A DNA stretch of 39,325 nt from an uncultured bacterium (lineage in GTDB: Bacteria; UBP6; UBA1177): positions 1 through 39,325 of the forward strand of contig CAMZDX010000007.1 of assembly GCA_947305505.1 (NCBI GenBank), read 5' to 3'. This document shows positions 1 to 39,325 of the stretch, one piece after another (positions within the stretch are counted from its first letter, which is position 1; each line of letters opens with the position of its first letter). The translations under genes were made by a program, and so were the position numbers. The notes below the pieces were generated by a model. The model was not told where the DNA came from. It worked only from the letters and a program-made list of their open reading frames with translations, and did not search any database.

Positions 1-1093
1 CAAGAAGATAGAGGATCGTCGAGGAATCTTCCGAAATCATTATCGGGTCACCGCCCATGATGGGATCTCCGCCCATTATCGGATCGCCACCCGCATAAAC
101 AAGTTTTGCACGGACAATATATTCGCCGGGATTTACTGTCGAAATCTTGTGCATCGCCGAAATGCTTGTCGAATTCAGAGCCGTCCACTCAATTTTGAAC
201 CCTTCAGAAACTTCATTACTCCCTCCTTCGACATTGAGTGATACCTCATTACTGCTTGGATTAGCCGTGTTTATAACGACTTCATTTCTGTTGGCCGTGA
301 TTTTGAAGCCGTTAAAAAATTTCTCAAATTCGCGTCCGTCTGTTTTCTGAACATCGGCTGCAATTTTTTCCGACAGTGTTTTTGAATCGGTCGTATTGAG
401 GAAAGATGAAAGAAGTCTGAGTCCTTCCGAAATGCCTGAAAGCTTGGAATAATCAAGCTCTCCCAGCCATTCACCAGTTCCGAGTTTCGCGTATGCGCGA
501 ACTTTTGTTTCGCTTTTTCTCAAATCTTCACAGTTTGAATCAAGGAGAAGAACAGCATTCGTTATTTCTGAAATGTTCGCGACATGATCACTCATACCTT
601 TGAAGCAGCTTGCAAAACCGTTTGCCTTGACGCAGTATGTTTTTGAAGCATAAATATCGGCGTTGAATGAATATTTTCCGTTTGAATCGGCATTTGTGGA
701 AACAATTTCATCTGTTTTTCCACATTCTACAAGGACTGCCTTGATTCCCGAGACATCATCCCCCACCTGAATAACACCACTTATCTTGTGATTTTCAGCT
801 GGTTCCGGTTCTTCGATATCGTTGTCTTCATCCGGAATTACAAGATTATCCTGTTCTTCGGGTTCGTTGTCTTTATCGTTTCTGCTGTCTTCATCGCTAG
901 TATCTGAGTCTTCATCGTCAATGTTTGAGTCTTCATCGTTGTTCGATGTGTCAACTTCGTCTGAATCATAATCATTGACATCCGTCTGATCATTGTCGGG
1001 TTTAGTGCTCTCTTCACTGCCGCCGCTGTCTCCGCCGCAACCGAAAATGAAAAGCAAACTCAACATTGCCAGAAAAACCAAAAATCTTCTCAT
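1..1093 (-). CDS. Lipoprotein with acidic spacer and GGDPIM repeats (3' end beyond window)
   Basis: The open frame starts at ATG 1093 and runs off the left edge, giving about 364 codons without a stop. The N-terminus is a lipoprotein signal (MRRFLVFLAMLSLLFIFGC) with the lipid-attached cysteine at residue 19. A stretch of about 65 residues rich in Asp, Glu, Ser and Asn follows. Next comes a segment resembling a carboxypeptidase-regulatory-like beta domain (about residues 105-150, beginning KISGVIQVGDD), then Ser/Asn-rich beta sequence. Near the edge lie three tandem GGDPIM units between the predicted strands GEYIVRAKLVYA and SSTILYLL. It is probably anchored in the outer membrane facing the surface or periplasm; its function is not recognised. 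It is transcribed alone, away from radC. Confidence 0.8.
   Translation of the reverse strand, partial: MRRFLVFLAMLSLLFIFGCGGDSGGSEESTKPDNDQTDVNDYDSDEVDTSNNDEDSNIDDEDSDTSDEDSRNDKDNEPEEQDNLVIPDEDNDIEEPEPAENHKISGVIQVGDDVSGIKAVLVECGKTDEIVSTNADSNGKYSFNADIYASKTYCVKANGFASCFKGMSDHVANISEITNAVLLLDSNCEDLRKSETKVRAYAKLGTGEWLGELDYSKLSGISEGLRLLSSFLNTTDSKTLSEKIAADVQKTDGREFEKFFNGFKITANRNEVVINTANPSSNEVSLNVEGGSNEVSEGFKIEWTALNSTSISAMHKISTVNPGEYIVRAKLVYAGGDPIMGGDPIMGGDPIMISEDSSTILYLL
38..91 (-). repeat. Three tandem 18-bp units encoding GGDPIM
   Basis: Three in-frame copies start at 38, 56 and 74. All three encode GGDPIM with different synonymous codons. Two of the copies match, over 15 bases, units of the 27-bp repeat at 11773-11961 in another lipoprotein gene. 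Confidence 0.92.
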
Positions 1094-1146
1094 CTTTTTC
1101 TCCACTATTTTTTAAACATAATAATTTTCAACAAAAAAAACGCGCG

Positions 1147-1174
1147 ATACTACTGAATTTATACAAAAAGGCAA
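1147..1174 (-). promoter_or_regulatory. Candidate sigma-70 promoter of the left lipoprotein gene
   Basis: On the minus strand TTGCCT (1169-1174) is separated by 16 bp from TAGTAT (1147-1152). The arrangement matches other candidate promoters in the window. The start codon lies about 54 bases beyond the -10. Confidence 0.4.
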
Positions 1175-1242
1175 GAAAACAGAGCCATTGTTGTTAGCGC
1201 ATTATTCTACAAAATTTTATCAACAATATCGAATTTTCATTC

Positions 1243-1271
1243 TTGACTTTTAAATTATTAGAATGTAAATT
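1243..1271 (+). promoter_or_regulatory. Candidate sigma-70 promoter of radC
   Basis: TTGACT (1243-1248) and TAAATT (1266-1271) are separated by 17 bp. The implied transcription start lies only about 10 bases before the radC start codon, which would give a very short leader; TAGAAT at 1259-1264 is an alternative -10 with a poorer -35. Confidence 0.4.
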
Positions 1272-1287
1272 TAAACGCGAGGTGGTT

Positions 1288-1956
1288 ATGAAACAGATAA
1301 AAGATCTTTACGAAAAGGACAAGCCGCGCGAAAAGCTGCTTTTGAAAGGAGTTTCAGCGCTCTCAAACCGCGAACTCATCGCCCTGATTTTCGGAAGCGG
1401 AGGAAAAGATCATCCGCTGATGACAATTTCGAAAGAGATCGAGACTCTGCTCGAAGATGAGAAACTTGAAGCTTTAGACATCAGGAAACTTTCTGGAATT
1501 CCGGGTGTCGGGAATTCCAAGGCATGTCAGATTCTTGCCGCATTCGAACTTGCGAAACGCTTTTATGTCGAAAGTGAAAAGCCGATCATCATGACTCCGA
1601 AAGACCTGCTTACGCTGCTCAAAGACTACGCCGAAAAGAAGCAGGAGCATTTTCTGACAGTGACTCTGGACGGCTCGAGACGGGTGATCGACGTTCATCT
1701 CACATTCATCGGAACATTGAACTATGCTCCGCTTCACCCGAGAGAGGTTTTCGCCGTAGCCTGTACCGATCGCGCCGCTTCGATAATCGTGGCACACAAT
1801 CATCCGTCAGGCACTCTGATACCTTCAGACGCAGACAAACTCGCGACAAAACAGCTGCGTGAAATTGGAATACTCATGGGGATCGAACTTTTGGATCACA
1901 TCATTTTCACGAAAGGAAACGGATACTACTCTTTTGCAGCGAACGGGATATTATGA
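1288..1956 (+). CDS. radC: RadC family JAB-domain protein
   Basis: This 222-residue protein belongs to the RadC/YeeS (UPF0758) family. It has an N-terminal helix-hairpin-helix part (LSGIPGVGNSKACQILAAF, about residues 68-86) and a C-terminal JAB/MPN metalloprotease-like domain. The zinc motif HNHPSG (170-175) is followed by SDAD, which supplies the usual Ser and Asp. The historic link to DNA repair is not well supported, and biochemical function is unclear. I chose ATG 1288 because GAGGTGG lies just upstream; the frame opens earlier at a TTG (1243), but that TTG coincides with a probable -35 box. It is the only plus-strand gene here and converges on purL with 8 bases between the stop codons. 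Confidence 0.93.
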   Translation: MKQIKDLYEKDKPREKLLLKGVSALSNRELIALIFGSGGKDHPLMTISKEIETLLEDEKLEALDIRKLSGIPGVGNSKACQILAAFELAKRFYVESEKPIIMTPKDLLTLLKDYAEKKQEHFLTVTLDGSRRVIDVHLTFIGTLNYAPLHPREVFAVACTDRAASIIVAHNHPSGTLIPSDADKLATKQLREIGILMGIELLDHIIFTKGNGYYSFAANGIL

Positions 1957-1964
1957 TTAGTGCA

Positions 1965-4900
1965 TTAGTGCATCTTGTTCATCAGGCCTTTCCAGCTCTT
2001 TTTGAGCTCGTTGATGTCGAGATCGACGACGCTTTCGTCCTTGAGACCGCTTATTTTGAGGAAAGTTCCAGAAGTTACTTCGCCGATTTCAGTGCAATCG
2101 CAGCCTTTCATAACCTCTTTGAATAATTCAACATTTTCAGGTTTTACCGAAACAAGGATTCGGCCGTTCGATTCGCTGAAAAGGAGGGTGTCGTTTCTTG
2201 TGACATCGCTCGATTTCGCCATTTTTTTGAGGTCGACTTTTGCACCGAAGCCGCCTGAGAATGCCGATTCCGCAACTGCGATCGCGAAACCGCCGTCCGA
2301 AAGGTCGTGTGCACTTTCGACGAGAGATTTTTTCATCGCCTCATGCAGAGCGCGGTAGCTCTTCATGAATTTCGCCGAATCGACTTTCGGAACGAAACCT
2401 TCGTGTTTTATGCCGTGGTAAAGGTAATATTCGCTGCCGCCGAGCTCGTCTTTCGTTTCACCGATGAGGAAAATTCTGTCGTTTTCGTGTTTGAAATCCA
2501 TTGTGACCATCTTTTCGACGTCATCCATCTTTGAAATGAGGGTGAAAAGAAGTGTCGGCGGGATCGAAATTTTGTTTTTGCCGCTGCCGTAGTCGTTGTG
2601 CATACTGTCCTTGCCGCTGATGAGCGGGATTCCGTATTCAGTGCAGTATTTGTAAAGCGCTTTGTTGGAGCGGACAAGCTGAGCCAGTTTCGCCTTTCCG
2701 TCGTCGTTCTTTTCGGCATCATATATCGGATCGGGCCAGCAGAAGTTGTCAAGACCGCTCATGAAATCGGGGTCTGCACCGACACATACTGCGTTTCTGA
2801 CTCCTTCGTCGATTACACTTGCAGTCATGTGGAAGCAGTCGATATCACTGAATGAAGGCTTGATTCCGTGCGAAACGACGATCGCGTTTTTCTTGAAAGG
2901 AGAAACTCTAAGAACGCCTGCATCGCTCGGACCGTCGTGTTCGACTCCGCAGAAAGGCTTGCCTGCGCTTCTGCCCTGAACTTCGTGGTCGTATTGACGC
3001 ACCCAGTCCTCTTTCGAAGCGATGTTGACGCGGCCTATCATGTCGAGCAGAGTGTGGTTGAGATTGCTCTTTTCAGCCGGAACGAACTCTTTTTCAGGCT
3101 GTTTTTCGCGGAAATTCCAAACCGCTTCCAAGTGATATTTCGGGTTTCCTTTGTGGAGGAATTCCATTTCAAGGTAAGCCGCCTTGATGTCGTTGTAGTA
3201 GATTTCAAGATAACCGGTATTCGTGTATTCGCCGACAACGGTGATCTCGACTTCGTGGATATCTGCGATCTTTTTGAGTTCTTCGTATTTTTCTTTCGGA
3301 ACTGAAAGAGTCATGCGCTCCTGAGCCTCGGAAATGAAGATCTCCCACGGCTGCAGACCCTGATATTTGAGCGGAACTTTTTCAAGGTTTATCCTCGCGC
3401 CGCCCGTATCCTGCGCCATTTCACCGACGCTCGAGCTGAGTCCGCCCGCGCCGTTGTCTGTTATTGCGTTGAAAAGGTCTTTGTCGCGAGCTTCGAGAAT
3501 GAAATCGAGCATTCTTTTCTGAACGATGGCGTCACCGATCTGAACCGCTGTTACAGGGCTTCCTTCGTGAAGTTCTTCGCTGCTGAATGTTGCGCCGTGG
3601 ATGCCGTCTTTTCCGACTCTGCCGCCCGACATAACGATGAGATCACCTGCTTTCGCCTCTTTTTTCCACGACGGTTTGCCGTTGAGTTCCATCGGCATGA
3701 GTCCGCCTGTTCCGCAGAAAACGAGCGGCTTGCCAAGATAGCGGTTGTCAAAGTAGATGGAGCCGTTTACGACCGGGATCCCGCTTTCGTTGCCGCCGTC
3801 TTTGACGCCCCTGTGAACGCCTCTGAAAATTCTTCCCGGATGAAGAAGTTTTTCAGGGATCTCGCCGCGGAAGAAGGGGCTCGCAAAGCAGAAAACATCG
3901 GTATTGAGGATCGGTTTCGCGCCCATTCCGCAGCCGATGATGTCGCGGTTTACGCCGACGATTCCGGTAAGTGCGCCGCCGTAAGGATCAAGTGCGCTCG
4001 GAGAGTTGTGTGTCTCGACCTTCATCGCGAAAAGTGTGTCGTCGTCTATCTGGACGATTCCGGCGTTGTCATCGAAGACTGATTTTATCCACGGTTTGCT
4101 CTCAAGCATGTCCATCGTCGTCTTTTTTATGCACGATTTGTAGAGCGAGTGGATTTCCTCAGCCTTATCAGCTGTTTTGTCTTCGTATTTTATGTCTGCC
4201 GCAAAAATCTTGTGCTTGCAGTGTTCGCTCCAGGTCTGTGCGAAAACTTCGACTTCGCAGTCTGTAGCTTCAGCCGACATTCCGTGAGCGATCCTGTTTT
4301 TGATGACGTCTTCGCGTCTGAAATAGTCGCGTATCGCCTTCATTTCATCAATATTGAGTGCCAGAACGCGTGATTTTGAGATCTTCATCAGGTCTTCGTC
4401 GGAAACGTCAAGAGCCATTTTTTCAACTGTCGGAGCAGTTTTGTCGACGACTCTCGGAACCGCGTCGCCTATCCTCTGCCCTTTCTTCCACTGTTTCGCA
4501 CTGAGGATCGAATAACGCTGGATCACGCCGTTTGCAAGCAGGTCTGACGCGATTTTTTTGATCTCGTCTTCGTTGATTTTTCCGCTGATGAGATACTTTC
4601 TGCCGGAGAAAACCATGTCGTTTTCGCCGATGCGGCCGAGGAATGTCTTGAGTCCCCAGAGAGCCGTTTTTCCTTCGTTGTCGGTAACACCAGGAAGGTA
4701 ACCCGTCTCGACGATCCAGTCGAAATTATAGTTGTCCGCCAGGACTTCGCGCGTTTCGAAAACTTCGGTTATCGGATCTGCAAGAACTTCCGACGCAAAC
4801 GCCGCGACCTGCTGCTGAGTCACATCCTCGCAGTCGATCAGATAGACCTTGAGCATCTTGACATCAGTGACCGTCTTGATCCCGAGATCTGTCTCGATCC

Positions 4901-4970
4901 TTCTTTTCCAAGTCAAACCCTGAGCGTCCTTCACATCTTCGTTCAAACCGACTTCAACTCTGAAAACCAT
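1965..4970 (-). CDS. purL: Phosphoribosylformylglycinamidine synthase, PurS-PurL fusion
   Basis: FGAM synthase converts FGAR, glutamine and ATP to FGAM in purine synthesis. At 1001 residues it is longer than stand-alone PurL (about 730) and shorter than the PurL with a fused glutaminase (about 1300). Residues 1-170 contain what look like two PurS-type modules. The synthetase part follows, with QTWSEHCKHK near residue 246, THNSPSALDPYGGA, GNESGIPVVNG, SGKDSMH near 784 and SAHDLSDGGFA near 885. The C-terminus ends without a class-I amidotransferase domain, so a separate PurQ is expected elsewhere. AGGAGG precedes ATG 4970, nine bases after ptsN, so it is probably the last gene of the rpoN-ptsN transcription unit. 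Confidence 0.95.
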   Translation of the reverse strand: MVFRVEVGLNEDVKDAQGLTWKRRIETDLGIKTVTDVKMLKVYLIDCEDVTQQQVAAFASEVLADPITEVFETREVLADNYNFDWIVETGYLPGVTDNEGKTALWGLKTFLGRIGENDMVFSGRKYLISGKINEDEIKKIASDLLANGVIQRYSILSAKQWKKGQRIGDAVPRVVDKTAPTVEKMALDVSDEDLMKISKSRVLALNIDEMKAIRDYFRREDVIKNRIAHGMSAEATDCEVEVFAQTWSEHCKHKIFAADIKYEDKTADKAEEIHSLYKSCIKKTTMDMLESKPWIKSVFDDNAGIVQIDDDTLFAMKVETHNSPSALDPYGGALTGIVGVNRDIIGCGMGAKPILNTDVFCFASPFFRGEIPEKLLHPGRIFRGVHRGVKDGGNESGIPVVNGSIYFDNRYLGKPLVFCGTGGLMPMELNGKPSWKKEAKAGDLIVMSGGRVGKDGIHGATFSSEELHEGSPVTAVQIGDAIVQKRMLDFILEARDKDLFNAITDNGAGGLSSSVGEMAQDTGGARINLEKVPLKYQGLQPWEIFISEAQERMTLSVPKEKYEELKKIADIHEVEITVVGEYTNTGYLEIYYNDIKAAYLEMEFLHKGNPKYHLEAVWNFREKQPEKEFVPAEKSNLNHTLLDMIGRVNIASKEDWVRQYDHEVQGRSAGKPFCGVEHDGPSDAGVLRVSPFKKNAIVVSHGIKPSFSDIDCFHMTASVIDEGVRNAVCVGADPDFMSGLDNFCWPDPIYDAEKNDDGKAKLAQLVRSNKALYKYCTEYGIPLISGKDSMHNDYGSGKNKISIPPTLLFTLISKMDDVEKMVTMDFKHENDRIFLIGETKDELGGSEYYLYHGIKHEGFVPKVDSAKFMKSYRALHEAMKKSLVESAHDLSDGGFAIAVAESAFSGGFGAKVDLKKMAKSSDVTRNDTLLFSESNGRILVSVKPENVELFKEVMKGCDCTEIGEVTSGTFLKISGLKDESVVDLDINELKKSWKGLMNKMH

Positions 4971-4979
4971 AATTTCCTC

Positions 4980-5429
4980 CTATAAATTTGAGATCAAACC
5001 AATCATTTTTTCGGGATCATTCGCCGCGATGAGTCCAGCGCGTATTCTGGCGTTGCTGCATAAAACCGAGATCTGGCTTATCAGCTTGAGATAAAGCAGA
5101 TTGTTCCCCTCAGGCACTATCAGCGTAAAAACGAGGCTAACGTCTTCGCCGTCGCTGCTTCCGTAAGGCATTGGCTCTGCAAGCGAAATAAGCTGGACAA
5201 CGACTTCTTTCGAGCCTTTTATCCGGCAGTGCGGGACAGCTACACCTTTGCCGATCCCGGTGGAACCGTAAGTTTCGCGCTCCGTCAGGCTTTTAAGAAC
5301 AGAATCTTTGGGGATTCCGGCGCACTTTTCAACGTTCGCGGCTATATATTCAAAAAGTTCTTCCTTCGTTTTTATGCCGGCATGACAGGCGACAAGCTCT
5401 TTTTTCAGAAATTTTCCTATTTTGCACAT
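4980..5429 (-). CDS. ptsN: PTS EIIA-type nitrogen regulatory protein
   Basis: This 149-residue protein is a single EIIA domain of the fructose/mannitol type, the PtsN (EIIA-Ntr) family. The phosphorylatable histidine is in GVAVPHCRI. No EIIB, EIIC or sugar-transport gene is nearby, which fits the regulatory phosphorelay (EI-Ntr, NPr, EIIA-Ntr) rather than sugar uptake. It follows rpoN by two bases, with GGGAGC as ribosome binding site, and this rpoN-ptsN linkage is typical of proteobacteria. What PtsN controls in this organism cannot be read from the sequence. Confidence 0.9.
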   Translation of the reverse strand: MCKIGKFLKKELVACHAGIKTKEELFEYIAANVEKCAGIPKDSVLKSLTERETYGSTGIGKGVAVPHCRIKGSKEVVVQLISLAEPMPYGSSDGEDVSLVFTLIVPEGNNLLYLKLISQISVLCSNARIRAGLIAANDPEKMIGLISNL

Positions 5430-5431
5430 AA

Positions 5432-6961
5432 TCAGCTCCCGACTTCGAATTGATAGTTTCTTTTGCGCTCTCTTGCAAGCGGGATGTTCATTTTCGAGCG
5501 GTATTTTGCGACAGTCCTGCGTGCGACTTCGATCCCCTCTTTGCTTAAAATGTGGGCGATGTCGTCATCGCTGTACGGATTTTCCCGGTTCTCCCCTTCG
5601 ATTATCTCGACGATCTTCTGCTCGAGACGCTTGTTTGTGGTCAGGTTGTCGTTCACCTGTTTTACGAAGAAGTATTTCAGCTCGAAAATTCCGTGAGGAG
5701 TCTGCGCGTACTTGCCGTTGGTAAGTCTCGAAACCGTCGCGATGTGGCGGCCGATGTCATCAGAAACATCTTTCAGAGTAAGCGGCTTCAAAAATTTGTC
5801 GCCGTGCTCAAGAAAAGCCTTCTGATGCGAAAAAATGCTTGCCGCGACCTGATAAAGCGTGCGGTTTCTGTCACTCACAGACTTGATTATCCACTCCGCA
5901 TTTTTGTATTTTTCACGGATGAAGTGCTTTTCGCTGCGGTTTTTGACGTTTTTCATGTTGTCTTCAAAGAGATCTGTTTTGAGAACGACTGTCGGCAGCA
6001 TTTTGTCGTCGATATAGATCACCGGCTCGCCTTCACGCATGAAAACCATGAGATCGGCTTTGACGTATTCAGTCCGTTCCTGCTCGTAACCGAACGCGGG
6101 ATAAGGTGAAGCGACGCCGCTTCTGAAAAAAAGCAGAAGTTCCGTAAGTTCAGACTGCGTGATGCCTAAACTTCCGCAGAGCGCGTCGAAATTTTTCTTT
6201 ACGAGCAGTTCAAGCATCGTTTCATCGCTGAAAAGCCGGTGAACAGATTTTTCGAATTTTTCAGGAATATCGACTGAACCGTGTTCTATAAAAATAAATC
6301 TCAGATATTCGGGAAAATTGCGGCAGCCGCAGCCTAAAGGTTCGAAATTTTTAAGGATTTCCCTCGCTTTCGCAACAGTTTCGACATCAGTTGCTATCTG
6401 AACGGCGATATCTTCGTCGCTGTCTGCAAGAAAACCTCTCGCATCAAGGTTGTAGGCCATGTAAATCAGAACATCCTTCAGGCTTTCGGGATAAGACGAA
6501 ACCGAAATCTGGAAATCGAGCGACTGGGCAAAACTCTCTTCCGCCGGAACCGTGTTTTCGAAATTGAAATCGTTGGGAATATCGTTCGATTTTTTAAGGT
6601 TGGTTTCTCCGAAATTGTTTGATGAAGTTTCCCGTATCTGCTCCCAGTCGAAATCTGCGAGAATAGAGCTCATGTCGGCTGAATTGTCGTTGATCTGAAG
6701 CGGAACAGTTACATCTTCACTTTTATTGTCGGCAGTTTCGGCTTCTTCACCGTGCTGGGAAACAGGTTCTTCCTGAATGTCGTCGCCCCAGTCTTCGATT
6801 TCGAGAAAAGGATTTTCCGAAACTTCCTCAAGAATCATTTCCCTCAGCTCGAACTGATTTTTCAGCAGCATCTCAATGCTCTGGCGCATCTGCAGAGTCA
6901 TTCTCAGATCTGTTTTAAGCACCAGATTCTGCTGCTGCTGTATCTTTAAAGAAGAACTCAT
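5432..6961 (-). CDS. rpoN: RNA polymerase sigma-54 factor
   Basis: The protein is sigma-54, which recruits polymerase to -24/-12 promoters and needs an AAA+ activator. Region I is Gln/Leu-rich (LKIQQQQNLVLKTDLRMTLQ near the start, then MRQSIEMLL). An acidic region II covers roughly residues 50-110, then come the core-binding part and the helix-turn-helix. The RpoN box ARRTVAKYRSKM lies near residues 479-490. I prefer ATG 6961 (509 residues), preceded by GGGTGG; an in-frame TTG at 6976 would add five residues. A promoter with a perfect TATAAT lies just upstream. No bacterial enhancer-binding protein gene is in the window. Confidence 0.96.
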   Translation of the reverse strand: MSSSLKIQQQQNLVLKTDLRMTLQMRQSIEMLLKNQFELREMILEEVSENPFLEIEDWGDDIQEEPVSQHGEEAETADNKSEDVTVPLQINDNSADMSSILADFDWEQIRETSSNNFGETNLKKSNDIPNDFNFENTVPAEESFAQSLDFQISVSSYPESLKDVLIYMAYNLDARGFLADSDEDIAVQIATDVETVAKAREILKNFEPLGCGCRNFPEYLRFIFIEHGSVDIPEKFEKSVHRLFSDETMLELLVKKNFDALCGSLGITQSELTELLLFFRSGVASPYPAFGYEQERTEYVKADLMVFMREGEPVIYIDDKMLPTVVLKTDLFEDNMKNVKNRSEKHFIREKYKNAEWIIKSVSDRNRTLYQVAASIFSHQKAFLEHGDKFLKPLTLKDVSDDIGRHIATVSRLTNGKYAQTPHGIFELKYFFVKQVNDNLTTNKRLEQKIVEIIEGENRENPYSDDDIAHILSKEGIEVARRTVAKYRSKMNIPLARERKRNYQFEVGS

Positions 6962-6987
6962 TGCGCCACCCGTCAAAAAAACGGAAA

Positions 6988-7015
6988 ATTATAATGCCAA
7001 AAAAGATGACGGCAA
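6988..7015 (-). promoter_or_regulatory. Probable sigma-70 promoter of rpoN-ptsN-purL
   Basis: On the minus strand TTGCCG (7010-7015) is followed after 16 bp by a perfect TATAAT (6988-6993). It lies in the 123-bp gap after acpS and 27 bases before the rpoN ATG, so the rpoN unit probably has its own start. Confidence 0.72.
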
Positions 7016-7084
7016 GATTTTTGCTACAAGTTTTTGAGCTTAAAAAAAATCAAATGAAATAGTTAAATCGCATTGGTCGGGAGA

Positions 7085-7417
7085 CTATTTTTCCCAAATA
7101 ACCACCGCGGTTGCGAATTTCCGTTCGTGGCTGATTGAAAGGTGGACTTCGCCTTCTATTTCCAATCCGTCAAATTCAAAAAACGGTTTTCCGTTTTCGT
7201 CGTGAGCAATCGTGACGCATGAAAAATTGAAATCCCTTTTGTTAAGAGCTTTGACAAGCGCCTCTTTCGCCGCCCAGAATCCGGCGATATGCTCTTCTTT
7301 AAACTTGAATCTGCCGATATATGCGTGTTCCTTTTCGCTTAAAAAGCGGTTCCAGAGTTCGGGCTTGTCCTTGAATCTTTCAACTTCGACAATGTCTGTT
7401 CCGACACCCGCAATCAT
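7085..7417 (-). CDS. acpS: Holo-[acyl-carrier-protein] synthase
   Basis: AcpS transfers 4'-phosphopantetheine from CoA to apo-ACP. The 110 residues match the short AcpS family: MIAGVGTDIVEVERF carries the magnesium-binding Asp, FWAAKEALVKAL is the second signature and HLSISHE lies near the C-terminus. It starts 13 bases after the stop codon of the barrel-protein gene, with GGGGAT as a weak ribosome binding site. It may be carried by the large lipoprotein transcription unit, an unusual place for acpS, which more often sits near pdxJ or in DNA-repair or lipid operons. Confidence 0.95.
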   Translation of the reverse strand: MIAGVGTDIVEVERFKDKPELWNRFLSEKEHAYIGRFKFKEEHIAGFWAAKEALVKALNKRDFNFSCVTIAHDENGKPFFEFDGLEIEGEVHLSISHERKFATAVVIWEK

Positions 7418-7430
7418 ATTATCCCCGAAT

Positions 7431-9167
7431 TTAAAGATTTATTTCGATTTCCGCCTTCACCCCTTTGAAATCGGGAAGATACCGGCATGTTCCGCCGTCA
7501 CAGGTAAACCCGCCCCTTTCAAGACCGCCGAAAACATAAGTCCGCAGGAATTTGTATTTATAGCCGATAGAACCGCCTGTGTAGAAGTCGGGAGAATAGC
7601 TTCCGCCGCTCTCTTTTTCGATCCACGTCGTGTTTTTGACAGCTGCAAAAAGCTCGTGCAACCGCTTGTATTTCCAGGAAACTTCGGCGACACTTTTGAG
7701 TTCGTGGACATTATCCATCTTGTGAATATCGCCAAGCCAGTAGTCTTTGTGATAGTAGTCGTTCGTGAGTTTCATCGACCAGTCGGAGACGAAACCGCCG
7801 ATATGAATGAAGGCAATTATCCAGTCGCGGCTGTTTTTACTGTCTGAATTGCCGTCAACCGTATGCCAGCCGACACCCGCCGAAAGCGAAACATGTTCCC
7901 ACTCTTTTTCGCCGCTTAAAGCAGAATACCAGAAATCTTCCGCCTGATAGTCAAGGATAAGGTTCGGCGGCTTGCTTTGAGGAAGAGCGCTTTTGTTGCC
8001 GAGAGAATTGCCTTTCACCAGGTCGGCATGGAATTTTATTCCCGAATAATTTTCGTTGAAACTTACGCGTCCTCCGACTGCCCAAGTGTCGAATTCGTTG
8101 TCGATCTGCAGTTCTTTCGGAAGCAGCGTCGGCGGATTGAAGTAACGGCGTTTCTGATAATTAGTGTCCTCCATTCTGTTGTAGTTGAGGAAAAATTTAT
8201 TGTACATTTTTCCTTCCAGTTTGAAGGTAAGGCGGCTTTTTTTCTCGCCGAAATCAAAGTAGTACAGAGCCGAAGAATAAAAAGCAGCGGCATTCTGCAA
8301 ATCTGTTTTTTCTTTCTCGATTCTGGGATCGTTTTCCTTTCTCTGAGTGGTTACTGTCGTATTTTCGTAACCGTACGGCACATAGACGGCGCCTGCATAA
8401 AACGAAAAACCTGGAACAGGATTTTTGAGTGCCACGTAGCTTCCGATAAAGTGGAATTCCTTTTCGGCAGAAATATTTTTTTTAGCGTTGTCGTAAAGAT
8501 CGTATTTTCCATAGTTTCCGTAGCCGTACTGAACCGCCGCTTCGGCAATTTTCCACTTGTAGCCGGCCTCCATGCCGTAAAGCCAGTCGTCGGACTCGTT
8601 CATTCTTTTAAAAGTCGCACTGTCGCGAAGCTGAGGATTAGCCAAGCCGCCGAACTCTTTAATGAAAAAACCGTTGTAATTCAGTGAGATATTGACGCCG
8701 CGGATCGAATTGTCGCCGTAAACCTGATCGTTTTTCATCGAAAACGCCATTCCGCGGTTCATACTTTCGTAAAAATCACCCACAGTGAACTGCGCTTCCT
8801 TCCACTTTCCTTTCACATAAATCCTGTCAAGATACTGTTCCCAGCTGTGGTTGAAGTGCTCGTTGCTGTAAACGTAGTCAAAATTCCGGACATAATCGTA
8901 ATCATCGTCTTTGCCGGCAAAGAAAAGAAGTGTTTTCCTGATCCCAAAAGTGTAGTTTTTGTAGGTTATCTCTCCGAAATCCTCAGTCTGGATAACGCCG
9001 TAGGTATCTTTCGCCTCACCGCCGCTGATCTTCTCGTCAATAAAGACATGGGCCTTGTTCTTTGAATAGAATTTCCACTTTATCTCTTCTTTTTTCTCCG
9101 CGGCCTCGTCCGCAAAAACAAAATTTAAAGAGAAGATCAGTGCAAAAACAAGGATGAAGTTCTTCAT
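7431..9167 (-). CDS. Outer-membrane beta-barrel protein resembling DUF6029
   Basis: The 578-residue protein has a cleavable signal peptide (MKNFILVFALIFSLNFVFA, then DE). The rest is alternating aromatic and polar residues, as in a large beta-barrel. The segment VGDFYESMNRGMAF...GDNSIRGVNISL resembles the DUF6029 family of outer-membrane proteins, but this is a reading by eye. The C-terminus is IEINL rather than a terminal Phe. ATG 9167 is separated by one base from the TAG of the large lipoprotein gene (TAGAATG), so translation is probably coupled; an in-frame TTG at 9179 is a poorer alternative. The context suggests it acts with that lipoprotein at the outer membrane. Substrate or function is unknown. 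Confidence 0.78.
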   Translation of the reverse strand: MKNFILVFALIFSLNFVFADEAAEKKEEIKWKFYSKNKAHVFIDEKISGGEAKDTYGVIQTEDFGEITYKNYTFGIRKTLLFFAGKDDDYDYVRNFDYVYSNEHFNHSWEQYLDRIYVKGKWKEAQFTVGDFYESMNRGMAFSMKNDQVYGDNSIRGVNISLNYNGFFIKEFGGLANPQLRDSATFKRMNESDDWLYGMEAGYKWKIAEAAVQYGYGNYGKYDLYDNAKKNISAEKEFHFIGSYVALKNPVPGFSFYAGAVYVPYGYENTTVTTQRKENDPRIEKEKTDLQNAAAFYSSALYYFDFGEKKSRLTFKLEGKMYNKFFLNYNRMEDTNYQKRRYFNPPTLLPKELQIDNEFDTWAVGGRVSFNENYSGIKFHADLVKGNSLGNKSALPQSKPPNLILDYQAEDFWYSALSGEKEWEHVSLSAGVGWHTVDGNSDSKNSRDWIIAFIHIGGFVSDWSMKLTNDYYHKDYWLGDIHKMDNVHELKSVAEVSWKYKRLHELFAAVKNTTWIEKESGGSYSPDFYTGGSIGYKYKFLRTYVFGGLERGGFTCDGGTCRYLPDFKGVKAEIEINL

Positions 9168-9168
9168 T

Positions 9169-12100
9169 CTATTCCACAACTGCTAACTGAACGCATGCCT
9201 CACCGTCCCAGGAATAGTCTTTATTGCATTCGCATGCATATCCGGTTTCGATTTCAGGATCAGTGGTCGTAAAGCATATTCCGGTCGCATTTTCAACCGA
9301 TGCACACGGATTTCCGGCACACGCGCTCTCTCCTCCTGAAACGCAGCGGACATCCGCAGCATAATAAGAATCCGTCGATAGCGTGTAAATTGAGCCGCCG
9401 GTAAAATCGACTGCATTGACTTCCCCGTCATTGAGATCCGAAGTCCAGAAATACGATATGTCGCCGAAAACAGAATATCTGCCGTCAACAGTCATTCTGC
9501 ACGGAGCTTCTTCACAGTTCCTGAGAAGTGTCTGAAGTTCAGCCGTTGTCGGAAGTCTCCAGAAGTTTTCAGGATCATCTTCATTGAGAGGGGCGCAGAA
9601 TTCCTTGGCTTCAGACCACAGCAATTCTTCAGGCGCAGGTTCCGACCACGTGAGTCCTGTTTCAGGATCTGTGTAGGGAGCGGTCTTATAATTGTTAAGG
9701 GTGTTGTCAAGAACACATCTCTGGACAAGATAGGAAAGTGGAACTGAAAAGCCATGTTCAATCTTGCCTTCATAATACCACAATTCAGGGCTTTGTTCCT
9801 GTTCCGCATCCCAATATTCCATGTTGAATGTGCCTGACATAATGATCCCGTAATCGTTCAAGGTCGTTTTTGAAGCTGTATCACCGGTGCAGTCCTCTTC
9901 ATCAAAGTATGAATCTGTGAAATGTTCATCCGTTACGGGGCAGCTTCCGTTAAATTTGAGTTTTTCGTCCGTTACGGTTTTGCGGATCTCGTCTATTGTC
10001 GGAAGTCTCCACTTTTTCGAGCCGTTTTCATTCAGATTCCGGCACATTTCGGCAAGACCGTAAAAATAGACTGTTGCATAGCTGCTGTTTCTGGCATGGC
10101 TGATATAAGACTTGTCAAAACCTGCAAAAATTTCTGGGTAGAGCCTTGATGACCAGGTAATGCCGTTCTCATCTGTGCAGGGTCCAGTTCCGGTTCCGTC
10201 ACACTCCGGAGTTTCCTCTTTTTCAGCAAGATCGCTTCTTACGCAGAGGACTGCGGGAGCATCTTCTTCCTCCGCGATTTCGTCTCTTTTAATGCTCCTG
10301 ACTGATCGCGGCTGCTGCGGTCCTACTACCGGTTCGCCCGATGCTTCTCCATACGGGAAAACGGCTCCTCCCTGCATATTGAGAACCCATACATAATAAT
10401 CAACAGGAGCAGGAGTCGAAGTCCAGAAGACATCAGGAGTCATACCGGGGAATGAAGAGATTGCCTCAACTTCGTCTTCTTCCTCAGTTTCTTCCTCTTC
10501 TTCTGCTTCCGCTTCCGCCGCTATTTTGGAATAGTCTACAAGAGAAAGAAGTTCGTTCTTGTTCGGAAGTCTCCAGTCGGAATGTCCCGCATAGTCAAGG
10601 CTTTCGCAGTAGGCAAGCGCCTCTTTCCATGTCGCCTTTTTGACCGGCTCTTTCTGCCAGAAAAGGTCTGTGGATAAATCGCGTATCATTTCCGCACCGT
10701 TTTCAGTAACGGTGGAATATGTTTCAGCACTGACTTTGCCGTATTCATCTCCGCTGACACACATAAGGTAGCCAGATGGAGAAGAACTTTCAACACCTGT
10801 AACCAATTCGGCAAGCACGCCGTACTCAAGCAGATAGAAATAATTTTCAACCGATGTAAGGATCAAATCAGGAACGTATGATTTGGTATACTCCGGCTCT
10901 GCTGTTCCTAAGTAAAGTTCTTGGAAATAAACCGGATCGATCTTGCTGCCGTAAAGCATTCCGAGATCGGAAAGGCTTGCTATTTCCTGCGGTTCTGGAA
11001 GTCTCCAGTCCTCGATCCCGCCGTATGAAACTGCACATTCGTCTTTCATCTCTTCGTAAGTTCCGCCTTTTCCGGTAAGCCACCAGATAAGACCGGTAAC
11101 ATTGTCTTTGATGAAAGGAGGTTCCTGAACCGTTGCTCTCAACTCTATCTCATGTTCTTCCGGATTTTCGATTTCGGTGTAGCTGTGCACAACGCAGCCT
11201 TTTCCTGCGGCATACTGCGCATCCTGTCCGTAAAGTTCTTCGTTTTCTTTCGGACAGAGGATCTGGTTTCCTTCGCCGTCGGTACATATCGCCATGCCCG
11301 TGCAGAGCACTTTGGAATAAAGCTTCTGACAGTCGTCAGAGCAGTTTGAACCAGACACGGCTTTGTCGCACTTTTCACCGTTTTCAGTATCGACCACGCC
11401 GTCGCCGCAGTAGGAAACCGAACCTTCCGCGATCTGACAGTTTGTCGTGCAGACCGTGCATGATGTTTCGCCGTAAGCACACGCGGTCTGACCGTTATCC
11501 GTTCCATTGTCGCACGCTTCGCCGGGATCAACAATACTGTTTCCGCATTCTGCGACATAAGTGTCGATGTCTTCATCAACAACCGGTGTTTCATCCTCAT
11601 CAACAAGTATGATTTCATCTTCGTCCGATGTATCGACATCGTCTTCTTCATCTGTAATTTCGGCATCATCTTTATCATCTTCAGGTTCTTCTATAGGCTC
11701 ATCGACAGGTTCTTCCTCATCTTCAACATCAACGAAGAAAAATGCGTAAGCGGTGAAGTGACCAGTCGTCATCATTATCGGGACACCTGCAGCCGAATGC
11801 ATGATGGGATCTCCCGCCGCTGTTACCATGATGGGATCTCCGGCCGCGCTCAGCATGATGGGATCTCCGGCCGCACTCATCATGATCGGGTCACCTGCAG
11901 CATTCAGCATTATCGGGTCACCGGCAGCATTCTGCATGATCGGGTCACCTGCAGCGTTCTTGCCGACTTTTACCGCAGCTCCGGTTTTGCTGTAACTCCA
12001 CTGACCTTTCTCCTCTCTGTAAACCGCCGCAGTGATGACTTTTTTCTTAGCCGCCTTGAGTTCTTCGCCGGTTCCTGTGCTTATCATCGAGATAAAAACG

Positions 12101-12429
12101 GGTTTTTTGAAAATCGTGCCTGAAGGTTCAAACTCGACTACCTTGCTGATAACGGTTTTGTCTTCGGTTCCGGGATAATCCTTGGCTTCATATACTCTCA
12201 TCGTGATCGTTATGTCACTTTCGAGAGCATCAGCCGGAATTTCAATTGAAACCGATTCGTCGGAACTTTGAATAGTCCCGCCTTCTTCGGCAGAAATTTC
12301 TTTCGAGACCTCTTCTTCGAACAACGGTTTTTCATCATTTTGTTCAGGTTTGTTTTTTTTCTTGCTGTTGCAGGATGCAAGCGCAAAAAGCGAAACAAAA
12401 ACCATAATCAAACAAAGCACGCGTTTCAT
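9169..12429 (-). CDS. Giant mosaic lipoprotein: beta domain with AAGDPIM repeats, Cys-rich repeats, four Lcl domains, EGF-like tail
   Basis: This 1086-residue lipoprotein has its lipobox at LASC (cysteine 20) and a strong AAGGAGG site before ATG 12429. Residues about 45-235 look like a ZU5-like beta domain (IPADALESDITITM to TTGHFTAYAFF) interrupted by seven nonapeptide repeats at 157-219. A highly acidic spacer covers about 236-290. Two Myxococcus-type cysteine-rich repeats (CGNSIVDPGEACDNG; CGDGVVDTENGEKCD) lie at about 295-368. Four Lcl/DUF1566 domains follow, each marked by WRLP at residues 475, 619, 807 and 957. The last 40 residues are cysteine-rich and EGF-like (CACECNKDY-type spacing). 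It is probably exposed at the cell surface, in adhesion or matrix binding by analogy with Lcl proteins; that role is inferred. Confidence 0.85.
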   Translation of the reverse strand: MKRVLCLIMVFVSLFALASCNSKKKNKPEQNDEKPLFEEEVSKEISAEEGGTIQSSDESVSIEIPADALESDITITMRVYEAKDYPGTEDKTVISKVVEFEPSGTIFKKPVFISMISTGTGEELKAAKKKVITAAVYREEKGQWSYSKTGAAVKVGKNAAGDPIMQNAAGDPIMLNAAGDPIMMSAAGDPIMLSAAGDPIMVTAAGDPIMHSAAGVPIMMTTGHFTAYAFFFVDVEDEEEPVDEPIEEPEDDKDDAEITDEEDDVDTSDEDEIILVDEDETPVVDEDIDTYVAECGNSIVDPGEACDNGTDNGQTACAYGETSCTVCTTNCQIAEGSVSYCGDGVVDTENGEKCDKAVSGSNCSDDCQKLYSKVLCTGMAICTDGEGNQILCPKENEELYGQDAQYAAGKGCVVHSYTEIENPEEHEIELRATVQEPPFIKDNVTGLIWWLTGKGGTYEEMKDECAVSYGGIEDWRLPEPQEIASLSDLGMLYGSKIDPVYFQELYLGTAEPEYTKSYVPDLILTSVENYFYLLEYGVLAELVTGVESSSPSGYLMCVSGDEYGKVSAETYSTVTENGAEMIRDLSTDLFWQKEPVKKATWKEALAYCESLDYAGHSDWRLPNKNELLSLVDYSKIAAEAEAEEEEETEEEDEVEAISSFPGMTPDVFWTSTPAPVDYYVWVLNMQGGAVFPYGEASGEPVVGPQQPRSVRSIKRDEIAEEEDAPAVLCVRSDLAEKEETPECDGTGTGPCTDENGITWSSRLYPEIFAGFDKSYISHARNSSYATVYFYGLAEMCRNLNENGSKKWRLPTIDEIRKTVTDEKLKFNGSCPVTDEHFTDSYFDEEDCTGDTASKTTLNDYGIIMSGTFNMEYWDAEQEQSPELWYYEGKIEHGFSVPLSYLVQRCVLDNTLNNYKTAPYTDPETGLTWSEPAPEELLWSEAKEFCAPLNEDDPENFWRLPTTAELQTLLRNCEEAPCRMTVDGRYSVFGDISYFWTSDLNDGEVNAVDFTGGSIYTLSTDSYYAADVRCVSGGESACAGNPCASVENATGICFTTTDPEIETGYACECNKDYSWDGEACVQLAVVE
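11773..11961 (-). repeat. Seven tandem 27-bp units encoding a nonapeptide with AAGDPIM
   Basis: Exact 27-bp periodicity begins at 11773 and repeats through 11961. Six units encode AAGDPIM and one AAGVPIM, each with two variable residues. Two nucleotide versions alternate in blocks: GGTGACCCGAT(A/C)ATG and GGAGATCCCATCATG. Being multiples of three, unit gains or losses would keep the reading frame. Confidence 0.96.
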
Positions 12430-12462
12430 GAGAACCCTCCTTGTAAAAGACTAAACCTGACA

Positions 12463-12490
12463 ATTATCGGGATTTCAAACGTAAAGGCAA
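12463..12490 (-). promoter_or_regulatory. Candidate promoter of the giant lipoprotein gene
   Basis: TTGCCT (12485-12490) and GATAAT (12463-12468) are 16 bp apart on the minus strand, inside the 74-bp gap after lipB. The spacing gives a leader of about 27 bases ending in a strong ribosome binding site. Confidence 0.55.
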
Positions 12491-12503
12491 GAAAAACAAG
12501 AAC

Positions 12504-13136
12504 TTAACAGCTCTTTTTATTTATTTCGGCAACTATTTTCCCGACAACATCCTTCACATTGAAAATTATGCCGGTTTCTTCTTTGACCGAAGTGATTCTG
12601 CAATTCGGAATACCGCAGGGAACGATTTTTGAAAAATATGATAAGTCATTGGAAATATTTACGGAAAACCCGTGGATAGGAACAAATTTCTTAAAGTGCA
12701 TTCCTGTGAAGGCTATTTTTCTGTCTTCGACCCAAAGCCCCGCTTTTTCATCGTGCCATGCAAGATCTTTCACGCAGCAGAAGTCTGTAAGAACGCTTTT
12801 TATCGAGTTTGCAAAAAACAGAACAAACTCTTTTATAGAAGTAAAACCGTAGTTTCTGAAATCAATCACCGGATAAATAACAAGCTGCCCCGGCCCGTGG
12901 AAAGTAAGCTCTCCGCCGCGCCTGATGTTGTAGACCGGAACATCGCCTATCGGTTTTATAAAATCCTCTTCTTTGCCGCGAAGCCCTGAAGTATATACCG
13001 GTTTATGCTCTAAAAAGAGAACGCAGCCATTACTCTTTTTTACAATGACATCGTTTCTGAGATTTTCCTGAAATTCGAGAATTTCGCCGTAATCTCTAGG
13101 GTCTTCAAATATCCGGAACGGTATTTCAGCAGCCAT
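12504..13136 (-). CDS. lipB: Octanoyl-[ACP]:protein octanoyltransferase
   Basis: LipB moves the octanoyl group from ACP to lipoyl domains, the first step of lipoate synthesis. The 210-residue protein shows the family motifs: RRGGELTFHGPGQLVIYP, the conserved lysine in DRKIAFTGMHF and the catalytic cysteine in KIVPCGI. It overlaps the end of the metallophosphoesterase gene by 11 bases. GGAGAAAGG lies upstream of ATG 13136. LipA is not in the window. Its place at the end of a signalling-type operon is unusual, but the enzyme assignment is firm. Confidence 0.94.
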   Translation of the reverse strand: MAAEIPFRIFEDPRDYGEILEFQENLRNDVIVKKSNGCVLFLEHKPVYTSGLRGKEEDFIKPIGDVPVYNIRRGGELTFHGPGQLVIYPVIDFRNYGFTSIKEFVLFFANSIKSVLTDFCCVKDLAWHDEKAGLWVEDRKIAFTGMHFKKFVPIHGFSVNISNDLSYFSKIVPCGIPNCRITSVKEETGIIFNVKDVVGKIVAEINKKSC

Positions 13137-13878
13137 TTCTAAGCCTTTCTCCGAATGAAGCAGGCAGACGCAGCGCTCTGATTTTGTTGATCGTCAGTTC
13201 GAAGTTATATTCAACTCTGTGATATTTAAGGATCTGCTTCCCGGTATCGTAAGAAACGAAGCTTGATCTCGGATCTCCGTCCCGGGGCTGCCCGACCGAA
13301 CCGCAGACGCATACTACCGGATTCGGCAGAGATGCGACATCGATTTCGCCGCCCGAAATGTTGAGCTCGACAGACTGTCCGTTGCCTGTCAGCAGAAAAA
13401 GATTGGTGTAGTGGCTGTGACCTACAAAATTAACTTTCTGCAGAAACGGAGCAACGTCGTAAAGACGGTTCACACCTTTGCAATTGAAGATGTAGTCGTA
13501 TCTTTCGGGCATTCGCGGCGAGCCGTGTGAAAGAAGACAGCGCGCCGTTTCGTCGACATGGATGTATTTCAGACGGTCGAGAAAGGCGAACTGATCGTTT
13601 GTGAGAATATCGGTCGTCCAGTTGATGACATACCTCACCGCATCGTAGTAATCGTTGATATCTGTCTTTCCGACAATACCGGCATCGTGGTTGCCAAGCA
13701 CGCCGAAATCAACATTTTCTTTAAGTATATCAATAGTTTCACCTGGCCAAGGACCGTATCCCACAGCGTCGCCGGAAAACAGAATAAGATCAGGTTTTAT
13801 ATTCTCTTTGACCTCTTTCATAACCGCTTCCAAAGCGGGAAGATTCGAGTGTACATCGCCGAGAACTACGATTTTCAT
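13126..13878 (-). CDS. Calcineurin-like metallophosphoesterase
   Basis: The 250-residue protein carries all metal-binding motifs of the YfcE-like calcineurin family: GDVHSN (7-12), GDAVGYGP (about 36-43), GNHD (about 61-64), SHGSP and GHSH. The GDAVGYGPWP form is shared with small phosphodiesterases and bis-nucleoside tetraphosphatases of broad bacterial distribution, but the substrate cannot be fixed. No signal peptide is present, so it is cytosolic. It starts three bases after the phoH stop and overlaps lipB, which places it in the kinase-phoH operon. Confidence 0.88.
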   Translation of the reverse strand: MKIVVLGDVHSNLPALEAVMKEVKENIKPDLILFSGDAVGYGPWPGETIDILKENVDFGVLGNHDAGIVGKTDINDYYDAVRYVINWTTDILTNDQFAFLDRLKYIHVDETARCLLSHGSPRMPERYDYIFNCKGVNRLYDVAPFLQKVNFVGHSHYTNLFLLTGNGQSVELNISGGEIDVASLPNPVVCVCGSVGQPRDGDPRSSFVSYDTGKQILKYHRVEYNFELTINKIRALRLPASFGERLRNGC

Positions 13879-13881
13879 GAG

Positions 13882-15210
13882 TTACAAAAGCTCCGCAGCT
13901 GCGTTTGCAAGTGCCGAACGCTCGCCTTTTTCAAGAGTTATATGACCTGCAAGGGCAAGGTCTTTGAAACGGTCGACGATATAGCTCAGACCGTTGTTCG
14001 ACTCGTTCATATACGGGTTGTCGATCTGGAACGGATCGCCGGTAAGAACCATTTTCGTATTTTCACCGACTCTCGAAACGATCGTTTTGACTTCGTGCGG
14101 AGTAAGGTTCTGCGCCTCGTCGACGATGATGAACTGTTCGGGGATGCTTCTGCCGCGGATATAGGTCAGAGCTTCGACTTCAATTACTTTGCTCGCCATA
14201 AGTTCGTTCATTTTTCCCATGCTGTTCATATCGTGGTCGGCAAGAAGATATTCCAGGTTGTCAAAAACCGGCTGCATCCACGGTTTGAGTTTTTCGTCAA
14301 TCGTTCCCGGAAGGAAACCGATATCCTTTCCCATCGGATAAATCGGCCTTGCAACGAGCATTTTCGTGTATTTTCCCTCTTCCAGGCACTTCTGCAAACC
14401 TGCTGCAATCGCAAGGAGAGTTTTTCCCGTTCCGGCAGTTCCGATGAGGCTGACAAGCTTGACTCTGTCGTCCATCAGAAGATCAAGGGCAAGCCCCTGA
14501 GCAAAGTTTCTTGCTTTAAGTCCCCACACTTCCTTGAAACGTTTGAGGGGAACAAGCGCCTTCTCAAAAGGATCGACCTTTACAGTCACAGTGTGCTGCT
14601 CGCCGATTTCGGCATCAACCAGCTTGAAGAACTGGTTTGCGTGAGCCGTTTCGAAAGGAGTTCCTGCTAACGTATCAAGCAGAATTTTCTTCTCTTCGAA
14701 AATGCGGTCGATAAAAGCACCCTCAACACTCAAAGTTTCGTATCCTGTCGGCAGTTTGTTGAAATTGACGGTATCGTTTCTGTAATTTTCAGCTTTGATG
14801 CCGTAAACATCGGCTTTGATACGAAGATTGACATCCTTGCTGACAAGAACGACTTCTCTTTCGGGATTGTCTTTCGTGATTTTGTAAGCGGCACACAGAA
14901 TGACGTTGTCGGCATAGCCTGATGCGAGTTTTGCGCCGGGAAGTTCGAATTCGCCCGTAATATCTATCTTTATCGAACCTCCGCTTGGAAGCTGCACACC
15001 GTCGAGAAGACTTCCCTGCTGGCGGAGTTCCTCGATGTGACGCGCAAAAGCACGAGCTGCAAGACCGACCTGGTTCATATCTTTCTTGAACTTGTCGAGC
15101 TCTTCGATAACGACTATCGGAACTACGATATCGTGCTCGTCAAAATTGAAGATCGCCTTCGGATCGGAAATCAGAACGTTTGTGTCAAGAACAAAAATCT
15201 TCTTAGCCAT
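13882..15210 (-). CDS. phoH: PIN-domain PhoH-family ATPase (PhoH2/YlaK type)
   Basis: The 442-residue protein joins an N-terminal PIN ribonuclease domain to a PhoH ATPase domain. The PIN part has VLDTNVLISDP and later acidic residues (ADNVIL). The ATPase part has Walker A GTAGTGKT near residues 255-262 and Walker B VDEAQNLTP near 361-369. Mycobacterial PhoH2 of the same layout is an RNA helicase and ribonuclease, so RNA processing is the likely role. AGGAGG precedes ATG 15210, and the gene overlaps the kinase gene end by eight bases, so translation is probably coupled. It is not preceded by a VapB-like antitoxin. Confidence 0.93.
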   Translation of the reverse strand: MAKKIFVLDTNVLISDPKAIFNFDEHDIVVPIVVIEELDKFKKDMNQVGLAARAFARHIEELRQQGSLLDGVQLPSGGSIKIDITGEFELPGAKLASGYADNVILCAAYKITKDNPEREVVLVSKDVNLRIKADVYGIKAENYRNDTVNFNKLPTGYETLSVEGAFIDRIFEEKKILLDTLAGTPFETAHANQFFKLVDAEIGEQHTVTVKVDPFEKALVPLKRFKEVWGLKARNFAQGLALDLLMDDRVKLVSLIGTAGTGKTLLAIAAGLQKCLEEGKYTKMLVARPIYPMGKDIGFLPGTIDEKLKPWMQPVFDNLEYLLADHDMNSMGKMNELMASKVIEVEALTYIRGRSIPEQFIIVDEAQNLTPHEVKTIVSRVGENTKMVLTGDPFQIDNPYMNESNNGLSYIVDRFKDLALAGHITLEKGERSALANAAAELL

Positions 15211-16720
15211 TATCCGCCTCCTGTTTAAGTTTCAAATTGACCGTCATATCCTTGTCAAGTGTGACCGCCATAGGTTTTATTGAATAGTCTTCGTATTCAA
15301 AACCGAGAATTATCACTTCCGATTCTTTTCTCGGCAGTTTCTTCGTGCATGGCGTTTTGCAGATCGTTTTTCCGTTTTCGTTGTTGAAAACCCTGACTCC
15401 CTTGATATTTGAATTTACGGTGAGTTTCATCATCGGCACTGTCTTTTTCAACGATTTTTTAGATGCGTCAGCGCTTTTTTTGTCATTCGGAAGCTCTTTT
15501 TTCTGTGCCGGAGTCTCTTTTGAAGCGGCAGTTTTGTCGTCATACTTTGAAAGCTCCGTCCGCTCCGCAATCATCGGAGGATTCTGCTTTACAACATAAG
15601 CATACGCCGCTATAGCCGCCAGAATAAGGAGACCGGCAACGATCACTATCTTCAGAGCATTTCCGGCACGCTTGTTTTCAATTGAAACGTGACGGACTTT
15701 TTCATCCTGCGACGAATTGAGCATTCTGATGATCTCTTCGCTCGATATCATGTCGGCCGCCGGATTCATGCTTCTTACAGTTCCGGAATTGAAAAGAAAA
15801 GCAAGGCTGATTTTTTCTTCCAGATTATACTTGATATAGACGTTTTTAAGATCGTTGAGGAGCAGCATCATCGTGCCGTACCTGTTGAAAGGCTTCTTTT
15901 CGAGGCATTTCATGATTATCGCATTGACATCAGACGGAATGTCGGGGTTTACATTGCTGGGGAGCTCAGGAAATTCATACTGATGTTTATGCAGTATTTT
16001 CATATAGTTATCATCAAAAAACGGCAGCCTTCCGGTCAGCATTTCGTAAAGGATAACACCCAGCGAATAGATGTCGGAAGCAGGTTCCACGCCCTCTCCG
16101 GCCGCCTGTTCGGGCGACATATATTCTGGCGTTCCGAAGATCGCACCGGACTTTGTCAAAGTGCGAAGGCGCTCGTCAGGTTTAACGTCGTCCTGAAGAA
16201 TCTTTGAAATACCGAAATCAACGATTTTTACAAAAGGATAGTTACCGTCCTTGTTTGTCAGAAGAATATTTTCCGGCTTGAGATCGCGGTGGATTATCCC
16301 TTTTCCGTGCGCGGAATAGAGTGCGACGGCTATCTGGGAAGCAACAGCGACCGCAAATTCGAGCGGAAGAAGATGCTGTTCTTTCATGACATCGGCAAGA
16401 GACCTTCCTTCGACATACTCCATTACGAAGTAGGCGTTTCCTTCTTCGGTGTAGCCGAAATCGGTAACGTCGACAATGTTGTCCTGACCGATATTGGACG
16501 CCGCGATAGCTTCACGCTTGAACCTTTCAACAGTGTCCTTGCGCTTGCTCTGTTCGTAGTGCAGAATCTTTATCGCAACTTTTTTGCGCAGTATCTCGTG
16601 CTCGGCAAGATAAACGCTGCCCATTCCGCCGGTGCCTACGAGTTTGATTATTTTATAGCGGTCGTTTATTACCGTGCCGATATATTTTTCCTCAAAATCA
16701 GCTGTAATATTTGTTATCAA
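15203..16720 (-). CDS. Transmembrane Ser/Thr protein kinase with C-terminal PEGA domain
   Basis: A Hanks-type kinase of 505 residues. It has the glycine loop GTGGMGSVY (29-37), catalytic lysine K51, HRDLKPEN (144-151), DFG (168-170) and the activation segment ending GTPEYMSPE (196-204). All catalytic residues are present. One membrane helix lies at about 356-377. A Lys/Ser-rich linker and a periplasmic PEGA-like domain (about 431-500) follow. The start is a TTG at 16720 with AGAGG six bases upstream; no ATG lies before the glycine loop. It is cotranscribed with phoH and possibly with the upstream lipoprotein, which might be a sensor partner. The PP2C phosphatase at 27511-28278 is a plausible antagonist. 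Confidence 0.95.
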   Translation of the reverse strand: MITNITADFEEKYIGTVINDRYKIIKLVGTGGMGSVYLAEHEILRKKVAIKILHYEQSKRKDTVERFKREAIAASNIGQDNIVDVTDFGYTEEGNAYFVMEYVEGRSLADVMKEQHLLPLEFAVAVASQIAVALYSAHGKGIIHRDLKPENILLTNKDGNYPFVKIVDFGISKILQDDVKPDERLRTLTKSGAIFGTPEYMSPEQAAGEGVEPASDIYSLGVILYEMLTGRLPFFDDNYMKILHKHQYEFPELPSNVNPDIPSDVNAIIMKCLEKKPFNRYGTMMLLLNDLKNVYIKYNLEEKISLAFLFNSGTVRSMNPAADMISSEEIIRMLNSSQDEKVRHVSIENKRAGNALKIVIVAGLLILAAIAAYAYVVKQNPPMIAERTELSKYDDKTAASKETPAQKKELPNDKKSADASKKSLKKTVPMMKLTVNSNIKGVRVFNNENGKTICKTPCTKKLPRKESEVIILGFEYEDYSIKPMAVTLDKDMTVNLKLKQEADNG

Positions 16721-16763
16721 AATTTCCTCTCACACAAAATGTTCAAAGCAGAATCGAATAAAA

Positions 16764-17867
16764 TCAATAAGATACCGTAATATCATCCATATAGAAACCG
16801 CTGAGCACATCAGATTCGTCACTGATAAAACGGAAACCGATTTCGACACTCTTCCCTTTATAAGCTGAAAGATCACCGGTGAATTTGTAGTATGCTGTTT
16901 TGAGCGGCTTTGTAATTTTCGTCTTTGTGTTGTCAAGAGCGGAGGTTGCAGATGGAGTGTTCGCCGAAAGATAAAGCCCGGTCGTGGTTTCCCACATTTC
17001 TCCGTCTTTTTTGATCAGGACTTCGACATAATCAAAAGGATTGTAGCCTGTTCCGACAACATCAACCCATGCATAAAACGAAATTTCAGGTTTTCCGGAT
17101 GAAGGAACCGTTATCGCAGTGTTGTAGTATAACAGATCCATACAGTTGTTCGGATAGGTTCCTTCAAGATTTGTCGCCGCGACACTGCTTCCGCCGTGCG
17201 CCTCGCCCGGACCGCTCACCGGAGTACCGATTTTCCAGCATGGATTTCCTTCCATACTTGGAACTATCGTCCATTTCGTGCCGCCCTCCTCAAAATTTTC
17301 AGTCATAAGCGTTTGACCTACAACCTGTTCACTCGAACTATCGGCATCGTTGTCCGGCACATCTGCATCTTTATCTTCGTTATCCTTATCCGGATAATAG
17401 GGATCATCATCGTTTTCTTCGCTATCCTGATCAGTTCCGGGATTGGTGTTGTTCGCATCGGGCAATTCGTTTTCGGAACCGCCGCCGTTCGAAGAAACAC
17501 ATTCGCCGGAAGCCAGATTGCATTTCGGATATAACGGATCCTTACAGTCGCTGTCCGAAGAGCACAAAACAGCTGAAGCCTCCTTGTCTGTTATGCAGAA
17601 ACCCTCACTCTCTTTGCATTTCCATTTGATCGGACAATCGGCCTGAGAGGAACAGAGCTGTCTCTGTTTGCAGAAATAAACAAGCATTCCGAGACCTGTA
17701 TCCTGCTGCGGATTTTCAAGATCACAGTAAGCATTCCTGCTGCAGTCGGCATTCGAATTGCAACGTATCTGTGTATCGCCTTCTTCCTCTTCGCTACCCG
17801 AACAAGAGATTGCAAACAAGCCGCAAACAAGCGAAACAATCAACAAAAACAAGAACCTTTCTTTCAT
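16764..17867 (-). CDS. Lipoprotein with Cys-rich N-terminal part, acidic spacer and jelly-roll-like C-terminal domain
   Basis: The 367-residue protein has a lipobox AISC (cysteine 22) and a good AGGAG site before ATG 17867. Residues about 30-125 carry three cysteine-rich units of the form CxxxxDCxxxxYC (for example CNSNADCSRNAYC and CSSDSDCKDPLYPKC). A strongly acidic Asn/Asp spacer covers about 130-180. The rest (about 190-367) resembles a MAM-like or carbohydrate-binding jelly roll, beginning TLMTENFEEGGTKW and ending GFYMDDITVSY. It is likely an outer-membrane-anchored binding protein. The kinase gene follows after 43 bases, so the two may be cotranscribed. Family membership is a reading by eye. 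Confidence 0.8.
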   Translation of the reverse strand: MKERFLFLLIVSLVCGLFAISCSGSEEEEGDTQIRCNSNADCSRNAYCDLENPQQDTGLGMLVYFCKQRQLCSSQADCPIKWKCKESEGFCITDKEASAVLCSSDSDCKDPLYPKCNLASGECVSSNGGGSENELPDANNTNPGTDQDSEENDDDPYYPDKDNEDKDADVPDNDADSSSEQVVGQTLMTENFEEGGTKWTIVPSMEGNPCWKIGTPVSGPGEAHGGSSVAATNLEGTYPNNCMDLLYYNTAITVPSSGKPEISFYAWVDVVGTGYNPFDYVEVLIKKDGEMWETTTGLYLSANTPSATSALDNTKTKITKPLKTAYYKFTGDLSAYKGKSVEIGFRFISDESDVLSGFYMDDITVSY

Positions 17868-17897
17868 TTTTCACTCCTGAAAAAATTAAGTCTGACC

Positions 17898-17925
17898 ATT
17901 CTAATAATTTAAGGAAAAATTTCAA
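17898..17925 (-). promoter_or_regulatory. Probable promoter of the lipoprotein-kinase-phoH-lipB operon
   Basis: TTGAAA (17920-17925) and TAGAAT (17898-17903) are 16 bp apart on the minus strand, 30 bases before the lipoprotein ATG. It is the only clear promoter ahead of the five-gene block ending with lipB. Confidence 0.6.
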
Positions 17926-17945
17926 CTATTCGGGGATTTTTTCTT

Positions 17946-18000
17946 GCCGCGGCGAGATATCGGAATATCAAAATACAGTTATATCGACAAAAATCGCGGC
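17946..18000. repeat. Imperfect inverted repeat after pal
   Basis: GCCGCG (17946-17951) faces CGCGGC (17995-18000), with an inner CG/ATAT pairing. It sits directly after the pal stop codon. No T-run follows on either strand, so it is not a normal intrinsic terminator; it could stabilise the tol mRNA end. Confidence 0.35.
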
Positions 18001-18001
18001 A

Positions 18002-18739
18002 TTAGTTTTCGCGTTTGAATTCGGCTCTTCTGTTTTTGAACCACGCTTCTTCGTTTGAAGCGGGATCTACAGGACGTTCTTCGCCGTAGGAGACGATTTT
18101 TATCCTTGCTGAATCGATACCTGCCTGTATCAGTTTGTTTTTGACTTCCATAGCTCTCTTTTCACCGAGCGAGAGGTTGTAGTCGTTGCTGCCGCGTTCA
18201 TCGGCGTGACCTTCGATTCTGACTACTCTTTCGGGGAAATTCATCATCCACTGCGCCATGATGTCGATCTTCGGGAGATCTTCTTCAAGAACGGCGTACT
18301 GGTTGTATTCGAAGTGAATGATCTGGAAATCCATTTCTGGATTTTTAGGATCAACGGAAGGATCTGCCGCATCGTTTGAAGTGATGTTTTCTTCTTTGAT
18401 GGAGCCGTCATCCTCGCCGTTTCCTTTTTTATCCTTTTCGGTCATGCACTCGTCCGGATGTTCACGGTAGTATTTTGCGATCGCGTCGCTTTTCTCCTTT
18501 ACGGCGTTGAAAAGCTCCTTTGCCTTGTCGTAATTCTTGTTGTTGACCTCTTCACGTGCCTGATTTAAAAGCTCTTCTGCAGCGAGATAGTTCTCTCTGT
18601 CGCAGTCTTTGCCCGCTTCGGCATCGGCAAAAGCCTTTTCGGCAAGTTCCCTTTCATCTTTCGGCGGATTGCCGGCGCATGAACAAAGCACTGTAAAAAC
18701 AAAAACAGCAACTGCACAAAAATTGAAAATCTGTTTCAT
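18002..18739 (-). CDS. pal: Peptidoglycan-associated lipoprotein Pal
   Basis: Pal anchors the outer membrane to peptidoglycan and interacts with TolB. The 245-residue protein has a lipobox LCSC (cysteine 21). A helical, charged region of about 70 residues follows ([20 protein letters not shown]), then an acidic linker. The C-terminal OmpA-like domain contains [20 protein letters not shown] and ENEAW-like [13 protein letters not shown], with the residues that bind diaminopimelate. It is longer than E. coli Pal (173) because of the extra helical part. It follows tolB by 11 bases and closes the tol operon; no cpoB follows. Confidence 0.95.
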
Positions 18740-18750
18740 ATCGCACCTCT

Positions 18751-20052
18751 CTAATTAGTTTCCGCCGGAGACCACGAAGGCATAAGAACTTCGCCTTCAC
18801 CCGAATAAACCGCGATCTGTCTGGTTCCGCTTACATTGGAAAGGAAAAGTTTGCTTTTCCCGCTTCTGTTGGAAGAAAAACCGATCACTTTGCTGTCGGG
18901 TGAGAATGTCGGGGATTCGTTTTTTCCCTGATTCTGCGTGATCCTGCTGATCTGTCTTGATGCCAGATCTATTATAAAAAGATCGAACTGGTACTTTTCG
19001 TCACGGCCGCTGAAAGCAACTTTCTTACCGTCAGGACTGTACTCCGGATCCTGATTGTAGTTTCCCTGTTCGGTGAGTCTTTCGACTTTGTTGAGATCGG
19101 AAAGAGACATTTTGTAAACCTGCGGATTTCCCGATCTGCTGGAGACAAAAACGATTTCCTGACCGTCAGGACTTACGCTCGGAGCTGTATCGGTCTCGGA
19201 ATTGACCGTAAGTCTCTTGAGCTCGTTTGTCGTCGTATCGAGCGAATAGATCTCCGAATTTCCGTCTTTCGAAAGGCAGAGCGCGATAGTTTTGTTGTCG
19301 GGATAAGCACTCGCTGAAACATTGAGCCCTTCATAGGCCGAAACTGTCTTTATCTGCGATGTTTTGAGATCGTATGAGTAAAGGTTTGGATTGTTCTTTT
19401 CGTGACTCGTGAAGAAAATCTTGCTTCCGTCAGCCGACCATTCGGGAAGAAGTATCGTTTTCGATGTGGAATAGAGCGCCTTTCTGCCTGTGCCGTCGAA
19501 ATTCGTGACAACGAGAGTGTATTTTTCGCCGGTTTTTTCGACAAAAGCGATTTTCGAGAACATGAAATTCATCTCTTCACCGGTGAGGAGTTTGATGACC
19601 TCTGCTGCAAAGCGGTAAGCCGACTTCTTCGCAAGAGCGGCCTTTGACGTATATTTTTTCTGGACGACCGGCTTTCCTTTTGCGACATCAAAAAAAGCAA
19701 GTTCAAGCTCTATTTCGTCCTTGCCTTTTACCGTTCCCTTGATAAGACCGTTCGCACCGACATCAAGCCACGATTTGAAGTTGACCGCTTTAAATGCGAC
19801 TTCCGGTTTTTCCAAGAATGAACGCTTGTCAAGAATTTTAAAATATCCCGTAATATCAAGCACTTTTTCTATAGCGGAAGAAATTTCCGAAGCCATTGCG
19901 GCATCTGCGCCGTCAAGAACGGCAAGCGGAGAAACAGCCATGTTGTACTCGGCAACAGCACCGTCTTTCACCTCGACCTGAAGCTGGGCAAAAAGATTCA
20001 TTGAAGCAAAAATCACCGCGGCAAGGGTGATCAATCTGAAACGAACGGACAT
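18751..20052 (-). CDS. tolB: Tol-Pal system protein TolB
   Basis: TolB is the periplasmic propeller protein of the Tol-Pal system. The 433 residues start with a signal peptide ending LFA near residue 22. The N-terminal domain ([20 protein letters not shown]) is followed by repeated SPDGxxIxFxS blades, for example [17 protein letters not shown] and [13 protein letters not shown], typical of a six-bladed propeller. It overlaps the end of tolA by 22 bases, so translational coupling is likely. Length and order (tolA, tolB, pal) fit the standard operon. Confidence 0.95.
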
Positions 20053-20876
20053 TCAAAACCCTCCTTTAATACAAGTTTCTTCAAATTCTTATCGTCTGGC
20101 AAAGGAAGCTTTCCGGTTTTTTTGACGGCTTCGATTACCGAACTGTCGTAGACTGAATTTCCCGATGAAGATTTGATTTTTATGTCATAAACCTCTCCGG
20201 AAAAAGTTATTTTGAAATAGATTTTAGTCATCAGTTTTTTACGCTCATCGGCAGAGATTATACTCGGAATACTCCAGTTTTCCTTAATCTTTTTACTGAC
20301 TTGACGAGCATACATATTTGCCTTGAGCGCAAGTGCGGGATCTGTGACGTCTCCGTCCTCGACTCCGTCTTTCGCGCCTTCCTTACTCTCTTCTGCACGG
20401 GCGTCGCGCTTGATCTTTTCCATGACGTCGCCGGCAAGAAGTTCGTCAAGTGAAGAAGGTTTTTTCTTTTCCTCTTTCGGCGCCTCTTCAGGCTTTTTCT
20501 TTTCTGCAGCTTTCGGCTCTTCCTTCGGTTTCAGCGAGTTTTCCTTTCCTTCAGGCTTTTTTTTCACCTCGGACTTCTCCTCTTTTTTCGGCTCCGTTTT
20601 CTGATCTTTCTTTTCCGATTTCGGCGCAGGTTTCGGCTGGGTTATACGCGGCAGCAGCTTTTTGTCCCGCTCTTCTCCCAGTTTAACGAGTTTCGCCTGA
20701 ACAAATTCGAACTCGATCTTGTGACTTTCGGCAAACCAGAGACCGCTTGCGAAAACGATCAGCACCAGAATATGGAGAATAAGCGATCCTGCGGAACATC
20801 TTAAGAAAATCTTCCGGCTGATACCGCCTGAATTTTTCCCGAAAATAAATGATCCGTTCCTTACGTTGCCCGCCAT
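20031..20876 (-). CDS. tolA: Tol-Pal system protein TolA / TonB-family C-terminal protein
   Basis: This 281-residue protein links the inner-membrane TolQR motor to TolB-Pal. It has a cytoplasmic N-terminus, one membrane helix at about 27-49 (SLILHILVLIVFASGLWF), a long Lys/Glu/Pro-rich region (about 75-145) and a C-terminal TolA/TonB-like domain (IYFKITFSGEVYDIKI to GKLPLPDDKN). It is shorter than E. coli TolA (421) mainly in the central helical part. The gene lies between tolR and tolB, with five bases after tolR. A TonB function cannot be excluded from the C-terminal domain alone, but the context favours TolA. Confidence 0.9.
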   Translation of the reverse strand: MAGNVRNGSFIFGKNSGGISRKIFLRCSAGSLILHILVLIVFASGLWFAESHKIEFEFVQAKLVKLGEERDKKLLPRITQPKPAPKSEKKDQKTEPKKEEKSEVKKKPEGKENSLKPKEEPKAAEKKKPEEAPKEEKKKPSSLDELLAGDVMEKIKRDARAEESKEGAKDGVEDGDVTDPALALKANMYARQVSKKIKENWSIPSIISADERKKLMTKIYFKITFSGEVYDIKIKSSSGNSVYDSSVIEAVKKTGKLPLPDDKNLKKLVLKEGFECPFVSD

Positions 20877-20881
20877 ACCGG

Positions 20882-21331
20882 CTACTCCTTCTCCAAAGGT
20901 TCAGTCACCAGATTGATATTGTTAATGCCTGCTTTTTTCATTATCGCCATGATTCTGACAACGTAACCGTACGAAAGATCGCGGCTCGCGTGGAGATAAA
21001 TCTCCTTTTTTTCCTGCAGGAAAGCATTGGTTCTGAGTTTCACCTCAAGATCCTTGAGCGGAACTTCGATCGGAGGCTTTACGTCACTTACAAAAATCTT
21101 GTTGTCCGACTCTTTTTTGCCGCTGAAAACCCTGACGATGAACTTGTCCTTCGGACTTTCTATCGGAATAGTCTCGGTCTGAGGCAGATCAAGGTCGACG
21201 CCCTGCTCGATAAGAGGTGCTGCAACCATGAAAATTATCAGCAGCGTAAAAACGATGTCGACCATCGGAGTTATATTCATCTCGGCGCGGACATTTCTTT
21301 TCCGCGGTTCTTCCATTCCGTAATTTGCCAT
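20882..21331 (-). CDS. tolR: Tol-Pal system protein TolR (ExbD family)
   Basis: The 149-residue protein has one N-terminal membrane helix containing the conserved aspartate D25 of the proton channel in TPMVDIVFTLLIIFM. The periplasmic ExbD/TolR domain follows, with VDLDLPQ and the helical-strand end (VRIMAIMKKAGINNINLVT). With TolQ it forms the motor that energises TolA. Its start codon shares a base with the tolQ stop (TGATG), so the two are probably made at a coupled rate. Confidence 0.94.
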   Translation of the reverse strand: MANYGMEEPRKRNVRAEMNITPMVDIVFTLLIIFMVAAPLIEQGVDLDLPQTETIPIESPKDKFIVRVFSGKKESDNKIFVSDVKPPIEVPLKDLEVKLRTNAFLQEKKEIYLHASRDLSYGYVVRIMAIMKKAGINNINLVTEPLEKE

Positions 21332-22053
21332 CAGACGTTGCTCCTTTTGATCTGATTAAGGAAATCGGCCGAAATATTCATCGCTTCGTTCTCGAATTTC
21401 TGAAGTTTTGCGTTAAAGTAGTTGAAAGCGACCGATGCCGGAATTGCCGCAATAAGTCCGAACGCCGTCGTTACAAGCGCATCGGAAAGGTGCGGCGCGA
21501 TAGATCCGAGCGTTGCACTGCCGGTTTTACCGATTTCCTGAAATGCGTTCATGATGCCGTAAACCGTTCCGAAAAGACCGATGAAAGGTGAAGCCGTTGC
21601 AGTTGTCGCCAGAAACGAAAGGCCGTTTTCGAGAAGCTGGATCCTTACGTGAGTTTCACGTCTCATCGCCCTGTCGACGTTTGCGGCAAGTTCATCGACT
21701 TTTCCGCCGATAATGACGATTCCTTTCTCCTCCCAGCTTTCCTTCGTTTCCTTAAATTCAGCATATCCGGCTGAAAAAACTGATGAAATCGGAGATTTTG
21801 TCATTGAAGCCGTCTTTGCCGCAATATCGTTAAGATCTTTGTTTTTCCAGAAAACTTCGACAAATTTTGCCGTTTCTATAGCAGCAAGCCTGTATTGAAC
21901 AAACTTTGCGGCGATTATCGCAAGAGAAACAATGCTCGCAGCGATAAGAGCGAAAAGCATGACATTTACGAGCAGAGAAGAGTTCTTCACCGTTTCTGCA
22001 AGCTGCAAACCTGTCGTCAGGGAATTTGCCGCAAAATTAAGATTGATGATCAT
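21331..22053 (-). CDS. tolQ: Tol-Pal system protein TolQ (ExbB/MotA family)
   Basis: This 240-residue protein has three hydrophobic helices typical of TolQ/ExbB: about 28-50, and the pair in ATTATASPFIGLFGTVYGIM and GLIAAIPASVAFNYF. The GLFGTVYGIM motif and the conserved Thr/Pro helix residues are present. I chose ATG 22053, which has GGAGG five bases upstream; the preceding in-frame TTG is unlikely. It starts 39 bases after rseP, with no room for a strong promoter, so the tol genes are probably read through from rseP. Confidence 0.94.
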   Translation of the reverse strand: MIINLNFAANSLTTGLQLAETVKNSSLLVNVMLFALIAASIVSLAIIAAKFVQYRLAAIETAKFVEVFWKNKDLNDIAAKTASMTKSPISSVFSAGYAEFKETKESWEEKGIVIIGGKVDELAANVDRAMRRETHVRIQLLENGLSFLATTATASPFIGLFGTVYGIMNAFQEIGKTGSATLGSIAPHLSDALVTTAFGLIAAIPASVAFNYFNAKLQKFENEAMNISADFLNQIKRSNV

Positions 22054-22092
22054 CAAAGCCTCCGGATAAATTTAAAATTTCAAAACTATCAA

Positions 22093-23751
22093 TCAATTAT
22101 GATTAAAAAACATCGGGATATATCTCGCAAAATCGTTAAATACCGCAAAAATCATAAGCGCGCACAACAGAACAAGTCCGACCATAAGTGCCCGTTCCTT
22201 TATTTTCTGCGGGATAGTCCGCCTGAAAATCCCTTCAAGCCCGTAAATAACAACGTATCCCCCGTCGAGAACAGGTATCGGGAACAGATTGATAAGCCCC
22301 AGATTTATGCTTATCATCGCCATTATAGCCAGAAAATAGCGCAAACCCGCTTCGGCTGCACGCTTTGAAATGTCAAAAATCATGATCGGACCGCCAAGAC
22401 CTTTTGCCGAAAGTTTTCCCGAAATCATGTAGGCGAAACCTTTGAAAGTGGCGCCGATCACATCAGTCATCTCCTTTGCCGCATATCTGACGGGAAAAGT
22501 CAGAATATTGTTGCGGCGCGCATAAAACTCTTCGACATTCGGATCATAGTCAAAAACCGCGCCCCAGTTCATTCTTTTGTCGCGCAGCCCCGTCATTTCG
22601 TTTTCTTCCTCATCAAAAGATGCTGTAAATTCAATAGATTGCGATTCTTTATCCCTGATGATAGAAAGCTTGACGCTCTCTCCTTCCCTGAGTTTGCTCA
22701 TTATCGAATAAAACTGGAAAGGAGCAGTAACTTCCGTACCGTTCACCGCAGTTATAAAATCACCTTTTTTTACACCGACTTTTTCTGAATAACTTCCTTT
22801 TTCAACCGAATCGATGACTAGTCCTCCGTAAGCTATGTCAAGCTTTTCAGAGTTGGTTTCCGCATTGCTTTCGTCACCTTCTCCGGCAGATTTTTCTGGA
22901 AAATCAACAGAAATTTCTTTTCCGCCCCTAAGAACTGCCATCTTTTTGAAAGGCTTTTTTATTCTTTCCATAAGTTCGTAATATCTTTCAATTTTTTCTC
23001 CGTCAACAGAAAGAATCAGGTCTCCGTTTTCAAGCCCTTCGAATTCTTTGAGCAGAAAAATCCTGGGCTCTCTGGGAGCGCGGACGACACCGAGTTCGCA
23101 ACGCTGGTGCGTATCGCCGAAAGGATCGGTATAGGAACCCTGTTTAGGACTGACGCTATAGGTTTTTACCTCTTTCGTAAACGCCTTTTCTACTTCGACC
23201 GTTACACTTTCACATTTTCCCGATTCACTCATCGGTGCAAGAACCGAAGGAATGTCATCCCAAACAGCAATATCTTCGCCGTTTATCTTTATTATTCGGT
23301 CACCGTCGGAAATTCCTGCCGCATAGGCAGCTCCGTCTGAAGAAACAAACTCTAGAACCGATGAAGGAGCCGAAAACATGAAGCATGCAACAACCATGAG
23401 GACTAAAAACGCGAAAATCAGGTTGAAAACAGGTCCTGCACAGACAATAATAACTTTCTGCCACCATTTTTTGCTGCTGAAAGCGAAGGGAAGATCCTTT
23501 TCCTCAATATCATTGCCGTCGGAAGTCGATTCGCCGAGCATTTTAACATAACCGCCAAGCGGAACCATCGATATCCTGTATTCGGTATCACCCGATTTTT
23601 TCTTGAAAATCGGCTTGCCGAAACCTATTGAAAAAACTTCTACTCTGACCCCGAAAATTCTTGCAAAAAGAAAGTGACCGAACTCGTGAACCAGAACCAC
23701 GACTCCGAGAAGAATTATGCCGAACAAATACATATACATCGCAAATTCCAT
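22093..23751 (-). CDS. rseP: Site-2 zinc metalloprotease RseP with three PDZ-like modules
   Basis: RseP cleaves membrane-embedded anti-sigma factors and signal-peptide remnants. HEFGH is at residues 22-26 in the first membrane helix, and the third zinc ligand is in NLFPIPVLDGG near residue 489, within the C-terminal helices. The protein has about 552 residues, roughly 100 more than E. coli RseP. The periplasmic part shows three PDZ-like units: about 127-200 (GISDGDRIIKING), 227-280 (LENGDLILSVDGE) and 305-377 (GVKKGDFITAVNG). The start is uncertain: ATG 23751 lacks a good ribosome binding site and ATG 23739 is possible. It heads the rseP-tol unit. Confidence 0.92.
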   Translation of the reverse strand: MEFAMYMYLFGIILLGVVVLVHEFGHFLFARIFGVRVEVFSIGFGKPIFKKKSGDTEYRISMVPLGGYVKMLGESTSDGNDIEEKDLPFAFSSKKWWQKVIIVCAGPVFNLIFAFLVLMVVACFMFSAPSSVLEFVSSDGAAYAAGISDGDRIIKINGEDIAVWDDIPSVLAPMSESGKCESVTVEVEKAFTKEVKTYSVSPKQGSYTDPFGDTHQRCELGVVRAPREPRIFLLKEFEGLENGDLILSVDGEKIERYYELMERIKKPFKKMAVLRGGKEISVDFPEKSAGEGDESNAETNSEKLDIAYGGLVIDSVEKGSYSEKVGVKKGDFITAVNGTEVTAPFQFYSIMSKLREGESVKLSIIRDKESQSIEFTASFDEEENEMTGLRDKRMNWGAVFDYDPNVEEFYARRNNILTFPVRYAAKEMTDVIGATFKGFAYMISGKLSAKGLGGPIMIFDISKRAAEAGLRYFLAIMAMISINLGLINLFPIPVLDGGYVVIYGLEGIFRRTIPQKIKERALMVGLVLLCALMIFAVFNDFARYIPMFFNHN

Positions 23752-23775
23752 AACAAAAAACAATCAAAACATCGG

Positions 23776-23854
23776 ATTATAAACATAAAAATCAATAAGA
23801 AAAGAGATAAATGCATATATTTTTATATTTTTTATCCATCTTTAACGCATTATA
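23776..23854 (-). promoter_or_regulatory. Two candidate -10 boxes upstream of rseP
   Basis: Perfect TATAAT hexamers occur on the minus strand at 23849-23854 and 23776-23781 in an AT-rich 200-bp gap. Neither has a convincing -35 at the usual distance; TTGTAT precedes the first at only 14 bp. Either could drive rseP-tolQRAB-pal. Confidence 0.35.
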
Positions 23855-23952
23855 ACAAAAATCACCTGATACAAACAGATGAGACGCAACAAAAATTTCA
23901 GGATTAAAGATGAATTTCGTGAAAAAATTTAAAGAATAAAAGCTGCTTCAGA

Positions 23953-24570
23953 CTATTTTTTAGCCGGTTTTTCCGGTCTCGGCCAACCAAGGAACTCTTC
24001 AGTATCTTCGTCCATAAGTTCCGGATATTTCGTAAGGAAAGTGTCTTTCCACTCTTTGAGCGGGAATCTTCCTTCTTTTACGAACATCGTGATGTACATA
24101 AGCCTGTCGTTCATCGTTATAACCTGATAGCGCTGAACAAGCTGGTCGAGAAGTGCAAGAAGCATTCCGTCGTTAAGGTTTTTAGCACCGGAATCGACAC
24201 ATTTTTCGGCAGCTCTCTTGATCCAGCCGTTAACCATTTCCTTGTTGATGTTCTCAACCTTTTTGATTCTGATCATAGCTTCGATCCAAGCTTTGTGATC
24301 TCCTTTCTGCTCAGCCTCATCCCAATATTTCTGGTAGAAACTTTCAGCTATTTTCTCGTCGACCTGTTTGTTGAGTTCCGTCAGTTCCTGATCATTCGGA
24401 TACTGTCCTCTCAAAGTAACGAGCTTAGCCTTTGCCTGCTGATATTCGCCTTTTTCGACAAGCTCTTTAACCAGCGCCCTCTCATCTACTGTTTTTTTCT
24501 CACCGCACGAAACTGCGGAAAAAGCAAAAAACATTGCAAAAACAACCATAATAAGAACTGATTTTCTCAT
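23953..24570 (-). CDS. Small helical lipoprotein
   Basis: The 205-residue protein has a lipobox AVSC (cysteine 22). The mature part is mostly alpha-helical and resembles one or two TPR-like hairpins (ALVKELVEKGEYQQAKAKL, PNDQELTELNKQVDEKIAE) before a longer helical domain ending in a Pro/Lys tail. I do not recognise a family. ATG 24570 is chosen because GGAGGG lies ten bases upstream; an in-frame ATG at 24582 overlaps that site. A strong terminator lies between this gene and the porin-like gene upstream, so expression may depend on readthrough. It is periplasmic or outer-membrane attached. Confidence 0.8.
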   Translation of the reverse strand: MRKSVLIMVVFAMFFAFSAVSCGEKKTVDERALVKELVEKGEYQQAKAKLVTLRGQYPNDQELTELNKQVDEKIAESFYQKYWDEAEQKGDHKAWIEAMIRIKKVENINKEMVNGWIKRAAEKCVDSGAKNLNDGMLLALLDQLVQRYQVITMNDRLMYITMFVKEGRFPLKEWKDTFLTKYPELMDEDTEEFLGWPRPEKPAKK

Positions 24571-24607
24571 GAAACCCTCCATTTTTCCTCAACGGAAAAG
24601 AAAAAAT

Positions 24608-24634
24608 AAAAAAAGGGGAACTTTTGTGTTCCCC
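24608..24634 (-). terminator. Rho-independent terminator after the porin-like gene
   Basis: On the minus strand GGGGAAC, a six-base loop and GTTCCCC form a seven-pair stem (24615-24634). A run of seven T residues (24608-24614) follows directly. It lies 11 bases after the stop codon at 24646. Confidence 0.93.
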
Positions 24635-24645
24635 CGCTCATCAAA

Positions 24646-26103
24646 TTAGAACTCGGCACCTGCCTGAAGCACGATCGTTGTAAAACCGTGATTGTATTTG
24701 TCGTCTTTGTTAACATTTTTAGGATCAACTTTTGATTTAGGCTGCATAAGGAAAGTGAGACCGGTCATACCACGGACACCTGCAAATTCCTTTGTAAAGA
24801 AGTTTGCTGTCGCACCGATCCTGAAATAGTTTGAAGCCTTTTTAAAGTTGGTATAATCGAGATAATCACCGTCTTTGCTGAGATAAACACCCTTAACAAA
24901 ATCGAACCTTACTGCTATGCTGACTTTGTCGATCCATTCGTGATCGAATTGATAAGCATAACCCGGAGCAAGCGAAAGAAGCATTCCTGCAGGACTTTTT
25001 TTAGCCGTGCCTTCTACCATCTTCATCATATTATAATCGAAGGAAACCGGCATTTCAAAACCAGCGTAACCGCCTTTCAAGTGAACACCGATGCCGATAA
25101 GATTTACATCTTTGCCGGTTTTGCCTTTGCTGTCCGTAGTGCCTGCCGGATAAGAGTAGAAATCAGTTCTGTACTGGAACGCTACAGCTGCTTTTAAATA
25201 ATCTCTGAAAGCATAACCTACTCTGCCGTAGATTCCCATAGTTTTGTCAGAATCCCAGAATTCGCTGTTGATCGAACCTGTTCCGAGTGAAACACCTACG
25301 AAAACATTGTGATCTTCCATAAAAGTGCCGTTGTAGCCGAGAGCAAAACCTGCGTCAGTCTCAGGAATAAAACCTTCAACAACGGTAAGGCTTCTCGAAA
25401 GGAAAGGAGTCGCAAAACCCATTCCGAGTTCCTGATAACCGTCGATCAAGCCGTATTCAGGAATCATTTTTCCGGCTTTGATGAAAACATCGTAGAATTT
25501 TACACCGCCGTAAACTTCGTAAAGAGCGTTTGCCGCACCGTCCATAATCGAATGAAGATTTGCCTTCATAAGCGGATTGCTGACAGCTTTTTCTATAAGC
25601 GCATTGTCGGTTCTAAGGTTGACAGTTCCTTTTGCGATGACGTGTTCACCAAGATATTCAAGACCGAGAATACCTTCGTCAACACTGCCGAACATTGCGT
25701 TGCCGTTCTTCCACGCGCCAGTAGCACTATCTTTATATTTATATGAACCGTAAACCGAGAAACCGCCTTTTACAAGCAGAACAGGTTTCAAACCCTTCGG
25801 AAGAACCGAAGCTTCTTCCGCTTCATCCTGCTGATTCATCTGATTCTCCTGCGCATTATTTTTAGCCGCAGGTTTTTCAGTTTCTACTGCACCCATAAGG
25901 TCTCTCATGGCAGCGTCGCTTTCGGACTGCTCATCCGATTGTTTCTGCTCAGAAGCGCCTTCTTCTTCCTCTTTTTCTTCTTCCGAATCTTCGCCGTCTT
26001 CCTCAAAACCGCCGCCGAAATCATCATCGAAATCATCTGCAGCCACTACGAATGGAACAACAAAAAGAACTGCAATAAGCAGTGTGAACATTTTTTTGAA
26101 CAT
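24646..26103 (-). CDS. Porin-like outer-membrane beta-barrel protein with acidic N-terminal extension
   Basis: The 485-residue protein has a signal peptide (MFKKMFTLLIAVLFVVPFVVAA). An Asp/Glu/Gly-rich stretch follows (about 24-65), then a Gln/Glu-rich linker. From about residue 105 the sequence alternates as in a beta-barrel (GFSVYGSYKYKDSATG, ISIAVRFDF-like strands) and ends in Phe (VLQAGAEF), the usual signal for the BAM complex. AGGAGG precedes ATG 26103. It has its own candidate promoter and terminator, so it is probably a single-gene, well-expressed unit. No porin family is recognised and the acidic extension is unusual for a porin. Confidence 0.82.
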   Translation of the reverse strand: MFKKMFTLLIAVLFVVPFVVAADDFDDDFGGGFEEDGEDSEEEKEEEEGASEQKQSDEQSESDAAMRDLMGAVETEKPAAKNNAQENQMNQQDEAEEASVLPKGLKPVLLVKGGFSVYGSYKYKDSATGAWKNGNAMFGSVDEGILGLEYLGEHVIAKGTVNLRTDNALIEKAVSNPLMKANLHSIMDGAANALYEVYGGVKFYDVFIKAGKMIPEYGLIDGYQELGMGFATPFLSRSLTVVEGFIPETDAGFALGYNGTFMEDHNVFVGVSLGTGSINSEFWDSDKTMGIYGRVGYAFRDYLKAAVAFQYRTDFYSYPAGTTDSKGKTGKDVNLIGIGVHLKGGYAGFEMPVSFDYNMMKMVEGTAKKSPAGMLLSLAPGYAYQFDHEWIDKVSIAVRFDFVKGVYLSKDGDYLDYTNFKKASNYFRIGATANFFTKEFAGVRGMTGLTFLMQPKSKVDPKNVNKDDKYNHGFTTIVLQAGAEF

Positions 26104-26153
26104 CAAATCCTCCTAAAAATCAAATTGCTTGCAAAACACAAAAAATCTGGAAG

Positions 26154-26181
26154 AGAGTAGTAAAAGAACATATAAATTCAA
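26154..26181 (-). promoter_or_regulatory. Candidate promoter of the porin-like gene
   Basis: TTGAAT (26176-26181) and TACTCT (26154-26159) are 16 bp apart on the minus strand. The -10 is poor. The leader of about 45 bases includes AGGAGG. Confidence 0.35.
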
Positions 26182-26247
26182 GTTTTTTCGATATTTCACA
26201 AAAATTTTTCCGATTAAAACAAAAAACCGTCAAAAAAAACTTCTGAA

Positions 26248-26781
26248 TTAGTGAGAAACAAGCTCTTCGAGCTCGCGTTTCAAAGCTTCTTCGTCGCCCG
26301 GAGTATATCCGCTGTGGCGCAAAACGACAACGCCGTTTTTATCAACAACCATCATATAAGGCACTGAATCGCCGCCTGGTATAATTGAACTGACAGTGTT
26401 TCCGCTCGGATCGACAAGTATCGGGAAAGGCAGTGCAGCCTCAACAGCAAATTCGTTGACTTTGTCAATCAACTCCTCTGTGTCAGTTGAAATACCTACA
26501 AATTCGACCGAATCGGAAAAAGCCGGATAGATTTCGGCAAGTTTTTTGAGTTCCTGTTTGCAAGGCTCGCACCAGGTCGCCCAGAAAGCGGCGACAAGAT
26601 GCTTTTTTCCGCGGATCGCTTCGAAAGAAAATGTTCCGCCGTCAACTTTTTCAAGGTTCAGCGAAAAGCCTGAAATTTCCGGAGTTTTTGCCGGAGCTGC
26701 AGACTCTTCAGCTTTTGGAGAAGCTGTCCCGCAAGAAGCGAATATCAAAATTGACAAAACAAAAATTACAATATTTTTCAT
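26248..26781 (-). CDS. TlpA/ResA-type thioredoxin-fold lipoprotein
   Basis: The 177-residue protein has a lipobox FASC (cysteine 17). The thioredoxin domain contains HLVAAFWATWCEPCKQELKK with the redox pair C71-E-P-C74 and the conserved cis-proline in GGDSVPYMMVVDKNG. It belongs to the TlpA/ResA/AhpC-TSA-like group of membrane-tethered thiol reductases and would act in the periplasm. It follows the second thioredoxin-fold lipoprotein after three bases. The partner that supplies electrons, such as CcdA or DsbD, is not in the window, so the target proteins are not known. Confidence 0.9.
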   Translation of the reverse strand: MKNIVIFVLSILIFASCGTASPKAEESAAPAKTPEISGFSLNLEKVDGGTFSFEAIRGKKHLVAAFWATWCEPCKQELKKLAEIYPAFSDSVEFVGISTDTEELIDKVNEFAVEAALPFPILVDPSGNTVSSIIPGGDSVPYMMVVDKNGVVVLRHSGYTPGDEEALKRELEELVSH

Positions 26782-26784
26782 AAC

Positions 26785-27495
26785 TTACAGTTCTTCCAAA
26801 AGCATTTCGATTTCTGTACAGGTACCTTTGACCATGTCATTGCCCCAACCTTCACCGTATTCAACAATTTCCATTGTCGAAGCATCGATAAACATCCATG
26901 TCGGATATGCGCCGCCCAAAGGACTGCTGAAAAATTTGTGCAGCACTTTCTGCTCTTCCATTTTAAGATAGCCGTAAAGCTCGAAATCAGCTGTTTCAGG
27001 ATATTCCGAAAGGAAAAGATATTTATAGTTCGACAACTTTTCGGGTTCGAGTTCCGGCTGAGGTCCGTCAAGCAGACCGTTGAAAACAAGCAGGATCTTA
27101 AACCCCTGTGCCTTGTACTCGGGAAGATTGATCTCAAGAAGATCCTCTTTCAGCTGACGGCACGGAGGACAGTCGTAAGTCGTGAAAATGAGCCATATCA
27201 GCTTGCTTTCCGGATTGTTCGGCTTATACCACTCGGCAAGGTGATGTTCGGCATCAAGATCGTCATAGATGGTAATGTTCTGCGCTATTTTACCGATTTC
27301 ATTCGATGTCGGAGTAACTTCCGGATAAGCAAGTTCCTCAGGTTCATCAGAATCCTGAACTTCGGAGTCTTCGACTTCAGAATCACTCACATCATCCGCG
27401 TCGGTCTTTTCTTCAGCTTTCTCTTCACTGCCGCCGCATGAAACAAAGAAAAACATTGCGCAGAGAGCTGCAATCGAGATCATAAATTTTTTCAT
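26785..27495 (-). CDS. Thioredoxin-fold lipoprotein with acidic spacer and CPPC motif
   Basis: The 236-residue protein has a lipobox FVSC (cysteine 20), then an acidic Glu/Asp/Ser spacer (about 22-55). The thioredoxin-like domain has LIWLIFTTYDCPPCRQLKED, with C109-P-P-C112, and a proline in GAYPTWMFID that fits the cis-proline site. Compared with its downstream neighbour the domain is larger and more divergent. ATG 27495 follows GGAG at a good distance; ATG 27507 in the same frame contains that site. The pair is likely cotranscribed with the PP2C and lipid kinase genes from the consensus promoter at 29234-29261. Confidence 0.86.
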   Translation of the reverse strand: MKKFMISIAALCAMFFFVSCGGSEEKAEEKTDADDVSDSEVEDSEVQDSDEPEELAYPEVTPTSNEIGKIAQNITIYDDLDAEHHLAEWYKPNNPESKLIWLIFTTYDCPPCRQLKEDLLEINLPEYKAQGFKILLVFNGLLDGPQPELEPEKLSNYKYLFLSEYPETADFELYGYLKMEEQKVLHKFFSSPLGGAYPTWMFIDASTMEIVEYGEGWGNDMVKGTCTEIEMLLEEL

Positions 27496-27510
27496 AAACG
27501 TCTCCATTAT

Positions 27511-28278
27511 TTAAGGTTCAACTTTTACCAGAATAACAGTTATATTGTCTTTTCCGCCGTTCGCGTTAGCCATATCGACAAGCTGTTTCGTCATCTCCTC
27601 GAGAGAAATTCCGCTTGCAAGAATTTTTTCCATCTCGTCGTCCGGAACCATGTCGGAAAGTCCGTCGGAGCAGAGAAGATAGATTTCACCGGCTCTTGCC
27701 TGACGCTTTTGAATATCGACAAGAACATTGTCCTTCATGCCGAGAGCACGCATTATCACGTTTTTATGCGGGAAAGTTTTAGCCTGCTCTTTCGTGATCT
27801 GCCCAGCTTTGATGTATTCGTTGACAAGCGAATGGTCTTCGGAAACCTGAACAAGTTCGCCATCGAAAAAACAGTAGCAGCGGCTGTCGCCGACATGCGC
27901 GACGTAAAGATCATCGCTTCCGTCTTTGGCGATTATCGAAACTACCGTCGTTCCCATTCCGCTGCATGCCGCGTCCTCGGAAGACTGCTTGAAAATCCGT
28001 TTGTTGGCGAATTTTATCCCGACCATGAGCTTGTTCGCGTCAAGTGCAAGCGTCGGATCGAGTTTGTAAGGCCACGTCATGTCGTCATCTTCTTCCGAAG
28101 CGTGAAAAAACTCCGCAATAGTATCGATCGCGATTTTCGAAGCGACTTCTCCGGCGTTGTGACCGCCCATTCCGTCGGCAACGACAAAAACACCTTCGTT
28201 TTCAAGAATGACGTAACTGTCTTCGTTAAGTTCCCTTTTCATGCCGGGATGCGTCTTTGCAGCACTTCTATAATGCAT
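27511..28278 (-). CDS. PP2C-type protein Ser/Thr phosphatase
   Basis: The 255-residue single-domain PP2C has all metal motifs: NEDS (18-21), VADGMGGHNAGE (33-44), AHVGDSRCY, LCSDGLSDMV and GGKDNITVILV. It is a soluble enzyme of the Stp/PrpC type that usually opposes Hanks-type kinases. The kinase at 15203-16720 is a possible counterpart although it lies 11 kb away in another operon. It starts three bases after the lipid kinase gene, and is followed by the thioredoxin lipoproteins. Its substrates cannot be inferred. Confidence 0.94.
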   Translation of the reverse strand: MHYRSAAKTHPGMKRELNEDSYVILENEGVFVVADGMGGHNAGEVASKIAIDTIAEFFHASEEDDDMTWPYKLDPTLALDANKLMVGIKFANKRIFKQSSEDAACSGMGTTVVSIIAKDGSDDLYVAHVGDSRCYCFFDGELVQVSEDHSLVNEYIKAGQITKEQAKTFPHKNVIMRALGMKDNVLVDIQKRQARAGEIYLLCSDGLSDMVPDDEMEKILASGISLEEMTKQLVDMANANGGKDNITVILVKVEP

Positions 28279-28281
28279 GTT

Positions 28282-29205
28282 TTACTCCGTAACCAAATCC
28301 AACAACGGCCCTGTTTCGACCACAAGTTTTCCCGACGACGAATACATATCGCCGTCCAAAGTATATCTGAATGATTTTTCTCCGTTTATAAAAAAGCGGC
28401 TTCCGACCGTATCGTCGACCACATCCGGCGGCACCGAGCGTCCGAGCCATACTCTAAGCACCTGAGGTACGATCTTCGCCTTGTCGCGAAAAGCTATCAT
28501 CTGCGCTTTTTTCGGATCGATCTTCGCCCTGAAAGTGAGATCCATTCCAAGCCCGACAGAAGGAAGCGTCGTGATTAGAAAGGCCAGATAAGGCGCTCTG
28601 CCGAATGAAAATCCGTCGGCATTGAGCTCCTGCCATGTCGGCTTGAAAAATTCAGCTGCCAGCTTTCCGTGGACAAGCATCGAACCGGCCATCGCCAGAA
28701 CTGATTTCGCCGCAACAAGCGGGGAAGGATTGCTGCTTCTGTGGTAGAGATCCATGAAAGTACAGACCGCACCGCTTCCGAAAATAAATCCGTAGCGCTC
28801 GTTCACCTTGAGAAGTGAAATCTGCCGGCAGTTCAGTTCCCTTTCCTTATACGCCTTGACAACGCGCTTGAAAATCGAGACCGTGTTGCCTCTGAGCTTG
28901 AGATTTGTGGCAGTCATATTCATCGTTCCGCCTTTGAGAATCGCGATCTTCGGAAGTTCCTCGCCGCGGTAGATCTTCATCATCGAAGTGAGCGCGACAT
29001 GAACAGTTCCGTCACCGCCGTTTATCGCAATGACATCGACTTTTTTCTGCTTGAAATGCTCCATCGCAGCATCCATTTTGTCGAATGAATCGGGCAGACG
29101 GACAAGATCTTTGTCAGGAGCGCACTCAATCAGCTGCTGAAGCCTGTCAGGATGTTTTCTGTTCTTTTTTGAATAAGGATTGGAGACAAGACCGATTCCC
29201 GGCAT
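28282..29205 (-). CDS. Diacylglycerol/lipid kinase family protein
   Basis: The 307-residue protein has the DAGK catalytic fold of the YegS/DgkB/LCB5 family. GLVSNPYSKKN opens the N-terminal domain, AINGGDGTVHV (about 60-70) is the nucleotide loop and ILKGGTMNMTA is the following conserved element. A C-terminal beta domain includes LDGD in the place usual for this family. The lipid substrate, which could be diacylglycerol, sphingoid-like or phosphatidylglycerol, cannot be read from sequence. It is the first gene after a near-perfect promoter and heads a four-gene unit. Confidence 0.88.
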   Translation of the reverse strand: MPGIGLVSNPYSKKNRKHPDRLQQLIECAPDKDLVRLPDSFDKMDAAMEHFKQKKVDVIAINGGDGTVHVALTSMMKIYRGEELPKIAILKGGTMNMTATNLKLRGNTVSIFKRVVKAYKERELNCRQISLLKVNERYGFIFGSGAVCTFMDLYHRSSNPSPLVAAKSVLAMAGSMLVHGKLAAEFFKPTWQELNADGFSFGRAPYLAFLITTLPSVGLGMDLTFRAKIDPKKAQMIAFRDKAKIVPQVLRVWLGRSVPPDVVDDTVGSRFFINGEKSFRYTLDGDMYSSSGKLVVETGPLLDLVTE

Positions 29206-29233
29206 AAAAGCACCTCGAAAAAATAAACAACAG

Positions 29234-29261
29234 ATTATAGTGTCAATGATTTTTTTGTCAA
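29234..29261 (-). promoter_or_regulatory. Consensus sigma-70 promoter of the lipid kinase-PP2C-thioredoxin operon
   Basis: On the minus strand a perfect TTGACA (29256-29261) is followed after 16 bp by a perfect TATAAT (29234-29239). The start codon at 29205 lies 28 bases further. This is the strongest promoter match in the window. Confidence 0.88.
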
Positions 29262-29273
29262 AAACTCTTAAAT

Positions 29274-30347
29274 TTAATAGATTTTGGCTTTTTCGACGCC
29301 GTCAACGACTCTGAAAGCCCCTTCCGCAAGTGCTGCAAGCTCGTCTTCACCCGGATAAACGAAGAATTCACCCATCCAGCCGGTGTATTCCTTGAGATCT
29401 TCGACGAATTTCTTGAAGTATGCGCATCCGCCGGTAACGATGATTCCGTCGACCTTTCCTTTAAGAGCTGCGGCGTAAGCGCCGATTTCTTTTGCGACCT
29501 GATACTCGAAAGCGTCGAAAACTTTGAGAGTTTCTGGGTCGCCCGCTTTTACCTGATTTTCGATGTCGCGGAAGTCTTCAGTCCCGATGTATGCCTTGAA
29601 TCCGCTTTCCCTCGAGAAAATGCGGATGACTTCTTCTTTCGGCATCGAGTAGCACATATTTATGATTCCGATAAGCGGCATCGCGCCTGCTCTGTTCATG
29701 CTGAAAGGTCCCATTCCGAGAAGTCCGTCGTTGACGTCTACTACTTTGCCGCCTTCGAGCGCAGCAATCGAGATTCCGCCGCCCAGGTGAGCGACGACAT
29801 AGTTCGCTTTGTAAAAATCTTTGCCCTGTTTCTCGGCTATTTTTCTTGCAACAGCCTTGATGTTGAGCGCGTGAACGCGGCAAATTCTCGTTATTCCCGG
29901 AAGTCCGCTGAGACGCGCCTTATCCCACATGTTGTCGGTCGTTACCGGGTCAACGATGTAGCTTTCTTTGAGTCCGAAATCCTTCGCCAACTGGTCTGCG
30001 ATTATTCCGCCGAGATTGGATGCATGGTTTGCGAATTTACAGCTCAACAAATCGTCCAGAAGCGCCTGATTGACGAGGTATGTACCCCCTTCAAGCGGTT
30101 TTACCGGACCGCCTCTGCCGACAGAAGCGACAACCTGAAATCCCTTTTCGGCGACAACTTTATCTACAGCCTTTTTTATCATCGTGTATCTGAAATCAAA
30201 CTGTTCCGAAACGAGTTTGAACTTTGCCAACTCTTCCTGCGGATGTCTTACAGTCTCTTCATAAAGTGATCCCTCTCGACTGAAAACTGCGAATTTTGTT
30301 GAGGTCGAGCCTGGGTTTACAACGATTGCGACTTCTGTTTTTGTCAT
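29274..30347 (-). CDS. buk: Butyrate kinase
   Basis: Butyrate kinase makes butyrate and ATP from butyryl phosphate and ADP. The 357-residue protein has the ASKHA phosphate loop VVNPGSTSTKFAVF, the butyrate-kinase block NHASNLGGIIADQLA, YIVDPVTTDNMWDKAR and HALNIKAVARK, and HLGGGISIAALEGG. It fits butyrate kinase better than acetate kinase, though branched-chain acids may also be substrates. ATG 30347 follows GGAGAG; an upstream in-frame ATG at 30359 overlaps that site. It lies after ptb and the DUF493 gene with tight spacing. Confidence 0.94.
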   Translation of the reverse strand: MTKTEVAIVVNPGSTSTKFAVFSREGSLYEETVRHPQEELAKFKLVSEQFDFRYTMIKKAVDKVVAEKGFQVVASVGRGGPVKPLEGGTYLVNQALLDDLLSCKFANHASNLGGIIADQLAKDFGLKESYIVDPVTTDNMWDKARLSGLPGITRICRVHALNIKAVARKIAEKQGKDFYKANYVVAHLGGGISIAALEGGKVVDVNDGLLGMGPFSMNRAGAMPLIGIINMCYSMPKEEVIRIFSRESGFKAYIGTEDFRDIENQVKAGDPETLKVFDAFEYQVAKEIGAYAAALKGKVDGIIVTGGCAYFKKFVEDLKEYTGWMGEFFVYPGEDELAALAEGAFRVVDGVEKAKIY

Positions 30348-30360
30348 TTTTCTCTCCATA

Positions 30361-30630
30361 TTAAATTGCGAATTTTACGTCAGGATGAGCTTTCAAAGCC
30401 TCGTAAAGAGCGTGCATTTTTTCTTTGTTTTCGACATATACCGGAACTGTGTATGATGTGTATTTTCCGGCTGAACTTTTGTTCTCGGTCACCTTTCCTC
30501 TGAGCGGGATTTCGGTTTTTGCAAGAATATCCAGAAGATCGGCAACATTTTTCCCGACTTCGACTTTCGAGTGCATGACCACTTTCAAAGCGATCGTAAC
30601 AGGATATTTGACTTCGTGCTGTTCAGTCAT
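30361..30630 (-). CDS. ybeD: DUF493 (YbeD-like) small protein
   Basis: The 89-residue protein has the ferredoxin-like DUF493/YbeD pattern: YPVTIALKVV near the start, VTENKSSAGKYTSYTVPVYV in the middle and IYEALKAHPDV-like LYEALKAHPDVKFAI at the end. In E. coli ybeD lies next to lipB, and the fold resembles ACT-like regulatory domains. Here it lies between ptb and buk, starting three bases after the ptb stop. A regulatory role toward the butyrate enzymes is only a suggestion from position. Confidence 0.82.
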   Translation of the reverse strand: MTEQHEVKYPVTIALKVVMHSKVEVGKNVADLLDILAKTEIPLRGKVTENKSSAGKYTSYTVPVYVENKEKMHALYEALKAHPDVKFAI

Positions 30631-30633
30631 GGC

Positions 30634-31557
30634 CTAACTGTGAGCGTTTACAGTGATTCCGAGAACGAGCGAATTGATCTTCGCCCTTGCATCGTCCGCA
30701 CGCGAACTCAGAAGAACGGGAACCTTCGCTCCTACGATCACGTGACCGGTCTGAGCGCCGCCCCAGTAGTGAACGAGCTTGCCCAAAACATTTCCGCTTT
30801 CGATGTTCGGGAAAATGAGGATGTCTGCGCATCCTGCCATGACGGAGTTAATCCCTTTGACCTTTGCAGCATATTCCGAAATTACGTTGTCGATCGCGTA
30901 AGGCCCTTCGAGGTAAGCGTTGATGTCATCGAGCTCGCCTTCAGCCTTCATTCTCTGGATCTCGGCAGCATCAACTGTGGACTGGATCCTCGGGGAAACG
31001 GTCTCGATCGCCGAAATGTATGCGACTCTCGGTTTTTCGAAGCCGAGTTTATGGAAAACCTGGACTGCGCCGCGGGTCATCTCTATCTTCTGCTCAAGCG
31101 TGGGAAGCGGGATTATGCCGCCGTCCATGATTCCTACAAGACGCTTGTTTTCACCTTTTGAAAGCGGATCTTCATACATCAGGATATCGCTGACTACAGC
31201 AGCCGCCTTGAGACCGTTCTCCTTTCTGAAAACGGCTTTCATGATCTGTGCCGTCTCGACACTTCCTTTGAGAAGGATATTGACTCTTCCGTCTGCCGCA
31301 TAATCGGCAGCTTTCGAGCAGCTTTCAACGTTGTCTGCACACGGAACTATCTCGACTTTTCCTTCAAGAACAGTGCCTTCTATGAGGTGATTTATTTTCT
31401 CTGCGTTTCCGAAAAGAACGGGAACCGCCAGATTTTCGACGACCATATCTATCGCTGCTTCAACTGCGACAGGCTTATCGGCGCCGACAACGGCAACGAC
31501 CTGCTTCTTTTCCATTTTCTTAACAAAATCAATCATTTCGTCAAAACTTCTGAACAT
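30634..31557 (-). CDS. ptb: Phosphate butyryltransferase
   Basis: Ptb exchanges CoA for phosphate on butyryl-CoA. The 307 residues match the short Ptb/Pta family: ILLKGSVETAQIMKAVF near the middle, SDILMYEDP, and the C-terminal block VMAGCADILIFPNIESGN followed by KLVHYWGGAQTGHVIVGAKVPV, which forms the active site. Together with buk it gives a substrate-level ATP route from butyryl-CoA or a similar acyl-CoA. AAGGAGG precedes ATG 31557. Acetyl-CoA specificity cannot be ruled out from sequence, but the buk neighbour favours butyryl. Confidence 0.93.
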   Translation of the reverse strand: MFRSFDEMIDFVKKMEKKQVVAVVGADKPVAVEAAIDMVVENLAVPVLFGNAEKINHLIEGTVLEGKVEIVPCADNVESCSKAADYAADGRVNILLKGSVETAQIMKAVFRKENGLKAAAVVSDILMYEDPLSKGENKRLVGIMDGGIIPLPTLEQKIEMTRGAVQVFHKLGFEKPRVAYISAIETVSPRIQSTVDAAEIQRMKAEGELDDINAYLEGPYAIDNVISEYAAKVKGINSVMAGCADILIFPNIESGNVLGKLVHYWGGAQTGHVIVGAKVPVLLSSRADDARAKINSLVLGITVNAHS

Positions 31558-31571
31558 AATGTCCTCCTTGG

Positions 31572-31601
31572 ATTAAAATAACAATCACAAAAATCGGGCA
31601 A
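31572..31601 (-). promoter_or_regulatory. Weak candidate promoter of ptb-ybeD-buk
   Basis: TTGCCC (31596-31601) and TTTAAT (31572-31577) lie 18 bp apart on the minus strand. The implied start would be only a few bases before the ribosome binding site. The match is weak, but no better pair was seen in the 166-bp gap after tRNA-Asp. Confidence 0.25.
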
Positions 31602-31648
31602 TAGTTGCATTTTAAAGGAGTTAAATCAAGAAAAATAGAAAAGTGACA

Positions 31649-31672
31649 GCGTAACGGCGAAACGACGTAACG
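31649..31672. repeat. Three tandem 8-bp units in the ptb upstream region
   Basis: GCGTAACG, GCGAAACG and ACGTAACG follow each other without a gap (plus strand). They are GC-rich in an otherwise AT-rich gap. They lie upstream of the ptb candidate promoter. Confidence 0.7.
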
Positions 31673-31723
31673 AAAAAACTCCAATTAAAAAATTCGAAAA
31701 ACTTTTGGGAAAAACAAAAAAGA

Positions 31724-31800
<77 letters not shown>

Positions 31801-31818
31801 GTCTCGATTGTGAAAGAA

Positions 31819-31894
31819 TGGTAGGCGCTGCAGGGTTCGAACCTGCGACCACCGGCTTGTAAGGCCGATGCTCTCCCAGCTGAGCTAAGCGCCC
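31819..31894 (-). tRNA. tRNA-Val(TAC)
   Basis: The minus strand gives acceptor GGGCGCT with AGCGCCT, D-arm with AGCTCAGCTGGGAGAGC, anticodon loop CTTACAA and T-arm CAGGTTCGAACCTG. CCA is encoded at 31819-31821. It directly follows a strong promoter. Confidence 0.97.
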
Positions 31895-31907
31895 ATCAGC
31901 GGCAGGT

Positions 31908-31935
31908 AATATAGCCGGAATTATTTTAAAGTCAA
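31908..31935 (-). promoter_or_regulatory. Promoter of the tRNA-Val/tRNA-Asp unit
   Basis: TTGACT (31930-31935), 16 bp and TATATT (31908-31913) on the minus strand. The next bases (ACCTGCC) are GC-rich, as in stringently controlled stable-RNA promoters. The tRNA-Val 5' end lies 13 bases after the -10. Confidence 0.85.
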
Positions 31936-31979
31936 ATAAAAAATGAATTTTTTTGGTAAATGAAGATAATTAACTGAAT

Positions 31980-32228
31980 TTATTTGAAAAAATCGGACAA
32001 ATCAAGTGGAGGGAGCTCACCCTTTTTCTGAACGAGAGAAGCTCTTGTCTTGTCAAGCGCACTGCTGACATCCTCGGGAAGTCCGGAAGCGCAGAAAGCT
32101 TCGATCTCGTCGCGCAGAGCGTTATATTTTTTCGCCAGCAGTTCCCACTCGAACGCCGATTTGCACAGCATTATCCTGACGTCGATGTCACTGAGCGATT
32201 TCATAAGGATCTTAATATCGTTAAGCAT
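31980..32228 (-). CDS. Small protein of unknown function
   Basis: This 82-residue protein is mostly alpha-helical with no membrane segment or signal. It begins MLNDIKILMKSLSD, has a central helix with WELLAKKYNALRDEIEAF, and ends with an acidic/aromatic tail DLSDFFK. GGAG precedes the start, and the gene starts 12 bases after the larger unknown gene, so the two are very likely cotranslated. I do not recognise a family. Confidence 0.72.
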   Translation of the reverse strand: MLNDIKILMKSLSDIDVRIMLCKSAFEWELLAKKYNALRDEIEAFCASGLPEDVSSALDKTRASLVQKKGELPPLDLSDFFK

Positions 32229-32240
32229 CTTCCACTCCGC

Positions 32241-33233
32241 CTAACCTTTTGATTTCTTCCAGTTCTCGAATGTCGGGATATCGAACGCCGAAATGTAGTA
32301 ATTCGTCAGATATTCCTTGAACTTGTCTGAATCGGAAAGCACTTTGAAACCGTATTTTTTGTCGATATATTTGACCGCTTCCATGTAAATTTTGTCGAAA
32401 TTTGCCCTTCCGACGCGCATTTTCGCCTTGTCGATCTCGAGGCTGACAAAAGTTTTGTAGGATTTGTACATTTCGTCGTTTTCCATCCCTTCGACAGGCT
32501 TTCCGGGAATATCCTCGGCGTGCTGCGTCTCCTCTTCTTCCGGTTCCGGTTTCGGTTTAGCTGCTTTTGGAGCAGGTTTTTCAGCCTTTTTAGGAGCTGG
32601 CTTTTCGGGCTGTTTCGCAGGCTGCTTCGCCGTGCTGAGTTTAACCATGGTATCTTCGTCAAACGGAACGTAAAGAACAAAAGTCTTCTGATTTTCGGTC
32701 AGTTTTTCGAGCAGAAGAAGACCGTAAGCCATAAGGTTGTTGCCAAGCTCTTCAAATTCGGCAGTCGTAAGCTGGTCAAGCCCGATCCTGCGCTTCAAAG
32801 TGCCGCCCCAGTAGCCGTAATTTTTTCTCTGCTCGAGCGCAAAACAGTAAAGTTTGACAAAGCACGCATACTCTTCAAGCGGCAGCATCTTTATAAGTTC
32901 AGCCAGATCTTTCGGGATCATGACGCCGTCCTGGTTCTTTTTGTATGAAAATCTGATGAATTCAAGATCGTTTGCAATCGGATATATCTCTTTTTTGCGG
33001 GGTTTTTCGCGGACTTCTTCGACTTCTTCAACAGGCTCCGGCTGAACCTTCTCATCTTTTATGATTGGCGCTTCTTCGACTTTCGGAACCGACTTTTCGA
33101 CCTTGGTTTCAGCGTTTTTCTGCACATTTTCTTCCGGCTGTTTGGGAGCCTCTTTTTCAGCTTCGACGATTTTTAAAAGATAGTCGCGGACTTCGTTTTT
33201 TACCGCATTTCCGATGTTTTTGATTAAACCCAT
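32241..33233 (-). CDS. Unknown protein with a winged-helix-like core and charged linkers
   Basis: The 330-residue protein starts with an amphipathic helix (GLIKNIGNAVKNEVRDYLLK), then a Glu/Pro/Lys-rich linker (about 25-85). A compact core (about 88-205) with MIPKDLAELIKMLPLEEYACFV and TTAEFEELGNNLMAYGLLLL looks like a winged-helix or replication-initiator type fold, by eye only. A second Pro/Lys/Ala-rich linker (about 208-240) leads to a C-terminal helical domain with EIDKAKMRVGRANFDKIY. No signal peptide is present, so it is cytosolic. GGAGG precedes ATG 33233. DNA binding is a guess from the fold impression. Confidence 0.75.
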   Translation of the reverse strand: MGLIKNIGNAVKNEVRDYLLKIVEAEKEAPKQPEENVQKNAETKVEKSVPKVEEAPIIKDEKVQPEPVEEVEEVREKPRKKEIYPIANDLEFIRFSYKKNQDGVMIPKDLAELIKMLPLEEYACFVKLYCFALEQRKNYGYWGGTLKRRIGLDQLTTAEFEELGNNLMAYGLLLLEKLTENQKTFVLYVPFDEDTMVKLSTAKQPAKQPEKPAPKKAEKPAPKAAKPKPEPEEEETQHAEDIPGKPVEGMENDEMYKSYKTFVSLEIDKAKMRVGRANFDKIYMEAVKYIDKKYGFKVLSDSDKFKEYLTNYYISAFDIPTFENWKKSKG

Positions 33234-33244
33234 CTTTTCCTCCG

Positions 33245-33661
33245 TTATTTTATCTCAAGTTTCAGATTTTTTACTGTGCACTTTTCGGCAAGCCCCGTTT
33301 CAGGGTTGTAAAGGCATACCGGAAGCACTATTTTTGCCGAAGATTCACCGAATTTCGACGTGTATTTTGCCTTTCCCTCTTTATTTTTTGCGAAAAATCC
33401 CTTTTCGATCCTACCCAGTTCCTTTTTTTCCGCATCAAGGAAAAGAAATTTGTAGGGAGCATATTCATTGTCGTTGAATTTCGTGTTTTTTCCGTAAGTT
33501 ATCGTGTATTCGACACCGGTTTTCGACTTTACGAAAGTGACATCGACTGTCGGGCTTGCCGATTCTTCTGCAAAAACCGTGCAGAAAAAGAGCAAACCGA
33601 CAAAAAATATCAACAAATTCAGCTTGTTGACATGCAAAACCGATTTAAGGGAAGCTATCAT
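33245..33661 (-). CDS. Small exported protein of unknown function
   Basis: The 138-residue protein has a signal peptide (about 1-31, with LLIFFVGLLFFCTVFA) and a mature beta-rich domain with Lys/Glu pairs (VDVTFVKSKTGVEYTITYG) and two cysteines late in the chain (CLYNPETGLAEKC), which could form a disulfide. AAGGAG precedes ATG 33661 and a good promoter lies upstream. It starts the transcription unit that includes the two unknown genes downstream, with 11 bases to the next. No family recognised. Confidence 0.75.
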   Translation of the reverse strand: MIASLKSVLHVNKLNLLIFFVGLLFFCTVFAEESASPTVDVTFVKSKTGVEYTITYGKNTKFNDNEYAPYKFLFLDAEKKELGRIEKGFFAKNKEGKAKYTSKFGESSAKIVLPVCLYNPETGLAEKCTVKNLKLEIK

Positions 33662-33691
33662 TTCAAACTCCTTCCAAAAAACAACCGCAGG

Positions 33692-33719
33692 ATTTTAAAA
33701 TGGAGTTGAAAAAAGTCAA
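33692..33719 (-). promoter_or_regulatory. Promoter of the three-gene unknown operon
   Basis: On the minus strand TTGACT (33714-33719), 16 bp and TAAAAT (33692-33697). The start codon at 33661 lies 31 bases further with a good ribosome binding site. Confidence 0.78.
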
Positions 33720-33742
33720 TTTACACTGATATTTTGCAAACT

Positions 33743-34753
33743 TTACAGATTTTCTTTTTTGAATTCGCAAAGTTTGAGAATTTTCTTATACATTGATTCG
33801 AAATGCTCGAAATTCAGAGACTGATAACCGTCCGAAAGAGCACTTATCGGATTGAAATGCGTCTCGATTATAAGCCCGTCGGCTCCGAGAACGACTGCCG
33901 CTTCCGAAACATCAGGAACATATTTGAAATTGCCGACGCTGTGTGACGGGTCTAAAATTACCGGAAGATGCGTGAGTCCTTTGATTATCGGAATCGCCGC
34001 GATATTCACCATGCTGCGGGTCGAATCGTCGAACGAAGTGATCCCGCGCTCGCAGAGAATAATGTTTTCATTGCCTTCAGCCATTATGTATTCGGCACTT
34101 GACAAAAATTCGTCTATCGTCGCATTCGCCGAACGCTTGAGCAGAACCGGCTTGCTGCATTTGCCGAGTTCTTTGAGAAGGGCGAAATTCATCATGTTTC
34201 TCGCGCCGACCTGAATGATGTCGATATACTGCTCGAAAAGATCGATGTGTCTGACATCGACTATCTCGGAGACAGATTTCATGTTGTATCTTTTGGCAGT
34301 CTCATTCAGAATTTTGACGCCGTTTTCACCCAAGCCCTGGAAAGAATAGGGAGAAGTCCTCATTTTGAACGTTCCGCCGCGAAGAATCTTTACTCCGAGG
34401 CTGGAAAGAAAAGCTGCTATTTTATCGAGGGAATCAGCTCTTTCAACGCTGCATGGACCGGATATCATTGTAAAATTTTCTCCGATCAAAACACCGTCGC
34501 CCAAATCCACAACACTCTTTTCACGATAATTCTTGGACACCATGTAATACGGTTTAGAAATGTTGATTATCCGCTCGACACCAGGCAAAGATTTAAAACG
34601 ACCCATGTCGGAAGTCGTAAGATCTCCGGCAACCGGAATAAGAATGTAACTCGAACCCTGCAGAACATCGAACGACATTCCGTTCGCGAGCAAAGTCTCC
34701 TTTATGTTGTCTAAAAATTCTTCGTTGGTTCCCTTTTTAACAACAATGATCAT
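33743..34753 (-). CDS. aroF: 3-deoxy-7-phosphoheptulonate synthase (DAHP synthase, type I-beta)
   Basis: The enzyme condenses PEP and erythrose 4-phosphate at the start of the shikimate pathway. The 336-residue protein has an N-terminal ferredoxin-like domain (about 1-70), as in feedback-regulated I-beta enzymes. The barrel follows with GPCSVE (99-104, metal ligand C101), GGTFKMRTSPYSFQGLG, IIQVGARNMMNF, KRS and VILDPSHSVG. The usual KPRTSPYSF proline is methionine here, which is a mild departure. It overlaps rph by four bases (ATGA) and ends the long run started by thrS. Confidence 0.94.
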   Translation of the reverse strand: MIIVVKKGTNEEFLDNIKETLLANGMSFDVLQGSSYILIPVAGDLTTSDMGRFKSLPGVERIINISKPYYMVSKNYREKSVVDLGDGVLIGENFTMISGPCSVERADSLDKIAAFLSSLGVKILRGGTFKMRTSPYSFQGLGENGVKILNETAKRYNMKSVSEIVDVRHIDLFEQYIDIIQVGARNMMNFALLKELGKCSKPVLLKRSANATIDEFLSSAEYIMAEGNENIILCERGITSFDDSTRSMVNIAAIPIIKGLTHLPVILDPSHSVGNFKYVPDVSEAAVVLGADGLIIETHFNPISALSDGYQSLNFEHFESMYKKILKLCEFKKENL

Positions 34754-35430
34754 TTTGTAAATCCTGCCGCTGATTTCATTTTGTCAATAATCTCTTTCAC
34801 GCTTTCGCGTGATTTATTCAACAATTCAAAGAACTTGCCATCGTCAAGAGGAACTCTTTCCGCAGTTCCCTGAAGCTCGATTATATTGCCGTTTTCAGAA
34901 AAAACAAAATTAAAATCGGTGTCTGCCCGCGAATCTTTTTCATAATCCAGATCGATCACGACTTCGCCGTCGATAACGCCGCCGCTGATCGCCCCGATCC
35001 AATTTTTAAGCGGATTTTCCGGAACTATTCCTTCGTCAACCAGTTTTTTGCAGGCAAGTGCCACTGCAAGCATGCCGCCGTTTACCGAAGCTGTACGTGT
35101 TCCGCCGTCCGCCTCAAGGACATCGCAGTCGATAAGCATCGTTATTCCGGGGATCTTTTCGAGATCGACCGCCATTCGAAGAGAACGCCCGATCAAGCGC
35201 TGAATTTCAGCAGTACGACCTGAAATTTTGGTTCTTTCGCGGGCACTTCTTACGTTTGTCGAGCCTGGAAGAAGCGAATATTCGGCAGTGAGCCAGCCGC
35301 CGCTTTTGACGTGCGGAGGAACTTTCAAATCAAGCGAAAGCGCCGTGATGACCTTCGTGTTTCCCGAAACCGAGAGCACCGAAGAATAAGGATTATTCAG
35401 ATAATTCGTAAGAAACGAGTGTTCCCTCAA
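34750..35430 (-). CDS. rph: Ribonuclease PH, lacking the usual N-terminal segment
   Basis: RNase PH trims tRNA 3' ends by phosphorolysis. Core motifs are clear: GGWLTAEYSLLPGST, ISGRTAEIQRLIGRSLR, IDCDVLEADGGTRTAS, and ELQGTAE near the end. The N-terminus is odd. The usual MRxxGRxxxxLRPV leader is absent, and a TGA stop lies in frame 24 bases before the chosen start. No ATG is available, and the best start is a TTG at 35430 behind GGAGAG, giving 226 residues. The AEGSVL segment reads NPYSSVL. It overlaps aroF and follows the DUF368 gene by 28 bases. Activity is likely but not certain. Confidence 0.88.
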   Translation of the reverse strand: MREHSFLTNYLNNPYSSVLSVSGNTKVITALSLDLKVPPHVKSGGWLTAEYSLLPGSTNVRSARERTKISGRTAEIQRLIGRSLRMAVDLEKIPGITMLIDCDVLEADGGTRTASVNGGMLAVALACKKLVDEGIVPENPLKNWIGAISGGVIDGEVVIDLDYEKDSRADTDFNFVFSENGNIIELQGTAERVPLDDGKFFELLNKSRESVKEIIDKMKSAAGFTK

Positions 35431-35458
35431 AGTTCTCTCCAACAAAAAAGTTCAATAA

Positions 35459-36421
35459 TTATCCGTGTTTTTCAGAAATTCTGTCAAGAACGACTATCAA
35501 AACTACGCCGACGATCATAAGCGCGATGCAGAGAAAGAAATATCCGCCGAATTCCTGCGGAAACACATTCGCCTGCGAAACGATTTTCTCTTTTCCTCCG
35601 ACCATTTCAACGATTGCCTCCCCTTTCCAAGGCCAGATACTGCGCAGCGAACCGGCCATGAGACCGGTAAGGAATGCAAGCGTAACTGAGTGCCATTTCG
35701 TAAGAAGCCAGTTAAAAAAGCGCGAAAATCCGATAAGACCTGCGCCGCAGCCGATGCAGAAAACGACGATCACAAGGATGCTGTTCAAGCTGAACGGATT
35801 TTTGACCGCTTCGATGATGTACTCATATTTTTTGAGAACAAGCAGAATAAATGCGCCGCTTATGCCAGGAAGGATCATCGCGCAGATGCTTAAAACGCCG
35901 CAGAGAAAGATGAACCAGAGCCCGTTCGGAGTTTCGACCGGAATGAGTCCGACCAGAAAATAAGCCGCGACAGTTCCGGCAAGTATCGAAATAACCTCGG
36001 AAATACGCCATTTTATCGTTTTGCCGACAACATAGATCGAAGCGGCGATGAGACCGTAAAAAAGGCTGTATGTCGGCTCGGGACACTCGTTGAGCAAAAA
36101 TTTCATGATGTGTGCCAGAGAAACTATCGCAACGGCGACACCGAAGAAAAGAACTGCAAGAAAACGGGTGTGAAGATGTGCTACAGCCCCTTTGATATCG
36201 AAAGAAAGCAGCTTTTTCACGCATTCGGAGTCAAAAGATTTGATCGCTGCGAGAAGTTTCTGGTAGATTCCTGCAATAAGTGCGATCGTGCCGCCCGAAA
36301 CGCCGGGAATGACGTTTGCAGCTCCCATGCAGACTCCCGTTATCGCGAGAATGATCGCTTCTTTCCATGAATTCGGTCCCGGAGTAGCCATAATCGCCTT
36401 TTTAAAAGTGAGCTTTTCCAT
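35459..36421 (-). CDS. DUF368 membrane protein, candidate undecaprenyl-phosphate translocase
   Basis: The 320-residue inner-membrane protein has about nine hydrophobic helices. The family signature is GVCMGAANVIPGVSGGTIALI near the start, and its second copy lies in AMILPGISGAFILLVL. DUF368 proteins have been linked experimentally to recycling of undecaprenyl phosphate (PopT). AGAGG lies over the surE stop and precedes ATG 36421, one base after surE, so translation is coupled. Surrounding genes give no other hint at envelope function. Confidence 0.9.
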   Translation of the reverse strand: MEKLTFKKAIMATPGPNSWKEAIILAITGVCMGAANVIPGVSGGTIALIAGIYQKLLAAIKSFDSECVKKLLSFDIKGAVAHLHTRFLAVLFFGVAVAIVSLAHIMKFLLNECPEPTYSLFYGLIAASIYVVGKTIKWRISEVISILAGTVAAYFLVGLIPVETPNGLWFIFLCGVLSICAMILPGISGAFILLVLKKYEYIIEAVKNPFSLNSILVIVVFCIGCGAGLIGFSRFFNWLLTKWHSVTLAFLTGLMAGSLRSIWPWKGEAIVEMVGGKEKIVSQANVFPQEFGGYFFLCIALMIVGVVLIVVLDRISEKHG

Positions 36422-36422
36422 T

Positions 36423-37199
36423 TTAACCTCTTATTTTTTCGAGAGTTTTTTCGTCGGTAAAATCAAGAGAAACAGGTGTTATCGTCGCGCATCCGCGCCT
36501 TATCTCGTGGCAGTCGCTGCCGTCTATATCGGCAAAACCGAACTGATCGCCGCCGATCCAATAATACTCTTTTCCGCGCGGATCGACCCGTTTTAAAACA
36601 TCGCCCCCGTACAGCCTTTTGCCGAAAGGGACCCATTTTATTGGAACTTTTCCTGACTTTGCGATAGTTTCCGGAATGTTGATATTAAAAAGTTTAGGAT
36701 TTTCGTAGAGTTCAGATTTTCCTATTTTTTTTTCGATTTCAGGAAGAATTTCGTCAAAAAAGAAATCGGCACATACTGCAAAAGTCTCATTTTTGAACGC
36801 AACAAAATCGGTGATGTAAAGTGAAACGGCAAACGAAGTGATTCCGTCGTAAAAAGTTTCCATTGCCGCAGAAACAGTACCTGAATAAGTGATGTCATCG
36901 CCCAAATTTCCCCCTTTGTTTATGCCGGAAACTGCAAAAAGAGGTTTTTCACCCATCAGAGTGTTGACACCGATATAAACAGCATCTGTCGGAGTTCCGT
37001 GAACGGCAAAACGGTTTTCAGCAAATTTTGAAACCCTGAGCGGAGAGCCCAAAGTTATCGAATGACCGGCACCGCTCTGTTCGTTGAAGGGTGCGGAAAC
37101 AAAGCAGGAAAGATTTCTCTTCGATGCCGCGATTTCCAAAGCCGACAACCCTGCGGCATAAATCCCGTCATCGTTTGTAAGAAAAATCTTTTTAGTCAT
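36423..37199 (-). CDS. surE: 5'/3'-nucleotidase SurE
   Basis: SurE is a metal-dependent nucleotidase and exopolyphosphatase. The 258-residue protein has FLTNDDG with metal ligands D10 and D11, the serine in FNEQSGAGHSITL, and the Asn-containing SGINKGGNLGDDITYSGTV. ATG 37199 lies only 13 bases after the encoded CCA of tRNA-Pro and has no visible ribosome binding site; TTG 37208 is in frame but even closer to the tRNA. Its mRNA may therefore be released by tRNA 3' processing. It overlaps no gene and is followed by the DUF368 gene after one base. Confidence 0.93.
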   Translation of the reverse strand: MTKKIFLTNDDGIYAAGLSALEIAASKRNLSCFVSAPFNEQSGAGHSITLGSPLRVSKFAENRFAVHGTPTDAVYIGVNTLMGEKPLFAVSGINKGGNLGDDITYSGTVSAAMETFYDGITSFAVSLYITDFVAFKNETFAVCADFFFDEILPEIEKKIGKSELYENPKLFNINIPETIAKSGKVPIKWVPFGKRLYGGDVLKRVDPRGKEYYWIGGDQFGFADIDGSDCHEIRRGCATITPVSLDFTDEKTLEKIRG

Positions 37200-37212
37200 T
37201 ATAAACAAAAAA

Positions 37213-37290
37213 TGGTCGGGATGACTGGATTTGAACCAGCGACCACCTGAACCCCATTCAGGTACGCTACCCAGACTGCGCTACATCCCG
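37213..37290 (-). tRNA. tRNA-Pro(GGG)
   Basis: The minus strand folds with acceptor CGGGATG and CATCCCG, anticodon loop ATGGGGT, T-arm CTGGTTCAAATCCAG and an encoded CCA (37213-37215). It lies between the IHF-type gene and surE with 17 and 13 bases on either side, so all three are probably one transcript. A tRNA-Pro next to ihfA is also seen in some proteobacteria. Confidence 0.97.
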
Positions 37291-37307
37291 ACACTTATAT
37301 GGAACAA

Positions 37308-37592
37308 CTATTTGTTGTTGAGCCTGTCTTTCAGCACCTGGCTGTGATGAAAAGTCGCAACTTTTCTTTTGCTGATCGTCAAGGGTTTTTTGGTCTGAGG
37401 ATTGCGTCCTCTTCTCTCTTTCTTTTCCTTAACGGTGAATTTGCCGAAACCGCTGAGCTGGATCTCGCCTTCTTTTGCAAGAGTGTCCTTCAACTCTTCA
37501 AAGAACATATCAACGAGTTCCGATGCATATTTCTTATCGATTTTCATCTGCTCATAAACAAAGTCTGCAAGTTCAACTTTTGTTACACTCAT
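37308..37592 (-). CDS. ihfA: HU/IHF family DNA-bending protein, IHF-alpha-like
   Basis: The 94-residue protein matches the HU/IHF family: MSVTKVELADFVYEQM, EIQLSGFGKFTV and the DNA-bending arm RRGRNPQTKKPLTISKRKVATF. The arm and tail (HHSQVLKDRL) look closer to IHF-alpha than to HU, and the neighbourhood (infC operon, tRNA-Pro) is that of ihfA in other bacteria. ATG 37592 follows GGGGGAAG; a TTG at 37604 is less likely. A partner IHF-beta is not in the window, so a homodimer is possible. Confidence 0.9.
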   Translation of the reverse strand: MSVTKVELADFVYEQMKIDKKYASELVDMFFEELKDTLAKEGEIQLSGFGKFTVKEKKERRGRNPQTKKPLTISKRKVATFHHSQVLKDRLNNK

Positions 37593-37608
37593 TTCTTCCC
37601 CCAATTAA

Positions 37609-37959
37609 TCAGTTAACGCCTCTGGCTTCTTCTATGATTCTGTCGAAAGCTTTCGGATCTTCAGCTGCGAGGTATGCAAGAACTTTTCTGTCAATGTCAA
37701 TATTTGCCTTATGAATCATATCCATGAATTTCGAATATGAAAGACCTCTTTCTCTGACTGCGGAATTGATTCTCGTAATCCAGAGTTTTCTGAAATCTCT
37801 CTTTTTAAGTTTTCTGTGAGCAAACGCATAAGCCCAGCCTCTTTCTACGGTTTCCTTGGCAACTCTGTATCTTCTCGATCTTGCCATATAGTTGCCTTTT
37901 GCGGCCTTGAGTATCGTAGCTCTTCTTCTATTGGCTTTAAATCCTCTTTTTACTCTCAT
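37609..37959 (-). CDS. rplT: 50S ribosomal protein L20
   Basis: L20 binds 23S rRNA early in 50S assembly. The 116-residue protein starts MRVKRGFKANRRRATILKAA and keeps the conserved RSRRYRVAKETVERGWAYAF and LWITRINSAVRERGLSYSKF segments. It follows rpmI by 12 bases in the standard order. In E. coli L20 represses its own operon through its mRNA; no such leader was checked here. Confidence 0.98.
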   Translation of the reverse strand: MRVKRGFKANRRRATILKAAKGNYMARSRRYRVAKETVERGWAYAFAHRKLKKRDFRKLWITRINSAVRERGLSYSKFMDMIHKANIDIDRKVLAYLAAEDPKAFDRIIEEARGVN

Positions 37960-37971
37960 TTCTAACTCCTA

Positions 37972-38169
37972 TTAAAGATAAGGAAGAAGTTTCTTCATCT
38001 GCGGAATATCGCATGTTTCAATGTATGCGCCCTTTCTCAGATCTCTTTTTCTCTTACGTGTTTTCTTCGTAAGGATGTGGCTTTTGAAAGGATGCCATCT
38101 TTTCATTTTACCGCTACCGTTCGATTTAACCCTTTTCGCAGCAGCTCTATTAGTTTTCATTTTCGGCAT
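37972..38169 (-). CDS. rpmI: 50S ribosomal protein L35
   Basis: The 65-residue basic protein ([20 protein letters not shown], then [12 protein letters not shown]) is L35. It follows infC by 12 bases and precedes rplT in the usual infC-rpmI-rplT order. Confidence 0.98.
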
Positions 38170-38181
38170 AACAAATTCTCC

Positions 38182-38733
38182 TTAATTTTTCTGCGCTACC
38201 AACATTGTCATTTTTTTATTTTTAACAACACTATCCAATTCGATCGCAAGCTGGTCTTCTCCGCCGAGTTCCTTAACGATAACATTAAGGTTTTCCAACG
38301 CTTTTTCAGCAAACATGATCTCTCTGCCTCTGAAAAAGACCGTGAATTTGACCTTGTTTCCGTCCTCAAGGAACTTTTTGGCCTGACGAACTTTCGTCAT
38401 AAGGTCGTGCGTATCGGTGTTCGGACGGATCTTGAGTTCTTTAATTTCAATAACCACCTGATTTGCCTTAGCTTTTTTAGCTTTTTTCTTTAACTTGTAA
38501 AGATGCTTTCCGAAATCCATTATCTTACATACTACAGGATCCGTGTTTGGGGAAACACAGACGAGATCCAGCCCAAATTCTCTCGCTTTTTCCAAAGCTT
38601 CCCGTTTTGTAAGAACACCCAGCACTTCGCCCGTGGGAGCAACCACCCGCATCGTAGGTGATTTTATGGTCTCGTTTACAAGACCAGGTGCAGGCTGTGC
38701 CGAGTTGCCTGATTCCGGCTTAGCAGGCTTCAT
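38182..38733 (-). CDS. infC: Translation initiation factor IF-3
   Basis: IF-3 keeps 30S subunits free and checks the initiator tRNA. The 183-residue protein has a Pro-rich N-terminal leader, the N-domain with LVNETIKSPTMRVV and DLVCVSPNTDPVVCKIMDFG, a Lys-rich linker and the C-domain with IEIKELKIRPNTDTHDL and KVKFTVFFRGREI. The ATG overlaps the thrS stop (TGATG), so it is coupled to thrS. Unlike E. coli infC, which uses AUU, this gene begins with ATG, so the classic autoregulation by a rare start codon is not evident. Confidence 0.97.
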   Translation of the reverse strand: MKPAKPESGNSAQPAPGLVNETIKSPTMRVVAPTGEVLGVLTKREALEKAREFGLDLVCVSPNTDPVVCKIMDFGKHLYKLKKKAKKAKANQVVIEIKELKIRPNTDTHDLMTKVRQAKKFLEDGNKVKFTVFFRGREIMFAEKALENLNVIVKELGGEDQLAIELDSVVKNKKMTMLVAQKN

Positions 38734-39325
38734 CAATAGTAGACTCCGTTGTAATTTTCCGAGTTCAACTTAGCAAGGAAATCTTCCGTTGCAAAAGTTT
38801 CCTGTTCTCCGCCTCTCTTTCTGACCGTTATAGTCTTGAGATCGGCTTCGTTATCGCCTATTACAACGATGTAAGGAACTTTCTGAACAGACCATTCGCG
38901 AATCTTATATCCAACTTTTTCATTTCTGTCGTCAAGTTTGACTCTGATGCCGGTTGCAACAAGTTTCTGAATCAGTTTGTCAGCGGTTTCGGCATGTTTT
39001 TCGGAAACCGGAAGAACTGCAACCTGAACAGGAGCGAGCCACATCGGGAAAGCGCCTTTGAAGTGCTCGATAAGAACACCGAAGAAACGTTCGATCGAAC
39101 CGAGCAGAGCCCTGTGAAGCATGATCGGACGATGTTCCTGACCGTCTTCGCCGACGTAGGAAATGTCGAATCTTTCCGGCAGGTTGAAGTCAACCTGAAC
39201 CGTCGAGAGCTGCCAAAGTCTGCCGATCGAATCGGTGATGTTCACATCTATCTTCGGACCGTAGAAAGCACCGTCGCCTTCCTGGATCTCCCACGGAAGA
39301 CCGGAAGCATCGAGAACTTTTTTCA
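38733..39325 (-). CDS. thrS: Threonyl-tRNA synthetase, C-terminal part (5' end beyond window)
   Basis: The frame enters from the right edge and gives about 197 residues to the stop. It contains the end of the class-II catalytic core: FYGPKIDVNITDSIGR, then PIMLHRALLGSIERFFGVLIE, which is motif 3. The anticodon-binding domain follows (APVQVAVLPVSEKHAETADK, YIVVIGDNEADLKTITVRKR). The C-terminus is complete. The gene precedes infC, as in many bacteria, and the operon promoter lies outside the window. Confidence 0.97.
   Translation of the reverse strand, partial: KKVLDASGLPWEIQEGDGAFYGPKIDVNITDSIGRLWQLSTVQVDFNLPERFDISYVGEDGQEHRPIMLHRALLGSIERFFGVLIEHFKGAFPMWLAPVQVAVLPVSEKHAETADKLIQKLVATGIRVKLDDRNEKVGYKIREWSVQKVPYIVVIGDNEADLKTITVRKRGGEQETFATEDFLAKLNSENYNGVYY

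Follow-up and report, generated by a model that had tools for sequence, protein, structure and literature searches.

GDPIM pentapeptide arrays in ZU5 and unrelated lipoproteins of an uncultured bacterial phylum: a candidate recognition motif of surface proteins

Short repeated segments inside protein-coding genes are known in the form of the Rickettsia palindromic elements, and self-cleaving domains are a further described system to which the locus presented here can be compared. PIDD and Nup98 cut themselves at HF↓S (PMC3210808), and self-processing has been proposed for bacterial ZU5 surface proteins (PMC3482391). We analyzed a stretch of DNA of 39,325 nucleotides (the window; contig C7 of genome G000, G000:C7:1-39325) from a 1.63 Mb genome, 59% complete, of the uncultured phylum UBP6, in which two lipoprotein genes on the minus strand carry tandem units of the pentapeptide GDPIM. 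Gene 1 (2..1105, -) is incomplete at the contig end and encodes a lipobox (LLFIFGC, read from the sequence) and an Asp/Glu-rich linker; no Pfam domain was found in it. Close to its cut end lies an array of three 18-bp units (GGDPIM x3; 38..91, -), in a hairpin flanked by GEYIVRAKLVYA and ISEDSSTILYLL. The GDPIM 15-mers of these units are GGTGACCCGATAATG (38-52), GGAGATCCCATCATG (56-70), and GGCGATCCGATAATG (74-88), all on the minus strand, with the preceding codon completing each GGDPIM unit. The same site holds one to eight units across relatives, in which the gene has a second, longer array further on.

Gene 2 (9169..12429, -) is complete and encodes, in order, a lipobox, a ZU5 domain (PF00791; 12085..12291, -) supported by profile and fold matches, a GDPIM array, the sequence GHFT, an Asp/Glu-rich linker, and several Lcl_C domains. 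The array (11773..11949, -) consists of seven 27-bp units, six GDPIM and one GVPIM, with a period of 9 residues, and 4 residues past the last unit follow the HFT codons (11752..11760, -; coordinates from the reading frame) of a predicted ZU5-type autocleavage motif, GHF↓T. As the preliminary description had reported, two of the gene 1 15-mers recur exactly in this seven-unit array, GGAGATCCCATCATG three times (11800-11868) and GGTGACCCGATAATG once (11908-11922), and the unit is indeed 6 residues long in gene 1 and 9 in gene 2. With up to three mismatches allowed, the window contains 8 and 9 matches vs 0.8 and 0.5 expected, counts that no shuffle reached. The Lcl_C (DUF1566) domains of gene 2 are present in several copies, and this fold is a known target of diversity-generating retroelements. 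Downstream, the start of an outer-membrane-type gene (DUF6029, PF19494; 7431-9179, -) overlaps the end of gene 2 by 11 bases; a DUF6029 gene and a GDPIM lipoprotein gene are adjacent in locus L148 too, and a DUF6029 gene was also matched in L154.

The shared 15-mers had been taken as a sign of exchange between the two genes or of the spread of a small repeat, on the argument that protein selection alone would not give two such sequences in common. When codons were drawn from the genome's other arrays, at least two of the three units were shared in about 10% of trials, and when whole units were drawn from the other six arrays this rose to about 20%, which corresponds to chance sharing at P of about 0.10-0.20. 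On average, units of the two window arrays match each other at 12.72 of 15 positions, which is the level for pairs of arrays in general (12.71). Furthermore, Asp GAC is always followed by Pro CCG in the units of this genome (27 out of 27; P = 2.5e-7 against GAT), a strong codon-pair effect, and part of the apparent linkage between the shared 15-mers is codon context. Codon preference, which had been named as a possible counter-explanation, accounts for a portion of the pattern: for Pro and Ile, the surrounding genes use CCG and ATC most often. Because sharing by chance is this frequent, the identity of the two arrays is average and codon context contributes, the shared 15-mers provide no evidence for exchange between these genes, and we rejected such exchange on the codon test. 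Some exchange among units is possible, given that similarity among units is slightly higher within an array than between arrays (P = 0.02) and that third positions are poorly conserved in close orthologues, as described below.

A search of the whole genome with GGNGAYCCNATHATG gave 63 matches (reversed control: 0). All 63 GDPIM-coding 15-mers lie in frame within eight genes, every one of which has a lipobox in the sequences read, so that the copies outside lipoprotein genes that the preliminary description had suggested looking for did not turn up in this genome. The lipoprotein family carrying the motif that it had envisaged does exist, with eight out of eight hosts here and at least 109 out of 125 in the wider collection: a strict lipobox rule was passed by 109 of 125 hosts with an intact start vs 56 of 424 neighbouring proteins, counts that come from incomplete MAGs and in which pieces of a single gene at neighbouring loci may have been scored separately. 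Among 25 genomes of the order, 24 carry GDPIM (3 copies in G007 and 6-114 in the others; reversed-pattern controls 0), and the sole exception is G013, a genome of the same genus that is 97% complete and has neither a GDPIM unit nor a match to the gene 1 family. No GDPIM was found in three genomes from another family of the same phylum, and unrelated genomes contained no copies or one to two isolated ones. One MAG with many arrays, CSSed165cm_107 (L111, L162, and L164), is labelled Candidatus Sumerlaeota. Its arrays share their contig coordinates with those of G018, a member of the family to which the window belongs, and the MAG is probably mislabelled.

In a scan of GTDB genomes, the matches listed were mostly to UBP6-type MAGs from rumen, sediment, and digesters. 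Also among the matches listed were isolated cases of two to three units in a Bacillota, a Bacteroidales, and an Acidobacteriota MAG, and proteins of 109-131 residues with six to seven units in rumen Spirochaetes (L058, L071, L120, and L125), which are the only GDPIM clusters in those genomes. Each of these spirochaete MAGs has one such small exported protein, in which GDPIM units make up most of the sequence and the spacers are conserved (DxKGNYYIL). Transfer of GDPIM between rumen Spirochaetes and rumen UBP6 is possible. We considered the spirochaete proteins as precursors of multi-core peptide products and discarded this idea, as no maturation genes were seen beside them. Viral spread was likewise rejected, since neither viral contigs nor phages gave a single GDPIM match; plasmids gave only weak matches, to calcium-binding proteins.

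The DNA of the units varies far more than the peptide. Across 960 units in 139 protein sequences there were only about 20 near-miss pentapeptides, so that the peptide is fixed in about 98%, and no codon for Gly (four), Asp (two), Pro (four), or Ile (three) is missing from the units. Seven close orthologues, with 90% identity beyond the units, have kept the peptide without change and agree at only 56% of the third positions of its codons. This agreement (0.565) compares with 0.75 at other conserved G/D/P/I codons and was lower in 19 out of 21 pairs, which are not independent of one another; families that have diverged further show this effect weakly or not at all. As the peptide is nearly invariant despite mixed synonymous codons, selection acts on the peptide, and this selection is strong. 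The low conservation of third positions may in addition reflect turnover of units.

The main host of the arrays is the ZU5 domain. Gene 2 scores 31.7 bits over the whole protein and 35.2 bits over the segment with the PF00791 profile, above the curated cut-off of 21, a profile search of the PDB returned ankyrin-3 (E = 3.6e-8), and the top Foldseek matches of the gene 2 model were the ZU5 domains of ankyrin and UNC5b (E about 1e-5, whole-query TM 0.4-0.48), followed by GAIN. All 55 aligned hosts match PF00791 at E <= 0.01, and GDPIM is present at every one of the 25 ZU5 loci read in the order. A match of the array region to PGDYG (PF14083) lay below the cut-off and was not used. H[FY][ST] follows 120 of 141 arrays, at a distance of exactly 4 residues in 91 and exactly 13 in 25, and its H and F are invariant in alignment A1; the form of this predicted cleavage motif is that of the HFS of PIDD and Nup98. 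Since the other 21 arrays have no H[FY][ST] behind them, autocleavage cannot be a general requirement for whatever role the motif plays. A loose regular expression retrieved about a dozen ZU5 domains from other bacteria, in which the same five positions before HF[ST] read GDTIY, GDVIY, GNTVT, NNTVS, ANTLT, THTVT, and the like (a composite ZU5 query of our own writing served only to find a Deinococcus protein, L291). Other ZU5 domains thus have different turns in the same register, which argues that the fold alone does not require GDPIM, and judged from these sequences GDPIM looks like a specialised, frozen form of an otherwise loosely conserved ZU5 turn. In G013, the only ZU5 lipoprotein (L170) carries a longer insert without GDPIM where the array would lie, and GHF[ST] is replaced by GHLG, a single case of joint loss.

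Arrays also occur in hosts outside ZU5, namely an alpha-amylase lipoprotein, a right-handed beta-helix lipoprotein, an FGE-sulfatase-domain protein, a dockerin-like and a macroglobulin-like lipoprotein (both judged by eye), and an exported protein that has no Pfam match and is transglutaminase-like by eye. In one lineage the amylase reads KYTWLFRLFEA, five units, IPIW, and its homologues read in relatives all have an ordinary hairpin turn such as KYSWLFRLVDENGEKIEPFFVPIW; the array stands in place of the hairpin turn and would have entered an unrelated gene. The DNA of the amylase array is at most 80% identical to that of other long arrays, so it is not a fresh copy.

We propose that GDPIM is a protein-level repeat, a reading that we prefer tentatively and rate slightly short of an even chance. 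It would most likely have originated as the beta-hairpin turn that, in bacterial ZU5 domains, comes before the predicted self-cleavage position HF↓[S/T], an origin suggested by the register of the about 12 outside ZU5 sequences. The turn would have been fixed as exactly GDPIM in this order of bacteria, multiplied in tandem in steps of 27 or 18 bp, and subsequently placed into unrelated lipoproteins, in their hairpins or linkers. Each unit may then act as a short recognition element for a cell-surface or periplasmic partner, with avidity set by copy number. A recognition element is suggested by the five residues being nearly invariant while the spacers and synonymous codons vary. No gene family was found to recur broadly beside the arrays when a partner gene was sought there, and the outer-membrane-type gene after gene 2 was dropped as a linked partner, being matched only at L148 and L154. 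A further-reaching form of this proposal, possible in our estimate and held with less confidence, is that GDPIM would be a recognition code of surface proteins, read by a dedicated factor for sorting, anchoring, or modification. This code would be linked to ZU5 self-cleavage in most hosts, and it would have been multiplied on many lipoproteins of an uncultured phylum that has it in common with rumen spirochaetes.

The units could instead be purely structural, lengthening the beta-hairpin to form a small solenoid or stalk by which the C-terminal domains are positioned, with AAGDP forming the turns, IMxx the strands, and no reader of the motif. This explanation is somewhat doubtful and nevertheless comes close behind recognition, because the model of the window's ZU5 domain with its array builds regular strands of 3-4 residues every 9 residues (pLDDT 70-80), which suits a structural role as well. 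The prevailing spacing of 9 residues (552 of 821) and the range of copy number at one site fit it too. However, 132 spacings are of 6 residues and others of 10-24, so that no single solenoid geometry fits, and the I and M of GDPIM are nearly constant, although structural repeats usually accept exchanges among I, V, L, and M. The array taken in isolation also models poorly, as a long array outside ZU5 gave a pLDDT of 38, too poor to use. We favour recognition by a partner over a purely structural repeat given that other turns are tolerated, that the spacing varies, and that the same five residues are kept in unrelated hosts.

Enzymes offer another way to account for an invariant short motif that is present in many copies on exported proteins: the units might be substrates of a modifying or cleaving enzyme, acting for example at the Asp-Pro bond, without any binding partner. 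This bond is chemically labile and the arrays adjoin the predicted autocleavage site, but no modifying enzyme was seen recurring beside them and cutting at every unit would fragment the proteins; we consider this unlikely. Less probable still is a selfish or mobile small DNA repeat that enters genes by insertion or conversion at the DNA level, in the manner of the Rickettsia palindromic elements and in line with the spread suggested by the preliminary description. The amylase array, absent from the homologues, would suit such an element, as would the turnover of units suggested by the slight likeness within arrays and by the third positions of close orthologues. A self-spreading repeat nevertheless fits poorly with a peptide that is almost invariant, is read in one frame only, uses every synonymous codon, and in this genome has no copy outside predicted lipoprotein genes, and no other array exceeds 80% identity to the amylase insert. 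The recognition proposal, if correct, would open up the surface biology of an uncultured phylum found in ruminants, and it would make testable both the self-cleavage of bacterial ZU5 domains at HF↓[ST] and the control of this cleavage by an array at that site.

Compared with described systems, the closest counterparts are the ZU5/GAIN/Nup98-type autoproteolytic domains (PIDD, CARD8/NLRP1, and bacterial ZU5 surface proteins), with which the GDPIM hosts have in common a ZU5 domain recognised by both profile and fold, the HF[ST] motif in the C-terminal strand, and an N-terminal position in exported multidomain proteins. A tandem GDPIM array directly before the HF[ST] strand sets the GDPIM hosts apart and is not mentioned in the cited portions of PMC3210808 and PMC3482391. 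Where the superfamily, as described in PMC3482391, has the Cys of CxH, GDPIM hosts have TGHF or VGHF: the residue two before the His is Thr, Val, Ala, or Met, with Cys absent among the common ones. The nonapeptide repeats of RTX proteins (CyaA) resemble the arrays in their 9-residue period, the GD dipeptide, and a weak similarity (E = 0.02), but GDPIM has Pro at the position of the calcium-ligand Asp, no GGxGxDxUx, and unit lengths of 6 as well as 9 residues, and we therefore rejected RTX membership. Like Rickettsia palindromic elements, the units are short repeats within coding genes; in place of conservation as DNA, several frames, and intergenic copies, the 63 copies occupy one frame in eight genes with mixed codons and are conserved as a peptide. 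Among the papers searched, none of those that contain the letters GDPIM concerns bacterial lipoproteins. In its fixed peptide with varying codons, and in hosts that range from lectin-like lipoproteins to an amylase, GDPIM resembles the recognition motifs behind sortase and PEP-CTERM systems.
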